Shown: positions 1-64,000 of the stretch, one piece after another
How positions within the stretch are numbered: position 1 is the first letter of the stretch
Layout: each line of letters begins with the position of its first letter
DNA from: Gammaproteobacteria bacterium
Lineage (GTDB): Bacteria > Pseudomonadota > Gammaproteobacteria > UBA6429 > Thiohalophilaceae
DNA length: 64,000 nt
Direction of reading: 5' to 3'
NCBI GenBank assembly: GCA_029881995.1
Contig: JAOULO010000012.1
Span: 1-64,000 of the forward strand
Translations under genes and position numbers: made by a program
The notes under the pieces: model-generated
The model's database searches: none
Told to the model about the DNA's origin: nothing
Seen by the model: the letters and a program-made list of their open reading frames with translations, nothing else

Positions 1-1239
1 TATTTCAACTATCAAAACGGCCAGCTGTATGCCGAAGACGTCCCCGTTGCCGAAATAGCGGCAGAACACGGTACGCCTTGCTATATCTACTCCCGTGCCA
101 CCCTGGAGCGACACTGGCATGCCTTTGATAATGCCTTAAAGGGTCATGACCACCTGGTCTGCTATGCCGTGAAGGCTAATTCCAACCTGGCCATTCTGAA
201 TCTGTTTGCCCGACTCGGCTCCGGTTTCGATATCGTCTCGGTGGGTGAGCTGGAACGGGTCATCGCTGCTGGTGGTGATCCGAACAAAGTGGTGTTTTCC
301 GGGGTCGGCAAGCGGGCCGATGAAATGCGCCGGGCGCTGGAAATGGGTATTTACTGTTTTAATGTCGAGTCGGCTGCCGAACTGGAGACCCTCAACCAGA
401 TCGCGGTTGAAATGGGTGTCCAGGCCCCGATTTCGCTGCGCGTCAATCCGGACGTGGATGCCAAAACCCATCCCTATATTTCCACTGGGCTGAAGGACAA
501 CAAGTTTGGCATCGCCATTGAAGAGGCACCAGCCATCTATGGCCGTGCCCAGGAACTGTCCAATATTGATATTCAGGGAGTGGATTGTCATATCGGTTCA
601 CAACTGACCGAGACTGCCCCCTTTCTGGATGCCCTGGATAGGGTGTTGGCCCTCATAGACCGACTGGCAGAACAGGACATTACTATTCATCACCTGGACC
701 TCGGTGGTGGGTTGGGGATTCAATACAACGATGAAACCCCACCCCTGCCCGATGAGTATGCCCAGGCTGTTAGTGAGCGCCTGGGTGATCGACAGCTACA
801 GATCCTGATCGAACCTGGTCGTGCCATTGCCGGTAATGCAGGCATCTTGATCACCAAAGTGGAATACCTGAAGCTGAGTGAGCACAAAAACTTCGCCATC
901 ATCGATGCGGCCATGAACGACCTGATCAGGCCCACCCTATACAGTGCCTGGCAGGCCATTATTCCGGTAATACCGCGTGAAGGTGAGCAACGAACTTATG
1001 ACCTGGTTGGTCCCATCTGTGAAACCGGTGACTTCCTGGGCAAGGACCGGGAGCTGGCTATCGAACAGGGTGACCTGCTGGCGGTTCGTTCATCCGGCGC
1101 CTATGGATTCACCATGAGCTCTAATTACAACACCCGTCCACGGGTGGCCGAAATCATGGTAGATGGCGACAGGGTCTTTACGGTTCGTGAACGGGAAAAA
1201 CTGGCTGATCTGTATGCCGGTGAACATACCCTGCCCTGA
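1..1239 (+). CDS. lysA: Diaminopimelate decarboxylase, N-terminus cut by window edge
   Basis: PLP-dependent enzyme that decarboxylates meso-diaminopimelate to L-lysine, the last step of lysine synthesis, in the cytoplasm. The frame is open from base 1, and the first residues (YFNYQNGQLYAED) match the usual start of the family, so only a few residues are missing. Visible marks are the PLP-binding lysine in YAVKANSN (residue 58 of the visible part), HIGSQ, the glycine-rich EPGRAIAGNAG segment, the CETGD motif with the catalytic Cys from the partner subunit, and SSGAYGFTMSSNYN near the C-terminus. dapF, the preceding step of the pathway, lies about 5.5 kb downstream, although the two are often neighbours in gammaproteobacteria. 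The family call is firm. Confidence 0.97.
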   Translation, partial: YFNYQNGQLYAEDVPVAEIAAEHGTPCYIYSRATLERHWHAFDNALKGHDHLVCYAVKANSNLAILNLFARLGSGFDIVSVGELERVIAAGGDPNKVVFSGVGKRADEMRRALEMGIYCFNVESAAELETLNQIAVEMGVQAPISLRVNPDVDAKTHPYISTGLKDNKFGIAIEEAPAIYGRAQELSNIDIQGVDCHIGSQLTETAPFLDALDRVLALIDRLAEQDITIHHLDLGGGLGIQYNDETPPLPDEYAQAVSERLGDRQLQILIEPGRAIAGNAGILITKVEYLKLSEHKNFAIIDAAMNDLIRPTLYSAWQAIIPVIPREGEQRTYDLVGPICETGDFLGKDRELAIEQGDLLAVRSSGAYGFTMSSNYNTRPRVAEIMVDGDRVFTVREREKLADLYAGEHTLP

Positions 1240-1331
1240 GAAAAACACCAAAGCCTGCCCTGTGCCTTGGACTCCCTTCGAGGAAGCGGGTATTATCCTC
1301 CGAACCTTACAAAAGCTGCGTATTGTTCAGG

Positions 1332-1868
1332 ATGACATCTCAAATAAAATATATTTTCCAGGGCATGGTTTTCATCGGCCTCTCGCTTAACCTGCAAAAT
1401 GCCTTTGCTACCGACTGGTTCTATTTTGAAGTCGGGGCATCACGAGGCAGCGTTACAGTCCTCGACACCGAATTCAATCCGGTGATGCCCCGCGCCAAAA
1501 TGGGGGTCGCCCTGTATGAGGGTATCCTCCTGGAAGTTCAGTATATGGGCGGTGGTGATGATAAAGTCGCCAACACAAAAATGGAGATCGAAGAGGTTTC
1601 CGCCGCCTACCTCAGATTGGATACCCCATTTCGAGGCAGTATGCGCCTGTATGTCTTATTGGGTAGCGCCGAGACAACATTAAACATCAAAGGTGCTGGC
1701 GGCACCACGGCCGGTTCGGGTACCTACAAAGATTTCTCCTGGGGTGTCGGGATTGAGGATCGGGTCTGGAGTAAGTACACCCTGCTCACCCTTGAGCACA
1801 CCTCGTACTATAATCACGATGATGTCTCCATTGAGGCCACCAGCCTTGGTTTCAAACTGGAGTTCTAG
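1332..1868 (+). CDS. Predicted outer-membrane beta-barrel-like protein
   Basis: Protein of about 178 residues with an N-terminal signal peptide ending near NAFA, followed by alternating hydrophobic/polar segments rich in aromatic residues and glycine. It ends in a hydrophobic strand with terminal Phe (LGFKLEF), the typical outer-membrane insertion signal. The pattern resembles small eight-stranded OmpA/OmpW-like barrels, but no specific family was recognised. ATG at 1332 was chosen over the in-frame TTG at 1323 because the signal peptide is complete from there. The lipoprotein gene at 1871 starts two bases after the stop, so the two are very likely one transcript. Confidence 0.6.
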   Translation: MTSQIKYIFQGMVFIGLSLNLQNAFATDWFYFEVGASRGSVTVLDTEFNPVMPRAKMGVALYEGILLEVQYMGGGDDKVANTKMEIEEVSAAYLRLDTPFRGSMRLYVLLGSAETTLNIKGAGGTTAGSGTYKDFSWGVGIEDRVWSKYTLLTLEHTSYYNHDDVSIEATSLGFKLEF

Positions 1869-1870
1869 TT

Positions 1871-3172
1871 ATGTGCCCCTTGTCCAGACGCATCAATTAT
1901 CTTCTTCTAAGCAGTTTGCTCGGACTGATACTGAGTGCATGCGGCCCAAGCGGTGACACCAAGGCACTCAAACAAAATATCCTGCAGAGTAAATACAATA
2001 TCACTTCACTGGCAGTTCGGCCGGTAAACACGCGGACCATTAGCCCAACGACTGGTGACCTTTATTTTGATCATAATGATAGTGAACAACTACAAGCCAT
2101 CGGAATCAATGACAGTGGTGCTGAATTCGTACTGGAAGATACTACCTGGGGAATGACCGATGTCACTGCAACTGCCGGCCAGACAAGCATTAGTCAGGAT
2201 GGTCTGCTCAAAACCGAAACCCTGGCGGCTGCCAATCAGACCAAGACCATCACCCTTGATCTCAGTTTTGGTACCCTGACATCCAGTACCACCGTAGTTA
2301 TATCATCCCATACACTGACTCCACCATTGGCGATCAAGTTGAATGGCACTGCTGCAGGTGCCAGTCACAACGTCACGGTCTGTGACACGGCCACCCTCAC
2401 AACCGAAGGAAATTTCAGTGATGGCTCTACCCGCGATGTCACCAGTAAAATAGCCTGGTCCAGTGCTATTACCGATAGCAACGGTAAAATAAGTACCAGC
2501 AACCCGAATCAGGCCATCTTTAGTGCTCATACCAATGCCACCTACACCATTACCCCAAATTACAAAGGTCAGGGAACAGGTACCGTTGATCTAGTAGTGG
2601 GCGATACTGGCTTTAGTAACCTGAAACTGGATGCAAGCTCAGTCTCTCTGGATATCGATCAAACTCATATTTTGACCGCTACAGCTGACATTAATGGCAG
2701 TAGTACCAATGTCAGCACACGGGCCAGGTGGGTCTCAGCGGATACAACTATTTTCAGTGTTAACAGTAGCGGCACTATAACCGGTGTTAAAAGAGGTGGA
2801 CCGATTAACTTAACTGTACAGTGCGGTTCGGCCACTGACACATCAAGTGTCACTGTAGAAGAAGATAATATTGATTACATCGAAATCCTGAACAGTGACT
2901 CTATTGCCATAACTAATCTTAATTTATCCGTTAGCAGTACAACAAACCTGAAAGCAAAACTGCACCGTACAGATGACACCTCCGAAGAGATCACAACAGA
3001 TGCCAACACTGAATGGTCTGTCCGCGACCTCACTGTCGGTGATGAACCTGTTACCGTGAATAACACCGATAATAAAGGCTTGGTCACTGCCGTAAGTTCT
3101 GGATCAACCGAGATCGTTGTAAAGTACAAGTCCAAAGCTGAAGCCGATATTTTTGTCACCGTCTCGCCCTGA
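1871..3172 (+). CDS. Lipoprotein with bacterial Ig-like (BIG2-type) repeats
   Basis: 433-residue exported protein. The N-terminus is a lipoprotein signal with lipobox LSAC (Cys about residue 24), predicting a lipid-anchored envelope protein. The rest is Ser/Thr/Asn-rich beta sequence with repeated modules of the bacterial Ig-like type. One clear module starts near residue 250 (ASSVSLDIDQTHILTATAD) and ends in the characteristic ...SSGTITGVKRGGPINLTVQC; a second precedes it and a degenerate third follows, with VTAVSSGSTEIVVKY near the C-terminus. Such modules usually mediate adhesion or act as spacers. It is transcriptionally coupled to the barrel-like gene upstream. Function is not known beyond surface or periplasmic location. 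Confidence 0.7.
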   Translation: MCPLSRRINYLLLSSLLGLILSACGPSGDTKALKQNILQSKYNITSLAVRPVNTRTISPTTGDLYFDHNDSEQLQAIGINDSGAEFVLEDTTWGMTDVTATAGQTSISQDGLLKTETLAAANQTKTITLDLSFGTLTSSTTVVISSHTLTPPLAIKLNGTAAGASHNVTVCDTATLTTEGNFSDGSTRDVTSKIAWSSAITDSNGKISTSNPNQAIFSAHTNATYTITPNYKGQGTGTVDLVVGDTGFSNLKLDASSVSLDIDQTHILTATADINGSSTNVSTRARWVSADTTIFSVNSSGTITGVKRGGPINLTVQCGSATDTSSVTVEEDNIDYIEILNSDSIAITNLNLSVSSTTNLKAKLHRTDDTSEEITTDANTEWSVRDLTVGDEPVTVNNTDNKGLVTAVSSGSTEIVVKYKSKAEADIFVTVSP

Positions 3173-3326
3173 ACGGGCTTTAACTTCCTTCCTCAATCAG
3201 CTTTTGCAATAAAAACCCAGCAAAATACTTGATGATTACCAAGCCTCCAAAAAGTGTAAAAATTTGTAAATAAGTGCCGATATATAAATAACTGTTAATT
3301 TCCTGGTCAATACTAAGGAGAAAACT

Positions 3327-4406
3327 ATGATGATTCGACACATTTTCCGCGTAACTATTGGGATTCTGTTGGCAGGGCTAGTCTTTACTTTCGCTGCCTG
3401 TAGTAGTGATGATGCAGCCAAACCTTCTGCTGGGACAAATCAAAGCTACAGCGGCCCAGGTTCCAAATGGGACGTTGCGCTAAAAGCAGATGGCACTTTT
3501 TCAATAGATAAATATGCTAATGCAGCAGCGACCACTGCTGACTTTTCAGTCACGGGCACCTACACAACACTAACCAGCGGATTCAAAAAATTGACCGTTG
3601 GTACCGTTACTGGAACGGGTGGCCCATCAAAAGGTGATATCGCCTATGCGCTCGAAGTTCCCGGATTCATGTTGGCACTAAAACCCGCAGGAGGTGGGAC
3701 ACAGCTTATACCAATGGTGGCCTCTGGTACCTGCCCTAGTAGTGATATGAACCTGAACTGGGTCAAAGTAAACGTAGGCGATGGTGTTTCTAACTTTACG
3801 ACAGCAGATCTTGGTGGAACCTTTAGCTATACAGCAGCAACAGGGGCAGCAGTATTACCTGCAAAATACAATATCAGTGGTGGTGATGCCGGTACCAATG
3901 TATCAGTCGGTAATGGAACCTGTAATCTGGGTATCATGAGCATTGATCCTGTGGAAATGTATCTCACCAGCGCTGGTGGTGCCGTAGTCAATACTGACAA
4001 AACCAATTCAGCAAACTCTGAATTTATTTTTGGATTTGGACAAAAGGCCATCACTGATGTCGCCAGCCTCAATGGCAACTATGTCGGTATTCGTTTCAAA
4101 CAAAATGGTAATTCTTTAGAACCTGTTGATGTCAGCTGTACTAATGGTGTCTGCTCTGGTAAGGGTTATACCAATATCGAAACCGGAGAAACAATGACAG
4201 GTGGAGTGACTCTGACATTAGGTACACCTGACAGTCCTTCTACCGGCTTTATACTTGGGACAGTGACTGAAAATTCTCAAACTGGAAACTTCATTTGTAT
4301 GTTTGATAAAAATGCTGCTGGCTCCGGTAAAATTATTGGCAATTGTGCTGGTACCGAGGCAGGAGATAATACGAAATGGTCAAACGTATTGTTTGTTTCA
4401 AAATAA
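3327..4406 (+). CDS. Hypothetical lipoprotein
   Basis: 359-residue predicted lipoprotein of unrecognised family. It has a lipoprotein signal with lipobox FAAC near residue 25, followed by Ser/Asp/Ala-rich sequence, and then a low-complexity-leaning beta-rich body with many Gly, Thr and Asn and several Cys (for example SCTNGVCSGKGY). A good ribosome site AAGGAG lies 8 bases before the ATG at 3327. It has its own intrinsic terminator at 4433 and a 154-base gap upstream, so it is probably monocistronic. It is the second lipoprotein in a row and may belong to the same surface-exposed set. Confidence 0.6.
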   Translation: MMIRHIFRVTIGILLAGLVFTFAACSSDDAAKPSAGTNQSYSGPGSKWDVALKADGTFSIDKYANAAATTADFSVTGTYTTLTSGFKKLTVGTVTGTGGPSKGDIAYALEVPGFMLALKPAGGGTQLIPMVASGTCPSSDMNLNWVKVNVGDGVSNFTTADLGGTFSYTAATGAAVLPAKYNISGGDAGTNVSVGNGTCNLGIMSIDPVEMYLTSAGGAVVNTDKTNSANSEFIFGFGQKAITDVASLNGNYVGIRFKQNGNSLEPVDVSCTNGVCSGKGYTNIETGETMTGGVTLTLGTPDSPSTGFILGTVTENSQTGNFICMFDKNAAGSGKIIGNCAGTEAGDNTKWSNVLFVSK

Positions 4407-4432
4407 CAAACTGAGCCAATTAATCATAATAA

Positions 4433-4461
4433 AGCCAAACCTTAATAGGTTTGGCTTTTTT
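4433..4461 (+). terminator. Intrinsic terminator after the lipoprotein gene
   Basis: Perfect 10-bp stem AGCCAAACCT / AGGTTTGGCT with a 4-base loop followed by a run of T. It lies 27 bases after the stop of the lipoprotein gene at 3327-4406, and its end touches the 3' end of the converging minus-strand gene. Confidence 0.85.
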
Positions 4462-5071
4462 AGTACCCCAAATTCAGCAAAGAGCGAATATGAAACCTGT
4501 TCTCCTTGTGCCTAAAAATCAGATATAGACCAGTAATGCCAATAACAATTTGTAAAAACACAAGCAACTGATCAAATTTTACGTTGCCAGCTATATTGAA
4601 AGCACTTTCATTAAATATGCTGGACAATAACCAGGTATGAACCACCCAGTTGGGGCCTTCGTGACAACACGACGCCAGGATCATATGTAATGATGAGAGT
4701 AGTAACAGAACCACTCCTGTTACCGGTATTGAGTTGAGTTGGGTATCCAGCCCTTCCTCACTGAGGATATCCACCAAAAGAAATGCAACCATGCCATGTA
4801 TCAGCAAGCTTGCACTGAAATAATGTAGCGCCCAGATTGGTTTTCCAGCTAATAGATGTTGTGACTCGATCACCAACAGTGGTTGTTTGATAATGAGTAT
4901 TCTGATCACTGACGCAATATCACCACCAGCCTGATTGAAATACAGGCCAGGACTCTGCAACCAGGGTAAAATGAAGGACACGTGGAGATAACCACTTAAC
5001 ATGGTGAAGGCCACGACCTCAGCCATCAGCAACATAAAAAACACAAATACTGTTTTTGTCAGAACATGCAT
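4460..5071 (-). CDS. Integral membrane protein of unknown family
   Basis: 203-residue protein with about four hydrophobic segments: residues ~7-30, ~85-105, ~117-137 and ~165-185. The long region between the first and second segments (~31-84) is likely extracytoplasmic. A conserved-looking CCHEGPNW motif follows the third segment (ASCCHEGPNWVVHTWLL); adjacent Cys-Cys-His could bind a metal or haem or form a disulfide, but this is inference. No known family was recognised. It has its own promoter region toward the 48-residue exported peptide gene, which is divergent. It stops inside the terminator of the plus-strand lipoprotein gene. Confidence 0.55.
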   Translation of the reverse strand: MHVLTKTVFVFFMLLMAEVVAFTMLSGYLHVSFILPWLQSPGLYFNQAGGDIASVIRILIIKQPLLVIESQHLLAGKPIWALHYFSASLLIHGMVAFLLVDILSEEGLDTQLNSIPVTGVVLLLLSSLHMILASCCHEGPNWVVHTWLLSSIFNESAFNIAGNVKFDQLLVFLQIVIGITGLYLIFRHKENRFHIRSLLNLGY

Positions 5072-5302
5072 TTAACCCACCCCAGTAAGGTTTTATCTTC
5101 CAAAGCAGACTAGCGATTTATAATGGGAAAAATAGTGCATACGTCCCCTTTATTTACCTACAGAAACTGAAATATTCCCATATTGTGAACTGATCGAAAA
5201 AAACTGGATTTATTACTAAAGCAATTTTGCAAAATGCCGTAATGAGCATTATGTAAATATATGTCATATATACTAAAACCTTAATATTTTTGGAGATTTG
5301 TG

Positions 5303-5449
5303 ATGTTCAGAAAACACCCGCTACGTGACTTCATGATTTTTCTACTTGTCGGCATTACCTTCACCTTTGCCTTTAATGTTCAGGCCGTTGAGGTTGCAGA
5401 GCAAACGATAAACGCCCAGTCTTTTTTAGCCTGGCAACATTATTATTAA
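5303..5449 (+). CDS. Small exported peptide, 48 residues
   Basis: Short open reading frame (48 codons plus TAA) with ribosome site GGAGA 6 bases before the ATG. The first ~28 residues form a good Sec signal peptide: basic start MFRKHPLRD, hydrophobic core IFLLVGITFTFAF, and an AXA-like cleavage site after NVQA. That leaves a mature peptide of about 20 residues ending in WQHYY. An intrinsic terminator about 80 bases downstream makes a complete monocistronic unit. No family was recognised. The combination of ribosome site, signal peptide and own terminator supports a real gene, but at this size coding is not proven. Confidence 0.5.
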   Translation: MFRKHPLRDFMIFLLVGITFTFAFNVQAVEVAEQTINAQSFLAWQHYY

Positions 5450-5530
5450 TCTAACCGCATCCTGTCTGACCTGATTTAGCGGGTAAGGTAAATCAATTAC
5501 TGATAACAATCAGGCCAGTTGTTCGACCTG

Positions 5531-5560
5531 AAAAGGAGCCCCGTGTTTGGCTCCTTTTTT
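5531..5560 (+). terminator. Intrinsic terminator after the small peptide gene
   Basis: Stem AAAAGGAGCC / GGCTCCTTTT with an 8-base loop and a run of six T. It closes the unit that contains the 48-codon gene. The 81 bases between stop and hairpin contain no other gene that I can see. Confidence 0.85.
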
Positions 5561-5628
5561 ATTACCAGCAAATTTTTCCTCTCCACCGATAAATCGCCCT
5601 GTGAACAACTCAGGGTTACAATTCCAAT

Positions 5629-6291
5629 ATGCAACGTGTGCCAGAACCCGAATTAATGGATCAGCCAGAACAGGCCCATGCCTATGCCACGGCAGATTTT
5701 GAAACCGCCCACCAGGGTTTTATTGACCATTTTAAACAAGCCTTTCCAGAAGCATATATCAGTGGAGAAGTACTGGATCTGGGTTGTGGCCCTTGTGACA
5801 TCAGCCGCCGCTTTGCCCTGGCCTTCCCTGACACCATCCTGCATGCCGTTGATGGGGCACCGGCTATGTTGGCCGAGGCCAGTCGCCTAAACAGCAAACA
5901 CGGGCTGGCTGAGCGTATTGTGCTCATCGAATCCCTGCTATCCGACCTACAACTACCCCAGGCCCATTACCACACTCTCATCAGTAACAGCCTGTTGCAT
6001 CACTTACACAAACCCCACCAGCTATGGCAAAACCTTCGCCAGCATGCCCAGCCTGAGGCAAAAGTTTTCATCGTGGATCTCATGCGACCGGCTGACACCA
6101 ATCAGGCCCATGCCCTGGTTGAGCAATATGCCGTTAATGAGCCAGAGGTTCTGCGTGAGGATTTTTATCATTCACTTTGTGCCGCCTTTACTCCGGATGA
6201 GGTACAACAACAACTGGATGAACAGGGGCTATCTAAGTTACATGTTCAGGTTATCAGTGATCGACATATGATTATCTTCGGTAGCCTGTAA
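5629..6291 (+). CDS. Class I SAM-dependent methyltransferase
   Basis: 220-residue protein with the Rossmann-type methyltransferase fold. Motif I is VLDLGCGPCDISRRFA (residues ~45-60), followed by the acidic end of strand 2 (HAVDGAPAML) and a later SNSLLHHLHKP segment typical of type 11/12 methyltransferases. The substrate is not predictable from sequence. No clear ribosome site precedes the ATG. The next gene, a CoA-binding protein, starts 39 bases after the stop, so co-transcription is possible. Confidence 0.75.
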   Translation: MQRVPEPELMDQPEQAHAYATADFETAHQGFIDHFKQAFPEAYISGEVLDLGCGPCDISRRFALAFPDTILHAVDGAPAMLAEASRLNSKHGLAERIVLIESLLSDLQLPQAHYHTLISNSLLHHLHKPHQLWQNLRQHAQPEAKVFIVDLMRPADTNQAHALVEQYAVNEPEVLREDFYHSLCAAFTPDEVQQQLDEQGLSKLHVQVISDRHMIIFGSL

Positions 6292-6330
6292 CACTTTATC
6301 TCCCCTGCTTCATAGTGTTACATTGCTCAC

Positions 6331-6753
6331 ATGACGACATTTCAGAACCCATCCGATCACGACATACAACAACTTCTGCAGAACATTAAGAATATCGCCG
6401 TCGTTGGCCTGTCCCCCAAGCCTGACAGACCAAGTCACGAGGTCGCTGCCTTAATGCAGGGCTTTGGTTACTGCATCATTCCGGTACGGCCGGCCACTGA
6501 TGAGATTCTGGGTGAGAAGGTCTATTCGGATCTTGCCAGCGTGGACAAACCCATCGACCTGGTAAATGTCTTTCTCAATCCATCCAGGGTCGATGCGTTA
6601 GTCGATAGCTGTATTGAACTCAAACTACCGACCATCTGGTTACAGGAAGGTGTAGTTAATGAAAGTGCCGCACTTCGCGCTCAACAGGCCGGCATCCAGG
6701 TCATTATGGATCGCTGTATTTACAAGGACTATATCCGCCTGATGGGGAGTTAA
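6331..6753 (+). CDS. CoA-binding domain protein (YccU-like)
   Basis: 140-residue cytoplasmic protein made of a single CoA-binding Rossmann domain (CoA_binding_2 family, E. coli YccU type). Visible marks are IAVVGLSPKPDRPSHEVAAL at the N-terminus (nucleotide loop GLSPKPDRPS), CIIPVRPATDEILGEKVYSDL in the middle, and WLQEGVVNESAALRAQQAG followed by VIMDRCIYKDY at the C-terminus. Length is normal. The biological role of this family is not established. It is followed closely by dapF. Confidence 0.85.
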   Translation: MTTFQNPSDHDIQQLLQNIKNIAVVGLSPKPDRPSHEVAALMQGFGYCIIPVRPATDEILGEKVYSDLASVDKPIDLVNVFLNPSRVDALVDSCIELKLPTIWLQEGVVNESAALRAQQAGIQVIMDRCIYKDYIRLMGS

Positions 6754-6795
6754 TTGTCGGCTTGCATTCACCCTGTAAAACGTTACGCTAGCCCT

Positions 6796-7626
6796 ATGGA
6801 ACTGACATTTACCAAAATGCACGGCCTGGGCAATGACTTCGTGGTCATTGATGCCATTAACCAATCCGTGAGCCTCAGCACAGATCAGATCAAATTCCTG
6901 GCTGACCGCCGATTTGGTATCGGCTGTGATCAAGTTCTGCTGGTCGAGTCCGCTAATCAGAATGAAGCCGATTTTCGCTATCGCATTTTTAATGCCGATG
7001 GCGGTGAAGTGGAACAGTGTGGCAATGGCGTACGGTGTTTTGCTGTCTTTGTCCGACAACAGGGGCTATCCAGTAAAGACCTGATTCGAGTTATCACCAA
7101 AAGCGGCATTGTCGAACCCGAGGTTCAGGCCAATGGGGAAGTCAGGGTCAACATGGGGGTACCTGTTTTAGAGCCAAGCAAGGTTCCATTTGAAGCTACA
7201 AGCCAGGACAGCTTATATACTCTGGATGTGGCAGGAGCACATCTGAACCTTGGAGTGGTCTCCATGGGCAACCCGCACGCAGTCCTGCAGGTTGAAAATG
7301 TCGATACGGCACAGGTGAGTACCCTTGGCCCCCAAATAGAGTCTCACCCCCGTTTTCCACAGCGGGTGAATGCCGGCTTTATGCAGGTGGTCCGTCCAGA
7401 GCATATACGCTTACGGGTTTTTGAGCGGGGATCGGGGGAAACCCTGGCCTGCGGCACCGGCGCTTGCGCTGCTGTTGTGGCAGGTCGGGTACAGGGTTTA
7501 CTGGCAGAAACTGTCACTGTCAGCCTGCCAGGTGGGGATTTAGAGATACAGTGGCAGGGTGAAGGTCAAAATGTCTGGATGACCGGTCCCGCAACAACCG
7601 TTTTTGAGGGTAGAATAGAATTATGA
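6796..7626 (+). CDS. dapF: Diaminopimelate epimerase
   Basis: Epimerises LL- to meso-diaminopimelate, supplying both lysine (through LysA, also in this window) and peptidoglycan. 276 residues from the ATG at 6796; an in-frame TTG at 6754 would add 14 residues outside the family start and is not preferred. Both active-site Cys are present: [12 protein letters not shown] and LACGTGACA. The N-terminal [14 protein letters not shown] is the classic family start. The stop overlaps the start of the DUF484 gene by 4 bases (ATGA type), and that gene in turn overlaps xerC: a coupled dapF-DUF484-xerC operon, a common gammaproteobacterial arrangement. Confidence 0.96.
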
Positions 7627-8339
7627 GCACACAGGCCAAAACCACCCGGATTGATGCGTCGCTGGAAAGCGATGTGGAGTCCTTCCTGCAAAAGCATCCT
7701 GACTTCTTCGAGCGTCATCCGGAGTTACTCAGACAGTTAAAACTTCCCCACGAAAGTGGCCAGGCTGTATCCCTCATCGAAAAACAGGTTGCCGTACTCA
7801 GAGAACAAAACACAACACTTAAAACCCGACTTGAACGACTGATCGAAAATGCCAAAAAGAACGAAAAACTGAGTCAGCAGATTTATGCACTAAACCTGAG
7901 CCTGCTGGATGCTGATTCGCTTGATAGTGTGATTGAGATTATTGAAAAGCGCCTCAGTCGTGAATTCAATGCCGATGCCGTGGTCATTCGCCTGTTCAAT
8001 ACTGGTCACCCGGCCATGGCCGCCCACCCCGAGATCCTGGACTGGGATGAACCCGCCCTTGGGGCCTTTGAAAAAATCATAGCCGGTCGTAAACCCATCT
8101 GTGGCAGCCTGAAACCGGGCCAACTGGAATCCCTGTTTAATGATGATGCCGGCCACATCGGTTCAGCCGCCCTGATCCCATTGGTGGAAAGCGATCACAG
8201 CACCACCTGCTATGGCATGCTGGCCATCGGCAGCCATGATCATCTGCGTTTTCGCTCTGACATGGGTACCCTGTTCCTGAAACACATGGGCGATATTCTG
8301 GCCCGCGTGCTGCGTCGGCACCTGACGCAAGACCAATGA
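7623..8339 (+). CDS. DUF484 family protein (GAF-like)
   Basis: 238-residue cytoplasmic protein of the DUF484 family that almost always sits between dapF and xerC. The N-terminal part (residues ~10-60) has the typical [19 protein letters not shown] signature. A coiled coil (~55-90) then leads into a GAF-like domain (~95-235) ending in [15 protein letters not shown]. The role is unknown. It overlaps both neighbours by 4 bases, so translation is probably coupled. Confidence 0.88.
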
Positions 8340-9250
8340 GTGAAGACTGCCTGACGACCCCTATCCAGGGCTTTCTCGACAGGCTACGCTACGAAAAACA
8401 ACTCTCGCCCCATACCCTTGATGCCTACCAGCGGGACCTTACCTGTTTCCAGGGCTTTTTGTCTGATCAGTCCATTAGTCACCTGAAGCAAATCGATGAA
8501 CACCATGTTCGGAGCTTTCTCGCCTGGCGACACCGAAAGGGAATCCAGAGCAAAAGTCTGCAGCGCCAATTGGCAGCTATACGCAGTTTTTTTAACTTTT
8601 TACTCATTGAAGGTGAACTGGGATTTAACCCGGCCAAAGAGGTACAAGCTCCAAAGGTCAGCCGCAAACTACCCTCGACCCTGGACGTGGATCAAACCGG
8701 CCAGTTACTGGAAATCAAATCCGATACCCCCCTGGCAATCCGTGACAGGGCCATTCTGGAGTTGTTTTATTCCTCCGGTCTACGCCTGTCAGAGCTGGTT
8801 AATCTCGACCTGCCGGATATCGACCTGCAAGAGGCCGTGGTACAGGTCACCGGCAAGGGCAATAAGGCACGTCGATTGCCGGTTGGCAGAAAGGCGATAA
8901 ATGCCATCAATGCCTGGTTAAAGCATCGCAAGCAGTATATTGCCGAAGACCAACTGGCCCTTTTTACCAGTCAGCGTGGCCAACGCCTTTCCCCCCGCTC
9001 CATCCAGAAACGCATGCGTGACTGGGCCATCAAGCAGGGCATAGATATCCACGTCCACCCCCACATGCTGCGCCATTCCTTTGCCAGTCACATGCTGGAA
9101 TCCAGTGGCGATCTTCGTGCCGTACAGGAACTACTCGGCCATGCCGATATCAGCACCACTCAAATTTATACCCATCTTGATTTTCAGCACCTGACCAGGG
9201 TATATGACTCAGCTCATCCCCGAGCACGAAAAAAACTAAGCAAAAGTTAA
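8336..9250 (+). CDS. xerC: Tyrosine recombinase XerC
   Basis: Site-specific recombinase that, with XerD, resolves chromosome dimers at dif. 304 residues. It has an N-terminal SAM-like core-binding domain (~10-90) and a catalytic domain with all expected residues: Arg in SSGLRLSELVNL, Lys in GKGNKARRLP, HMLRHSFASHML (His-x-x-Arg), LGHADISTTQIYTHLD with the second His, and the nucleophile Tyr. Position at the end of dapF-DUF484-xerC, with a 4-base overlap, favours XerC over XerD or an integron integrase. Confidence 0.95.
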   Translation: MSEDCLTTPIQGFLDRLRYEKQLSPHTLDAYQRDLTCFQGFLSDQSISHLKQIDEHHVRSFLAWRHRKGIQSKSLQRQLAAIRSFFNFLLIEGELGFNPAKEVQAPKVSRKLPSTLDVDQTGQLLEIKSDTPLAIRDRAILELFYSSGLRLSELVNLDLPDIDLQEAVVQVTGKGNKARRLPVGRKAINAINAWLKHRKQYIAEDQLALFTSQRGQRLSPRSIQKRMRDWAIKQGIDIHVHPHMLRHSFASHMLESSGDLRAVQELLGHADISTTQIYTHLDFQHLTRVYDSAHPRARKKLSKS

Positions 9251-9363
9251 TTAACTTAATTTTCTCCATAAAACGGCCTCAACCTGAGTCAGATTTGCGC
9301 CGCAAACAAAAACAGACCTCGTCACTTTTTTGGATGTAATAACTACATTAATAGTACGCACTA

Positions 9364-10632
9364 ATGATTCTTTATTCCCGTCTTAGACTGGCCACCAAGT
9401 TCGCCTTGATGCTTAGCATTGTTCTTTGTAGCTTTTTTGTGATTGCTGCTGTTCTACTGGATTTCTATTCGGCAAATATGAGCAGCACTCTGGTGGAGAT
9501 CGCCAGCAAAACGGATACCGAAAAACTCGCAGAGGAAATTGGCCGTTTTACCCAAAATTTTCAGTTCAGTATCACCCTGATGATGCTTGTTATCAGCATT
9601 GGCGTCGTAATCACCGTGTATATCATTTTCCTGATCATGATTCGTCGTCGTCTGAATTACATGGCGGACCGTTTTCGTGATGTCTCTGAAGGGGAAGGGG
9701 ATTTACAACAGCGCATCGCGGTAAAGGGCAATGATGGACTGGATATTCTCAGCCGATTGTTTAATGCCTTTATTGAACGCCTGCAGGCCATGATTAGCGA
9801 GGTTGTTCAAAGCACCCAGAGCCTGAGTGAAGTTGCCGGTCATGTAACGGGTATAGCCAGTAAAAGTACCCATGAAATCGAGCAACAGCAGGGCCGCCTG
9901 GAGCAGGTTGCAACCGCCATGAATGAAATGGCCACCAATGCTGAAAAAGTGGCTGAACATGCACAGTCCGCAGCCGGGAAAGCCAGTGATGCCGAGCAAA
10001 AGACCTCGGAGGGTATGGGGATTGTCACCAGCACGGAACAGGATATTCAACATCTGGCCAGTGAAATTACCAGGGCCAATGAGGTCATTCAACGACTGCA
10101 TTCACATGGTGAAGAGATTGGCTCTATCGTGCTGGTTATTTCTGATATTGCCGAACAAACCAACCTGCTGGCCCTGAATGCGGCAATTGAGGCTGCCCGA
10201 GCCGGTGAGCAGGGTCGTGGTTTTGCCGTGGTTGCAGATGAAGTCCGCTCACTGGCCAGCCGTACCCAGGAGTCTACTAATGAAATCAAAAACATGATCG
10301 AACGACTGCAGGAAGGTACCAACGATGCGGTTCAGGCCATGGAGGCCAGTCAGGAACGTGCCAAACTCGGTGTGGAACAAAGCCAGATCACTGGTCAAAC
10401 CCTGCAATCCATTTCAATCAGTATTTCAGAAATAAACCAGATGAATACGGAGATCTCCCAGGCCATTAGCCAGCAAAATCAGGTAGCAAGAGATATCGAT
10501 ATGAACATCACCAGTATTAACCAGTCAGCCCATGCCGCCGCAGAAGCAGCACGGGAAAGCCTGACAGAAAGCGAACAGTTAGCTGGACTAGCTACACACC
10601 TGCAAACATTACTTGGCCAGTTCAAAGTTTAA
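9364..10632 (+). CDS. Methyl-accepting chemotaxis protein
   Basis: 422-residue membrane chemoreceptor. TM1 lies at ~12-34, followed by a short periplasmic loop (~35-72) and TM2 at ~73-95. A HAMP domain (~96-150, [19 protein letters not shown]) precedes the coiled-coil signalling domain, which has the conserved hairpin tip [20 protein letters not shown] and then [15 protein letters not shown]. The periplasmic loop is too small for a classic four-helix ligand domain, so it probably senses an internal or membrane cue or works with a partner. No che gene is adjacent. The upstream 110 bases show no clear sigma-28 promoter. Confidence 0.93.
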
Positions 10633-10798
10633 CTCGACACCTCAAACTCATCACATAGCTACACAAAGCCATCCGCAAAAAGACGGAAATTCTTAAAGAT
10701 TTGATTTATATAGAAACCAGCAAGGCCACTGGGGTCAAGGGCTTTGGGAATCTGTCGATATATAATTAGTTGGGGCCATATCTAACAGGAATGGGGAA

Positions 10799-11656
10799 AT
10801 GCACCACAAGCTTCTAATTACCTTTATTTTAGTAGGCATTACGACGCTGACAGGTATCCAGGTCCAGGCAGCCTCTGAGATCCGATTTGGTGTCCACCCT
10901 TTTAAAAAACCCAATAAAATCTTTCACATGTTTCAGCCCCTGGTAATGGACCTGGAAAAGCGCATGGGTATACCGGTCAAGCTCATCATCGGCAAATCCT
11001 ATGCAGATATCATCAATAAACATAAAAGAGCAGAGATCGATTTTGGTTATTTCGGGCCAGCCTCCTTCATCAAGGCACAAAAAGCAACTCAGATCACTCC
11101 CCTTGCAAGGATTCAAATGAATGGAAAGGGTGCGTTTCGTGGCGTCATTCTGGTAAATGAAAACAGCTCAATAAAAAATCTCTCCCAGTTAAAAGGACAT
11201 AACTTTGCCTTTGGGGATCCCAACTCAACCCTGTCACACTATGTCCCTCACTACATGCTGTTAAAGGCCGGCATCAAGCTAAACATGTTGGGCAACTATG
11301 CCTTCACCGGTAACCACGACAATGTGGCCCTGAACATCATGTATGGAAATTTTGATGCTGGGGGCCTTAAGCCAGATGTTGCCAAACAATACCTCAAACG
11401 AGGCCTGCGAATACTGGCCCATTCTGAATGGATCCCAGAACACCTGTTTGCAGCCAATAAGCACCTGGAAAAAGGATTAAGGATCAAGTTGCGCAAGGCG
11501 CTGTTAAAAACAGATGTCAGGATACTGCAAAAAATCAAACCTTCGATATCTGGTATCGAAGTTGCCAGATCCCGCGATTATGACAAGCTGCGAAAAATCA
11601 TTGAGACCGTAGATAAACAGGATCCTCCCGACAAACTCAGGACAACCTACCGGTAA
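10799..11656 (+). CDS. PhnD-like periplasmic phosphate/phosphonate-type binding protein
   Basis: 285-residue exported solute-binding protein. The signal peptide is cleaved after VQA (~residue 24). The body matches the PhnD/phosphonate-binding family: IRFGVHPFKKPN at the start, then DFGYFGPASFIKAQKA and DPNSTLSHYVPHYMLLKAGI. No ABC permease or ATPase gene is adjacent. Instead a histidine kinase starts 24 bases downstream. In TtrS-type sensors the same fold is the fused periplasmic input domain, so this protein may be a separate sensory subunit rather than a transporter component. Ligand unknown. Confidence 0.85.
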   Translation: MHHKLLITFILVGITTLTGIQVQAASEIRFGVHPFKKPNKIFHMFQPLVMDLEKRMGIPVKLIIGKSYADIINKHKRAEIDFGYFGPASFIKAQKATQITPLARIQMNGKGAFRGVILVNENSSIKNLSQLKGHNFAFGDPNSTLSHYVPHYMLLKAGIKLNMLGNYAFTGNHDNVALNIMYGNFDAGGLKPDVAKQYLKRGLRILAHSEWIPEHLFAANKHLEKGLRIKLRKALLKTDVRILQKIKPSISGIEVARSRDYDKLRKIIETVDKQDPPDKLRTTYR

Positions 11657-11680
11657 GGCTTTACCGATTAAGGATGATCA

Positions 11681-13231
11681 ATGTTTAATCTTAGTAATAA
11701 TCTTAGTAGCAAGTTTCAACGCCCCATTATTTCAGGCATCCTGCTTGGGATGATCATCACCATTATCATCCAAAGTTCCGAGGTGGGAAACCTTGCCCAC
11801 CATTTCACAGAGTTAACAAATCACAAGCTGAACAATGAACAACGCGAACTTGAAAAAACCATTACTGAATCACTCCACTCCAAGGCAGTAACCCTTGGGA
11901 AATTCATATCCAAAACAGCCATTGACCCTATTTTGAGCCTGGATCTTGATGGTTTACGTGAACTGGAAAATATCGCTAGACGTGATCCGGATGTAATCCA
12001 TGCCGTTATTTTAAAAACCAATAAAACCCCATTTTTACATAAGAAAATAAACCAGGCTAAAAATACCTATTCCGCCGAATTTCCTATTAAGCACAGTGGA
12101 ACAACACTTGGATATGTTGCGATTGCCCTGTCCAGGGAACTCATTATCAATAAACAGAAGCAGGCTGCAGAATACAACCAGACTATGCTAGCCAAAATCA
12201 AACAATCTACTGATCATTCAATCAGTGGCTTTATTAAACAGAGTATTGCCTATTTCATATTTCTGGCAATCTTTATAAATATTTTTATTTATGTTGTCTT
12301 TAACAAGCTTGTGACTATTCCAGTACACCAGCTTGCCAATACGGCAAGGGATATTGGGCGCGGCAAACTCGACTCCCAGGTAAAAATTATTAACAACGAT
12401 GAACTAGGCCAACTTGCCAAGACCCTTAATAATATGTCTGCCTCCTTAAAGGAGAGTTATGACAAACTATACAAAACCAATAATGACTTAATTGAGGCCA
12501 CCATTGCCAAAGATCAGTTCTTGGCAAATATGTCCCATGAGTTACGGACTCCATTGAATGCTGTCATAGGGATGAGTGATCTGATAAAAGTAGAGACAGA
12601 AGATCCTGACACGCAACAAAAGGCTGAAATCATATACGACTCTGGTAAACAGCTATTGTCTATCATCGAACGCATACTGGAGATTACCCACATCCAGACC
12701 AATAAGGTTAATGTCCTTCCAGTACACTTCCCGATAGACGTCGTCATAAATGAACTTCAAACTTTTATTGAAAATTCCTTATCCACATCCGGTAACACCT
12801 TTACGGTTCATGTTGATAAAAATATCACCGAAATGAATTCAGATGTTATGAAGATAAAAGAAGTCCTGATTAATATCATCAGCAATGCCGACAAATTTAC
12901 TCGGCATGGAAAAATTTTTATGCATGTCAGCATGGAAATGATTCATGGTACAGAACAGGTTATATTTACAATCACAGATACCGGCATAGGTATTCCACCC
13001 GAAGCATTAGACAGAATATTCGATCCCTTTTTTCAGGCCGATGCAGGAATTACTCGACGACATGGAGGGGCTGGCCTTGGACTGGCAATCTGTAAAAAAT
13101 ACTGCGAGGCAATGGGCGGTGACATCCGGGTACTTAGCAGAAAAAATATTGGAACTGAAGTCACTGTCTGGTTACCTGCAGATTACAGTTCAGGTATGCA
13201 AGTACTTAGTCAGAAAGGCAGTGCTTCGTGA
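11681..13231 (+). CDS. Sensor histidine kinase paired with PhnD-like protein
   Basis: 516-residue membrane histidine kinase. TM1 is at ~15-32, a periplasmic region at ~33-180, and TM2 at ~187-208. It has a HAMP domain (~210-262), then HisKA with phospho-acceptor His286 (NMSHELRTPLNAVIG) and a HATPase domain with N box (IISNADKFT), G1 (DTGIGIP) and G2 (GGAGLGLAI). There is no receiver domain, and no response regulator gene lies on either side. The 24-base gap to the PhnD-like gene upstream indicates an operon and a likely ligand-binding partner. Confidence 0.9.
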   Translation: MFNLSNNLSSKFQRPIISGILLGMIITIIIQSSEVGNLAHHFTELTNHKLNNEQRELEKTITESLHSKAVTLGKFISKTAIDPILSLDLDGLRELENIARRDPDVIHAVILKTNKTPFLHKKINQAKNTYSAEFPIKHSGTTLGYVAIALSRELIINKQKQAAEYNQTMLAKIKQSTDHSISGFIKQSIAYFIFLAIFINIFIYVVFNKLVTIPVHQLANTARDIGRGKLDSQVKIINNDELGQLAKTLNNMSASLKESYDKLYKTNNDLIEATIAKDQFLANMSHELRTPLNAVIGMSDLIKVETEDPDTQQKAEIIYDSGKQLLSIIERILEITHIQTNKVNVLPVHFPIDVVINELQTFIENSLSTSGNTFTVHVDKNITEMNSDVMKIKEVLINIISNADKFTRHGKIFMHVSMEMIHGTEQVIFTITDTGIGIPPEALDRIFDPFFQADAGITRRHGGAGLGLAICKKYCEAMGGDIRVLSRKNIGTEVTVWLPADYSSGMQVLSQKGSAS

Positions 13232-13276
13232 TGCCCGCCAAACCAATCTCCTATGGGATTCTTGTCATATAATAAC

Positions 13277-13308
13277 AGCAAGGCCATGCAGTGATGTATG
13301 GCCTTGCT
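13277..13308. terminator. Hairpin between convergent genes
   Basis: 10-bp perfect stem GCAAGGCCAT / ATGGCCTTGC with a 10-base loop, between the convergent kinase gene (stop 13231) and lipoprotein gene (stop 13331). There is no strong T run on the plus strand; the minus strand reads TGTTATTATAT after the stem. It probably serves as a weak bidirectional terminator. Confidence 0.5.
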
Positions 13309-13330
13309 GCATCACAAATTTACCAGTTTA

Positions 13331-14953
13331 TTATGGGAAGATAATTTCTTCATAAATTGAATCATTTGTAAGTCTGGTAAGACTGTTTTCCTTGGCAGGG
13401 TCAAACCAGAGTAGGTCACTAATAAAATCGAATTTTTCACCTTCCCCTAGCTGGCCCAATGTTCCACCAGTAGATAACCCAACAGAATAAAATAAATTAA
13501 TCTTGTTCGGTAATATCCCCAGCTCAAACTGTTTTGTATTAGTTTCCACGTCATAGCTTTCAACAATGGCATTGGATAAATCAGCCTGAACACCCGGCTT
13601 TTTAACCAGCAGGACGCTCCCTGTAATATTGCCAAAATCTCCAGTAAAAGCTGAATAGACGACACCACGCCAGCTACTGTTTTCAATAATGGTTGTAATG
13701 TCCCCACCATCCCAGGGACGGATGACTGCATCAGCTCCCAGGCTATAGTATAGATTGCCGTTAAAACTAAAGGACCAGGTAACAAAAGAATCAATCAATT
13801 TAATATCACCATTGCTACGTGCAATTGATATCAGCGTTTGGTCATTGCCATTGTTAACATAAAGGTAATCCGGTGTCACATGCAGGTTGAAGGTGCTACC
13901 AAAGCTTGATTTAGAACCCGTTAGTGCTGTTGCCACAGCTGTGCCACCGACTTCCACCTTGTAAACTATCTGATCGTTCGGGGCAGCTATCTCTACATCA
14001 GAGAAAAAACACTCTGTCTGATCGCAATTAAATCCCGAGATAACCATACCGTCAGGGCTGGTATGCAGGATGGATGAAGTCTTCTTGGTCTTGATATTAT
14101 ACCAATAGAGTTTCTTATCAACCGAGATAAACCCACCATCGCCTACATGGGCACTGGAAGACGTACGTAGACTATTAATATCTGTTGCAGTTATCACCGT
14201 GGTACTGGCACTAAAATCCTCATTGTAGTGTCGAAAATCATCATCCTTAACCGCAAGAAAACCTGTGACTGAATTATTGTTTTCATTATCCCTGACGGGA
14301 AAAATAATTTTATTTTTAGTAACAGAATCACTCAGTTTGTCTACAAAAGATGTTATCTCAACCGCTGGGTACAGATTCGATTTACTCACTCGCATTAACC
14401 AACGGGTGTTATCCACCGTCCCATTACAATCATCATCAAGCCCTGGTAACTCATAGAACAAAACATTGTATTCCAACGTGATATTGTCTTCATCAAACTC
14501 TATTTTACAGACATCACTATAGGTATCCCCCATCAATGCCACTGGAGCCAGATTACTGCCCTTGGCCATATCTACCTTCCAAAACTTGGTCTTTCCTGCG
14601 TACACCATTAACTCAGGGCCCAGAAATGTCACCGTTTTGGTATTAATATCATATTCTGCCTTACTAACCAGGAATACATTGCCCCCCGTATGATTGCGAG
14701 TGCCCTGATGGAGCGCATCATCGGTAACAACTTTGGTTTTTGTCGGATCTGTTTTGTCCACAACATGGATATTATTACCCACCTGGTAAGCCAGGTACGG
14801 GCCATCACCAGGCGGTATCGGGTCGTCGTCTTCAGTATCATTTGTTGTACCACCACCTCCTCCGCCACCACCACCACAGGCGCTTAACAGAAGAAGTCCT
14901 AATAAAAGAAGAAAAAAAGAAGTAATAGGTTTTTCACTGAATTGGATATTCAT
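13331..14953 (-). CDS. Lipoprotein with poly-Gly linker, function unknown
   Basis: 540-residue predicted lipoprotein. The signal peptide ends in lipobox LLSAC, directly followed by nine Gly and an acidic Asp/Glu-rich linker. The body (residues ~55-540) is beta-rich with repeating segments such as NIHVVDKTDPTK, LYWYNIKTKKTSSIL and YLYVNNGNDQTLISIARSNG, which resembles a beta-propeller, but no named family was recognised. The Gly tract is encoded by a GGN/GGT-type triplet repeat, so slippage would change linker length rather than frame. A ribosome site AGGAGG lies just before the ATG. Immediately upstream on the same strand is a LuxR-type regulator gene, with a perfect palindrome between them. 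Confidence 0.65.
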   Translation of the reverse strand: MNIQFSEKPITSFFLLLLGLLLLSACGGGGGGGGGTTNDTEDDDPIPPGDGPYLAYQVGNNIHVVDKTDPTKTKVVTDDALHQGTRNHTGGNVFLVSKAEYDINTKTVTFLGPELMVYAGKTKFWKVDMAKGSNLAPVALMGDTYSDVCKIEFDEDNITLEYNVLFYELPGLDDDCNGTVDNTRWLMRVSKSNLYPAVEITSFVDKLSDSVTKNKIIFPVRDNENNNSVTGFLAVKDDDFRHYNEDFSASTTVITATDINSLRTSSSAHVGDGGFISVDKKLYWYNIKTKKTSSILHTSPDGMVISGFNCDQTECFFSDVEIAAPNDQIVYKVEVGGTAVATALTGSKSSFGSTFNLHVTPDYLYVNNGNDQTLISIARSNGDIKLIDSFVTWSFSFNGNLYYSLGADAVIRPWDGGDITTIIENSSWRGVVYSAFTGDFGNITGSVLLVKKPGVQADLSNAIVESYDVETNTKQFELGILPNKINLFYSVGLSTGGTLGQLGEGEKFDFISDLLWFDPAKENSLTRLTNDSIYEEIIFP

Positions 14954-15037
14954 ATGTTCCTCCTTGGAAGCCTTAGTAATTCAATATATAGAACTAATAC
15001 AGAATCCTTTGTTCTGTTTCACCCCCCATATGAGGGT

Positions 15038-15052
15038 CAATTACAGTAATTG
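15038..15052. promoter_or_regulatory. 15-bp palindrome upstream of the lipoprotein gene
   Basis: CAATTAC-A-GTAATTG is a perfect inverted repeat with 7-bp arms. It lies 85-99 bases before the lipoprotein start and immediately after the stop codon of the LuxR-type gene. An AT-rich -10-like TATATA follows toward the lipoprotein gene. It could be an operator, possibly for the adjacent LuxR-type regulator, or just a weak hairpin at the end of that gene. Confidence 0.35.
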
Positions 15053-16231
15053 CTATTTATCTGCGTTCACATAATCATTCAAAAGTCGATAGACGAGTTC
15101 ATTTTGTCGATGGCAGGCGGTTTTCTGGAAAATTGTCTTTAGATACGAGCGAGCAGTTTCATAGGCCAATCCCATGGTTTCAGCTACAGCTCTCAAGCCC
15201 TTTCCCTGCGCCAGTTGCTGAGCAAGACATGCCTCACTGGTGGTCATACCATAACGATGTTGTAGATATACTTGATCAGGCACCAGCGCTGTCTGTGAAT
15301 TGCTAATTAACACCAGTATTCGAGAGTGCAACTTTGTCATCAGCTGATCTTTACTGGTCATGGCCAAAATAGTTAGTTTACATATTGTGCCATCCTTTGC
15401 AGATCCGCAATTAACGAAGGCTGGAGAGGCGTTCCCAGTTTTATAGATAGTTTTGATGATGTGTTTCAAGGTAGATTGCAAATAGTCATTATCATCCACA
15501 TCAACTGCCACAAGCCGGTTTGACTTTGATTTAAATGCTGCCTGACTTAACAGCGTGCGCTCTGCGACTGGATTCAGATAGGTAATATTCAACCGCATAT
15601 CCAGACTGATTACACCACAGTTAAGATTATCTAGAATTTGATTGCTGGCCCTGGACTCAATTTCAGATATCTGTAATCGTTGGCTTATATCAAGCGCCTT
15701 GCTGATATGGCTGGCAAAGGATGCGTGCTGTTTTACTTCTCTGCCAGTATATAGTCCAGCTGATGTGGGACGAAAATAAGTGAAATTAATATCCCAGTCA
15801 CTATTGATGGCCAGAGTACCACCGAGTGAATGATCAAATGCCTGTGGTCTTGCCCAGTCATTATAAAATTCGGTATTTCTGTAGCAGTTCTTTTTCTTAT
15901 AATGATGATCAAGGGACTGATCTGTCAGGATCCTGCCCTCGCCCATTAGACACTGTGGCTGATACCACGGGTTGACCTTGGCATAGTGGTCATCGTATGA
16001 CTGAAGGTAAGCCTCATCAAAGCCGTTAGCCTCGAGTATGACGAACTCATTTGTATTCCTGTTCTGAGTGAAAATGCCGCTGGCAGTGGAAGAAAAAAAA
16101 TCTCGCAACAAACCACATGTACTTGACCAGAGTTCAGGATTCAAAGCTGAGTCATAAATAGACCGGATGATACTATCGACTGTATCATCACTGTTGGTAA
16201 ATTTTCCCTGGCAATCAATTCGACCTCTCAT
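15053..16231 (-). CDS. LuxR-type (HTH) transcriptional regulator
   Basis: 392-residue regulator. The C-terminal ~60 residues are a LuxR/GerE helix-turn-helix: RYGMTTSEACLAQQLAQGKG, then LRAVAETMGLAYETARSYLK and FQKTACHRQNELVYRLL, a close match to the family including the late Thr-Ala-Arg-x-x-Leu-Lys helix. The N-terminal part has no obvious receiver or autoinducer domain; the middle (~205-300) looks like a PAS-type sensory fold (LDNLNCGVISLDMRLNITYL). The ligand is unknown. It precedes the poly-Gly lipoprotein gene on the same strand and may control it. Confidence 0.85.
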   Translation of the reverse strand: MRGRIDCQGKFTNSDDTVDSIIRSIYDSALNPELWSSTCGLLRDFFSSTASGIFTQNRNTNEFVILEANGFDEAYLQSYDDHYAKVNPWYQPQCLMGEGRILTDQSLDHHYKKKNCYRNTEFYNDWARPQAFDHSLGGTLAINSDWDINFTYFRPTSAGLYTGREVKQHASFASHISKALDISQRLQISEIESRASNQILDNLNCGVISLDMRLNITYLNPVAERTLLSQAAFKSKSNRLVAVDVDDNDYLQSTLKHIIKTIYKTGNASPAFVNCGSAKDGTICKLTILAMTSKDQLMTKLHSRILVLISNSQTALVPDQVYLQHRYGMTTSEACLAQQLAQGKGLRAVAETMGLAYETARSYLKTIFQKTACHRQNELVYRLLNDYVNADK

Positions 16232-16400
16232 CCCTGCACCACTTTCAAAACTTGATTAGTGGCAAACTACCATAATTGACGATGACCTACCAAATCCAAG
16301 AACAAGTGATTAAAAATGATGAACGTTATGAAGTGATTTTATTCTCTATAATTGGTCAACTTTCAATCATGATATCCATAAGAAATGACTAACATTAATA

Positions 16401-18695
16401 TTACCCCGTCGCCTGTTCATCATCCACTTCTGCACTGAATTTGCAATCCTGCTGTGGGCAGACCTTTTCTGTACCACGCCGTTTAGTGGTCTTAAGGGTT
16501 AGCATGGGGAAGCCACAATCGGGGCAGGCTTCATCCACCGGTTCATTCCACACAGCATAGGTACAGTCTGGATAACGTTCACAGGAGAAAAAGATTTTTC
16601 CGCGACGTGATTTACGCTTGAGTATACTGCCTTTTTTACATTCGGGGCATTGCACACCGGTATCTTCCGGTTTTTCTAATGGCTCGATATATTTGCAGTC
16701 TGGATAGCCGCTACAGCCAATGAATTTACCGTACTTACCGTGGCGTACCAGCAGATCTGATTTGCACTCGGGACACTTGCGACCTTCTACCAGCTTCTTG
16801 TCTTCTTCTTCTGAATCGCCATTGACGTTACGCGTGTAATCACATTCCGGATAATTATTACATCCCACAAAGCGACCACGTCGACCGAGTCGAATGGCCA
16901 GGTCTCCCTCACATTGTGGACACTTCTCATCGATGGCCTCATGAGTGACATCCTTGCGATCAACATTCTCTTCCTTATCGATGACCAGATCTTTAAAGGG
17001 TTGCCAGAATTTTTTCATCATCGGCACCCAGTCTTCTTCACCACGGGAGATGGCATCAAGCTCATCTTCCATGTTCGCCGTGAAAGCATAGTCTACGTAC
17101 TGGGTAAAATGCTCGGTAAGGAATTTATTCACCACACGTCCGACATCGGTGGGAATAAACCGCTTTTTGTCCATCTCCACATATTCGCGGGCCTGCAGTG
17201 TTGAGATGATTGAGGCATACGTCGAAGGCCGACCAATGCCATGCTCTTCCAGTGACTTCACCAGGCTGGCTTCTGAATATCGAGGCGGTGGTTCAGTGAA
17301 GTGCTGCTCGGGTTTGATTTTTAATAAGGTGACATCCTGCCCCTCTTCCAGAGGCGGCAGCATTTTTTCATCATCATCGGATTTTTTACTGTCATCCGTA
17401 CCTTCCTGATACACCGCCATAAAACCGGGTGTTACCAGGGTCGAACCATTGGCACGAAACATATGCTTGTCACCGGCAGACAAATCAACAGCCACGGTGT
17501 CCAGGGTGGCATGAATCATCTGACAGGCGATGGTACGTTTCCAGACCAGTTCATATAGACGGAACTGGTCTTTTGTTAAATGAGATTTAATCTGTTTGGG
17601 TTCATGCAATACCGAGGTAGGGCGAATGGCCTCATGGGCCTCCTGGGCATTTTTGGATTTTGTTTTATAGACACGCACTTCCTTGGGCACGTTGTCCGGG
17701 CCAAACTTATCGGCAATATAATCACGAATTTCGGCCAGTGCCTCTTCCGCCAGGTTTACCGAGTCAGTACGCATATAGGTAATCAGACCCACGGTCTCAC
17801 CACCGATATCAATACCTTCATAAAGCTGCTGGGCAACACTCATGGTCTTCTTGGCAGTAAAGCCAAGCTTACGTGAGGCCTCCTGTTGTAAGGTAGAAGT
17901 AGTAAAAGGTGCAGCAGGATTACGTTTACGCTTTTTCTTTTCTACCTTACTGATGTGTAGTTTACCCTTGGCGGCAGTAGCGAGGTCTTCTTCCGCCTTT
18001 TTCGCGGTCGCCTCATTATCAATCGTAAACTGGCTGACTTTTTCTCCATTTAATTTTGTCAGCTTGGCAGTAAAACCGGCATCATCATGTTGCACATCGG
18101 CTTCAACGCTCCAGTACTCACGGGGTTCAAACTTTTCTATTTCAAGTTCGCGTTCAACAATCAAACGAAGTGCCGGGCTTTGTACACGGCCTGCAGACAG
18201 GCCACGACGGATCTTTTTCCATAACAGTGGAGACAGGTTAAAGCCCACCAGATAATCCAGTGCACGTCTTGCGAGCTGGGCATTGATCATGGGCTGAGAT
18301 AGTTCATGAGAATTCTCAACCGCTTCATTCACGGCCCGCTTGGTAATTTCATGAAAGGTCACGCGGCCAACGGTTTTGTCTTTTAAAATGCCGCGGTCTT
18401 TAAGAATTTCGTACAAATGCCAGGAGATGGCCTCACCTTCGCGATCCGGGTCAGTCGCGAGATACAGTGCTTCGGCCTTTTTCATGGCCTTGGCAATTGC
18501 ATCAACATGCTTTTCATTTTTTTCGATAAGCTGGTACTTCATGGCAAAGTCATTAGCCGGATCCACAGCCCCTTCTTTGGGTAATAGATCCCTCACATGG
18601 CCGTAAGAGGCCAGGACCTCAAAGTCTTTACCAAGGTATTTTTTAATGGTCTTCGCCTTGGCCGGTGATTCCACAATGACCAGATTTTTTGCCAT
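16401..18695 (-). CDS. topA: DNA topoisomerase I
   Basis: 764-residue type IA topoisomerase that relaxes negative supercoils. It has an N-terminal TOPRIM domain (NLVIVESPAKAKTIKKYLG; ATDPDREGEAISWHL) and an active-site Tyr near residue 307 in GLITYMRTDS. The C-terminus has three four-Cys zinc ribbons (CPQCEGDLAIRLGRRGRFVG..., CPECKSDLLVRHGKYGKF..., CPECKKGSILKRKSRRGK...) and a fourth looser one (CPDCGFPM...VCPQQDC). Length and zinc-ribbon number are slightly below E. coli TopA but normal for the family. It sits downstream of dprA and smg on the same strand, the usual order. Confidence 0.97.
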   Translation of the reverse strand: MAKNLVIVESPAKAKTIKKYLGKDFEVLASYGHVRDLLPKEGAVDPANDFAMKYQLIEKNEKHVDAIAKAMKKAEALYLATDPDREGEAISWHLYEILKDRGILKDKTVGRVTFHEITKRAVNEAVENSHELSQPMINAQLARRALDYLVGFNLSPLLWKKIRRGLSAGRVQSPALRLIVERELEIEKFEPREYWSVEADVQHDDAGFTAKLTKLNGEKVSQFTIDNEATAKKAEEDLATAAKGKLHISKVEKKKRKRNPAAPFTTSTLQQEASRKLGFTAKKTMSVAQQLYEGIDIGGETVGLITYMRTDSVNLAEEALAEIRDYIADKFGPDNVPKEVRVYKTKSKNAQEAHEAIRPTSVLHEPKQIKSHLTKDQFRLYELVWKRTIACQMIHATLDTVAVDLSAGDKHMFRANGSTLVTPGFMAVYQEGTDDSKKSDDDEKMLPPLEEGQDVTLLKIKPEQHFTEPPPRYSEASLVKSLEEHGIGRPSTYASIISTLQAREYVEMDKKRFIPTDVGRVVNKFLTEHFTQYVDYAFTANMEDELDAISRGEEDWVPMMKKFWQPFKDLVIDKEENVDRKDVTHEAIDEKCPQCEGDLAIRLGRRGRFVGCNNYPECDYTRNVNGDSEEEDKKLVEGRKCPECKSDLLVRHGKYGKFIGCSGYPDCKYIEPLEKPEDTGVQCPECKKGSILKRKSRRGKIFFSCERYPDCTYAVWNEPVDEACPDCGFPMLTLKTTKRRGTEKVCPQQDCKFSAEVDDEQATG

Positions 18696-18756
18696 AACGT
18701 TCCTATTTTTTCCGGTTAATCCTTATGTAAACTTGTCGGGATTACGTCTACTTTAT

Positions 18757-18785
18757 AAAAGCAAATGCCCGCTATGGGCGGGCAC
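18757..18785 (-). terminator. Terminator of the dprA-smg unit
   Basis: Stem TGCCCGC / GCGGGCA with a 5-base loop. On the minus strand it follows the smg stop by about 30 bases and is trailed by TTTGCTTTTA. It separates smg from topA, which therefore probably has its own promoter in the 100-base gap. Confidence 0.65.
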
Positions 18786-18813
18786 TTTAAGCTTTTAAGC
18801 CAAAATCTGCAAA

Positions 18814-19293
18814 TCAATGCAGATGTCCCACGGCCTCATCAAACACCAGATCTTCCATCCAGGCAAAGGCCGCTTCCTGTCCGGGCTGATTAAATAACAC
18901 CATTAACACCACCCATTTCAGCTGGTCGAGATCAAACTCATCAGAGTCTAGCGCCATGACTCGGTCGATCACCATTTCTCGGGTAGTATGGTCGAGAACC
19001 CCGGTTTGTTCCAGAAACTGGATAAAACCACGGCTGTGTAAATCGAGCTTTTCACACTCAGAGTCGGTATAGATACGAACAGAATTGACATTGAGCGGAA
19101 CATCATAAGGTTTGTCCTGCATCTCCGCCAAACCTTCCAGCCAGTCAAAGGCCTTACTGATTTCGGACTGGTGAAATCCGGCTGCCTGGAGTTCGGTGCG
19201 GAGGGATTCTTCATCAGAATCAAGTTCAATATCGTCGTTCATATAGTTTTCAAACAGGTACATCAGCACGTCGAGTATGTTTTCTTTCATCAT
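18814..19293 (-). CDS. smg: Smg family protein (DUF494)
   Basis: 159-residue acidic cytoplasmic protein of the DUF494/Smg family, always found next to dprA in gammaproteobacteria. The signature is MKENILDVLMYLFENYM, then LQAAGFHQSEISKAFDWLEGL at residues ~33-53, and a C-terminal LDQLKWVVLMVLFNQPGQE. Molecular function unknown. The start overlaps the 3' end of dprA by about 44 bases, so translation is likely coupled. Confidence 0.92.
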   Translation of the reverse strand: MMKENILDVLMYLFENYMNDDIELDSDEESLRTELQAAGFHQSEISKAFDWLEGLAEMQDKPYDVPLNVNSVRIYTDSECEKLDLHSRGFIQFLEQTGVLDHTTREMVIDRVMALDSDEFDLDQLKWVVLMVLFNQPGQEAAFAWMEDLVFDEAVGHLH

Positions 19294-20401
19294 TTTTCCT
19301 CTTACCGGTCTGAGAATATAGACCGCCCGCTACAGTTTCAACCATTCCGTGCAATTCTAATACCAAAAGCATGGAACAAACTGACTCTGCCGTCAATCCA
19401 CTGCGAGCAATCACTGTATCAATGCCCGTGGGCTCATAACCGACACACTCAAGCAGCTTCTTATAGGACTTATCCAGGGGAAAATCGTTCCCCGGCCCTG
19501 TTTCGGCTGCCTCCTGCGGAGGAAAACTGCCGTAAAAACCCAACTCTTCGGTAATATCAGCGGCCGATTCCACCAGTTTTGCACCCTGCCGTAGGAGATT
19601 ATTACATCCTTTAGACAAAGTATGGTGAATAGAGCCTGGGATAGCAAAGACCTCACGCCCCTGTTCCAGGGCCATTCTGGCCGTGATAAGAGAACCACTC
19701 CGTAGCGCCGCCTCCACCACCATAACACCTAAGGAAAGGCCACTGATAATCCGGTTTCGGCGTGGAAAATGTTCTGCCTGGGGAGGTGTCCCGATGGCAA
19801 ATTCACTCAACATCGCACCTGTCTCGCAAATTCGTTCTGCCAGCTCCTGGTGCCGGGTGGGATAAACCCGATCCAAACCGGTGCCTGTGACAGCAATCGT
19901 GGGCCCTCCTGCTATCAGAGCCCCCCGATGTGCTGCACCATCAATCCCCATTGCCAGGCCACTGGTGATACCCATACCTGATCGCGCCAATTGCTTGGCA
20001 AAGGCCTCGGCTGTCTCAAGCCCCAGGGGAGAGGCATTTCGACTACCCACAATGGCCAGTTGGGGTGTATTCAAACAGTGGAGATGGCCTTTGACATACA
20101 GAATGGGAGGGGGGTCGCTGATTTCTTTCAGGATGGCAGGATAGTTACTGTCCGTGAAGGAAAGAATATGACAGTCTTCCCCTTCAGCCCAGCGCAAATC
20201 CTGTTCCACCGCATCCCAGTCAGGACTGGCCAGCCACTGGCGGGTTCTGTCAGAAAAATTGATTTCCTGCCAAAGCGCATGGTCGGTCTCAAAAAAATCT
20301 TTTGGGCTGATCTTGCTGATGAGTTTTTGAAAGGCCACGGGTCCAACACCCGGTGCCTTGATGAGCGCCAGCCAATAGGCCAGCTCCGTACGATGTTCCA
20401 T
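19250..20401 (-). CDS. dprA: DNA processing protein DprA
   Basis: 383-residue single-strand-DNA-binding protein that loads RecA on incoming DNA during natural transformation. An N-terminal SAM/HhH-like region (ELAYWLALIKAPGVGPVAFQKL) is followed by the Rossmann domain (~75-290) with LAIVGSRNASPLGLETAEAF, GLAMGIDGAAHRGALIAGG, TGLDRVYPTRHQELAERI and FPRRNRIISGLS. A C-terminal winged-helix (GIDTVIARSGLTAESVCSML) completes the protein. The C-terminal tail runs over the smg start. Confidence 0.96.
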   Translation of the reverse strand: MEHRTELAYWLALIKAPGVGPVAFQKLISKISPKDFFETDHALWQEINFSDRTRQWLASPDWDAVEQDLRWAEGEDCHILSFTDSNYPAILKEISDPPPILYVKGHLHCLNTPQLAIVGSRNASPLGLETAEAFAKQLARSGMGITSGLAMGIDGAAHRGALIAGGPTIAVTGTGLDRVYPTRHQELAERICETGAMLSEFAIGTPPQAEHFPRRNRIISGLSLGVMVVEAALRSGSLITARMALEQGREVFAIPGSIHHTLSKGCNNLLRQGAKLVESAADITEELGFYGSFPPQEAAETGPGNDFPLDKSYKKLLECVGYEPTGIDTVIARSGLTAESVCSMLLVLELHGMVETVAGGLYSQTGKRKNDERKHTRRADVPV

Positions 20402-20455
20402 ATCGTCCTCCCGGTTTCCATTCCTTGCTGACCAGACAGGCTGGTCAAATCAAAC

Positions 20456-21532
20456 TTAGGGATTTGTTACCCTGTCATAAACCCCCATACTGCGCTCGGC
20501 TTCCAGTATCAGACCATAACTGACCTTCTCAAATGTCTGAAAAATCATTAACAAACCCGCGCGCTCATCGGGCAATCTGACGGGCTGGAACCCGACCCTA
20601 TCCCTGACGAGTTCACCCGCCTGAAAAACAGCCAGCACATTACCAACCACCAAGCCATCTGCCTCACCACGATTAATCACAACAGCATTATACTGACCAA
20701 TCTGTGAGACGCCGTCACCTAAAACGGAAATAATGCTACCGTTAACCTGTTGTGATGGTGGGCTGGGATAAAAATAAAAATCCTGTTTTTCTCCCACGTA
20801 AGGAATCAGCCGATCTTCATTGAGGACTTCCTGGTTGGTTTCTCCCACAATCAGGGTCGCAGGTTCACCGGTTTTGATCAGCCGAGCATCGGCGATGTGT
20901 TTAACTTCATAGCCAAGGATATCGTCTGAATCCGGATCCCGATAGACCGGCCCTGGCCGAACAATGGTGTACTGTCCAACCTGAGTGTCTTCAACGCCCA
21001 TGGCATAGATCTTGTGTTCCGAACCCGACACCAGATGCCCTTCAAAACTGGATACAATATAGGGGGCATCATCCAGTAAATCGTCATCTGACATGACGCT
21101 GGCGTGTTTAAGGAAAGGGGCAATCAGCTCATAGGGCAGGGTGGTAATCGCCTTTTCCAGTGGCTCCATATGTGCCCTGGGTGAAAGACGGACTGTCTTG
21201 AGACCATTTTTGGTTGGGGCCGGTACACCGCCTTTGCCTTCCAGAGTGATATAGGGCTTACCGTCTACGTAGTAGAGGGCAACAACATCACCGGGGTAAA
21301 TCAGGTGAGGATTTCGAATCTTGGGGTTGATATGCCAGACTTCAGGCCATAACCATGGATCATTGAGAAAGCGTTTGGCGATATCCCACAGGGTATCCCC
21401 CTTTTTCACGACATAGCGATCGGTTTTTTCAGCCGCCATAGACTGAAAAGGCATCATGCTAAGTAGCAATAATGCCGAAATCACCCATATGAGATGTTTA
21501 AATGAACGTGTTTCGGGTTTAAAATTGACCAT
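20456..21532 (-). CDS. LysM peptidoglycan-binding domain protein
   Basis: 358-residue exported protein. It has a signal peptide (hydrophobic ~14-28, cleavage near SMAA) and then a LysM domain at ~38-87 (YVVKKGDTLWDIAKRFL, NPHLIYPGDVVAL), which binds peptidoglycan glycan strands. The remaining ~270 residues are a beta-rich region without recognised catalytic residues. This protein is regularly found between dprA and def in gammaproteobacteria, where it faces the divergent def gene. Role unknown; probably cell-envelope associated. Confidence 0.88.
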   Translation of the reverse strand: MVNFKPETRSFKHLIWVISALLLLSMMPFQSMAAEKTDRYVVKKGDTLWDIAKRFLNDPWLWPEVWHINPKIRNPHLIYPGDVVALYYVDGKPYITLEGKGGVPAPTKNGLKTVRLSPRAHMEPLEKAITTLPYELIAPFLKHASVMSDDDLLDDAPYIVSSFEGHLVSGSEHKIYAMGVEDTQVGQYTIVRPGPVYRDPDSDDILGYEVKHIADARLIKTGEPATLIVGETNQEVLNEDRLIPYVGEKQDFYFYPSPPSQQVNGSIISVLGDGVSQIGQYNAVVINRGEADGLVVGNVLAVFQAGELVRDRVGFQPVRLPDERAGLLMIFQTFEKVSYGLILEAERSMGVYDRVTNP

Positions 21533-21669
21533 ATTATTATCGCGTTGCTTGAGCTCGTCTCGGTTATCAACACACCTTATTCTGTTACCAGGAATAGAGT
21601 AATATGCAGTAGTATCATAATGCTATCAGCTTTTTCTACACTTTTACTATAACTATCGCACGAAATCCC

Positions 21670-22179
21670 ATGGCCAAGTTGAATATTCTACATTTTCCTG
21701 ATGAAAGACTGCGTACTGTCGCAGTACCTGTCGAACAGGTTACTCCTGATATCCAGCAGATTGTAACTGATATGTTTGAAACCATGTACGCCGCCCCCGG
21801 CATAGGTCTAGCTGCTACCCAGGTGGATATCCACCAACGGATTATCGTTATCGATATCTCCGAAGACAAGAGCCAGCCACTCTGCCTGATTAACCCGGAG
21901 ATCATTGAAAAAGATGGGGTACAACAAATGGACGAGGGCTGTCTGTCGGTACCTGGCATTTATGAAACCGTTGAGAGAGCCCGTCATATCAAAATTCGCG
22001 CCCTGAACAAAGATGGCGAAAACTTCGAAATGGAGGCCATGGACCTGCTGGCGGTCTGTATACAACATGAAATGGACCACCTGGCCGGTAAATTGTTTGT
22101 CGATTATCTCAGCCTGTTGAAACGCCAGCGAATAAAGAAGAAACTGACCAAACAACAAAAACAGGCCACCCCCCTGTAA
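21670..22179 (+). CDS. def: Peptide deformylase
   Basis: 169-residue metalloenzyme that removes the N-formyl group from nascent proteins. The three conserved motifs are present: [16 protein letters not shown] (metal Cys) and QHEMDHL (metal His pair and catalytic Glu). Length is typical. It is followed 34 bases later by fmt, its functional counterpart, in the classic def-fmt operon. The 137-base gap to the LysM gene holds the divergent promoters. Confidence 0.97.
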
Positions 22180-22213
22180 ACTGGGACTTCTTTCAAATTT
22201 CAGGATAACTAGC

Positions 22214-23146
22214 TTGCGTATTATTTTTGCCGGTACACCGGATTTTGCGGCCGAGGCCTTAAAGGCCCTGCTTGAATCGGAGCATGAAGTTATTGCGGTC
22301 TATTGTCAGCCAGACCGTCCTGCCGGGCGTGGCCGCAAACTCAAACCGGGACCGGTCAAAACGCTGGCACTGCAACACGATATCCCTGTATACCAGCCAC
22401 TGAGCTTGAAAGAACCCACCGAGCAAAACACACTGGCTGAACTGAACGCCGATGTCATGGTAGTAGCCGCCTATGGTCTGCTCTTACCTGAGGCTGTGCT
22501 TAATATTCCCCGTTATGGCTGCCTGAATATTCACGCCTCCCTGCTACCACGCTGGCGAGGGGCTGCTCCCATTCAGCGCGCTATTCAAATGGGCGATCTG
22601 GAAACGGGGATCACTATTATGCAAATGGACGTGGGACTGGATACTGGGGACATGTTATTAAAAGCAAGCTGCCCTATTCTGGATACCGACACGGCCCAGA
22701 CCCTACATGACCGACTTGCCGAGTTAGGGGCCGAAGCAATCCTGAAAATACTGGCCCTGGTTCCCGACCAGCTCTCGCCAGAAAAACAGCAAGATGACCA
22801 GGCCTGTTATGCTCGTAAACTGGACAAATCCGAAGCCCGCATCGACTGGAACCAATCTGCCGATCAAATAGCCCGCCTGATACAGGCCTTCAACCCCTGG
22901 CCGGTGGCACAAACACAGCTTGGTGAAAAGACCATCCGTATCTGGCAGGCCAGTCCACTACCATCCCCAGGTAAACAGACACCAGGAACCGTCATCAAAT
23001 CAGATAAACAGGGTTTTGATATCGCCTGTGGAAAAGGCGTCCTCCATATCACTTCTTTACAACTACCCGGTGGCAAGGCCATGGATGCGGCTGCCTTGTT
23101 AAATGGTCATCCCGACATCCTCAAACCAGGAACAAAACTTGACTAA
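22214..23146 (+). CDS. fmt: Methionyl-tRNA formyltransferase
   Basis: 310-residue enzyme that formylates initiator Met-tRNA. The N-terminal formyltransferase domain shows IFAGTPDFAAEALKAL, HASLLPRWRGAAPIQRAI and the QMDVGLDTGDML segment; a C-terminal OB-like domain begins near residue 205. The start is TTG at 22214, because the conserved RIIFAGTPDF begins right after it and no ATG is nearby; a ribosome site AGGA lies 8 bases upstream. In most relatives rsmB follows directly, whereas here two CheY-like genes intervene. Confidence 0.96.
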   Translation: MRIIFAGTPDFAAEALKALLESEHEVIAVYCQPDRPAGRGRKLKPGPVKTLALQHDIPVYQPLSLKEPTEQNTLAELNADVMVVAAYGLLLPEAVLNIPRYGCLNIHASLLPRWRGAAPIQRAIQMGDLETGITIMQMDVGLDTGDMLLKASCPILDTDTAQTLHDRLAELGAEAILKILALVPDQLSPEKQQDDQACYARKLDKSEARIDWNQSADQIARLIQAFNPWPVAQTQLGEKTIRIWQASPLPSPGKQTPGTVIKSDKQGFDIACGKGVLHITSLQLPGGKAMDAAALLNGHPDILKPGTKLD

Positions 23147-23251
23147 ATTTATTTAAACTATAGCTTTCAATAAGTTACCTCAAGCTCAATATTCAACTTT
23201 TTCTAATCCCCACGAGAGACAAGCCGATACAGGTTTAACCATGAACTCGAT

Positions 23252-23274
23252 CACAAAATAATCCCTATTTTGTG
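23252..23274 (+). promoter_or_regulatory. Perfect A/T-rich hairpin before the CheY-like pair
   Basis: CACAAAATA and TATTTTGTG form a perfect 9-bp inverted repeat around a 5-base centre, 43 bases before the start of the first CheY-like gene. It lies in the 170-base fmt-CheY gap. It may be an operator or a leader hairpin; there is no T run that would make it a clear terminator. Confidence 0.35.
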
Positions 23275-23316
23275 TGGTTATTTAGTTTGTATTTTGAAAC
23301 TGAGGACAGAAACGAA

Positions 23317-23754
23317 ATGCAATTTACACCCAAAATCATAGTGATAGACGATGTGCAGATGATCCGTCGAGCACTCAAAACCACACTTTTGAAGGCTGGT
23401 GTCACAGGTATCGAGGAAGCAAAAAATGGGGCAGAGGCGATTGAGCGTCTTAAAGAGCAGCAATTTGACCTGATCATTTGTGACTGGGAAATGCCCCTGG
23501 TTACCGGGCTCGAAACCCTGCGCTTTGTGCGCAAGGACGAAAAACACAAAGACACCCCTTTTATCATGGTGACCTCGGTTGCGGATCCCGAAAAGATCCG
23601 CCAGGCCATGACCGTCGGCGTGACCGATTACATCGTCAAACCGGTCAAACCAGACCTGTTTCTTGGCAAAGTGATGTTTATTTTGCAAAAAATAAAAGCT
23701 GAAAAAATGAAAAATTACGATCCGACTGAAGTGAAGGAGTGGAAAATATCATGA
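23317..23754 (+). CDS. CheY-like single-domain response regulator
   Basis: 145-residue stand-alone receiver. The ATG at 23317 is preferred because the receiver fold begins right there (FTPKIIVIDDVQMIRRAL). The acidic pair is DD, the phospho-acceptor Asp is in DLIICDWEMP, the Thr/Ser switch residue is in MVTSV, and Lys is in YIVKPVKP. There is no output domain, so it acts on a partner such as a flagellar motor or histidine kinase network. Its stop overlaps the ATG of a second, very similar gene. The pair looks like a tandem duplication inserted between fmt and rsmB. Confidence 0.9.
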   Translation: MQFTPKIIVIDDVQMIRRALKTTLLKAGVTGIEEAKNGAEAIERLKEQQFDLIICDWEMPLVTGLETLRFVRKDEKHKDTPFIMVTSVADPEKIRQAMTVGVTDYIVKPVKPDLFLGKVMFILQKIKAEKMKNYDPTEVKEWKIS

Positions 23755-24155
23755 GCAAGCTGCCAAAAATTATGATCGCCGACGATATGCAGATGATGCG
23801 TCGCCTGCTGAAATCATCCCTGCTGAAGGCCGGTTTTGCTGACATCACTGAGGCCATCAATGGTGAAGAATTACTTACAAAACTCGACGAACAAAAGTTT
23901 GACCTGATTATCTGTGACTGGGATATGCCCAAAATGTCCGGCTATGATGCCCTGCAGTTTATCCGCAAACACGACGCTCATAAAAATATTCCCTTTGTCA
24001 TGGTAACCGCGGTGGCCGATTCCGAGAAGGTCAAACAAGCCATTCAGATGGGTATTAATGACTATATTATTAAACCCATCAAGCCGGAACATTTCGTCGA
24101 CAAGGTTAAAAACGTATTATCCAAACTGGATGTCGCTGTCCCCGCCGCCACCTAA
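23751..24155 (+). CDS. CheY-like single-domain response regulator, paralogue
   Basis: 134-residue receiver domain starting at the ATG that overlaps the upstream stop (ATGA), so translation is coupled. Active-site residues are intact: DD in IMIADDMQMMRR, Asp in DLIICDWDMP, Thr in MVTAV, and Lys in YIIKPIKP. It shares long blocks with the preceding gene (KAG..., EQ-FDLIICDW-MP, KPIKP), consistent with duplication. No output domain. An in-frame ATG 12 bases earlier exists but gives a non-family extension. Confidence 0.9.
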   Translation: MSKLPKIMIADDMQMMRRLLKSSLLKAGFADITEAINGEELLTKLDEQKFDLIICDWDMPKMSGYDALQFIRKHDAHKNIPFVMVTAVADSEKVKQAIQMGINDYIIKPIKPEHFVDKVKNVLSKLDVAVPAAT

Positions 24156-24222
24156 CTGACTCTACACAGTATCATTCATGTACAATGGCCAGGATGACCA
24201 TTGACTGAAATGATGCCCCGAC

Positions 24223-25527
24223 ATGACTCCACGACAGGCCAGCGTGGCCGTGCTGCTGCAGGTTGTCCAAAATGGCCGAAGCCTCACGGACAGCCTCAAC
24301 CAGCAACTCCCCAAACTCAAAGCTGAAGATCGGGCCCTGTGCCAGGCCTTAAGCTATGGCTGTCTGCGCTTCTATCCCAAGCTGGATTTTCTCGCCCGCC
24401 AGCTAGTCGATAAGCCCTTAAGAAACAAAGATCAGGATATTCACTATCTGATCTTAATCGGTCTCTACCAATTATTAGAAATGCGCATTCCGGATCATGC
24501 CGCCGTTAGCCAGACCGTGGCGGTTTGTAAGTCTCTACGAAAACAATGGGCCAAAAACCTGGTCAATGGGGTATTGAGAAACTTCCTGCGCCAGAAAACC
24601 CAGCTAATAGAACGACTTACACCAGAGAACGAGCGAGAAACCTACTACAACCACCCAGGCTGGCTACTGGAAAAACTGCAACAGGCCTGGCCTGATGACT
24701 GGGAGGCCATCACTACCGCTAATAACCAACAAGCCCCCATGAGCCTGCGAGTCCATCAGGGCAAGCTGTCCCGTGAGGCCTATCTGGAGAAACTGGTCAC
24801 ACAGAGTCTGCCGGCAACAGCCCTGCACCAGACTCTGCATGGCATTCAGCTAAAACAGGCCATACCCACCGAAGCCTTACCAGGCTTTGTACAGGGGGAG
24901 GTCTCAGTCCAGGACGGTGCGGCTCAGCTGGCCGCCGAATTACTTAAACCCCAGGCCGGTGAACGCATATTGGATGCCTGTGCCGCCCCAGGGGGCAAGA
25001 CTGCCCATCTTTTGGAAACTCAAGCTGGGCTGGAAGAGCTAGTGGCAGTGGATATCGAAGCGGAACGCCTGGAACGGATTACTGAAAACCTTACACGGCT
25101 GGGACTCAGTGCCACCCTGGTCTGTGCTGATGCCAGTGAACCGGCCAGTTGGTGGGATGGTCGGCCTTTCGATCGGATTCTACTGGATGCCCCCTGTAGC
25201 GCCACGGGAGTGATACGCCGCCACCCCGACATCAAACTGCTGCGTCGAGCCAGCGACATCTCCACATTGCAGGCCCTGCAACACAAATTACTCAGGCAGG
25301 TCTGGCCCTTACTAAAACAGGGGGGTATGCTTCTGTATGCCACCTGTTCAGTACTACCGGAAGAAAACCATGAACAGGTTTCGCGCTTTCTCAGCGAACA
25401 GACCGATGCGAACCTGGTTCCCATCGAGGCCGACTGGGGCCGCCCGATGTCAGCAGGACGCCAGATATTACCGGGTGAACAGGATATGGACGGCTTTTTT
25501 TATGCACTCATTTGCAAATCAGATTAA
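24223..25527 (+). CDS. rsmB: 16S rRNA (cytosine-967-C5)-methyltransferase
   Basis: 434-residue RsmB (Sun). An N-terminal NusB-like RNA-binding domain (~1-140) precedes a SAM-binding catalytic domain with ILDACAAPGGKTAHLLE (motif I), LLDAPCSATGVIRRHPDIK (motif IV, with Cys) and YATCSVLPEEN (motif VI, the catalytic Cys). Length is typical. The 3' end overlaps the start of the DUF4390 gene by 26 bases. This is the fmt/rsmB-to-trkH block conserved in many gammaproteobacteria. Confidence 0.96.
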   Translation: MTPRQASVAVLLQVVQNGRSLTDSLNQQLPKLKAEDRALCQALSYGCLRFYPKLDFLARQLVDKPLRNKDQDIHYLILIGLYQLLEMRIPDHAAVSQTVAVCKSLRKQWAKNLVNGVLRNFLRQKTQLIERLTPENERETYYNHPGWLLEKLQQAWPDDWEAITTANNQQAPMSLRVHQGKLSREAYLEKLVTQSLPATALHQTLHGIQLKQAIPTEALPGFVQGEVSVQDGAAQLAAELLKPQAGERILDACAAPGGKTAHLLETQAGLEELVAVDIEAERLERITENLTRLGLSATLVCADASEPASWWDGRPFDRILLDAPCSATGVIRRHPDIKLLRRASDISTLQALQHKLLRQVWPLLKQGGMLLYATCSVLPEENHEQVSRFLSEQTDANLVPIEADWGRPMSAGRQILPGEQDMDGFFYALICKSD

Positions 25528-26092
25528 TAACTTGTCCACCCGTCATCATAGAATCGGTGGTTTGATACTGGCCGTGTTGTTATTCCCAGGCCTGGCCCAG
25601 GCGGCTGGCTTTACGGTTCGGTCAGTGGAAACCCGCATGCAGGATGAAGTCTATCTGGTGGATACCAATCTTCAGCTGGATTTTTCCGAGGAGGCCCAAA
25701 AGGCCCTGCAATCTGGCATCCCCATTATTATTCTGCTCGATATCGAAGTGGAAAAATTGCGTAGCTGGTGGTGGAATAAAACCGTCGCCACCCTGCAGCA
25801 GGGCTATCTCCTGCTCTATCATGCCCTGACGGAAAAATACATTGTGAACAACCTGAACAGTGGTGCCCAGAGTGACTATACCAGCCTGGGCGCGACCCTG
25901 AGTGCCATAGAAAAGGTGATCGGCCTGCCCTTGATTGATTCAGGCTTGCTGGACAAAGAGGAGCGATACCGGCTCAAGCTGCGTGTACACCTGGATATCG
26001 AGTCCCTGCCCGCGCCTATGCGACCTCTGGCCTACGTTTCTTCTGACTGGCAACTTGCGAGCGACTGGTACACATGGCCATTACAGCGCTAA
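25502..26092 (+). CDS. DUF4390 family exported protein
   Basis: 196-residue protein of the DUF4390 family. The start is ATG 25502, inside rsmB, because the signal peptide (hydrophobic GLILAVLLFPGLAQA) follows at once. The body contains FTVRSVETRMQDEVYLVDTN and LQLDFSEEAQKALQSGIPI, typical of the family, whose role is unknown. Its 3' end overlaps the start of the ntrY-like gene by 19 bases. The constant neighbourhood with ntrY suggests an accessory periplasmic role for the kinase, but this is inference. Confidence 0.85.
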   Translation: MHSFANQINNLSTRHHRIGGLILAVLLFPGLAQAAGFTVRSVETRMQDEVYLVDTNLQLDFSEEAQKALQSGIPIIILLDIEVEKLRSWWWNKTVATLQQGYLLLYHALTEKYIVNNLNSGAQSDYTSLGATLSAIEKVIGLPLIDSGLLDKEERYRLKLRVHLDIESLPAPMRPLAYVSSDWQLASDWYTWPLQR

Positions 26093-28308
26093 AGCGGTTC
26101 ACCTCTGGCAGCACACCGGTGGTCCTGTTGATCGCCCTGCTACTGGCATCCCTCTATCTGTTAAGCGGTTCCACCCAGAACTCTGTCCTGTTTGATCGTT
26201 TCTATTCCCTGTTACTGGGCATCAACATCCTTGCCATTCTGCTGCTGTTTGTCCTCATCGGCAAGAATATCTACAGCCTCTTCCGCCAGTACCGCTCCCG
26301 TGCCACTGGCTCCAGGCTGACCACCCGTCTGGTGATCATGTTTATTATCCTGTCAGTTACACCGGTAAGTGTGGTGTATTACTTTTCTCTGCAGTTCCTG
26401 CAGCGAGGTATCGACAGCTGGTTTGATATACGTGTCGAAAAGGCCCTGGGTGATGCCATTGAACTGAGTCAGGCCTCACTGGGCATTCGGATGCAGGAGC
26501 TGTTACGCGAAACTCAACTGATGGCCGAAAAACTACAGGCTTCACCCGATGAGCTGGTAGCCCTGGCCCTGAATGACCAGCGCAGCCTGACCGGGGCTGC
26601 TGAAATGACCATTTTCACAACAGCCGGTAAAATCATCGCCTCCAGCAGCAAGGACATGGAGAAACTGATTCCCCAACAGCTGGCCGATACCACCTATATG
26701 AGTATTAACCAGGGACAACCGGATATCGCCCTGGCACCCCTGTCGGAAAAGGCACTGGCCATTCGGATCGCTGTCGAACTGCAGGCCCAGTCCCCCCTAG
26801 CGGAAAAACGTATTCTACAAGCCCTGTTTGAAGTCCCGGAACGCATTAATATCCTCGCCGACAGCGTACAAACCGCCTTTGGTGATTACAATGAACTGGC
26901 CTATTTGCGTATTCCGTTGAAGTACAGTTTCATTCTGACCCTGTCCCTGGTCCTGTTACTCAGTATCCTGACCGCCATCTGGGCGGCCTTCTATTATTCC
27001 CATCGCATGATGGCCCCTATTACCGATCTGGTGGAAGGGACCCGGGCCGTGGCCGATGGGGACTATGATAAACGCCTGCCCCTGCCTGGTCGGGATGAAC
27101 TGGGTTTTCTGGTGCATTCCTTCAATGAAATGACTGACAAAATTGCCCGAGCGACGAATACAGCCCGTATCAACCGTCTTGAGGCGGAACAACAAAACGC
27201 CTACCTGGAGGTGGTCCTGGCCCACCTTAACTCCGGCGTACTGACCTTCGATGAGCAGCTTTGCCTGCACACCACAAATGCGACGGCAGAACAGATATTG
27301 AACCTCAAGCTGCAGGCTTACCATGGTAAAACCATCCAGCAGATGGCTAATCTCAATCCACGCTTGCAGCAGATCTCAGACATGATCGATCAACACCTGA
27401 CCAATAATGACCATGAATGGCGGGAAGAAATCACTCTCTTTGGTGAAACAGGTCGTCAGATCATAATGCTGCGAGGCACCACCCTGCCCCATACTGTGAC
27501 CCTACAGGGAGGACACGTAGTGGTCTTTGATGACATTACCAACCTGCTCCAGGCCCAGCGCAATGCCGCCTGGGGCGAAGTGGCGCGCCGTCTGGCTCAT
27601 GAAATCAAAAACCCTCTGACCCCTATCCAGCTCTCCGCTGAGCGGCTCCGTCACAAATACCTGCAACAAATGGACGCAGAAGATGCAGAATTACTGGATC
27701 GCTCCACCCACACCATCGTGCAGCAGGTAGAAACGTTGAAACAGATGGTCAAGGCCTTCTCTGATTATGCTCGCATGCCAAAACTGCAGTTGGAACCTCT
27801 TGACCTGAACCGACTCATAGCAGAAACCCGGGACCTCTACAGCCATGATGAAGAACAGGTGATAATCCAGTTATCACTGGAAGAAAACCTGCCCCTGATC
27901 GAGGCCGATACTGGTCGAATGCGCCAGTTACTGCATAACCTGATCAAAAATGCCCTGGAAGTTGTCGCCAAAAAAGCACCTTTACAGATATCCCTTAGCA
28001 CAAGATTTGTTGAACAGCATGGCAGCCAGTATGCTGAAGTTCGGGTGATCGACAATGGCCCTGGTATCCCGGAAGATATGCTTGGCCAGTTATTTGAACC
28101 TTATGTAACCAGTAAGCCCAAGGGAACCGGCCTGGGGTTAGCCATCGTCAAAAAGATCGTGGAAGAGCATGGTGGCATCATTCATGCCGAAAGCTTGCCT
28201 AATAGTGGCGCCAGTATTATCTTGCACCTACCGGTACTGAATAACCCAACCGTACGCACTGAGCAAACAGAACCAGAGACAGGCACAAAGAGCGATGCAG
28301 TTGCATAA
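26074..28308 (+). CDS. NtrY-like sensor histidine kinase
   Basis: 744-residue membrane kinase. It has several N-terminal TM segments (~14-34, ~47-67, ~88-108), a periplasmic/sensor stretch, and a further TM (~290-312). HAMP (~313-365), a PAS domain (~375-475), HisKA with His509 (RLAHEIKNPLTPIQLSAERL) and a HATPase domain (NLIKNALEVV; DNGPGIPEDM; GTGLGLAIVKKI) follow. The architecture and the NPLTPIQLSAERL motif are those of NtrY. It overlaps the ntrX-like response regulator by 14 bases, forming a cognate pair. Confidence 0.93.
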   Translation: MAITALKRFTSGSTPVVLLIALLLASLYLLSGSTQNSVLFDRFYSLLLGINILAILLLFVLIGKNIYSLFRQYRSRATGSRLTTRLVIMFIILSVTPVSVVYYFSLQFLQRGIDSWFDIRVEKALGDAIELSQASLGIRMQELLRETQLMAEKLQASPDELVALALNDQRSLTGAAEMTIFTTAGKIIASSSKDMEKLIPQQLADTTYMSINQGQPDIALAPLSEKALAIRIAVELQAQSPLAEKRILQALFEVPERINILADSVQTAFGDYNELAYLRIPLKYSFILTLSLVLLLSILTAIWAAFYYSHRMMAPITDLVEGTRAVADGDYDKRLPLPGRDELGFLVHSFNEMTDKIARATNTARINRLEAEQQNAYLEVVLAHLNSGVLTFDEQLCLHTTNATAEQILNLKLQAYHGKTIQQMANLNPRLQQISDMIDQHLTNNDHEWREEITLFGETGRQIIMLRGTTLPHTVTLQGGHVVVFDDITNLLQAQRNAAWGEVARRLAHEIKNPLTPIQLSAERLRHKYLQQMDAEDAELLDRSTHTIVQQVETLKQMVKAFSDYARMPKLQLEPLDLNRLIAETRDLYSHDEEQVIIQLSLEENLPLIEADTGRMRQLLHNLIKNALEVVAKKAPLQISLSTRFVEQHGSQYAEVRVIDNGPGIPEDMLGQLFEPYVTSKPKGTGLGLAIVKKIVEEHGGIIHAESLPNSGASIILHLPVLNNPTVRTEQTEPETGTKSDAVA

Positions 28309-29719
28309 CACCAGTACAAAACCCGCCGACTCAACAGGTGTGCACCCGACACGTCTGTCACCCCGCATTCTGGTGGTAGATGACGAACCCGATATTCGCA
28401 CCCTGCTACAGGAAATCCTCGAAGATGAGAATTACCATGTTATTACAGCCGAGGATGGTAACAGCGCCAGACAGGCCCTGAGTGAACACCCGGTAGACCT
28501 TGTGCTGCTGGATATCTGGATGCCAGATGTAGACGGTATCACCCTGCTTAAGGAGCTGGCTGACCGAGGACAGCTGCCTATGCCGGTCATCATGATGTCT
28601 GGTCATGGCACGGTAGAAACCGCCGTTGAGGCCACTCGCATGGGTGCCCATGACTATATCGAAAAACCCCTGTCACTGGCCAAACTATTACTGACCGTGG
28701 AAGAGGCCCTGCAGAGCCGTAAAACCAGCCCCGTTACGGAATTACCCCCTTACACCAGCCAGCTGATTCCAGAACCCGTAGGTAAAAGTACGGCGATGCA
28801 ATCCCTACGAGAGCATATCCAGCAAATTGCCGGGCATGATGCACCCGTTTTGCTCAGCGGTGAAGTAGGTAGTGGCATCAACATTTTCGCCAACTACCTG
28901 CACAGTTGCCAGAAACTAAGTGGTCCATTTAAAGAACTCTCCCTGGCGGCATTGGATGAAGATCAGCTTGGCCAGGAATTATTTGGTTATGAAGATAAAG
29001 GCAATATCTATCCTGGCCTGCTGGAACAAACCGCCAACGGAACATTACTACTCAGCGATATTGAGGCGCTAGATGCCAGCAACCAGACCCGCTTAAACAG
29101 TGCCCTCAACAATAGAGCCTTCAACCGTATCAATGGTAAATCCCCGGTTGAGCTATCTAGCCGACTGATCACCTCCAGCCACGCAAGGCTGGACGAACTG
29201 GTGGACAATAAGCAGTTCAATGCTGATCTCTTTTATCGCCTGAATGTGTTGCCCATTAAGCTACCCGCCTTACGTGACCACCGTGAAGATGTACCGGAAT
29301 TGCTGAGTTACTATGTCACCATTTTTGTGGATCGGGACAAACTGCCCTATCGCAAATTCAGCACCGCAGCCCAGAACCGGCTGCGTAATTACTACTGGCC
29401 CGGCAATATTCGTGAGCTGATGAATATGGTGCAACGCCTGCTGATCACTGGTAAAACGGACGAGATATCCCTCGATGAGGTGGAAACCTGCCTTAGCCAG
29501 GATGACAGTCGTCACAGCCATACCAGTTTGCCGATAGATTATGATCGTCCCCTGCGTGAGGCCCGAGACCTGTTTGAAAAAACCTATTTTGAGCACCAAC
29601 TACGCAAGACCAATGGTAGTGTGGGCAAGGTCGCCAAGATTTCTGGTATCGAACGCACCCACCTGTATCGTAAACTGCGGGCACTGGGAATAGATCCAAA
29701 GAATGTCTCGGTGGAATAA
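28295..29719 (+). CDS. NtrX-like response regulator with degenerate AAA+ domain
   Basis: 474 residues. The receiver (~24-140) has phospho-acceptor Asp73 (LVLLDIWMPD) and Lys124 (YIEKP). An NtrC-family AAA+ domain (~160-395) and a Fis-type HTH (KVAKISGIERTHLYRKLRAL) follow. The AAA+ core looks non-functional. Walker A is GEVGSGIN, with the Lys replaced by Ile (189-196). Walker B is LLLSD rather than LFLDE (251-255). The sigma-54-contacting GAFTGA loop is absent (ELFGYEDKGNIYPG). It likely binds DNA as a phosphorylation-controlled regulator without activating sigma-54. It is paired with the overlapping ntrY-like gene. Confidence 0.93.
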   Translation: MQLHNTSTKPADSTGVHPTRLSPRILVVDDEPDIRTLLQEILEDENYHVITAEDGNSARQALSEHPVDLVLLDIWMPDVDGITLLKELADRGQLPMPVIMMSGHGTVETAVEATRMGAHDYIEKPLSLAKLLLTVEEALQSRKTSPVTELPPYTSQLIPEPVGKSTAMQSLREHIQQIAGHDAPVLLSGEVGSGINIFANYLHSCQKLSGPFKELSLAALDEDQLGQELFGYEDKGNIYPGLLEQTANGTLLLSDIEALDASNQTRLNSALNNRAFNRINGKSPVELSSRLITSSHARLDELVDNKQFNADLFYRLNVLPIKLPALRDHREDVPELLSYYVTIFVDRDKLPYRKFSTAAQNRLRNYYWPGNIRELMNMVQRLLITGKTDEISLDEVETCLSQDDSRHSHTSLPIDYDRPLREARDLFEKTYFEHQLRKTNGSVGKVAKISGIERTHLYRKLRALGIDPKNVSVE

Positions 29720-29767
29720 ATCTGCCATACTGAATTTAAAACAAGAACAAACACTCAATAACGCGCA

Positions 29768-31141
29768 ATGAAAATCATCATTCTCGGTGCAGGTCAGGTC
29801 GGCAGTTCACTGGCCGCTAATCTTTCGACAGAAGCCAACGACATCACTCTTGTTGATAACGATGAGAAGACCCTGCGTGCCCTGCGCGACCGAATGGACA
29901 TCAACTCTGTGTCAGGCCAGGCCTCTCATCCAGCCATTCTACGCCAGGCTGGGGCCGACGATGCAGACATGATCATTGCCGTGACCGACTCCGACGAGAC
30001 CAATATGGTGGCCTGCCAGGTGGCCTATACCGTATTTCATACTCCCACCAAGATCGCCCGAGTACGTTCCATTGACTACCTGCGACACCCTGAGCTATTT
30101 AAACAGGATGCCCTGCCGGTAGACGTTCTGATCAGTCCCGAACAGCTGATAACGGAGTACATTCAGCGCCTGATTCAATATCCAGGTGCCCTGCAGGTAC
30201 TGGATTTTGCCGACGGCCAGGTACAGCTGGTAGGGGTAAAGGCCTTTTACGGTGGGCCGCTGGTAGGTCATGAGTTACAGGAACTGAAAACCCATATGCC
30301 CGGTATCGAAATGCGTGTCGCCGCCATCTTTCGTAAGGATCGGGCCATCCTGCCCAAGGGCAATACCGTCATCGAGGCAGACGATGAAGTCTTCTTTGTC
30401 GCCGCACCGGGCTATATCAAGGCCGTTATCAGTGAACTAAGGGCAAAGGACAAACCCTATAAGCGCATTATGCTGGCCGGTGGCGGAAACATAGGCCGAC
30501 GTCTGGCACAAGCCCTTGAAAATGATTATCAGGTAAAACTAATCGACCATAACACGGTACGTTCCCAGAATCTTGCCAACGATCTGGAGAGGACTATTGT
30601 TTTGTTGGGCGATGCTGCCGACGAGGAATTACTGCTGGAAGAGAACATCGAAAATACTGACGTGTTCTGTGCCCTGACCAATGATGATGAGGCTAATATT
30701 CTCTCTGCCATGCTGGCCAAACGGCTTGGTGCTCGCAAGGTCATGTCCCTTATTAACCGGGCTGCCTACGTGGATCTGATTCAATCAGGCGATATCGATA
30801 TCGCTATCTCACCTCAAATGGCCACCATCGGTAGCCTGTTGACCCATATCCGACGCGGTGACGTGGTAAAAGTCCACTCCCTGCGCCGAGGGGCTGCCGA
30901 GGCCATCGAAGCCATCGCCCATGGGGATAAGACCAATTCCAAGGTCGTAGGCCGTACTATTGAAGAACTGAAACTGCCGCAAGGCACCACCATTGGGGCC
31001 ATTGTGCGTGATAGTGAAGTGATCATTGCCCACCATGACACCGTCATCGAATCAGAAGACCACGTCATTCTGTTCCTGGTGGATAAGACCCGCATCGATG
31101 AAGTGGAACGCCTGTTCCAGGTAGGCATTACCTTCCTCTGA
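29768..31141 (+). CDS. trkA: Trk potassium uptake regulatory subunit TrkA
   Basis: 457-residue cytoplasmic, NAD(H)-binding regulator of the Trk K+ uptake channel. It has two tandem RCK units: the first starts [19 protein letters not shown] (GxGxxG) and the second [19 protein letters not shown] near residue 233. Each is followed by a TrkA-C domain. Length is typical. It ends one base before trkH, forming the operon for the complete K+ uptake system. Confidence 0.96.
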
Positions 31142-31142
31142 T

Positions 31143-32597
31143 ATGAAGATTTTTGCCATCCAACGGGTCTTCGGGCTGTTTCTGGTGGTGTTCAGCAGCA
31201 CACTCTTACCGCCCATGCTGGTCTCCATCATCTATAACGACCAGGAGCTGATCCATTTTTTCGAGGCCTTCCTGCTGACAGTACTAACCGGATTAGTGCT
31301 CTGGCTCCCGGTAAAAAACTACCGCAAGGAATTTCGTAACCGGGACGGATTCGTGATAGTCGCCATGTTCTGGCTGGTGCTAGGGCTGGTGGGTTCACTG
31401 CCCTTATACATGAGTGATCAACTTCATCTGTCCGTCACTGATGCCATTTTCGAGTCTATGTCTGGCCTGACCACTACCGGGGCTACCGTGATTACTGGTC
31501 TGGATCACCTGCCCAAATCCATACTCTACTACCGCCAGCAGCTCCAATGGTTAGGTGGTATTGGTATAATCGTGATCGCCGTGGCCATTATGCCCATGCT
31601 CGGTATCGGCGGTATGCAGCTTTACAAGGCCGAGACCCCTGGCCCCATGAAGGACAGTAAACTCACCCCCCGCATCACCGAAACCGCCAAAGCCCTGTGG
31701 TATATCTATCTCATCCTTACAGCAGCCTGTGCCCTGGCCTACTGGCTGGCGGGTATGAATGTGTTCGATGCCATTGGCCACAGTTTTTCCACCATCGCCA
31801 TCGGCGGCTTCTCCACCCATGATGCCAGTATGGGTTACTTCAACAACAAACCCATGGTTGAAGTAGTGGCCATCATCTTCATGATCCTGGCCGGGGTGAA
31901 CTTTGCACTACATTTCACCGCCTGGCGCACTCGTAATGCCCTGAATTATTTTCGTGATGTGGAATTCAGAACCTACCTGGGAATTCTTATTTCTGTCGCC
32001 ATTATTTCATCGGTCTATCTCTATTACATGGATGTCTTCATTTACCCGGAACGGGCCGTCTTACACGGTATTTTCCAGGCCGTCTCTATCGGCACCACCA
32101 CCGGCTTTACCACCCAGGAATACCATAACTGGCCAGGCTTCTTGCCTGTTATGTTGCTTTTTACCAGCTTCGTAGGTGCCTGTGCCGGTTCCACCGGTGG
32201 AGGTATGAAGGTGATTCGATTCCTGCTGCTGTTGAAACAGGGCGTTCGAGAGGTAAAACGGGTTATTCATCCTAATGGAGTGATTCCCATTAAGATAGGC
32301 CGCAAACCCATTTCAGATCGGGTGGTGGATGCGGTATGGGGCTTCTTTGCAGCTTACGTGGCGATCTTTGTGATCATCCTGCTGATTCTCATGCTCACCG
32401 GCCTTGACCAGATCAGCGCCTTCTCTGCCACCGCCGCCTGTCTTAATAACCTCGGCCCCGGCCTCAATGAAGTAGGCCTCAATTACGCCAGCCTGGAAGA
32501 CCCGGCCAAGTGGATTCTCAGCTTTGCCATGATGCTGGGACGACTGGAAATCTTTACCTTACTCGTTTTGCTTAGCCCCGCCTTCTGGCGACGTTGA
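31143..32597 (+). CDS. trkH: Trk potassium uptake channel subunit TrkH
   Basis: 484-residue integral membrane K+ channel with the four pseudo-repeats of a TrkH/KtrB protein. Selectivity-loop segments are visible: SGLTTTGATVITGLDHL, FSTIAIGGFSTHDAS, IGTTTGFTTQEY and AACLNNLGPGLN. It pairs with TrkA, which starts the operon just upstream. Length is normal. Confidence 0.96.
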   Translation: MKIFAIQRVFGLFLVVFSSTLLPPMLVSIIYNDQELIHFFEAFLLTVLTGLVLWLPVKNYRKEFRNRDGFVIVAMFWLVLGLVGSLPLYMSDQLHLSVTDAIFESMSGLTTTGATVITGLDHLPKSILYYRQQLQWLGGIGIIVIAVAIMPMLGIGGMQLYKAETPGPMKDSKLTPRITETAKALWYIYLILTAACALAYWLAGMNVFDAIGHSFSTIAIGGFSTHDASMGYFNNKPMVEVVAIIFMILAGVNFALHFTAWRTRNALNYFRDVEFRTYLGILISVAIISSVYLYYMDVFIYPERAVLHGIFQAVSIGTTTGFTTQEYHNWPGFLPVMLLFTSFVGACAGSTGGGMKVIRFLLLLKQGVREVKRVIHPNGVIPIKIGRKPISDRVVDAVWGFFAAYVAIFVIILLILMLTGLDQISAFSATAACLNNLGPGLNEVGLNYASLEDPAKWILSFAMMLGRLEIFTLLVLLSPAFWRR

Positions 32598-32600
32598 TTC

Positions 32601-33140
32601 ATGGCAAATCCCGATCAAGAAAAATGGGATCAACGCTATCTCGAGAATAACGCCCAACCCAAAGCCTGTTCAGTTTTAGAGGAAAACCTCCACCTGTTAC
32701 CCAAAACGGGCAAAGCCTTGGATCTGGCATGTGGCCTGGGTGGAAATGCCATATTGCTAGCTAAACAGGGACTGGAAACAGAAGCCTGGGACATCTCACC
32801 CGTTGCAATCGAAAAGTTAAATGAAAGGGCAAAAGGATTATCACTGTCGACAAAAGTAGTCGACATCACTCCTGACTTACTACCGGCTCACCACTTCGAT
32901 GCCATCGTAGTCAGTTATTTTCTGGAGCGTGGACTTGCACTGGCTATAATTAATAGCCTAAAACCCAATGGCCTGTTGTTTTACCAAACATTTAACCTCA
33001 ACACATCCGGACATAGGCCCTCAAATCCAGCATACCGATTAGCTAAAAATGAGCTATTACATTTATTTGGTCAGTTACGAATATATTATTACAGCGAACT
33101 CAACATTGAAGGTACTACAATGTTGGTGGCACAAAATTAA
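32601..33140 (+). CDS. TehB-like class I SAM-dependent methyltransferase
   Basis: 179-residue methyltransferase starting 3 bases after the trkH stop, so it is probably the last gene of the ntrYX-trkAH transcript. Motif I is ALDLACGLGGNAILLAKQG, followed by TEAWDISPVAIEKLNERA and FDAIVVSYFLERGL. The N-terminal EKWDQRYLENNAQP is typical of the TehB/thiopurine-like group. The exact substrate is unknown. Confidence 0.82.
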   Translation: MANPDQEKWDQRYLENNAQPKACSVLEENLHLLPKTGKALDLACGLGGNAILLAKQGLETEAWDISPVAIEKLNERAKGLSLSTKVVDITPDLLPAHHFDAIVVSYFLERGLALAIINSLKPNGLLFYQTFNLNTSGHRPSNPAYRLAKNELLHLFGQLRIYYYSELNIEGTTMLVAQN

Positions 33141-33367
33141 TTTATAGTGAGTAATTTGAAGAAGGCTTAAGCAGAAGATTCACTAGTGGTTTATACTAAA
33201 TATCAGTTACCATTAACGATTAGATATCATGTCAACCACTTTGAAACATACCATTTCACGATGCAGGATTAAATAGTTATAATTACATACTGAAAGCTCA
33301 ATTTTTGCTTATAATATCAAGCAACATGTTTTATTAATCAAGTTAAAGAGTAAATATTAGATTTGTT

Positions 33368-33964
33368 ATGGGAATTTCAATTACAAACAAAAGAGTTTTT
33401 CGTGAAAACTTCTTTATAGATGCCGCAAAAAATAAACGTGTCCTTGACATAGGTTGCGCTGCTGCAGATGGTCTACAAAAGCTTCATAGTAGAATTAAAG
33501 ATGAGGCGACATATACCGTTGGCATCGACCAGCAAGAAGGGGAAGGAATCATTGTATGTGATGCACAAAACTTTACGCTTGATGAAAAATTTGACGTATG
33601 TATCGCTGGTGAAGTTATTGAGCACCTGGGAAATGTTTCTGGTTTCTTAAAGAGCTGTTCACAGGCTGTAGGCAAAAATGGACGAGTTATTATTTCCACA
33701 CCAAACCCATACTCGTTAGTATCTCTTAGGTATGCTATTTTTGGCAGAAAAATCCCAAATGATCCTACACATGTCTCTCTTTACGATGTAACTACTTTTA
33801 AAAATATGCTGGAAATCTATATGGGTGACTCGATTGTTTCCGGTGAAATCCACTACTATGAAGAACTATGGTCACAGTCACCTGTTTATCGCTTAAACAA
33901 ACTTTTTTCAAGATTTATTAAACCTTTCTCATGCGGAATTCTTGCTGATTTAACAATCAGATAA
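33368..33964 (+). CDS. Class I SAM-dependent methyltransferase, AT-rich
   Basis: 198-residue methyltransferase. Motif I is VLDIGCAAADGLQKL, then the strand-2 acid in VGIDQQEGEG and IAGEVIEHLGNVSGFLKSC (type 11 signature E-V-I-E-H-L). The late TPNPYSLVSLRYAIFGRKIP resembles methyltransferases in cell-surface polysaccharide clusters. It is AT-richer than its neighbours, lies in an AT-rich island with no clear ribosome site, and has no partner genes, so it may be an acquired or relict gene. Confidence 0.75.
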   Translation: MGISITNKRVFRENFFIDAAKNKRVLDIGCAAADGLQKLHSRIKDEATYTVGIDQQEGEGIIVCDAQNFTLDEKFDVCIAGEVIEHLGNVSGFLKSCSQAVGKNGRVIISTPNPYSLVSLRYAIFGRKIPNDPTHVSLYDVTTFKNMLEIYMGDSIVSGEIHYYEELWSQSPVYRLNKLFSRFIKPFSCGILADLTIR

Positions 33965-34131
33965 TAAATCTCTTTTCAGCCATCTCGGGTTGACCATCAC
34001 ACAATGTTCTTCCTGACTCATAGAAATTCTGATTATCTAAACACAAATTTGTCGTAAAACTTAACAAACCATAAAAATTTTATTTAATTCAAAAAATAAA
34101 AATTAGATACAAATCAATACAGTAACTTTTC

Positions 34132-34147
34132 TGGTATGTTTTTTGCC
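34132..34147 (+). promoter_or_regulatory. Candidate sigma-54 (-24/-12) promoter before PEP-CTERM gene
   Basis: TGGTATG-N4-TTGCC matches the RpoN consensus TGGYRYR-N4-TTGCW except for the last base, with the required 10 bases between GG and GC. The predicted start point is near 34158, leaving a leader of about 60 bases to the ATG with its GGAGG ribosome site. PEP-CTERM genes in exosortase-bearing bacteria are often under RpoN/PrsR control. The enhancer site has not been identified. Confidence 0.5.
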
Positions 34148-34217
34148 TTAACATTTTTTGATGTATCAAGACGATTCAGTTTCATAGGAGTAATTAACTA
34201 TTTTCATCGGAGGAAAT

Positions 34218-34898
34218 ATGATCTTTAGAAAACTTCTTATCACTTGTTTATTTCTAAGTGCAGCTTCTGCCCATGCAGCGGTCATTGAATGGACTGACTG
34301 GAAATCTGCTGTTATTGGGCAAATGGCAATCGGAGCCATTGGAAGTACGACTGTTACTTATGGAGGGCATTTAACATTTGCCCAGACCGGTTCTGGAACC
34401 AATTACTGGACAGAGAATGGAAGCCCCGCTCCATACACTGGCAACACTGTCGTGGATAATGTGCCAACCCCAGCCGAAATGCTTGCCATTAGCGGTACAG
34501 GCTACCACCAGATTGTCTTCTCAGAAGCCATCCTGAACCCGGTTATGGCCATCGTCAGCATGGGACAACCCAGTATTGGCGTTTCTTATGACTTCGACAC
34601 TGACTTTGATGTCCTTGGTGGTGGGGTTGGCTACTGGAGTGGTGCCAATGGCGGCCTGCCAGGTGCTTACTTTGAAAATGATGCAACTGACACCCTGACA
34701 GGTTATGAATTTCATGGTGTTATCCAGTTCAATGGCCTGATTGAGCAAATAAACTGGACTTCATCACCCAATGAAAACTGGCATGGCTTTACCTTCGGTA
34801 AAGTAATTGACAGCACCAGCGTTCCTGAACCCACCAGCCTGGCCTTATTAGCTGTTGGATTGGCGGGATTTGGCTTTTCTCGCTACCGTAACAAATAA
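34218..34898 (+). CDS. PEP-CTERM sorting-signal protein
   Basis: 226-residue exported protein with a signal peptide cleaved near AHAA. It has a Gly/Thr/Asn-rich beta body and a textbook C-terminal PEP-CTERM tail: VPEPTSLALLAVGLAGFGFSRYR, that is VPEP, a hydrophobic segment and basic residues. This tail is cleaved by an exosortase that anchors or releases the protein at the envelope, usually in EPS/biofilm producers. No exosortase or EPS genes are in the window, so they must lie elsewhere. A ribosome site GGAGGAAAT precedes the ATG. A terminator follows directly. Confidence 0.88.
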   Translation: MIFRKLLITCLFLSAASAHAAVIEWTDWKSAVIGQMAIGAIGSTTVTYGGHLTFAQTGSGTNYWTENGSPAPYTGNTVVDNVPTPAEMLAISGTGYHQIVFSEAILNPVMAIVSMGQPSIGVSYDFDTDFDVLGGGVGYWSGANGGLPGAYFENDATDTLTGYEFHGVIQFNGLIEQINWTSSPNENWHGFTFGKVIDSTSVPEPTSLALLAVGLAGFGFSRYRNK

Positions 34899-34910
34899 CA
34901 GGTAATAAAA

Positions 34911-34934
34911 AACCCCGCCTGTCTAGGCGGGGTT
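34911..34934. terminator. Bidirectional terminator between convergent genes
   Basis: Perfect 10-bp stem AACCCCGCCT / AGGCGGGGTT with a GTCT loop, between the PEP-CTERM gene and the convergent minus-strand gene. AT-rich flanks on both sides (TATAATT on plus, TTTTATTACC on minus) allow use in either direction. Confidence 0.85.
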
Positions 34935-34948
34935 ATAATTGACTACAT

Positions 34949-35488
34949 TCATTTGTTCTTGGAAAGTGATGCGATAAACAGGCAGTCAAAACTGATAATA
35001 CCCGAGTCTACCTGAGACATATCAACAGCTCCCGATAACCGAACAGGTCCACTAACCCCTTTAAATGCACCATCACCAGCTATTACACTATTATCACCTG
35101 AGCCAGGAATCGCTCCCGTAATATGTGTAATCGACTCAGAACCGCCTGTTTTTGGCTGGACTGAGGTAATGCCACGGGTTACCAGTGTACCTGATGGTAA
35201 CTTAAAGTAAGTTGTACCAACAATCCGCAGGCCTCCACCAACAGGTGTGATATTAGATAAGCAATCTGTTCCATCTCCCATTTTCAGGCCAGTAGCCACA
35301 TTAAATACTTCTACATCAAAACAGGTAGCCGGATCATCAATTCCATCTCCATCAATATCTGGAACAGTACCATCATATCCTGTCGCAGTGCCGCGTAATT
35401 GCATTGCCATATTCAGGCCAGGGGCCGCAAAAATACTTGGAGAAAATACAATTGCTACCAAAAATAATAAACTTATTTTTTTCATCAT
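34949..35488 (-). CDS. Secreted beta-rich protein with Ca-like DxDxDG motif
   Basis: 179-residue exported protein with a signal peptide ending near IFAA. The mature part is Gly/Thr-rich and contains DIDGDGIDDPA, a calcium-loop-like DxDxDG motif. A later GDGAFKGVSGPVRLSGAV followed by an ISFDCLF strand is reminiscent of dirigent/allene-oxide-cyclase-like barrels. Family assignment is only tentative. A ribosome site AAGGA precedes the two adjacent ATGs. It follows the di-haem peroxidase gene on the same strand by 40 bases and is likely its operon partner. Confidence 0.6.
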   Translation of the reverse strand: MMKKISLLFLVAIVFSPSIFAAPGLNMAMQLRGTATGYDGTVPDIDGDGIDDPATCFDVEVFNVATGLKMGDGTDCLSNITPVGGGLRIVGTTYFKLPSGTLVTRGITSVQPKTGGSESITHITGAIPGSGDNSVIAGDGAFKGVSGPVRLSGAVDMSQVDSGIISFDCLFIASLSKNK

Positions 35489-35528
35489 AATGACATTCCT
35501 TGTTTAATAGTTAAGTTAAATTTTAATA

Positions 35529-36899
35529 TTACTCAGCAAGAGTCAAACCACTAGGCACTCTTTTAGGTAAATCATCGCGCATATCGACACTGCCGCGATC
35601 TGTCAATGCATACAGAAAATCTATTATCTTTTCAATTTCATAATGATTGTAATTCATAGGCTGCAACTCACTATATGCTGCTATTTCTGCAACACGGCTC
35701 GCATCATTCATCAGCACAAAATCATGTTGGTCTAAATCACCTCGTGAAGGCAGAACAGCCTGACTTTGGTCATAATTGCTAATACCTTTTACAGTATTCA
35801 TGTGATGTTCAACCACAGCTCGCAGTGTATTGTATGCACCTGAATGGCCATAAGGTGCTGTCAGGGCAATATTCCGCAGTGATGGAGTTCGGAATTTATA
35901 GCGGTCTTTTATAACTCCAGTGACCTGTTCACGACCATAATCTTCGTAACCATCATAACCATCACCACGTCCGGCGCCAATCTGTGGCATTGCGATCGCA
36001 TGAAATTTATGATCAGTCTGCAGCACGCCACTATGGCAGTCACCACATGAGACACGCGTACTATCCGGGTTGTTGTAAAATAAAAACATGCCTTTTTGGG
36101 CATTTTTACTCATCGCATGGTGTTCGCCACGTAGATACCTGTCAAATGGACTGTTGTCCGCACGCCAGGCCACACGCTCAAACGCAGATATCGCATTAGC
36201 TGCATGGGCAAAAGTTATGTCTTCGGCACTACTCACATCATCAAATGCCGCCTTAAACATTTCAACGTACTCTGGTATTGCTCGCAATCGACCAGCAAGT
36301 TGATCCCAGACACCGCCAGGCCCTGACAAATTACCATTAGCTGCTGCATCAGCTACTGAGTTTTCACCAGCCTGACCCGCCATCTCTGTACCTGAAGTCA
36401 CCGGAAACATAGCCTGACATGCAAGTATATTTTCAAGCCCAGTTAGCAGATTCTGACCAGCGGGTGTCTTGCAGCCACTTGGATAAGTATTATCAAGGCT
36501 CACCCTTCCATCATGGAACATCTGAACAAACTGCTTCATACCTTTATTAAAAACATGAGGTGCATTGCGGGGTACACGTTCATGCACCGCATTAATGCCA
36601 CTACCAGTATCTCGAGTAATCCCTAAACCCTTAGCCCCTTCCCCTATCGGTAGCGACAAACCATCACCTGTACCCGTTAAGGAGTGATGACATGTCGCAC
36701 AGGAAATGTTTTTATTACCGCTAAGAATTTTGTCAAACATGAGATTTTTTCCCAGTTCGACTTTGGCAACACTGGGTTTTCCATTGTCATGGAAGTCAGC
36801 ATCAGTAATTGGAGAGGGTAGAGATTTGGCCTGTGTGCTAGAACCAACGCCTAATAGTCCCACACAGATAGTTAGTTTGAACAAATGTTCAATTTTCAT
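35529..36899 (-). CDS. Di-haem cytochrome c peroxidase/MauG-family protein
   Basis: 456-residue periplasmic di-haem protein. The signal peptide ends near STQA. Two CXXCH sites are present: CATCH at ~67-71 and CGDCH at ~285-289, the usual spacing for bacterial cytochrome c peroxidase and MauG relatives. Downstream, KFRTPSLRNIALTAPYGHSGAY is the conserved family motif near the low-potential haem. ATG at 36899 is chosen because GGAGG sits 7 bases upstream; the earlier ATG at 36911 overlaps that ribosome site. The substrate could be H2O2 or a protein side chain; MauG-like activity cannot be excluded. Confidence 0.9.
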   Translation of the reverse strand: MKIEHLFKLTICVGLLGVGSSTQAKSLPSPITDADFHDNGKPSVAKVELGKNLMFDKILSGNKNISCATCHHSLTGTGDGLSLPIGEGAKGLGITRDTGSGINAVHERVPRNAPHVFNKGMKQFVQMFHDGRVSLDNTYPSGCKTPAGQNLLTGLENILACQAMFPVTSGTEMAGQAGENSVADAAANGNLSGPGGVWDQLAGRLRAIPEYVEMFKAAFDDVSSAEDITFAHAANAISAFERVAWRADNSPFDRYLRGEHHAMSKNAQKGMFLFYNNPDSTRVSCGDCHSGVLQTDHKFHAIAMPQIGAGRGDGYDGYEDYGREQVTGVIKDRYKFRTPSLRNIALTAPYGHSGAYNTLRAVVEHHMNTVKGISNYDQSQAVLPSRGDLDQHDFVLMNDASRVAEIAAYSELQPMNYNHYEIEKIIDFLYALTDRGSVDMRDDLPKRVPSGLTLAE

Positions 36900-36911
36900 T
36901 TCAACCTCCAT

Positions 36912-37321
36912 ATTGATCAGTTTTAGTTATTAATATATTTCCAGCGTAAATCTTCCTACTTTCTTTTTATACAACTCGCAAAACAATACAGCTTAAATAA
37001 AACATAACAAGTCAAATTTATAAATATGCTATGCAGTACCGGGAATTATGCCAAACAGCTCACAACTAAATGGTTAACAGGATAAAAACTAAACAATTTC
37101 ATACTGTGGATAACATAAATCAATAACTAACTTTATTAGTTTTTAACAAGATGATAGATAAAAAATAATCAAACAGCTTAACTACTGTTTAATAATTAAA
37201 TCACAGATAACGGTAAGAATAACTTTGGCAGTCTTGCCATAAATCGATATAAGTTATTCTATGAGCAAAAATAGTATGCAATAAAAAACCCCGCCATGGC
37301 GGGGTTTGAAGTCAGGGACGA
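36912..37321. other. AT-rich intergenic region of about 410 bases
   Basis: Region between the peroxidase gene start (minus strand) and the stop of the PKD-repeat gene. It must contain the peroxidase operon promoter. A palindrome TGGCA-N4-TGCCA occurs at 37226-37239. A TTATCCACA-like 9-mer (on the minus strand) at 37105-37113 is probably chance. The PKD gene terminator is at its right end. No coding sequence or RNA gene was recognised. Confidence 0.6.
37284..37307 (-). terminator. Terminator of the PKD-repeat gene
   Basis: Perfect 10-bp stem AAACCCCGCC / GGCGGGGTTT with a 2-base centre. On the minus strand it is followed by TTTATT, 15 bases after the stop of the gene at 37322-39574. Confidence 0.85.
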
Positions 37322-39574
37322 TTAATCATCGTCCTTATCATGCTTTTTCTTTTTGTTGTGCTTTTTATGCTTTTTCTTATGCTCTTCCCGTTTTTCCTTC
37401 AGCGCTTTAAGTTTCTTTTTCATCTTGTCCTTGTACTCACCTTTGTGGTGGTGAGGACGCGTATGCAGCTCGGTTGCATCATATAGCTGACCATTGTCGA
37501 TCGGCTGCGTGGCTTCACACATCTTACGATGTTTATGGTGTCGGCCATGGCCTTTATGCTTGTCATGGTCGTGCTTATAGTGGCCTTTATGTTTGCCACG
37601 GTCATGACGGTGACAGTCACGGTGTTTTCGTGATGTGGGTACTGTTACCTGCACCGAACCTGTACAGCTTTCAAAACCATCACTGGCAGTGAAGTTGACC
37701 TGGTAGACACGGCCATCACTACGACGCTGACGTTCGGCACGTAGTAGCACGTTATCACGAGGCTCGATGTCCTGAATCACGGCGTCTGGACTACTGTGGC
37801 CACTACCACGACCTACGACAGGTTCATCCATGGTGACACTGTTAATGATGATCGCCACGTTCTTATAGATACTGTCAGTATCACTCACGCCCTCAATCTC
37901 GACAGGACGCATTTTGTGATTCGGTGGCCACAGGCTGGCAACACTTGGGCGGGCCAGTTCACAGGCAGGCGCATCATTAATATTACGAACATTGATCACC
38001 ACCTGATTCATGCTGGCCTTGGCATTGATTGGATCCATGTCCATCACAGTTACTTCAAATACCAGGCTCATACCACCGGCCTCAACCTTGGGCGCCGTGA
38101 AATATGGTGTGGGTGAACCAGGGTTGTCCAGAGTCACGCTGGGACCTGAAATCTGGCGCCAGTCGAACAACATGCCGTCTTTATCTGGATCATAACTGCC
38201 CAGTGCATTCAACAGCACAGTATTGCCTTCATCACGGGTCTGATCGACACCGGCATTGGCAATTGGTGCGGCATTATCCACAATAGTTACTGTCACTCGC
38301 GAAGGCTGACTCATGGCCTTGCCATCGTTAACCATCAACTCGAAGACTAGTTGCTGACCAACCTGATTGGGTACTTCAAAATTGGTTTTTGCCAGATCCG
38401 GGTTCTGCAAACTTACCGCAGGGCCACCGATCTGAACCCAGTTATAAGACTGGATGGGATCCCCATCGGCATCATAGCTCTGACTACCATCCAGGCTGGC
38501 AAGGGCACCGGCCTTGATCGTAAAGTCATCACCAGCATCAGCCACGGGTGGTGTATTCACATCTTTAACCGTGATGTCTACCGTATCCGGATCACTCACA
38601 TGACCTTTCTGGTCTGTCACAAGTAACTGGAAGGTGAAAGTCAGGTTGGCATCAACCATTGGAGCCGTGAAAGTTGGTTTGGCACTGGTCGCATTAATGC
38701 TTACCACGGGACTAGCCGGTGAAAGCTGTTTCCACTGATAGCTCAGAGAGCCACGACCATTACTGCCAGAACCATCCAGCTGAACAGTTGTACCTTCATC
38801 AATGGCCTGGTCAACACCTGCCTTGGCAATAGGCTTGCTACTGGCCACTTCGGCTGCCAGGGCCACGACATTAGGCGCATACACATTGACGATAATCTGA
38901 CATGAACTGTATTGCGGATCCACAAAACGCATACAGATGGGCATGATGCCTGCGTAGTAATCCAGTGGTACCGATGAGTAGATTACGTTACCCAGACCAT
39001 GGTCATAAACCGTAACCACAGACTGGCTGGGGTTCGGACGACTCAGGATAGTACGATAACCGGCAGGCAGGGAAGCAGCCTGGATATATCCGTGTTCAGT
39101 ATTACGGGCATGGTCAAGAATGGTGTCATCGATCACACCACCCGGGCCATTGGTCAGGGCAGTGGTATTATCAACCACATTTACATCACGGCCGGCCCCA
39201 CGCACGGTCTTGATGTTAGCACCCCCAGGCAGGATGGCTGATGCCCCATCGACCTTACGGTCATGAATCATTAGAACCAGCCCGTTCTGCACGGCCTGGT
39301 CAATTTCAGGCAAGCGACTCAGATACTCACTGTCGTAACCAAAATTATTACAGTTGGTAACAAACAGGACATCCAGCCCATTCAAATCTGCACTCGAGAG
39401 ATCGGCAAGATAAACTGGTGTATGGCCAGCTGCCGTAATCGGGGTAATGGCCCAGGGACGTCCCTCACCATTACACATCTCGTAATACCCCACATTGGCC
39501 CCGAATACACTGGTGCTCACCAGGGTAAACAGTGCCAAAACTAAACCAAGCTGTTGCTTTAATAATCGGCGCAT
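37322..39574 (-). CDS. Large secreted PKD-repeat protein with His/Lys-rich tail
   Basis: 750-residue exported protein. It has a signal peptide (to ~25) and an N-terminal ThuA/glutamine-amidotransferase-like segment (~26-235; VGYYEMCNGEGRPW, VLFVTNCNNFGYD). Three PKD/REJ-type Ig modules follow (~250-345, ~346-435, ~437-537), each starting near AGxDxxxxxG and ending in a VTI/VV strand. A further domain (~540-650) contains LWPPNHKMRPV and LRAERQRRSDGRVYQV. The last ~100 residues are extremely rich in His and Lys (KHKGHYKHDHDKHKGHGRHH; KKHKKHNKKKKHDKDDD). The tail could bind metal ions or a polyanion. It has its own terminator, and a CRP/FNR-type site lies upstream. Confidence 0.7.
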   Translation of the reverse strand: MRRLLKQQLGLVLALFTLVSTSVFGANVGYYEMCNGEGRPWAITPITAAGHTPVYLADLSSADLNGLDVLFVTNCNNFGYDSEYLSRLPEIDQAVQNGLVLMIHDRKVDGASAILPGGANIKTVRGAGRDVNVVDNTTALTNGPGGVIDDTILDHARNTEHGYIQAASLPAGYRTILSRPNPSQSVVTVYDHGLGNVIYSSVPLDYYAGIMPICMRFVDPQYSSCQIIVNVYAPNVVALAAEVASSKPIAKAGVDQAIDEGTTVQLDGSGSNGRGSLSYQWKQLSPASPVVSINATSAKPTFTAPMVDANLTFTFQLLVTDQKGHVSDPDTVDITVKDVNTPPVADAGDDFTIKAGALASLDGSQSYDADGDPIQSYNWVQIGGPAVSLQNPDLAKTNFEVPNQVGQQLVFELMVNDGKAMSQPSRVTVTIVDNAAPIANAGVDQTRDEGNTVLLNALGSYDPDKDGMLFDWRQISGPSVTLDNPGSPTPYFTAPKVEAGGMSLVFEVTVMDMDPINAKASMNQVVINVRNINDAPACELARPSVASLWPPNHKMRPVEIEGVSDTDSIYKNVAIIINSVTMDEPVVGRGSGHSSPDAVIQDIEPRDNVLLRAERQRRSDGRVYQVNFTASDGFESCTGSVQVTVPTSRKHRDCHRHDRGKHKGHYKHDHDKHKGHGRHHKHRKMCEATQPIDNGQLYDATELHTRPHHHKGEYKDKMKKKLKALKEKREEHKKKHKKHNKKKKHDKDDD

Positions 39575-39701
39575 GACGCCACCTCAACTTATAACTAATT
39601 GTTTTTATTAATTATCCCTACGTGTCTGCAGTAAAAATAAGGCTATTCCATAGTCGTACGCTTACCTTTACGGCACTTTTTGTGAGTTATTTAGATAAAT
39701 T

Positions 39702-39721
39702 ATTGTGATTATCATCACAAT
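39702..39721. promoter_or_regulatory. CRP/FNR-family binding palindrome
   Basis: ATTGTGAT-N4-ATCACAAT is a perfect 20-base inverted repeat containing TGTGA-N6-TCACA, the ideal CRP core. It lies about 130 bases upstream of the large PKD-repeat gene (minus strand) and downstream of the EEP gene. FNR-type regulators prefer TTGAT half-sites, so CRP-like control is favoured. Confidence 0.5.
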
Positions 39722-39729
39722 TTATGGGG

Positions 39730-39758
39730 AAATAACCCTGTTCTTTAGTGGGTTATTT
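39730..39758 (-). terminator. Hairpin after the EEP gene
   Basis: Stem AAATAACCC / GGGTTATTT with an 11-base loop, beginning 18 bases after the stop of the minus-strand EEP gene. The minus-strand stem ends in TTATTT, giving a weak T-rich tail. Confidence 0.5.
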
Positions 39759-39776
39759 AACTGAATTTTAATAGGG

Positions 39777-40550
39777 TTAAGCGGCGACGCGGATCATTTG
39801 GATGGATTTGGGCAACACCAGTTCCATAACAATCGGCAGGTGGTCTGAATAGGCATGTTGCAGGGCATGGACGGCCTGCACTTTAAGCTCTGGTGTCACC
39901 AGGATGTGGTCGATGTGGTGCGAGGGCCGCCAACTGGGGAAGGTAAAGGTCTCTTCCAGGGGTTCACGGAGTCGGGTTCGTTTGAACAATAGCTTCATTT
40001 CCGGGCTACCGGTGCGACAGTTCATGTCCCCCATCAGGATCACATGCCTGAATTCATTTACCTGCTCACTGATCATGGCCAGCTGGCGCATACGGGCACG
40101 ACGACTCAGGGCCAGGTGCAGCATAAACACTCCCAGTGACTCCTCACCTGTCCCGTAACGGGCCATGATGGCGTTGCGACCTGGTATTAACCCCGGCAGG
40201 GGAATGTCATTGATCTCCACCGGCTGGAAGCGGCTGAGCAAACCATTACTGTGTTTGGCAAAGTGTCCGATATTTCGATTGACCTGGTGATACCAGAAGG
40301 GAAAGCCAGCCTTATGAGCCAGGTATTCCGCCAGGTTAATGTAATTACTGCGCAGGCTGCCCGCATCCACTTCCTGCAGGCCCACCAGGTCAAAATCCCC
40401 CAGCAGGCGGGCGACCCGATCCAGGTTGGCTATGCGTTGACTATGAGGCAGGACGTGTTTCCAGCTATGGGTCAGGTAATGGTGGGGTGTCCGGGTGGAA
40501 ATACCCACCTGGATGTTATAACTCATGACCTTGAGGATCTGACTGTCCAA
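39777..40550 (-). CDS. Endonuclease/exonuclease/phosphatase family protein
   Basis: 257-residue Mg-dependent EEP-fold phosphohydrolase without a signal peptide. Marks are VMSYNIQVG (Asn), DLVGLQEVDAGS (catalytic Glu), HLALSRRARMRQL, ILMGDMNCRTGSPEMK (GD-N) and SDHLPIVMEL (terminal D-H). Substrate unresolved; relatives include nucleases and phospholipid phosphodiesterases. It sits downstream of dsbA and the acetolactate synthase-like gene on the same strand, the usual end of the c4-resB-ccsA-dsbA block. Confidence 0.88.
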   Translation of the reverse strand: MDSQILKVMSYNIQVGISTRTPHHYLTHSWKHVLPHSQRIANLDRVARLLGDFDLVGLQEVDAGSLRSNYINLAEYLAHKAGFPFWYHQVNRNIGHFAKHSNGLLSRFQPVEINDIPLPGLIPGRNAIMARYGTGEESLGVFMLHLALSRRARMRQLAMISEQVNEFRHVILMGDMNCRTGSPEMKLLFKRTRLREPLEETFTFPSWRPSHHIDHILVTPELKVQAVHALQHAYSDHLPIVMELVLPKSIQMIRVAA

Positions 40551-40602
40551 AATAATAACCTGTTCGAAACGGTTTATATAATAGATGGCGCTTCGGTCAA
40601 CG

Positions 40603-42234
40603 TCAGACCGGACACACCATTTCGCCCAGTTTATTCGTCAGCTTAATGTTTTCACCGTAATCTACCGGGCAATCGATCACACTAACTGTATTATCGGCCA
40701 GTGCCTTCTTGAGTGTAGGTAATAAATCCTGCCCCTTTTCAATACGATAGCCTTTGGCGCCAAAAGATTCTGCATATTTGACAAAATCCGGGTTGGAAAA
40801 ATCCACGTGAGACTTGCGACCAAACTGGTTCATCTGTTTCCATTCTATCAGGCCATAGCCGCTGTCGTTCCAGATCAGGATCACGAAAGGGGTATTCAGT
40901 CGCAGGGCCGTTTCAATTTCCTGGGAGTTCATCATGAATCCGGCATCCCCGGTTACCGCCACCACCTTGCGATCCGGATAGGCCAGTTTGGCAGCAACGG
41001 CACCCGGCACGGCAATCCCCATACTGGCAAAGCCGTTGGAGATGATGCAGGTATTAGGGTGTTCACAACGGAACATACGCGCCATCCACATCTTATGGGC
41101 ACCCACATCGGAGATGGCGATATCTTCCAGATCCATCGCCGTGCGCAAATCCCAGATAATCTTCTGTGGTTTGACTGGAAGCGTATTGTCGTCTTTATGC
41201 TGATCCATTTCCTTGATGAGGGCATCACGTAAAGGACGCAGCGTATTACCCGTATGTGGCGTCGCCAGTTCCATGATGCGCAACAGGCTGTGCTTGATAT
41301 CGCCATTTACCCCTATCTGTGCCGAATAGTGAGCATCCACTTCGGCAGGCAAATGGTCGATATGGATCAGGGTCCGGTCTTTGGTCGGATGCCAGAGATA
41401 GGGATGATATTCAACAAGGTCGAATCCGACACAGATGATCACATCGGCCTTGTTAAAACCACAGTTCACATAGTCACTGGACTGGAGACCGGCAGTACCC
41501 AGGGCCATGGGATGTCTAAACGGAATCACACCCTTGGCCATAAAGGTATTGGCCACGGGAATATTTAATTTTTCGGCAAACTCGGCCAGTTGTGCCCATG
41601 CCTTACCACGGATGACCCCATTACCGGCCATGATCATGGGGTTGCGTGCATTGCTGATCACTTCCGCGGCCCGTTCCACCCTGTCCATGGCAGGCTCCGG
41701 TGTCATGGGGACCCGAACCCCCAAAGGCTCGGCATCAATACTCATACTGGCAATATTTTCCGGAAACTCGATAAAAGTCGCACCGCTCTTTTCAGTCTGG
41801 GCCAGCTTGAAGGCCTTGCGCACCACCTCAGGAATAATGTCCGGTTCCAGCAGGCGGGAAGAATATTTGGTGACTGGCTGGAAGATCTTTTCCAGATCCA
41901 GCACCTGGTGGGATTCTTTATGCAAACGGTGGGTACTGGCCTGCCCGGCAATGGCCACCACCGGGGCATGGTCCATATTGGCGTCAGCCACCCCGGTGAT
42001 CAGGTTGGTGGCACCAGGGCCCAGGGTTGCCAGACAGACACCGGCCCGGCCGGTCAGCCTGCCATAGACATCGGCCATAAAAGCCGCACCCTGCTCATGG
42101 CGGGTAGTGATAAATTTGATGTTTGATGACAGCAGGGCATCCATGACATCCAGGTTTTCTTCCCCGGGAATACCAAAGATATATTCCACCCCCTCATTTT
42201 CGAGGCACTTGATAAACAGCTCGGCCGCTTTCAT
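40603..42234 (-). CDS. Acetolactate synthase-like ThDP enzyme
   Basis: 543-residue thiamine-diphosphate enzyme resembling the large subunit of acetolactate synthase. It has the catalytic Glu in GIPGEENLDVMDAL, ATLGPGATNLITGVADA, and a central FAD/Rossmann-like domain. The ThDP motif is GDAGFMMNSQEIETALRLN with N at WNDSGYGLIEW. No small regulatory subunit (ilvN) is adjacent, so a stand-alone AlsS-like or other pyruvate/oxo-acid carboligase role is possible. It lies between dsbA (10 bases upstream) and EEP, an insertion into an otherwise conserved redox block. Confidence 0.85.
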   Translation of the reverse strand: MKAAELFIKCLENEGVEYIFGIPGEENLDVMDALLSSNIKFITTRHEQGAAFMADVYGRLTGRAGVCLATLGPGATNLITGVADANMDHAPVVAIAGQASTHRLHKESHQVLDLEKIFQPVTKYSSRLLEPDIIPEVVRKAFKLAQTEKSGATFIEFPENIASMSIDAEPLGVRVPMTPEPAMDRVERAAEVISNARNPMIMAGNGVIRGKAWAQLAEFAEKLNIPVANTFMAKGVIPFRHPMALGTAGLQSSDYVNCGFNKADVIICVGFDLVEYHPYLWHPTKDRTLIHIDHLPAEVDAHYSAQIGVNGDIKHSLLRIMELATPHTGNTLRPLRDALIKEMDQHKDDNTLPVKPQKIIWDLRTAMDLEDIAISDVGAHKMWMARMFRCEHPNTCIISNGFASMGIAVPGAVAAKLAYPDRKVVAVTGDAGFMMNSQEIETALRLNTPFVILIWNDSGYGLIEWKQMNQFGRKSHVDFSNPDFVKYAESFGAKGYRIEKGQDLLPTLKKALADNTVSVIDCPVDYGENIKLTNKLGEMVCPV

Positions 42235-42243
42235 ATCGCTGCC

Positions 42244-42864
42244 TTATTTTTCCTTTTTAATCAGGTGATCCACCACGTCCAGCATGCTGGGGCCATCACG
42301 GTGCTTCTCGGCTGCCCGATATTTACCATTTACGATCATGGAGGGTACGCCGCTGATACCATAGCGCCGGGTCAGGTCATCGGCACGGGCTAGTTTGGTT
42401 TCCACCGCAAAGGAATGAAACACATCATCAAAGTCACTGGCCTTGACTCCATTTTTGACAAACAGGGCACGCAATTTTTCCTTTGTATCCAACCGGTCTC
42501 GTTTCAGGTGATAGGTATCAAATATCTGCTTGTGCATCTTGTCACTGACACCCAGCACCTCAGCAGCGTAAAAGGCACGGGCATGTAGCTTCCAGAGAGG
42601 ACGGAATGTGGCCGGTACGCGAACGAATTTAACATTGGCCGGTTTTTTCTTTAACCATTTGTGTAATTTGGGTTCAAACTGGAAGCAGTGAGGACAGCCA
42701 TACCAGAACATCTCCACCACTTCGATGGTTTTACCCGATGTGCTTTTGGCTACGGGTGGATTAATGCGTTCGTATGAAACCCCTTCTTTGATACCAGCAG
42801 CAAATACCTGACCGGTCATCATTAAGATAAAAACTGAAACCCATAATTGGCGAAAACCGTGCAT
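42244..42864 (-). CDS. dsbA: Thiol:disulfide interchange protein DsbA
   Basis: 206-residue periplasmic oxidase that introduces disulfide bonds. The signal peptide ends near VFAA. The active site is C57-P-H-C60 in FWYGCPHCFQFE, and the cis-Pro loop is GISGVPSMIVNGKY. It sits next to ccsA and resB, so it may help handle cytochrome apoprotein cysteines. A DsbB is not obvious in the window. Confidence 0.95.
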   Translation of the reverse strand: MHGFRQLWVSVFILMMTGQVFAAGIKEGVSYERINPPVAKSTSGKTIEVVEMFWYGCPHCFQFEPKLHKWLKKKPANVKFVRVPATFRPLWKLHARAFYAAEVLGVSDKMHKQIFDTYHLKRDRLDTKEKLRALFVKNGVKASDFDDVFHSFAVETKLARADDLTRRYGISGVPSMIVNGKYRAAEKHRDGPSMLDVVDHLIKKEK

Positions 42865-42955
42865 ACCTGTGTCTCCTGTTATGTTTGCATCAGGTTAGAA
42901 AAATATTAGCTGCATGGCAAGCAGTTCCTTGCACCATTCTGTCGAGTCAAATTTA

Positions 42956-44098
42956 TTAATTAAAAACATGTAGACCCGGCAGTAAAGAATCGGTTCCAAA
43001 CCACGTAAGTAATAATAAGGGCATGCTCACTAAACAGCATATGGCAAAAACCTTACTCGATACGCCTTTTTGAAGGCGTAAATGCATGACTGCAAGCAAA
43101 TAGAACCAGAGTGAGACACTCAGTAACTGTTTGACTTCCCACACCCAGTAATGCCCCCAGGCCATACTTGACCAAAGCATGCCCGTCAGGATACCAAAGC
43201 CCAACAAAATCAGCGCCAGTTTCACGCTACGAATGAGTGCCGCCTCCAGACTGAGCAAAATGGTCTCTGCCACATCCCTGTTCCTGTTCGCCAGAAAACC
43301 ACCCATTTGATCTGTCAAAATCAGAATCGCATAACCTGCTCCTATAATGAGTAAGGCAAGGGCAATGATCATCATGGGCACATGGACAAACAATAAGCCG
43401 TGTTCCAGCACAGCCAGGGGCAATGTCATTAACTGACTTCCTGAGCCAGTTATATTCCATAGAATATAACTGCCCGTCAAAGTCGCGGGTATGATAATCA
43501 GAAAATTACTATTTCCTTTTACTTCACGCTTAAGATAAAGAAGAAACATCATTAGCATGGCGACCAGAATCAACGCCGATGTATCTAAAGAACTGGCCAA
43601 AGGTAAACCGGCATAATTCAATCCCAGTGCAGGTTTTTCCAACCAACGAATGATGATCAGTAATATGCACAGGGTCATACTTGACCAATATATAAGCTTG
43701 ACATGCTGGTAGCTGAATCGACTGCGAACTTTTTCAACCAGTACAAGTAATAACTGACCCAGCCATAATAGAACCAGGGTAAGGATGGCAACAACATCGT
43801 GTAAAATCCTTGCATAGCCTGAAAAAAGAATGAGTATGGTCATTAATAACAAGACAGCTACACTGATTTGCATCTCATGCCAGTTCCAGGCCGACCATGC
43901 ACACAACAACACCAGCAAGGCCAGCACAATTCCACTCAGGAGGCTTAATGCATGCCAGGCAGTAGCCATAAGACCTGTTCCCACCACAAGCATAAACAGG
44001 GCCCATGCTAATTGGTCATAACGAAGAGTCAGGCGCAGCCTTATTTGATCGACACGCTGTACAAACTGATTAAATCGAGGTGGTATATTAAATGCCAT
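42956..44098 (-). CDS. ccsA: Cytochrome c assembly protein CcsA
   Basis: 380-residue polytopic membrane protein of the CcsA/ResC type (System II cytochrome c biogenesis). Numerous TM segments and the late WGHYWVWEVKQLLSVSLWF motif (WWD-like region) are present. It handles haem delivery to apocytochromes. The start overlaps the ResB stop by one base, forming a resB-ccsA pair. Window-resident clients are cytochromes c4 and c5 and the di-haem peroxidase. Confidence 0.9.
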   Translation of the reverse strand: MAFNIPPRFNQFVQRVDQIRLRLTLRYDQLAWALFMLVVGTGLMATAWHALSLLSGIVLALLVLLCAWSAWNWHEMQISVAVLLLMTILILFSGYARILHDVVAILTLVLLWLGQLLLVLVEKVRSRFSYQHVKLIYWSSMTLCILLIIIRWLEKPALGLNYAGLPLASSLDTSALILVAMLMMFLLYLKREVKGNSNFLIIIPATLTGSYILWNITGSGSQLMTLPLAVLEHGLLFVHVPMMIIALALLIIGAGYAILILTDQMGGFLANRNRDVAETILLSLEAALIRSVKLALILLGFGILTGMLWSSMAWGHYWVWEVKQLLSVSLWFYLLAVMHLRLQKGVSSKVFAICCLVSMPLLLLTWFGTDSLLPGLHVFN

Positions 44099-45981
44099 CA
44101 GTCTCCCTGCATGGCCTGCTGCAAACGCGTGAAGAGTTCATTAAATTCTCGGCTAAAGGCCATCTGCTGTCGCCCTCCCATCCCTGACATACTTACCTGA
44201 CAGTCTTTACCCTCTGTCTCAAACAACATCCAGATACGACGATAGCGACTATAAAAAGCAGCCAACAAACCCACCAGCATTAATAAACTGCCACCCAATA
44301 CAAATAATTCACCTGGTCGATAGGACACCATCAATATCACGGCTGGTTTGTAGGTCATATCCTGTAACTGAATATAAAAAGGTAATCGTGTTTCTGCCAT
44401 TTTTGATAAAGCAGGAATAGCATCTTCAAAAAATAGTAAATCTGAACTGTTCATCTTCTTTTTTGCATATAAGGCATAGACCAATCTTCGTATCAGCTTA
44501 TGGGAAAGTTGCTGGCTTTGCTCCAAACCCTCAGCTTCGATACGACTGGCCATATTCTGATCAACAGCAGGGAAGCCCCCCTGTTTAAACAGGGTAAGTA
44601 ATTCCTGCAAGGTTTTAGAACGAGCCCTGCGTTCTTTTGTCGACATTGATTTACCCGATTCTTTAAGCACCTTTTGTATTGCCATCTCAACCTTGCGCTG
44701 ATCGTAAAGTGAGGCATGCAAGTTCAAATACTTTTCCATGCTGGCATCCTGATCTACCGGAATATGAATGAACCGGAAAGCCTGTTCATGCCCATCGCGA
44801 ATCCCGGTAATAAAATAATAACGGCCTTGTTGTTTAACGGGTAATAAATATGTGATCACTTCTCTTTGACGAGATACCGACTCTGTCACGGTATAACGCA
44901 GGCTTGGGCCAATATTTCTATGCACAGGCCTGGCATCCCTTTCATCTCGTACAGCCTGTATATTTCTAGGATTAAGGCCCATAAACCGCACCACAATATC
45001 ACCATCGCGTGTCTGTAAGCGACGCTCACTCCCCACCTCGGTTTTAAATTTTAATGGCACTACATTGGCATGGTTTAGTGGCCACATAGCAACGCTTAGT
45101 CCACTTCCCGCGTCTTTCACACCCCGCTGAAAATAGGTATAGCCTCGATAACGAAAGGCTCGATTGGCACCCAATAAGGTTGGTACTGGGTTATTCCGTC
45201 GTGAATCGAGAATCTGGATATGACTAATGAAATTTTCTTCTAGCAAGAGATGATCCGAATCCAGTTGGACGCTCTGGACAGAAACAGGAAAAGGTAGATG
45301 TCGTGTTAAAAATCCCTGTGATGTGCTGACCCTGACTTCATCAATGATCTGGCCGGCCTGAACCTCAGCCAGTCCTTCAAAGGCCAGTCTGGAACGGGCC
45401 GGGATTCGACTATTACTCGCCATTTCGTTAAGTGGAATATCCTGGCTTTCGGTTTGCAGACTACTAAAACGCAGTTGCCACTTCAGACCATAATCACTAT
45501 CGAGCGACACTCCAAGCAGAATGATCACGATAGCAACATGGGATAAAACCAGACCGACACGATTTAATCGGCCATGAATAGCTGAAAGATATTGTTTTTG
45601 ATTTTTGCGTACCGACTGTACACGATACCCCTGCCTGGCTAATACCGACTGACACACTGACGACAATTGCTCTGCTGGCTTTTCATAACGCCACGACACA
45701 TGGTGATGCAGGAGCTGCATACGCGATTGATCAGTGATCAACCTGTAGTGTGTAAGATCTCGCCACATGACTGGCAGTTGGCGAAACAGTAAAAGTATGA
45801 CGGCTATCAACAGGCTCACACTGACTAGCAGCAACCAGCCCGATTCCGCCTGTATTAACCACATCGTGCTGACAACCACAGTAAGACTGAAAAGCAGGAC
45901 GCTTGCAAATGACAGTGAGCTGCCTCGCAAACGTGTCCTGCGAAGCTTTTGTTGAAAAAGTGGGTACATGCTGTTTAGCAT
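44098..45981 (-). CDS. resB: ResB/Ccs1 cytochrome c biogenesis protein
   Basis: 627-residue System II cytochrome c biogenesis protein. It has N-terminal TMs (~26-45, ~47-66, ~130-150), a long periplasmic part (~150-540), a C-terminal TM near ~560-580 and a short cytoplasmic tail. It partners with CcsA, encoded next and overlapping by one base, to transport haem and attach it to c-type cytochromes. Immediately upstream lies the terminator of the c5-c4 operon, so this gene has its own promoter or read-through. Confidence 0.92.
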   Translation of the reverse strand: MLNSMYPLFQQKLRRTRLRGSSLSFASVLLFSLTVVVSTMWLIQAESGWLLLVSVSLLIAVILLLFRQLPVMWRDLTHYRLITDQSRMQLLHHHVSWRYEKPAEQLSSVCQSVLARQGYRVQSVRKNQKQYLSAIHGRLNRVGLVLSHVAIVIILLGVSLDSDYGLKWQLRFSSLQTESQDIPLNEMASNSRIPARSRLAFEGLAEVQAGQIIDEVRVSTSQGFLTRHLPFPVSVQSVQLDSDHLLLEENFISHIQILDSRRNNPVPTLLGANRAFRYRGYTYFQRGVKDAGSGLSVAMWPLNHANVVPLKFKTEVGSERRLQTRDGDIVVRFMGLNPRNIQAVRDERDARPVHRNIGPSLRYTVTESVSRQREVITYLLPVKQQGRYYFITGIRDGHEQAFRFIHIPVDQDASMEKYLNLHASLYDQRKVEMAIQKVLKESGKSMSTKERRARSKTLQELLTLFKQGGFPAVDQNMASRIEAEGLEQSQQLSHKLIRRLVYALYAKKKMNSSDLLFFEDAIPALSKMAETRLPFYIQLQDMTYKPAVILMVSYRPGELFVLGGSLLMLVGLLAAFYSRYRRIWMLFETEGKDCQVSMSGMGGRQQMAFSREFNELFTRLQQAMQGD

Positions 45982-46030
45982 AACCCTGTTTTAGATTTTA
46001 TGTACTGACAGGATGTTAATTCCATTCTGC

Positions 46031-46063
46031 AAAATAAAAAAAAGGGTGGTTAAAACCACCCTT
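46031..46063 (-). terminator. Terminator of the c5-c4 operon
   Basis: Stem AAGGGTGGT / ACCACCCTT with a 4-base loop. On the minus strand it is followed by a long T-rich run (TTTTTTTATTTT). It lies 23 bases after the cytochrome c4 stop. Confidence 0.9.
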
Positions 46064-46086
46064 CTAAGTATTTTCAGTGACTCGGC

Positions 46087-46692
46087 TTAGTGCAGGCCAG
46101 CGATATAAGAGGCAACGGCCTCAATTTCCTTGTCGCTCATGCGAGCCGCAATGTCCCGCATCATCTTGCTTGGGTCATTACCACGCACACCGCTACGAAA
46201 ATCTTTCATGGTTTTCACTATGTATGCTGCCTGCTGACTACCCAAGGCAGGGAATTTGGCAGCAGGGTTACCAGCACCTGATGGGCCATGACAACCGATA
46301 CAGGCTGCAACACCCTTCTCTTTATTTCCACCACGATAGACATTCTGACCCAGAGTCAGGGTCTTTTTATCCGCAGAACCGGGGCTGACAGTCTGTTTGG
46401 CATAATATGCACCCAGATCGGCCATGTCCTGATCACTCAGGGCAGCGGCCTGTCCCATCATAATCGGATCCTTACGGGCACCTGATTTAAAATCAGCCAA
46501 CTGCTTGGCAATATATCCAGCACCCTGACCCGCCAGCTTTGGCCAGCTTGGGTTTGTGCTATTTCCGGCTGGGCCATGGCATCCGGCACAAACACCGGCT
46601 TTTTTCTCGCCGGCCGAGGCGTTGCCTGCTGCCTGAACAGGGGCAGCAAGCAATAGGGCCAGACTTATAGCGAAAGTCTTATTCAACATCAT
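46087..46692 (-). CDS. Cytochrome c4, di-haem
   Basis: 201-residue periplasmic di-haem cytochrome. The signal peptide is cleaved near VQAA. Two CXXCH sites are present, CAGCH (~35-39) and CIGCH (~132-136), each followed by GP, and the two halves repeat (KLAGQGAGYIAKQLADFKSG and KFPALGSQQAAYIVKTMKDF). It carries electrons to a terminal oxidase. The start overlaps the c5 stop by 4 bases. Confidence 0.95.
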   Translation of the reverse strand: MMLNKTFAISLALLLAAPVQAAGNASAGEKKAGVCAGCHGPAGNSTNPSWPKLAGQGAGYIAKQLADFKSGARKDPIMMGQAAALSDQDMADLGAYYAKQTVSPGSADKKTLTLGQNVYRGGNKEKGVAACIGCHGPSGAGNPAAKFPALGSQQAAYIVKTMKDFRSGVRGNDPSKMMRDIAARMSDKEIEAVASYIAGLH

Positions 46693-47003
46693 TTGGACTG
46701 GTCTACCATATGCTTAACAGCGGCTTTAACAGCTGCATCGCTCAGGTCAGCACGACCACCTTTGGCTGGCATGAAACCGGTTTTACCCTTAAAACCCTTA
46801 ATGGCATGATCATTCATTACACCCATGCCCTGTGCAATACGTGATTTCCAGGCTGCCTTGTCACCCAGTTTGGGGGCGCCCGCAGCACCAGTACCGTGAC
46901 AGGCAAAACAAGCCGCCTGGTAAGTTTTCTGGCCTTCATCTGCCTGAACATTCACTGCCGCAAAAACCATCAGCGCAGAGGCTGCAACCATCAGTTTTTT
47001 CAT
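46689..47003 (-). CDS. Cytochrome c5-type mono-haem cytochrome
   Basis: 104-residue periplasmic cytochrome with a signal peptide (to ~21) and CFACH at ~32-36. The axial Met region [12 protein letters not shown] lies near residue ~75. Typical small c5/c551-like electron carrier. It is the first gene of the c5-c4 operon and is divergent from engB. Confidence 0.92.
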
Positions 47004-47164
47004 CTCTATTTATCTCCCATGTGGATAACAAAAGGTCCCGACAATCACATCCCTGGAAAAATGCTAAGATGTCCCCGCCGAAACAAAAAATTTCGCGCAC
47101 CTGTATACCAAGGGCCGGGCGGCGGGTCAAGAAAAAGCCGGAAAATTTCAAAATGCAGACAAAA

Positions 47165-47785
47165 ATGATCAATTATTATCAGCGCGCCAACTTTCAGACC
47201 AGTGTCCCTAAACCCAGCCTGGCTCCCCCAGACAGCGGCATGGAGGTGGCCTTTGCCGGGCGTTCCAATGCCGGCAAATCCAGCGCCCTCAATGCCATTA
47301 CCAACCAGAATGCCCTGGCCAGGGTCAGTAAAACTCCCGGCCGGACCCAACATCTGATATTTTTTGAGCTTGATGAGCAACGGCGCCTGGTCGACCTGCC
47401 GGGTTATGGCTATGCCAAGGTCCCTCTCAAGATAAAACAGCAGTGGCAAAAAGCCATGGAAACCTATTTAAACGAGCGCCAGTCCCTGCGTGGACTCATC
47501 CTGATGATGGATATTCGCCACCCCCTTACCGACTTTGATATACAGATGCTTGACTGGGCCGTGCATTCTGAGATGCCGGTACATATCCTGCTCACCAAGG
47601 CAGATAAGCTCAAACACGGTGCTGCCAAAAACACACTGCTTAAGGTAAAACGAGAATTACAGGATCTTCCCGATATCAGCCTGCAGTTGTTTTCAGCTAC
47701 AAAAAAGTCCGGAGTAGATGAGGCCAGGGCTATACTCGACACATGGTTAGAAATTAACCAGGCAACAGATATTCAAGAAGAATAA
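47165..47785 (+). CDS. engB: Ribosome biogenesis GTPase EngB (YsxC/YihA)
   Basis: 206-residue essential GTPase for large ribosomal subunit assembly. Start ATG 47165 gives the usual N-terminus ([12 protein letters not shown]); 47153 is an in-frame alternative, and neither has a strong ribosome site. G motifs are [13 protein letters not shown] (G1), [12 protein letters not shown] (G3), LLTKADKL (G4) and SATKKSG (G5). The stop codon overlaps by two bases the T run of the minus-strand sRNA 1 terminator, so the two transcripts converge. Neighbourhood with polA is conserved in gammaproteobacteria. Confidence 0.95.
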
Positions 47786-47908
47786 AAAAAGCCCCGTGTC
47801 CAGGAGTGTGGGGGAGAAAGACACGGAGCTTAAGTTTTTCCCGGCTTGGGGAAACCGGGAACTTTAGTACCCGCCAGGGAGGTTATGCGGGAACCAAGCT
47901 GCTTCAGT
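47784..47908 (-). ncRNA. C-rich-loop small RNA 1 (tandem family)
   Basis: Predicted minus-strand RNA of about 120 nt. Hairpin 1 has CCCGC/GCGGG around a loop with CCTCCC. Hairpin 2 has TTCCCGG/CCGGGAA around TTTCCCC. Hairpin 3 is the terminator AGCTCCGTGTC/GACACGGGGCT around a CTCCCCC-containing loop, followed by seven T. The single U.G pair in that stem works only as minus-strand RNA; the plus strand would have C.A. The loops resemble anti-Shine-Dalgarno seeds, so it probably pairs with mRNA start regions. Its 5' end is inferred from the promoter below. Confidence 0.8.
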
Positions 47909-47912
47909 AATC

Positions 47913-47966
47913 AGTCTAGACACATTTCGATCTTTGTCGCCTCATATCAGGTTAAACAATGTTAAA
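47913..47966 (-). promoter_or_regulatory. Promoter and activator-like repeat of small RNA 1
   Basis: On the minus strand, a -35 of GCGACA is followed by a 16-base spacer and a -10 of TAGACT (plus coordinates 47935-47940 and 47913-47918). Exactly 10 bases upstream of the -35 lies a direct repeat TTTAAC-N4-TTTAAC (47951-47966). The same elements, with the same spacing, occur before small RNA 2. Confidence 0.6.
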
Positions 47967-48018
47967 CCTCATTAAAATTTGTAAAACGTAATATATGAAG
48001 AAAAAAGGCTGAGGGAAT

Positions 48019-48145
48019 AAAAAAAGCTCCGTGTCCAGGAGTGTGGGGGAGAAGACACGGAGCTTAAGTTTTTTCTCGGCTTGGGGAAACCGAGAAATTT
48101 TAGTTACCCGCCAGGGAGGTTATGCGGGAACCAAGCTGCTTCAGT
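48019..48145 (-). ncRNA. C-rich-loop small RNA 2 (tandem family)
   Basis: Second copy, mostly identical to RNA 1 with substitutions in stems that preserve pairing. Hairpin 2 is TTCTCGG/CCGAGAA where RNA 1 has TTCCCGG/CCGGGAA (C-G to U-A), and the terminator stem has U-A where RNA 1 has U.G. Hairpin 1 (CCTCCC loop), hairpin 2 (TTTCCCC loop) and the terminator (CTCCCCC loop, seven T) are kept. Compensatory change indicates selection for RNA structure. Confidence 0.8.
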
Positions 48146-48149
48146 AACC

Positions 48150-48203
48150 AGTCTAGACAAGTTTCGATCTTTGTCAGCCAATGTGATGTTAAAGATTGTT
48201 AAA
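48150..48203 (-). promoter_or_regulatory. Promoter and activator-like repeat of small RNA 2
   Basis: Minus strand -35 CTGACA (48172-48177), 16-base spacer, -10 TAGACT (48150-48155). A direct repeat TTTAAC-N4-TTTAAC (48188-48203) lies again exactly 10 bases upstream of the -35. The spacer between the repeats differs from copy 1 (AATC versus ATTG), so the half-sites are conserved against a drifting background. Confidence 0.6.
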
Positions 48204-48249
48204 TAATTCACACGTTTTGTAATAAAATTGTCAAAAGTGTGATCTGGAT

Positions 48250-48370
48250 AAAAAAATAGCCCCGGGAATTACATTTCGATGTCTTTTCCGGGGCAAACGC
48301 TCATTCAGCTTGGGGGTGGCTGAACGTACTTTACCCGCCAGGGAGGTATGCGGGACGGTCTAAAACCGTA
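48250..48370 (-). ncRNA. C-rich-loop small RNA 3, diverged copy
   Basis: Third family member. Hairpin 1 (CCCGC/GCGGG, CCTCCC loop) is almost unchanged. Hairpin 2 has a new stem (TTCAGC/GCTGAA) around CACCCCC. The terminator stem is GCCCCGG/CCGGGGC, with a small ACAT-CGAA-ATGT hairpin in its loop, followed by TATTTTTTT. An extra ACGGT/ACCGT stem lies near its 5' end. A -35-like TTGAAC sits at 48398-48403, the position expected from copies 1 and 2; the -10 is weak and the upstream repeat is degenerate. Confidence 0.7.
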
Positions 48371-48471
48371 CACCTAAGACCCAGGTATAAATAAAAAGTT
48401 CAACCTAATTTAAGCAAAGATTAAATCATTAATATTACTACAGTTTTAAGCTGATACATATTTTGTGTCCC

Positions 48472-48909
48472 TCATACCTCACAGACCTCAGGTATATCTG
48501 TATCATGACTAAATTGCTGGATCGTACGTTTCCAGTTATCGGGTATCGCAATAATCCTGTGTGTTGAATTTGCAAAAACAATCGTCTGATTTCCCTCGGC
48601 ATGTAACTCACCTGTATTCATATTATAAAACATAAAATTCAGGCGCATATTTGTCCTGCCAACATTTGAGATGTAAAGTTTTACTACCACCTCGTCATAC
48701 AGGAAAAAGTTCTTTTTAAAATTACATCTGGCATCTTTCGTTATTAAAATCATTCCATTGCTAAGATCTTCAAATCCTCCTTCCACTTCATCTTTAACCC
48801 ACAATTCACGAACAATTCCCTGCAACTTAAAAAAATTTAGAAAATACATGTTTTGCAAGGCATTAGTATCACCAATTGTGACTGTTGTTTGGTATTCATA
48901 TACACCCAT
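48472..48909 (-). CDS. Hotdog-fold acyl-CoA thioesterase-like protein
   Basis: 145-residue single hotdog-domain protein similar to 4HBT and enediyne-type thioesterases. YEYQTTVTIGDTNALQNMYF starts the fold, and the long helix LNFFKLQGIVRELWVKDEV follows. The usual catalytic Asp position reads GDTN, so activity and substrate are uncertain. It lies between the small RNA array and the divergent hybrid kinase, and is AT-rich compared with engB and polA. No operon partner. Confidence 0.75.
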   Translation of the reverse strand: MGVYEYQTTVTIGDTNALQNMYFLNFFKLQGIVRELWVKDEVEGGFEDLSNGMILITKDARCNFKKNFFLYDEVVVKLYISNVGRTNMRLNFMFYNMNTGELHAEGNQTIVFANSTHRIIAIPDNWKRTIQQFSHDTDIPEVCEV

Positions 48910-49273
48910 GTTTAATAAAATTCCTTTAATTAATATGCTCCCTAAATATCCATTATTCAGATTTTTCTTTGAACGAATTAACTTTCAAAATCTAACTTCA
49001 CTCTTAGATGTTCAAATCTGTTGAAACAGCTGAACTCATATTTTACTTCAAACCTAAAATATTCAATGTAAATATTACCCAGATACACTACATAAAATAT
49101 TGATAATTAGAATATGAAATAAATAAGCGGCATCATTCCAACTTAAAAGCTAAAACACGCAATTTAAACCGCCGATAAGTATGCTGTAACCAGGGATGAA
49201 AACTGTAGCATTCACCCGTGGTTACACAAATTAATTGTGTACATAAAAAATAAAACTTTTACTCATTAAACAT
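48910..49273. other. AT-rich intergenic region with two hairpins
   Basis: Between the divergent thioesterase and hybrid-kinase genes. Mostly A/T-rich and non-coding. Near the kinase start (49186-49240) lie two inverted repeats, annotated separately. No RNA gene of a known class and no mobile element was recognised. No Shine-Dalgarno sequence is visible before the kinase ATG. Confidence 0.6.
49186..49240 (+). promoter_or_regulatory. Two-hairpin leader or operator before the hybrid kinase
   Basis: Hairpin A: GTAACCA, GGG and TGAA pair with TTCA, CCC and TGGTTAC, 14 bp in all with two single-base bulges and a 10-base loop (49186-49225). Hairpin B: ACACAA / TTGTGT around ATTAA (49224-49240). The two overlap by two bases, so they may be alternative. 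The kinase ATG is 33 bases further on without a visible ribosome site. Confidence 0.4.
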
Positions 49274-51391
49274 ATGGATAAATTTGACCGCGAAAAATTT
49301 CTTGAATTGAAGGCAATAACAAACATTATTGCCTTCAAAGTGGCTATTCCACTTTATCTACTTTTCTGGTTACTCGACATCATTTATGTACCGCAGTTTA
49401 AATGGGAGTTCCTCGGTATACGCCTCATGATTATTCCTGCGGCAATCATTACTTACCTGTGGTTACGCAAGGCACAAACATTTCGGTCCGCTGAACGGGC
49501 TGCCCTGTTTTTTGTTTTTGTCTGTGGCTTAATCCTGAATATCATGATTTATGTTATCGGTAAGGGAGCACTCTATAATATTAATCTGCAGCTTGTTGCC
49601 ATTGGCAGCCTGAGTTTTATTCCCTGGAGTGCTCCCTACTTTTTATTCACCATTGTTGCGATCTATGGCCCTTATCTTGCCATCGAATCCAGATATCTAA
49701 GTAACCCTGACTACATTGCCCAATTTGCTGTAACAGGATTTTTCATCAGTGGTGTCATCACTATCACATGGATATTAGGAAGCTTTCGCAAACAAATGCA
49801 TGAAAAGGAAATCCACATTCGACAGAATCTGATGCAACAAATTAAACGCAGAAAACGTACTGAACTAGAGCTGGTTATTGCGCTGGATCAGGCCCAGGAA
49901 GCCACTCGTGCCAAAGAAATGTTCCTGGCCAATATGAGTCATGAAATTCGTACGCCCCTAACAGCCATCATTGGTTTTGCTGACTCAGCACTTGATGAAG
50001 ATCAAACAAAACAGCAACGAATTTATGCATTACAAACTATCCATCAAAGTGGTCATCATCTTTTACAAATAATTACTGACATCCTCGATTTCTCAAAAAT
50101 AGAAGCCGGTGCACTGCAAATAGAAAAACTTTCCGTTAATACTATTCAATTAGCATCAGAAATCGATTACATGATAAAAGATCAGGCCTTACAGAAAGGA
50201 CTTGAGTTTAAAATAGAGTATGTGTTTCCTGTTCCTGAAACTTTTACCAGCGACCCAGTTCGTATTAAACAGATTCTACTCAACTTCTGCAGTAATGCTA
50301 TCAAGTTCACTGATCAGGGTTCAGTCATATTAACAGTCAAATACCAACAAGCTAATAAAAAGTTAACCTTTAGTGTTGCAGATACCGGTATAGGTATGTC
50401 TGATAAACAGATAAACAATCTGTTCAAACCATTTATACAGGCTGACAATAGTATCGCTAGGCGATTCGGAGGAACAGGTCTCGGTCTTTCTCTTTCAAAA
50501 CAACTTGCCGAGATACTAGACGGAGATATCACTGTCACTAGCAACGTAAATGAAGGCTCTGTATTTGAGTATTCTTTTTATATTGATAAACCCGCAGACA
50601 CACTAATCAGCTCAACCAATGACATATCACTATCAAGTGTGTCCCATCACCGTCAAACACCTTATCTTAAACTGTCTGGCAATATACTTTTGGTTGAAGA
50701 TAATGAATTGAACCAAATACTAATCAAATCCTATCTAGAAAAAATGGGTACTACAGTCACCACAGCTGATAATGGGGAAGTCGCGGTTAGACTGGCACAA
50801 CAACATAATTTCGATCTGATTTTTATGGACATGCAAATGCCAGTCATGCCAGGTATTGATGCCGTACATGAAATACGTACCAATGGGATCACAACTCCCA
50901 TCATCATGTTAACGGCCAATGTAACAAAACAGGATAAACAAAAATGTTTAGATTCAGGTGCCAGTGACTTCATGACTAAGCCTGTTATACGACAAGCGTT
51001 ATATGAAATGACAAAAACATATCTAACTGTTGACCACCAATCCATGTCATACCAGGATTCCACACTCTCTACCCTGTTCGATGAGCAACCTGATACACAA
51101 GACAAAGCCAATGAATATTTTGAGACCTTGATTACCCATCAACAACAAGTCAATCAACATTTTAGGAATACCGAACTCGAGCAGGTAAAAACAAGCCTGA
51201 AAAATCTGAAAGAAACTGCAAATCGACTTGGATACCCAACATTAAGTGAGTTCATCAACACGATTGAATTAAGTGGGATAGATATCGATATCAAGCCTGA
51301 GTCAGAACAGCTTGACGAATTAAACAGGCAACTGGATTCTATTTATCTTGGGTTAAGTCAGATTATGCTAAAGAAGACCCGGGCGGCATAA
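49274..51391 (+). CDS. Hybrid sensor histidine kinase
   Basis: 705 residues. The N-terminal membrane part has about six TM segments (~18-170), resembling integral sensory domains. HisKA has His223 (NMSHEIRTPLTAIIGF), followed by a HATPase (NFCSNAIKFT; DTGIGMSDKQ; GGTGLGLSLSK). A receiver domain (~470-590) has Asp in DLIFMDMQMP and Lys in MTKPVIR. The C-terminal ~100 residues look like a histidine phosphotransfer domain, but the active His position is Lys (KNLKETANRLG), so it seems degenerate. No neighbouring response regulator. Confidence 0.88.
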   Translation: MDKFDREKFLELKAITNIIAFKVAIPLYLLFWLLDIIYVPQFKWEFLGIRLMIIPAAIITYLWLRKAQTFRSAERAALFFVFVCGLILNIMIYVIGKGALYNINLQLVAIGSLSFIPWSAPYFLFTIVAIYGPYLAIESRYLSNPDYIAQFAVTGFFISGVITITWILGSFRKQMHEKEIHIRQNLMQQIKRRKRTELELVIALDQAQEATRAKEMFLANMSHEIRTPLTAIIGFADSALDEDQTKQQRIYALQTIHQSGHHLLQIITDILDFSKIEAGALQIEKLSVNTIQLASEIDYMIKDQALQKGLEFKIEYVFPVPETFTSDPVRIKQILLNFCSNAIKFTDQGSVILTVKYQQANKKLTFSVADTGIGMSDKQINNLFKPFIQADNSIARRFGGTGLGLSLSKQLAEILDGDITVTSNVNEGSVFEYSFYIDKPADTLISSTNDISLSSVSHHRQTPYLKLSGNILLVEDNELNQILIKSYLEKMGTTVTTADNGEVAVRLAQQHNFDLIFMDMQMPVMPGIDAVHEIRTNGITTPIIMLTANVTKQDKQKCLDSGASDFMTKPVIRQALYEMTKTYLTVDHQSMSYQDSTLSTLFDEQPDTQDKANEYFETLITHQQQVNQHFRNTELEQVKTSLKNLKETANRLGYPTLSEFINTIELSGIDIDIKPESEQLDELNRQLDSIYLGLSQIMLKKTRAA

Positions 51392-51398
51392 CAACTAG

Positions 51399-54122
51399 TT
51401 AATGCGCCTCATCCCAATTGTCACCCACACCCACATCCACCACCAGGGGCACTTTTAGACTGGCCGCCTTTTCCATCTCCTGGCGAATGATTTGACTGGC
51501 AGACTCGACTTCAGCTGTGTTTATCTCAAACACCAGTTCATCATGAACCTGCATGATCATTTTTACTGGTAACTGATCACTTATGATTCGCTTCTGTAAC
51601 GTAATCATGGCCCGCTTGATGATGTCCGCTGCAGTACCCTGCATGGGCGCATTAATCGCAGTGCGTTCTGCATACTGACGACGCTGGGCATTACTGGCCT
51701 TAATGTCCGGAATATAAAGGCGTCGACCAAATACCGTTTCCACATAACCCTGCTGGCGGGCCAGTTCGCGAGTCTGTTCCATGTAATCCTTCACACCAGG
51801 GTACCGCTGGAAGTAGAGGTCGACATATTCCTGTGCTTCATTGCGAGTGATATCCAGTTGTTTGGCAAGGCCAAAGGCCGACATGCCATAGATCAAACCA
51901 AAGTTAATGGCCTTGGCCGACCGGCGTTGTTCATTACTGACCTCATCCAGCCCCATGCCAAACACCTCGGCCGCCGTGGCGCGATGAATGTCTTCACCGC
52001 TAGCAAAGGCCTTTAGCAAACCTCGATCTTCCGAGATATGGGCCATAATACGAAGCTCGATCTGGGAATAATCCGCCGCCACCAGTTTGCAGCCTTCAGG
52101 GGCAATAAAGGCCTTTCTGATCTTACGTCCCTCTTCAGTACGAATGGGGATGTTCTGTAGATTTGGATCAGATGACGAAAGTCGACCCGTGGCCGCCACC
52201 GCCTGATGATAAGAGGTATGTACACGACCGGTATCCTTATCGATCATCAGTGGCAGTTTATCGGTATAGGTGGATTTGAGTTTACTCAGACTGCGATGTT
52301 CCAGTATCATTTTTGGCAGCGGGTATTCCTGGGCCAGTTCCTGTAACACGGATTCTGCAGTCGATGGTTGCCCCTTTGGTGTTTTGGATATCACCGGCAG
52401 GCCCTGCTTTTCAAACAGGATAGCCTGGATCTGTTTGGGTGAGCTGAGGTTAAATTCCTGACCCGCGCACTCAAAGGCCTCTTTTTCTATTTCGGCCAGT
52501 CGTTTTTCCAGTGACTTGCTCTGTTTACCCAACAGCTTGCTATCGATCAACACTCCGTTTCGCTCTATACCGGCCAGTATGGGTAATAAAGGTATTTCGA
52601 TTTCTTCGAAGACTTTTTTCAGGCTGGGGATATCTTTCAGGCGCGGCCATAAGGTTTCATGCAATTGCAGGGTGACGTCAGCATCTTCCGCCGCATATGG
52701 TGCGGCCTGCTCAATATCGATCTGGTTAAAGGTAAGCTGTTTGGCGCCCTTACCGGCTATGTCTTCAAAATGGATGGTCTTGTGACCAAGGTATTTGAGT
52801 GCCAGGGTGTCCATGTCATGCCGAGTTGCTGTGCTATCCAGCACATAGGACTCCAGCATGCTGTCGAATGCGATACCCTGCATGTGAATATCGTAATTGG
52901 CCAGCACGTTCATATCATATTTTAGATTCTGACCGACCTTATTCAGCTTAGGGTCTTCCAGCAGGGGTTTAAAGGCCGCGAGCACCTTGTCCCGTTCCAG
53001 TTGGACAGGCGCATCCATATAATCATGGGCCACGGGCAGATAAGCGGCCTCACCTGTCTCCACCGCAAAGGAAAGCCCGACAATCTCCGCCTGCATGTAG
53101 TCCAGGCTGGTGGTTTCCAGATCAAAGGCAAACAGTTTTGATTTTTTGAGTTTGCTTAACCATTTATCCAGTTCGTCATCAGTAAAAATGGTTTCATACT
53201 GTGCCTTAGTCGATTTCTTTGCCGCCTTTGGGGCAGAGGTATTCACCGAGGCAGTAGCACTGCTATCACCCAGCAACTCTTTCAGCCAGGTCTTTAACTC
53301 AAATTGCTGGAACAACTCGATGAGTTTGTCCTTGTCCGCAGGTCGTGCCTTCAAGGTCTTGGGTGTCTCATCCAACTCTACGTCACATTTGATAGTGACC
53401 AGCTCTCTAGAGAGAGGTAATTGTTCCAGGCTATCACGCAGGTACTCGCCGACCTTACCCTTAAACTTGTCCGCATTGGCCATGATCTCATCCAGCGAGC
53501 CGTATTCTTTCAGCCATTTTACCGCGGTTTTCGGACCGACCTTGGGCACACCGGGTACGTTGTCCACGGTGTCGCCGATCAGGGCCAGGTAATCGATGAT
53601 CCGCTCAGGTGGTACACCAAACTTTTGCACCACCCCATCTCGATCCATGGTGGTATCCGTCATGGTATTCACCAGCGAAATATGCTGGTTGACCAGCTGG
53701 GCCATGTCCTTGTCACCGGTAGAGACCACCGCATCCATCCCCAGCTCGGTGGCCTGGGCCGCCAGGGTGCCGATCACATCGTCGGCCTCCACACCGGAAA
53801 CACAGAGCAGCGGCAGCCCCATGGCCTGGACAATCTCATGGATGGGCGCAATCTGGCTGGCCAGGTCTTCCGGCATCGGGGGTCGGTTGGCCTTGTATTC
53901 CTTATACATGTCATTGCGGAAAGTCTTGCCCTTGGCATCGAATACCACCACCACATGTTCCGGACCATAATCTGTGATCAATCGGCGCAACATGTTCACC
54001 ACACCATAAATCGCTCCCGTGGCGTTGCCACTGGAATTCGTCAGAGAGGGCATGGCGTGATAAGCGCGAAACAGGTAGGACGAACCATCGACCAGGACAA
54101 AAGGGGCGTTATTGCTAGACAT
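51399..54122 (-). CDS. polA: DNA polymerase I
   Basis: 907-residue repair and Okazaki-fragment polymerase. It has an N-terminal 5'-3' exonuclease ([27 protein letters not shown]) and a central 3'-5' proofreading domain that keeps the DxE site ([13 protein letters not shown]). The polymerase domain has [17 protein letters not shown] (motif A), [20 protein letters not shown] (motif B) and [10 protein letters not shown] (motif C). It ends only 8 bases from the converging hybrid-kinase stop. Close to engB, as in most gammaproteobacteria. Confidence 0.97.
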
Positions 54123-54290
54123 GAATAAACGTGTTTCTTAATTGGATAATCGTGGCCGAATCTTACCACAGACAGCCCAAATCGCTTGCTCAGATAGGTT
54201 ATTATCCTACAACTTGATCGCAGGACTGGACAGAGCCGCCTTGATCATCGATTCTTTGAATATACAGTGACACAAGCAGGATATAACAAC

Positions 54291-54650
54291 GTGAAAATTC
54301 CCCCTCTGTTAAGCATGGCGCTGATCACCGGACTGGCCACAAGCTTCCCGGTTTTAGCCGATCAAAAACTCGAGCAACCACCAGAAATTAAGGAAGAACA
54401 TACTCCCCCTGCTGAGGTCATCGACCGCGAGAAGGAACACCTGCCTGAACCTGAAGTTCGCATCATTAAGCGTAAAAAGGTCACTATTGAAGAATACCGT
54501 GTCAATGGCCAACTACGTTATGCCAAGATTATCCCTACCTCTGGCCCTGCCTATTATCTCGTCGATACAGATGGTGATGGTGAACTTGAAACCCGGCATG
54601 ACAATATGAAAAACCCCCCGATACAACAATGGATCCTGTATCAGTGGTAA
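54291..54650 (+). CDS. DUF2782 family small exported protein
   Basis: About 119 residues from GTG 54291, chosen because AGGA sits 9 bases upstream; an in-frame GTG at 54267 is less likely. The signal peptide (LLSMALITGLATSFPVLA) is followed by an acidic linker and the DUF2782 core: VRIIKRKKVTIEEYRVNGQL, RYAKIIPTSGPAYYLVD and WILYQW at the C-terminus. Function unknown; in gammaproteobacteria it regularly sits between polA and thrB. Confidence 0.85.
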   Translation: MKIPPLLSMALITGLATSFPVLADQKLEQPPEIKEEHTPPAEVIDREKEHLPEPEVRIIKRKKVTIEEYRVNGQLRYAKIIPTSGPAYYLVDTDGDGELETRHDNMKNPPIQQWILYQW

Positions 54651-54673
54651 CACCAGCTCGGTAATAAAAAGCT

Positions 54674-55612
54674 ATGTCGGTCTATACCCTGGTCGGTGAA
54701 ACTGATCTTAAACGCTGCCTGCAAGATTATCAGGCCGGTGAACTGCTCAGTTATACCGGTATTCGTGACGGCATAGAAAATACCAACTACTTCGTCACAA
54801 CAGACAAAGGCGAGTATGTCCTGACAATTTTTGAATATATTGGTGAAGATGATGCTCAGTATAGTCTCGACTTGATGCAGCACCTTGCCAGCCAGGGCCT
54901 GCCATGCCCTATGCCACACCATGACTCACAGGGCCAAAGCCTTTATCGTATACACGACAAACCTGCCTGCCTCGTCAGCCGGCTTTGCGGCCAATCTCCA
55001 GCTGAGATTAACTCCAGGCATTGTTCGGCCATTGGCGATGTACTGGCCCGTTTCCATCTGGCCAGCCAGTCAATGAAATCCCATCGACCAAACAACCGTA
55101 ATGCCACATGGCGCCATACCACAGCGGAACGTTTACAGGCCTTTCTCAATCCAGAACAAAAGACGCTTTTAGCCGATGAACTGCTCTTTCAGGAGACCGA
55201 CCTGTCTCATTTGCCCCAGGGACATATTCATGCCGACCTGTTCCAGGACAACACCCTGTTTCAGCAGAATCAACTAAGTGGTCTACTGGATCTGTATGAC
55301 GCCTGCCATGATATCTATTTGTATGACCTTGCGATCACAGCCACGGACTGGTGCAGCCATGAAAACGGGGAGTTTGACCCAGTCCGTTTACAAAGCCTGC
55401 TCGATGGATACACGGCCATTCGCCCCATCTCATCAGATGAGCAGGCTGCCTGGCCAGTATTACTGCGACGTGCTGCCCTGCGTTTCTGGCTATCAAGACT
55501 CAAAAGCCGACATTTTCCCAACGAAGGCCATCTGACTCAGGAAAAAGATCCTCAGGTTTATCATCGACTTCTGCAACACTACCGAATAAGCCCTCAAATG
55601 TGGCCGGGGTAA
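54674..55612 (+). CDS. thrB: Homoserine kinase, APH-fold type
   Basis: 312-residue homoserine kinase of the choline/aminoglycoside-kinase fold (type found in pseudomonads and relatives), converting homoserine to O-phosphohomoserine for threonine synthesis. GIENTNYFVTTDKGEYVLTI is the nucleotide region, HIHADLFQDNTLF the Brenner-type catalytic loop, and LDLYDACHDIYLYDLAI the DFG-equivalent. It lies 23 bases after DUF2782 in the usual order. Confidence 0.93.
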   Translation: MSVYTLVGETDLKRCLQDYQAGELLSYTGIRDGIENTNYFVTTDKGEYVLTIFEYIGEDDAQYSLDLMQHLASQGLPCPMPHHDSQGQSLYRIHDKPACLVSRLCGQSPAEINSRHCSAIGDVLARFHLASQSMKSHRPNNRNATWRHTTAERLQAFLNPEQKTLLADELLFQETDLSHLPQGHIHADLFQDNTLFQQNQLSGLLDLYDACHDIYLYDLAITATDWCSHENGEFDPVRLQSLLDGYTAIRPISSDEQAAWPVLLRRAALRFWLSRLKSRHFPNEGHLTQEKDPQVYHRLLQHYRISPQMWPG

Positions 55613-55852
55613 GTGAACAGGCTGTGGATAACTTTGTGAATAAAAAATGTGACTCACTTATCATTTTTATGCTTTTATCTAATACGGTTATTAGCCCAAA
55701 GACAAATGAAAAAAATTATCCTTAAAAATCAAAATATTGTATTATTTTGCAACTAGAAAATTCATGTCTCATAAAAACAACAGACTGAAATAACCTATTT
55801 TTGTTACTGTGTATAACTATTCTCTAATAAACCTGAGCAATTCACTCATATA

Positions 55853-56368
55853 ATGCAGGCCCTAATCCAACGACTCGAACAAATCAGCGAATATACCGGC
55901 CGAGCCGTGGCCTGGTTGACCCTGTTGATGGTGCTGATCACCTTTGTGGTGGTGGTATTGCGCTACCTGTTCGATACTGGCTCCATCGCCCTGCAGGAGT
56001 CGATCACCTATCTGCATGCCTTTGTCTTCATGCTGGGGGCGGCCTATACCCTGAAGCACGAGGGCCATGTAAGGGTGGATATTTTCTATCGCAACATGAC
56101 GCCTCAAAAACAGGCCAGAGTGGATTTCTTTGGCTGCCTGCTCCTGCTCATCCCGGTTTGCCTGTTCATTACTATTAGTAGTTGGGACTATGTACTCACC
56201 TCCTGGTCATTACTGGAAGGTTCACAGGAAGCCGGTGGGCTTCCCCTGGTCTACCTGCTCAAGACCACCATGCTGGTGATGACCCTGTTGATTCTGATCC
56301 AGGGTCTGGCCCAGTTACTACGGGCCTGGCGCAACTGGCGTTTCCCACAGGAGACCAGCCATGGCTGA
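55853..56368 (+). CDS. TRAP transporter small permease (DctQ-type)
   Basis: 171-residue four-TM small permease of a TRAP transporter. Helices lie at ~18-40, ~55-75, ~95-116 and ~135-158. Its stop overlaps the large-permease start by 8 bases. Substrates are typically C4-dicarboxylates or other organic acids. No periplasmic binding protein (DctP) gene is adjacent; it must come from elsewhere. Confidence 0.9.
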   Translation: MQALIQRLEQISEYTGRAVAWLTLLMVLITFVVVVLRYLFDTGSIALQESITYLHAFVFMLGAAYTLKHEGHVRVDIFYRNMTPQKQARVDFFGCLLLLIPVCLFITISSWDYVLTSWSLLEGSQEAGGLPLVYLLKTTMLVMTLLILIQGLAQLLRAWRNWRFPQETSHG

Positions 56369-57746
56369 ATATATGGCCCTGATCATGTTTATTACGGTCT
56401 GCATTGTCCTGCTGGCCGGCTATCCCGTGGCCTTCTCCCTGGGCGGAACAGCCCTGGCCTTTGCCCTGCTTGGCCAGATGAGTGGCAGCTTTGACGGAGC
56501 CTTCCTGCAGGCCCTGCCCAACCGGCTGTATGGCATCATGACCAATGGCACCCTGATTGCTGTGCCGCTGTTTGTGTTCATGGGTGTGATGCTGGAACGC
56601 TCCAAAGTGGCCGACAAGCTGCTCGATACCATGGCCATGTTGTTCGGCCCCCTGCGTGGTGGGCTGGGAATTTCAGTCATCCTGGTTGGCATGTTGCTGG
56701 CTGCCAGCACCGGGATCGTCGGTGCTACCGTGGTCACCATGGGCCTGCTGTCCCTGCCCACCATGTTAAAACGCGGCTATGACCCATCCATTGCCACCGG
56801 TACTATCTGTGCCTCCGGCACCCTGGGACAAATTATCCCCCCTTCGATCATTTTGATCCTGCTGGGAGATGTCCTGTCCTCTGCCTATCAACAGGCACAA
56901 CTGGATATGGGCCTGTTCTCTCCGGAAACCATCTCGGTAGGTGATCTGTTTGCCGGTGCACTGATTCCGGGACTGCTACTGGTATTGATGTATGTGATTT
57001 ATCTTGTGGGCATGGCCTTTTATAAACCTGGCCAACTACCTGCCATCCCCGCCGCAGAAAGGGCCATTGATAAAAAGGAACTCATCTCAAGAGTCATAGG
57101 AGCCCTGTTGCCCCCCCTGTTTCTGATCCTGGCGGTACTGGGTTCCATCATGGCCGGTATTGCCACACCCACCGAGGCCGCCTCAGTTGGCGCAGTGGGG
57201 GCCATGTTACTGGCCATGAAACAAAAGCAATTCAACCTTGAGATACTGCAGGCCGTCATGCAATCCACCCTGCGTGTCACCAGCATGGTGTTCATGATCT
57301 TCATTGGTGCTTCCATTTTCTCACTGGTGTTCCGAGGCTTCGGTGGTGATGAAGTAGTAAGAGAGTTACTCACCAACTTGCCCGGCGGGGTTGTCGGTGC
57401 CATGTTCATTGTCATGCTAATCATGTTCCTGCTGGGCTTCATTCTCGACTTCATCGAGATCACCTTTGTGGTGGTGCCCATCGTTGCGCCGATACTCTTG
57501 ACCATGGGACTCGACCCCGTCTGGTTAGGCATCATGATCGCCATCAATCTGCAAACCTCCTTCCTCACCCCACCGTTTGGTTTTGCACTGTTCTATCTGC
57601 GAGGCGTCGCACCAGACAGCGTTAAAACCACTCACATCTATAAAGGTGTTGCCCCCTTTATCATCATCCAGCTTATTGCCCTTGGCCTGCTCTCATTCTG
57701 GCCAGGTTTGGCTACCTGGTTACCTTCAATGGTGTATGGCTCTTAA
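56361..57746 (+). CDS. TRAP transporter large permease (DctM-type)
   Basis: 461-residue polytopic membrane protein forming the Na+-driven channel of a TRAP transporter. It shows LLAASTGIVGATVVTMGLLS, CASGTLGQIIPPSIILILLG and IATPTEAASVGAVGAMLLA, plus a C-terminal FLTPPFGFALFYLRGVAP, all classic DctM motifs. It is overlapped at its start by the small permease gene. The binding protein is missing from the window. Confidence 0.93.
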   Translation: MAEYMALIMFITVCIVLLAGYPVAFSLGGTALAFALLGQMSGSFDGAFLQALPNRLYGIMTNGTLIAVPLFVFMGVMLERSKVADKLLDTMAMLFGPLRGGLGISVILVGMLLAASTGIVGATVVTMGLLSLPTMLKRGYDPSIATGTICASGTLGQIIPPSIILILLGDVLSSAYQQAQLDMGLFSPETISVGDLFAGALIPGLLLVLMYVIYLVGMAFYKPGQLPAIPAAERAIDKKELISRVIGALLPPLFLILAVLGSIMAGIATPTEAASVGAVGAMLLAMKQKQFNLEILQAVMQSTLRVTSMVFMIFIGASIFSLVFRGFGGDEVVRELLTNLPGGVVGAMFIVMLIMFLLGFILDFIEITFVVVPIVAPILLTMGLDPVWLGIMIAINLQTSFLTPPFGFALFYLRGVAPDSVKTTHIYKGVAPFIIIQLIALGLLSFWPGLATWLPSMVYGS

Positions 57747-57830
57747 GTCCACCCGTATCAAGACGATATATAAGATAAGCCATTAATCCAGTCGTAATTT
57801 AGGTGTATTTTACATATACAGGGATCGGGT

Positions 57831-58745
57831 ATGTCCTTCAGTCGGTTTTTCATAGTTATGCTTTTTTTTACAGTACTTATCAAAGGTACTGCTTTTGCGG
57901 CTGAAAATAGTTATCAGACAGATATTTTTTATTCTAAAACAGCGGAAGAATATAAATACAAGGACAGTATCACCAAAGCCTTTAGCTGGGCGAATCATCT
58001 TGAACCGGTGGACACCACAAATATTGTTCATAAAGAAGCGTCTTTTATTCGGCGAGTTGGATTCATTGAACTTGGTTATGAACTGGAGGATGAGAATGGC
58101 TTATATGCACATGAAACCGGTTATGTTGCTTACGCCAATTATGTGCATATGGAAAAAGAATCTTCTTACTGGCTTAATCTAATCTATGCCAATGCCAAGC
58201 GATCTTCAGATGAATATTACCCAATAAAAACAAAAGGTATGACCATGGAAGGGAATGCTTCAGGGTTTGGTATTGGTTATTTCTTATTCGATAATATGCT
58301 TTTTTCATATAACCGATTTGAGTTTAATAATCTTGTTTCATTTCCAACAGGAACCGGTGGTTATCAATCAACGAATTTTGATGTTATTGACTCAACTGTA
58401 TCAGCAAAACTTTTATACCCTTTCCAAGGTGGAGGTGCATTTCATCTTGAAATGACTGCAGGAACTAAAAAAGTCATAATTTCTAAAGTACCACAACAGG
58501 ACAATAAAATCTTTGCTCTTAATATCGATTACTATTTAAATTCACGTTTAGGAGTTGGCCTTACTCACAAAAGTGTCGATGGCGATAAAACCTTTTTTAT
58601 CGGAGAGTCAACGGGTGTTCGGCTAAGCCTGTTTCTCACTTCATGGTTGTACGTAGAAGGCGCTTATTCTGAGTTTACCAATGACGACGATCCCCAAAAT
58701 GAAAACTATGAACTGGTATCAGCCAAACTTGGGATTCGGTTATAA
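57831..58745 (+). CDS. Predicted outer-membrane beta-barrel protein
   Basis: 304-residue exported protein with a signal peptide (hydrophobic FFIVMLFFTVLIKGTAFA). The mature part is rich in aromatic/Gly-alternating strands and ends in a beta-strand with terminal Leu (AKLGIRL). No named porin family recognised. AT-richer than its surroundings. Weakly similar in size and end pattern to the following protein (58862-59776), so the two may be paralogues. Confidence 0.6.
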   Translation: MSFSRFFIVMLFFTVLIKGTAFAAENSYQTDIFYSKTAEEYKYKDSITKAFSWANHLEPVDTTNIVHKEASFIRRVGFIELGYELEDENGLYAHETGYVAYANYVHMEKESSYWLNLIYANAKRSSDEYYPIKTKGMTMEGNASGFGIGYFLFDNMLFSYNRFEFNNLVSFPTGTGGYQSTNFDVIDSTVSAKLLYPFQGGGAFHLEMTAGTKKVIISKVPQQDNKIFALNIDYYLNSRLGVGLTHKSVDGDKTFFIGESTGVRLSLFLTSWLYVEGAYSEFTNDDDPQNENYELVSAKLGIRL

Positions 58746-58861
58746 ATTAATCACATCTTACCCTTTTAATACACCATTTCACACATAACTCTTGTGGAAA
58801 TCTTTCTAGTTCCATAAAATCCAACTTTAGTTTTTCTTTTTTCAATCGGGGGAGGTTGACC

Positions 58862-59776
58862 ATGAAACGGACTGTTTTTTCATCTATTGTAACAACACTG
58901 CTATTAGCAATTACCAGCCAGGCCAGTACCGCCAGTGAAGCGGATTATCAGATTGAGTTTGGGTTTGGGTTGTTTGAAACAGACTATACATCACCCGCAG
59001 GCAATACTGCAGAACTCTCTGGTAGCATTATTGCTTTTGAATATTTTCTTGATACCGTCAATGTCAGAAACCAGCCTCTTGCTGAAGCCTGGTTTATGAA
59101 TCGTATCGGAAGTTTTGGAGTTGCATTTGGTGAGGCAGATTATGATCAAAAGGATCGTAGTGGAGAAATAGATCTGAACGTATTGGGCTTCACTTACATG
59201 CAGCCTGGCTCTCCACTCTATTTGGATTTTTACTATACAACGGGCTCTGAAGAATATGACTTCAAGCCGGGTTACAGTTTTATTGATTACAGCAATGATC
59301 TAACCTCAACTTCTGTCACCCTGGGATATTTTGTAAAACAAAACACTCTCTTTGTATTTGAATATGAGTCTGCTAAATATGAACATTCACCAGCTGCTTA
59401 TTCACAATTTGATTACACAAGGAAAGAAACCAACTTAAAAGTTAAACACCTGGCTCCTTCTGGTAATGGAACTATGTTGAATATCATCGGCTTAGTGGGT
59501 AAAACCACCTATGATGAAAAGACAAAAGCAGACACTGACAATACCGTTATGGGGTTTGAAGTAGATTTCTATCCCAATTCAACAACCAGTATTGGTGGTA
59601 CTTTTGAACAAACGACAGGAGATGACAATGGCTATAAAGGGAAGAAAGTAGGCTTGCAGGGCAAACTATTCCTGACACCTAAGTTTTCTATCGCAGTTGA
59701 GTTTAGTGAGTTCTCAGGAAAAGGTACAAGTAGTGACAAAGATGCAATCAACTTGACCGCCAACATCCGCATGTAA
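58862..59776 (+). CDS. Second predicted outer-membrane beta-barrel protein
   Basis: About 304 residues from ATG 58862, preceded by a strong GGGGGAGG ribosome site 6 bases upstream (the in-frame TTG at 58856 overlaps it). Signal peptide ends near ASTA. The mature part has many Tyr/Phe-rich strands and terminates NLTANIRM. Same length and style as the preceding gene and probably a related porin-like protein. Function unknown. A hairpin follows. Confidence 0.6.
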   Translation: MKRTVFSSIVTTLLLAITSQASTASEADYQIEFGFGLFETDYTSPAGNTAELSGSIIAFEYFLDTVNVRNQPLAEAWFMNRIGSFGVAFGEADYDQKDRSGEIDLNVLGFTYMQPGSPLYLDFYYTTGSEEYDFKPGYSFIDYSNDLTSTSVTLGYFVKQNTLFVFEYESAKYEHSPAAYSQFDYTRKETNLKVKHLAPSGNGTMLNIIGLVGKTTYDEKTKADTDNTVMGFEVDFYPNSTTSIGGTFEQTTGDDNGYKGKKVGLQGKLFLTPKFSIAVEFSEFSGKGTSSDKDAINLTANIRM

Positions 59777-59784
59777 ATCTTATT

Positions 59785-59807
59785 CCGGGTACCTTAACGG
59801 TACCCGG
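59785..59807. terminator. Hairpin between convergent OMP and dinB genes
   Basis: Perfect 9-bp stem CCGGGTACC / GGTACCCGG with a TTAAC loop, 9 bases after the stop of the second barrel gene and before the convergent dinB-like gene. AT-rich tail (TTATATATA) on the plus strand; probable terminator. Confidence 0.65.
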
Positions 59808-59836
59808 TTATATATAAAAACACTTTTAACTTTTCA

Positions 59837-61084
59837 TCAACGATACAAAATCGTCTCCCGATGCCCAAAGGGTTTCCAGCTCGGTGCTATTACATTGGGC
59901 ATAGTCGATCGATTCAATAATCTGGCTGGTGCTACAGCAAACTCACCATAGCGCTGGTTAATCAGGTCGATGACATGATTGGCAATGTCCCGATTAGGAA
60001 GATTGTGCTCTGCAAACAGCTGTAACTGGCCATTCTTGAGTTGAGGATCCAGGGCACCGACATGTACCTGGTGGATGCCTTCGCCATCCCAACAGTACTC
60101 CAGCACCTCTTTACATAAATCATAAATAATCAAACCATCATCTATCGGTATGGGGGCCTGCATTTTTAATCCTAACCACGACTCCGTTGCGCGCAGGCCT
60201 ATGCTAAAGGTCTGCGCCACCATGTCATGGCGACGCAGACGGGCACCGACCTTTTCACTCATGTGCAATAAATAGGTCAGTAGCACCTGGTGGCTTCGAG
60301 TATTGGGTGGAATCACCTTGCCATGCCCGATACTCTTGGGCGGTGCCACCGTTGTGTGTACCTTCTCCGGATCTTTTCCCTGGCACATATACCAGATGCG
60401 TCGTCCCGGGTTACCGAAGCGTTGCCCCAACACACCGATAGGCAGGTTCTTCATGTCTCCACAGGTATACACACCGCGCGCGGCAAGAAAAGCACCGATA
60501 CCTTTATTAATACCACACAGTTCCATCACGGGGACATTGCGCAAGGTCTCTTCTGCCTCCCAGGGTAAAACAATAGTCATACCATCGGGCTTGTTGAGCT
60601 TGGCCGCATACTTGGCCGTGGTCTTGTCTCCACTCAGTCCCACTGAACAGGGCAGTTTGGAAACTTCAACAACCCTGTCTTTTGCCATGCGGGCAATCTT
60701 TTCCGGTGCGCCATAGAGTTTTTGTACATGGGTAATATCAAGAAAGGCCTCATCGACTGAAAAGATTTCAATATCCGGTGTGATGTCCTGCAAGGACTCC
60801 ATGATATTGATCGAGACTTCGGCATAACGCTCGGGACGAGAGGGTCGTTGTATCAACCCCGGACAAAGTTCTTCTGCTTCACGCAAACGCATACCGGTTT
60901 TGACACCCTTGCGTCTTGCCTCATAGGATGAAGTGATAATGCAGGTGCCCTGCATGCCATTGGTGACACCAACGGGTTTACCATTGAGTTCGGGAAAGTC
61001 CAGTTGTTCGATAGAGGCAAAGAAGGCATTCATGTCCACCAGGACAATGGCGCGCTCCCAGAACAGGGAAGGATCGTGGGCCAT
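59837..61084 (-). CDS. Y-family translesion DNA polymerase (DinB-like)
   Basis: 415 residues. Catalytic acids are in LVDMNAFFASIEQLD and IFSVDEAFLDI. The little-finger and thumb domains are typical, with HhH in VMELCGINKGIGAFLAARG. A clamp-binding QLQLF lies at ~353-357. Replicates past DNA lesions. Its gene is the third after lexA and a VOC gene on the same strand, which suggests SOS control, although no second LexA box was found directly before it. It could be a dinB2/dinP paralogue rather than the main Pol IV. Confidence 0.9.
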   Translation of the reverse strand: MAHDPSLFWERAIVLVDMNAFFASIEQLDFPELNGKPVGVTNGMQGTCIITSSYEARRKGVKTGMRLREAEELCPGLIQRPSRPERYAEVSINIMESLQDITPDIEIFSVDEAFLDITHVQKLYGAPEKIARMAKDRVVEVSKLPCSVGLSGDKTTAKYAAKLNKPDGMTIVLPWEAEETLRNVPVMELCGINKGIGAFLAARGVYTCGDMKNLPIGVLGQRFGNPGRRIWYMCQGKDPEKVHTTVAPPKSIGHGKVIPPNTRSHQVLLTYLLHMSEKVGARLRRHDMVAQTFSIGLRATESWLGLKMQAPIPIDDGLIIYDLCKEVLEYCWDGEGIHQVHVGALDPQLKNGQLQLFAEHNLPNRDIANHVIDLINQRYGEFAVAPARLLNRSTMPNVIAPSWKPFGHRETILYR

Positions 61085-61194
61085 GGCAGACTCCTGACTT
61101 ACTCATCTTATAAGCAATAAGATGACAACGCTATTTATCATCACATAATAATATGGCTTCCATACCTTTATGTTCTAAACCAAAACGATAAAAA

Positions 61195-61599
61195 TTACTG
61201 GCCCTGTGATACAAGGTTACCTTTGTCTAACAATTCCTGCTGATTCTTTAGTGCATGACCAATAATCAGCATGTTTCCATTATTATCCCTGACGCGAAAA
61301 TCTTTGCTGCCATAATCCCGCTCGGCAAAGTCGCCAACAAACTCAAGCCCCTTTGCTTGCCACTCTTCATAAACAATATCTGCATCCTCAACCCCAATAA
61401 CACATACACCCGTGCCAGCATGTTGCTTGCGGCCTTCACCAAACTCGACCACAACATCGCCTCGCCTAACTACACAATAAGATGGATTTTTCCAAAGCAC
61501 GCTTATTGTAAAGCCCAGTTTTTCTTCAAAAAACTTTGCGGTCTCTGCTGCACTCCGAACTGGTAAAATAGGATTACCCCATAAAAAGTTATCACTCAT
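61195..61599 (-). CDS. VOC (glyoxalase/bleomycin-resistance) family protein
   Basis: 134-residue single VOC module. NPILPVRSAAETAKFFEEKL starts the first beta-alpha-beta-beta-beta unit, and GVCVIGVEDADIVYEEWQAK and RVRDNNGNMLIIGH the second; the last contains the typical metal-site Asn/Gly turn. Similar proteins bind bleomycin-like compounds or act as dioxygenases. Placed between lexA and the dinB-like gene on the same strand. Confidence 0.88.
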   Translation of the reverse strand: MSDNFLWGNPILPVRSAAETAKFFEEKLGFTISVLWKNPSYCVVRRGDVVVEFGEGRKQHAGTGVCVIGVEDADIVYEEWQAKGLEFVGDFAERDYGSKDFRVRDNNGNMLIIGHALKNQQELLDKGNLVSQGQ

Positions 61600-61622
61600 G
61601 CTATTTCTTCCATCATATTTGA

Positions 61623-62219
61623 CTATCGATAAGATCGTAACTGTCCAACCAGCACTCCCTGGATGCGCACCCGTTCCGGTTCAAACACCATGGGTTGCAT
61701 ATCGGGGTTCTCCGGGCTGAGTTCGATACGCCCGTCGGCATAACGTTTGAAGCGTTTGAGGGTTGCCTCTTCCTCATCAATGAGGGCGACGACAATGTCA
61801 CCGTAATCGGCCTTGTCCCTGGCCTCGATGATGACAATGTCGCCATCCATAATTCCCACCCCGATCATGGACTCGCCTTTGACTTCGAGAGCATAGGTGC
61901 GGTCACCAACAAACATCTCGGAGAGATTGATCTCTTGTTGATCGGGAATGGCTTCAATAGGGTGGCCAGCGGCGATACGACCCACCAATGGAAGGGTCAA
62001 TGGGTTTTGGAGGGAATCAGTAAGTCGAATACCCCGCCAGCCACGTTCGGTTTGCTCCAGCTTGCCCTTCTGCTTGAGGGACTGCACATAGCGATGTACC
62101 GTCCCCTTGGAGTTGATGCCAATGGCCTGGCCGATCTCAGTCATAGTCGGCGCCTCGCCATGGCGGGCAATATAGTCCCGGATGAACTCCAGCATTTTGT
62201 TTTCCAGGGATGTAAGCAT
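61623..62219 (-). CDS. lexA: LexA repressor, SOS regulator
   Basis: About 198 residues from ATG 62219, where the usual N-terminus LTSLENKMLEFIRDYIARHG begins with GGAG 9 bases upstream; earlier in-frame ATGs at 62234 and 62276 are disfavoured by operator and promoter positions. The winged helix-turn-helix TMTEIGQAIGINSKGTVHRY has an alphaproteobacterial-like recognition helix. The autocleavage site is AAGH (Ala-Gly), the active Ser is in GESMIGVG, and the Lys is in ATLKRFKR. Represses DNA repair genes and is cleaved with RecA. Confidence 0.93.
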   Translation of the reverse strand: MLTSLENKMLEFIRDYIARHGEAPTMTEIGQAIGINSKGTVHRYVQSLKQKGKLEQTERGWRGIRLTDSLQNPLTLPLVGRIAAGHPIEAIPDQQEINLSEMFVGDRTYALEVKGESMIGVGIMDGDIVIIEARDKADYGDIVVALIDEEEATLKRFKRYADGRIELSPENPDMQPMVFEPERVRIQGVLVGQLRSYR

Positions 62220-62225
62220 ATAAAT

Positions 62226-62272
62226 GTTCTCCATATGTTCTCTACTATAGAGAACGTTTAGAGAACCGTCAA
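62226..62272 (-). promoter_or_regulatory. lexA promoter with two alphaproteobacterial-type LexA boxes
   Basis: Minus-strand sigma-70 promoter: -35 TTGACG (62267-62272), 17-base spacer, -10 TATAGT (62244-62249). Four half-sites are arranged GTTCTC-N5-GTTCTC-N7-GAGAAC-N5-GAGAAC (62226-62266). Read as LexA boxes, this gives GTTC-N7-GTTC (62226-62240) and GAAC-N7-GAAC (62252-62266). They cover the spacer and the initiation region, a typical autorepression layout. Confidence 0.75.
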
Positions 62273-62368
62273 GCACTCAGGGTGAATTATTTGCATGAGA
62301 GCAAAAACAGCTGCTGGACGTACTAAGTTAGTAATTTCGAATGGCAATACGGGCAATTGAAAAACGGC

Positions 62369-62671
62369 TCATGCCACAGGTTCTTTAAGCATAAACTCCA
62401 GACGCTCATCAACCCGTGCAGGTGAAATCTCAATTATTTCTGCGCTCACAACATTTTCCGATACAAAGGGATCTTTACTTACTCTGCTTTGTAATTCTTC
62501 CAGTGATGTATTGTGAGCAACAATGCCACCACCCAGGCTTGGCTGCAGGCCGCCAACCACCAGAAATACCCCAGCATCAAAGCCATTTTTAATCCACTCA
62601 TTATGGCCATCCATCAGTGCACTGGCCTGGGCTTTGTTAGCCGAAAATTTAAGCAGCACTATAAACATCAT
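62369..62671 (-). CDS. YciI/YCII-related domain protein
   Basis: 100-residue YCII-related (DGPF-type) protein: FIVLLKFSANKAQASALMDG, then GFDAGVFLVVGGLQPSLGGG and SKDPFVSENVVSAEIIEISP (the DPF segment carries the conserved acid). Related proteins are small dehydrochlorinase-like or accessory enzymes of unclear role. It follows the TetR regulator on the same strand by 17 bases and is its likely regulated target. Confidence 0.82.
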   Translation of the reverse strand: MMFIVLLKFSANKAQASALMDGHNEWIKNGFDAGVFLVVGGLQPSLGGGIVAHNTSLEELQSRVSKDPFVSENVVSAEIIEISPARVDERLEFMLKEPVA

Positions 62672-62688
62672 ATTCTCCTTTTAAATTA

Positions 62689-63273
62689 TTATTTTTCTGT
62701 ATCCGCTGACTGACATGGCAAGCCATCCAACCAGGCTTCCATTTGTTTCACTTCTTTTTTTATAAATTTTTCATCATGAAATGCATTTGCCAGTGTTGCC
62801 ACGCCCTGGCTAAAGGCAAGTACATGCATAGCATGAGCATCGGCTTCCTTCTTTGAACCAAAACCCATGCTCTGAAATTGTTTGCGTAACCATTTACGAA
62901 ACAGTTCAAACAGTTTATTTGCCTCGCCCAATAGTGAATGATCCAGCTTGGCCAGTTCTGAACAGAGCGTCCCAACCGGACAACCGAACTGTTTAATCTT
63001 GACCCGGTTCATAATAAGAATATTGATAAAATTACGAATTCGATCCTGTGGTAGAACCCCTTCTTCTTGCCACTTATCCAGTAGCTTCTGGGTATTGGCC
63101 AGACGTAAGCCAATCACCGCTGCAAGGATCTCGTCCTTTGTTCTAAAGTGGTAATAAAAATTACCACGAGAAATCTTTACTGCCTCAGCAATATCTGTAA
63201 ACGAGGTCTTCTCATAGCCCTGCTGATAAAACAGCCGGTCGGCAGCTTCAACAATATCATCATGAGTCGTCAA
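62689..63273 (-). CDS. TetR family transcriptional regulator
   Basis: About 194 residues from TTG 63273. That start is chosen because a GGGGGTGAG ribosome site precedes it and the predicted promoter places transcription start near 63315, excluding the earlier ATGs. The HTH is EKTSFTDIAEAVKISRGNFY, then YHFRTKDEILAAVIG. The C-terminal ~150 residues form the ligand-binding domain. Probably autorepresses and controls the yciI-like gene. Ligand unknown. Confidence 0.88.
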   Translation of the reverse strand: MTTHDDIVEAADRLFYQQGYEKTSFTDIAEAVKISRGNFYYHFRTKDEILAAVIGLRLANTQKLLDKWQEEGVLPQDRIRNFINILIMNRVKIKQFGCPVGTLCSELAKLDHSLLGEANKLFELFRKWLRKQFQSMGFGSKKEADAHAMHVLAFSQGVATLANAFHDEKFIKKEVKQMEAWLDGLPCQSADTEK

Positions 63274-63656
63274 AATCTCACCCCCAACACAAACTAGGAC
63301 AAACATCCTAATACAAAGCAAATATTAGGACATACATCCTATAGTGTCAATCAATCGCTGAAATTACACACCAGACATTAGAGAGGAATATATAAGATGA
63401 GGCCTTCACCAGGATTTACGTACAGAAATATCTATTATAAATATTTAGACTTGCTCTAATCTTTTGCACAAATTCAGTGCATGATCATTGCTTCGCTGTT
63501 CACATAATAAACAGAGTCACATGATGCCAGACAAACGGACATTTGTGGGATACCTATCGACTTGCCTCCCGTGTAAATAGGCTATTCTTAATATCGTAAA
63601 TAAAGCTATCGTCAAACCAAGCCTGTCGTTTAACTGCCTGAGAAATATAACAACCC
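63274..63656. other. Intergenic region of about 383 bases
   Basis: Between the tetR start and the GTG start of the partial gene at the window end. The left part holds the tetR promoter and twin operators (annotated separately). The remaining ~300 bases (63342-63656) show only ordinary AT-rich sequence; no RNA gene or clear terminator seen. It may carry the promoter of the plus-strand gene. Confidence 0.6.
63295..63354 (-). promoter_or_regulatory. tetR promoter with twin TetR operators
   Basis: Two 16-base operators TAGGACAWACATCCTA at 63295-63310 and 63326-63341, each a perfect TAGGA-N6-TCCTA palindrome differing at one central base, spaced 31 bases. Minus-strand promoter: -35 TTGACA (around 63345-63350), 17-base spacer, -10 TAATAT (63322-63327). 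One operator lies in the -35/-10 spacer and the other just after the predicted start. Confidence 0.7.
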
Positions 63657-64000
63657 GTGAATATTAAAACAGTCAGCTGGATACATTTTGTATTATTACT
63701 TATCACAGGTGGTTTCATTATTGGAACGACCTTATACAACCAGAATCGTACCCATGATATTAAATCTATCTGGCTAGGGCTGGAAAAGTCGAGTACGGAA
63801 CGCGGCAGCGCACTCAGCGCTATTCGAGGTCATCTTGGTTATGGTGGACTAATACATAATTTTAAAAACTACGTACTACGTGGTGAGAAACACCTGTACC
63901 CCCTCGTTGTTTCCGATATTGTGCGGGTTAATGCCTCCCTGGAAAGGTATCGTAGCCTGGGCTTAAATTCGATAGAACAACAGGCCATATCAGATATTAA
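63657..64000 (+). CDS. Partial N-terminus of a membrane signalling protein
   Basis: Open frame from GTG 63657 to the window end (114 codons plus 2 bases). One TM segment at ~10-26, then an extracytoplasmic start: SSTERGSALSAIRGHLGYGG followed by LIHNFKNYVLRGEKHLYP, a segment typical of the N-terminal sensor of some diguanylate cyclases, chemoreceptors and kinases. The output domain is outside the window. Confidence 0.65.
   Translation, partial: MNIKTVSWIHFVLLLITGGFIIGTTLYNQNRTHDIKSIWLGLEKSSTERGSALSAIRGHLGYGGLIHNFKNYVLRGEKHLYPLVVSDIVRVNASLERYRSLGLNSIEQQAISDI

Follow-up and report, generated by a model that had tools for sequence, protein, structure and literature searches.

A gammaproteobacterial lexA with direct-repeat boxes and its putative translesion-polymerase module

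Which kind of LexA is encoded by a gammaproteobacterial gene whose promoter carries boxes known from another class, and how many genes would such a repressor control? The direct repeat GTTC-N7-GTTC is the LexA box of Alphaproteobacteria, and CTGT-N8-ACAG that of most Beta- and Gammaproteobacteria (PMC8565304, PMC3323433). In the stretch of DNA analysed here (64,000 nucleotides, hereafter the window), the original prediction had placed GTTC-N7-GTTC and GAAC-N7-GAAC as mirror images in the lexA promoter and had seen no CTGT-N8-ACAG; both repeats are indeed found there, and upstream of the window lexA the palindrome is absent. We consider it probable (about 0.8) that this gene encodes an autoregulated LexA of an overlooked gammaproteobacterial lineage, dedicated to a translesion-polymerase module, with its operator binding and RecA-dependent cleavage both predicted from sequence.

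The lexA promoter and its repressor

61623..62219, minus strand: lexA, 198 aa, winged-helix DNA-binding domain followed by an S24 peptidase domain
62226..62242, minus strand: box 2, GAGAACATATGGAGAAC, GAAC-N7-GAAC, which mirrors box 1, 3' of the -10
62244..62249, minus strand: -10 hexamer TATAGT
62250..62266, minus strand: box 1, GTTCTCTAAACGTTCTC, GTTC-N7-GTTC, forming the entire -35/-10 spacer, its position kept in family relatives
62267..62272, minus strand: -35 hexamer TTGACG, 17-nt spacing to TATAGT; TTG(A/C)NN stands just 5' of the repeat in nearly all relatives

Read on the minus strand, the promoter has the order TTGACG GTTCTCTAAACGTTCTC TATAGT A GAGAACATATGGAGAAC ATTTAT ATG, box 2 stretching from just past the -10 to the ribosome-binding site, whose GGAG (62229-62232) lies inside it. 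The GTTC-N7-GTTC cores (62226-62240 on the plus strand and 62252-62266 on the minus strand) both extend to a perfect 17-bp GTTCTC-N5-GTTCTC (62226-62242 and 62250-62266). The bare GTTC-N7-GTTC occurs three times in the window against 1.6 expected, which is not significant, and it was dropped as evidence. The perfect GTTCTC-N5-GTTCTC is found only twice in the 3.53 Mb genome, both copies at the lexA promoter; with up to two mismatches the same genome holds 151 matches versus 142 of the reversed pattern, thus no excess, and among the six boxes with one mismatch five lie inside reading frames and none at a recognised SOS gene.

The protein itself is a LexA repressor according to the curated TIGR00498 model (163.9 bits, cut-off 110.95), carries the Pfam domains LexA_DNA_bind and Peptidase_S24 and aligns over its full length with solved LexA structures, among them that of E. 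coli LexA, with whose sites the Ala-Gly cleavage site (GRIAAGHP), the catalytic Ser (GESMIG) and the catalytic Lys (ATLKRFK) are aligned. Its recognition helix, NSKGTVHR, shares the pattern S-K-x-x-[IV]-H-R with the alphaproteobacterial RSKSGIHR, so that the alphaproteobacterial likeness pointed out before is real locally; it does not extend to the whole DNA-binding domain, which is 25-28% identical to alphaproteobacterial LexA as against 32-34% to canonical gammaproteobacterial LexA. The catalytic domain shows the reverse, with 50-55% identity to LexA of the alpha-group (genomes from another class of this phylum whose LexA has the alphaproteobacterial form) and 36-40% to the canonical gammaproteobacterial proteins. 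Judged by these identities, the window LexA is nearest to the alpha type in its catalytic domain and, the recognition helix excepted, not in its DNA-binding domain. No second LexA, canonical or other, was found in the same genome, where the only other match has 158 residues, is UmuD-like and lacks a DNA-binding domain; no box was detected at the promoter of its gene. Behind this UmuD-like gene stands, in place of umuC, a gene for another protein, possibly of the Mut7-C type, and similar stand-alone UmuD-like matches recur through the family.

Conservation and the gene set under the boxes

Within the window's own family, we compared 27 lexA promoters and counted boxes in 40 genomes. The promoter layout is kept in relatives down to 53% LexA identity, and an exact GTTC-N7-GTTC lies within 250 bp upstream of lexA in 25 of the 27, N6 or N8 spacing being found in none of them over the same distance. 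CTGT-N8-ACAG precedes lexA in 0/27 family members and in 11/16 canonical gammaproteobacterial controls, whereas GTTC-N7-GTTC precedes 19/20 lexA genes of the alpha-group and none of the 16 canonical controls. The named alphaproteobacterium Cereibacter azotoformans, falling within the alpha-group clade, has GAAC-N7-GAAC, and N6 spacing was seen at three LexA genes from a further class of the phylum. Throughout the relatives the spacing inside each box is constant (N7), while the gap between the two boxes is either 6-8 or 13-18 bp, two classes which would differ by about one helical turn. A fixed N7 and a variable gap between the boxes favour each direct repeat as a single binding unit, and the central palindrome GTTCTC-TATAGTA-GAGAAC was rejected as operator on the same grounds.

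Perfect boxes number 54 in the 40 family genomes, compared to one match of the reversed pattern, and 50 of the 54 are sited at lexA or at a gene for a Y-family polymerase. In the window, both this polymerase gene and a smaller one lie downstream of lexA:

59837..61084, minus strand: Y-family DNA polymerase of 415 aa, the module's second gene (PF00817, 4.7e-43)
61195..61599, minus strand: gene of the glyoxalase/bleomycin-resistance fold, between lexA and the polymerase (PF00903, 1.9e-08)

The polymerase has intact active-site motifs (DMNAFFASIE, SVDEAFLD), a clamp-type QLQLF and a C-terminal tail, LINQRYG, resembling the motif similar to the RecA N-terminus that was described for such polymerases (PMC6511836); Pfam DUF4113 was matched only weakly, in the Methylophaga homologue. 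The glyoxalase-fold gene, together with gaps, separates lexA from the polymerase. It was seen at this place in this genome alone among those compared, and it is probably an insertion, since in the nearest relative the polymerase directly follows lexA, with an unrelated gene on the opposite strand behind it. In many relatives lexA and polymerase adjoin. Where they are unlinked, the polymerase has its own box in seven genomes (G008, G009, G012, G015, G023, G030 and G034, with both repeats in G009 and G012); a recognisable box was looked for and not found at the unlinked polymerases of G006, G007, G021, G022 and G032, and no close polymerase copy was found in G016, G026 and G027, which do contain lexA. 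The pairing of lexA and polymerase is therefore not universal.

It should also be considered whether the contig contaminates this metagenome-assembled genome, in which case lexA would not be the host's own. The assembly's contamination estimate of 4.16% and the lack of both lexA and polymerase in one genome of the same genus (G002) would fit, but the closest copy of the polymerase is that of another member of the genus (87%, against 80% in a genome of a different genus), and many other genomes of the family have the locus as well, so that the biological conclusion would hold without the window contig. We regard contamination as very unlikely.

How far the control reaches was assessed with a box matrix built from the boxed promoters of the family and applied upstream of 27 recA, 12 uvrA and 15 recN genes, these three being the SOS promoters scored. 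Most lexA promoters score 24.7-29.1 and background tiles of the window reach 6.2; the best scores are at most 6.2 at recA, 0.8 at uvrA and 4.8 at 14 of the 15 recN promoters. CTGT-N8-ACAG was likewise not found at any of these recA, uvrA and recN promoters. The recA of the genome under study is cut by a contig end with its promoter present, and its uvrA was not found in the assembly, the uvrA promoters scored being those of relatives only. A family-wide scan for the promoter-embedded pattern with up to two mismatches added four sites elsewhere, compared to six for the reversed control. The switched specificity put forward in the original prediction, taken as a genome-wide SOS response with GTTC-N7-GTTC ahead of recA and uvrA, thus finds no counterpart at these promoters, and no wider regulon is seen.

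A LexA acting as global SOS regulator, with recA, uvrA, ssb and others under diverged or weaker GTTC repeats, would have a precedent in the alphaproteobacterial LexA of similar specificity, whose core regulon includes recA, uvrA and translesion polymerases (PMC3323433), and one recN promoter of the family (in G019) does carry a weak box of 15.8 bits. Against the background scores at recA, uvrA and the remaining recN promoters, and with the extra sites of the family scan below their reversed control, we hold such a regulator to be quite unlikely.

In this genome and in about half of the family, recA has a conserved element, GGTNGTAAAAANTATTGACA, that overlaps its -35 and recurs in part further upstream, the other half having a different recA promoter with GTGAAATAATGG. 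GGTNGTAAAAANTATTGACA is present in 17 of the 40 family genomes; it was rejected as the element of a replacement regulon since the matches checked lie at recA.

Under the reading that we prefer, a LexA dedicated to the polymerase module, the repressor would recognise GTTCTC-N5-GTTCTC (hence GTTC-N7-GTTC) and not the CTGT-N8-ACAG palindrome, and one dimer per repeat would cover the promoter, box 1 as its spacer and box 2 as its start region and ribosome-binding site. It would thereby repress itself as well as the Y-family translesion polymerase, either through the operon, with presumed read-through across the inserted glyoxalase gene in the window genome, or through the polymerase's own boxed promoter. 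Upon DNA damage, RecA filaments would promote cleavage of LexA at Ala-Gly and the module would be expressed, with the induced polymerase acting at stalled forks, while recA, uvrA and recN would stay outside LexA control.

Spread of the lineage and its origin

Searching 369 gammaproteobacterial genomes for TTGNNN-GTTCTC-N5-GTTCTC-TA with at most one mismatch returned matches in 50 genomes, as against one reversed match. When 52 sites were read, 38 were found to precede a full-length LexA of the window lineage and one a UmuD-like S24 protein without DNA-binding domain (L317, G686:C163), itself followed by a Y-family polymerase of the type accompanying lexA; at 22 of these 39 sites a match to Y-family polymerases lies downstream. 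Four further sites directly precede such a polymerase and three a helicase of the YprA/MrfA type, in three other gammaproteobacterial families (L310, L334 and L336, the first with both boxes); one site runs off its contig and five look like chance. The nearest solved relative of the L334 helicase is YprA of B. subtilis (7.5e-183), presumably identical to MrfA. MrfA is a mitomycin C repair factor (PMC11194089). The small damage-tolerance module, as we read it, would comprise lexA and the Y-family polymerase, joined in some families by a UmuD-like protein or by a helicase of the YprA/MrfA type.

The LexA-bearing sites come from 25 families in addition to the window's own, that is, from at least 26 gammaproteobacterial families. 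A LexA protein search of the window family and of G038, G040, G044 and G086 revealed no canonical LexA beside the direct-repeat one, and no relatives in viral contigs were returned by the search used. A plasmid of Methylophaga thalassica carries a lexA-polymerase operon with ATTCTC-N5-ATTCTC upstream of lexA (L264), a Methylobacter plasmid has a lexA with GTTC-N7-GTTC, and GATCTC half-sites occur at the second lexA of G020 (L213/L297, G020:C2) and at the lexA of G040 (L080); GATCTC and ATTCTC half-sites keep the N5 spacing of the GTTCTC boxes. LexA homologues with GTTCTC, GATCTC and ATTCTC half-sites form a natural specificity series.

The same collection of sites bears on an alternative to LexA binding, in which a different regulator would use the repeats as its operator or the repeats would belong to the core promoter. 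Promoter function could account for part of the conservation, given that box 1 constitutes the -35/-10 spacer and that box 2 overlaps the ribosome-binding site. The box, however, is found with lexA and with its polymerase partner also where these two lie apart, and it precedes the UmuD-like gene with polymerase and the YprA/MrfA helicases of other families. Its half-site changes from one LexA homologue to another (GATCTC at the second lexA of G020 and in G040, ATTCTC in Methylophaga), and for Alphaproteobacteria a motif of the same type has been described as the LexA box (PMC8565304), all of which makes this alternative highly improbable.

Where did direct-repeat recognition come from? In the trees, a branch with support of 95/82 and 95/84 separates canonical gammaproteobacterial LexA from the alpha clade, the N6 group and the direct-repeat LexAs of Gammaproteobacteria, and a larger quick tree agrees, with 2 of 52 rows near the N6 group. 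The LexAs of alpha type that were sampled make up a clade of their own (100/100), and the gammaproteobacterial lineage lies outside it, not nested within. Constraining this lineage with canonical gammaproteobacterial LexA cost 9.4 log units and was not rejected by the AU test (p 0.19). The proposal of a foreign lexA acquired from Alphaproteobacteria, already raised in the original prediction, draws on the catalytic domain's greater identity to the alpha-group, on this grouping with direct-repeat LexAs (95/84) and on the Methylophaga thalassica plasmid operon, from which it follows that the module can move. The exclusiveness of the alpha clade, the low identity of the DNA-binding domain (25-28%), the presence of the lineage in at least 26 gammaproteobacterial families and the AU result all speak against it, and we judge it unlikely. 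A recent alphaproteobacterial donor in particular is not supported by the trees, because the alpha clade is exclusive and the lineage spans so many families; old shared descent, old transfer and convergence would all be compatible with them.

Taken more broadly, we lean slightly towards the view that a second, widespread LexA lineage exists in Gammaproteobacteria, which would use direct-repeat operators of the alphaproteobacterial type, not occur together with canonical LexA and serve a small damage-tolerance module only; direct-repeat recognition would then be one old trait that Alphaproteobacteria share, and in related copies the half-site would have changed (GTTCTC, GATCTC, ATTCTC) while the architecture stayed fixed. 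As gammaproteobacterial LexA is usually assumed to bind CTGT-N8-ACAG, genomes that carry this lineage could be counted among those without an SOS regulon. The class would offer a different kind of LexA, with a minimal set of targets centred on the polymerase and with recA not among them. Two questions become testable, namely the origin of direct-repeat recognition and what stays of an SOS response reduced to inducible translesion synthesis, and the three half-sites together with their LexA proteins should provide a ready test set for specificity change.

Comparison with known LexA systems

In the literature searched, which left subscription journals mostly outside, we found no description of direct-repeat LexA boxes in Gammaproteobacteria, and their novelty is provisional. 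With alphaproteobacterial LexA, the window protein and its promoter share the direct-repeat box with N7, the S-K-x-x-[IV]-H-R helix and about 50-55% identity in the catalytic domain. They differ from it in the extended half-site, GTTCTC, in the polarity of the repeat in the -35/-10 spacer (GTTC..GTTC here, GAAC..GAAC in the alphas), in a DNA-binding domain of 25-28% identity and in a regulon that would leave out recA and uvrA. A LexA sparing recA has been described in Geobacter and, reportedly, in Bdellovibrio. The Geobacter sulfurreducens arrangement lexA-imuB-C-polY invites comparison, but no imuB-C gene was recognised beside the window polymerase, the middle gene of the window being of the glyoxalase fold, and the Geobacter LexA motif is the palindrome GGTT-N10-AACC (PMC8565304).

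As to other LexA proteins that are unusual for their class, the Betaproteobacteria Sideroxydans and Gallionella reportedly possess a noncanonical LexA, unrelated to the usual one of the class, with a Bacillus-type palindrome and a regulon of ordinary size; the window LexA is likewise noncanonical for its class and has another motif, here a direct repeat in place of the palindrome said to be used there. The tie of lexA to a mutagenesis module recalls LexA2 with its imuA-imuB-dnaE2 cassette in Pseudomonas and Xanthomonas. LexA2 belongs to a different LexA clade, however, the proteins taken as LexA2 by their form (L181, L192, L214) grouping with canonical LexA, and unlike in lexA-imuA-imuB-dnaE2, the window lexA has as its neighbour a Y-family polymerase whose active-site motifs are intact. 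Finally, UmuDAb of Acinetobacter, a gammaproteobacterium that has no canonical LexA, is reported to be a LexA-type repressor of error-prone polymerases (PMC11332147); UmuDAb is derived from UmuD, whereas the repressor of the window is a full LexA by TIGR00498.
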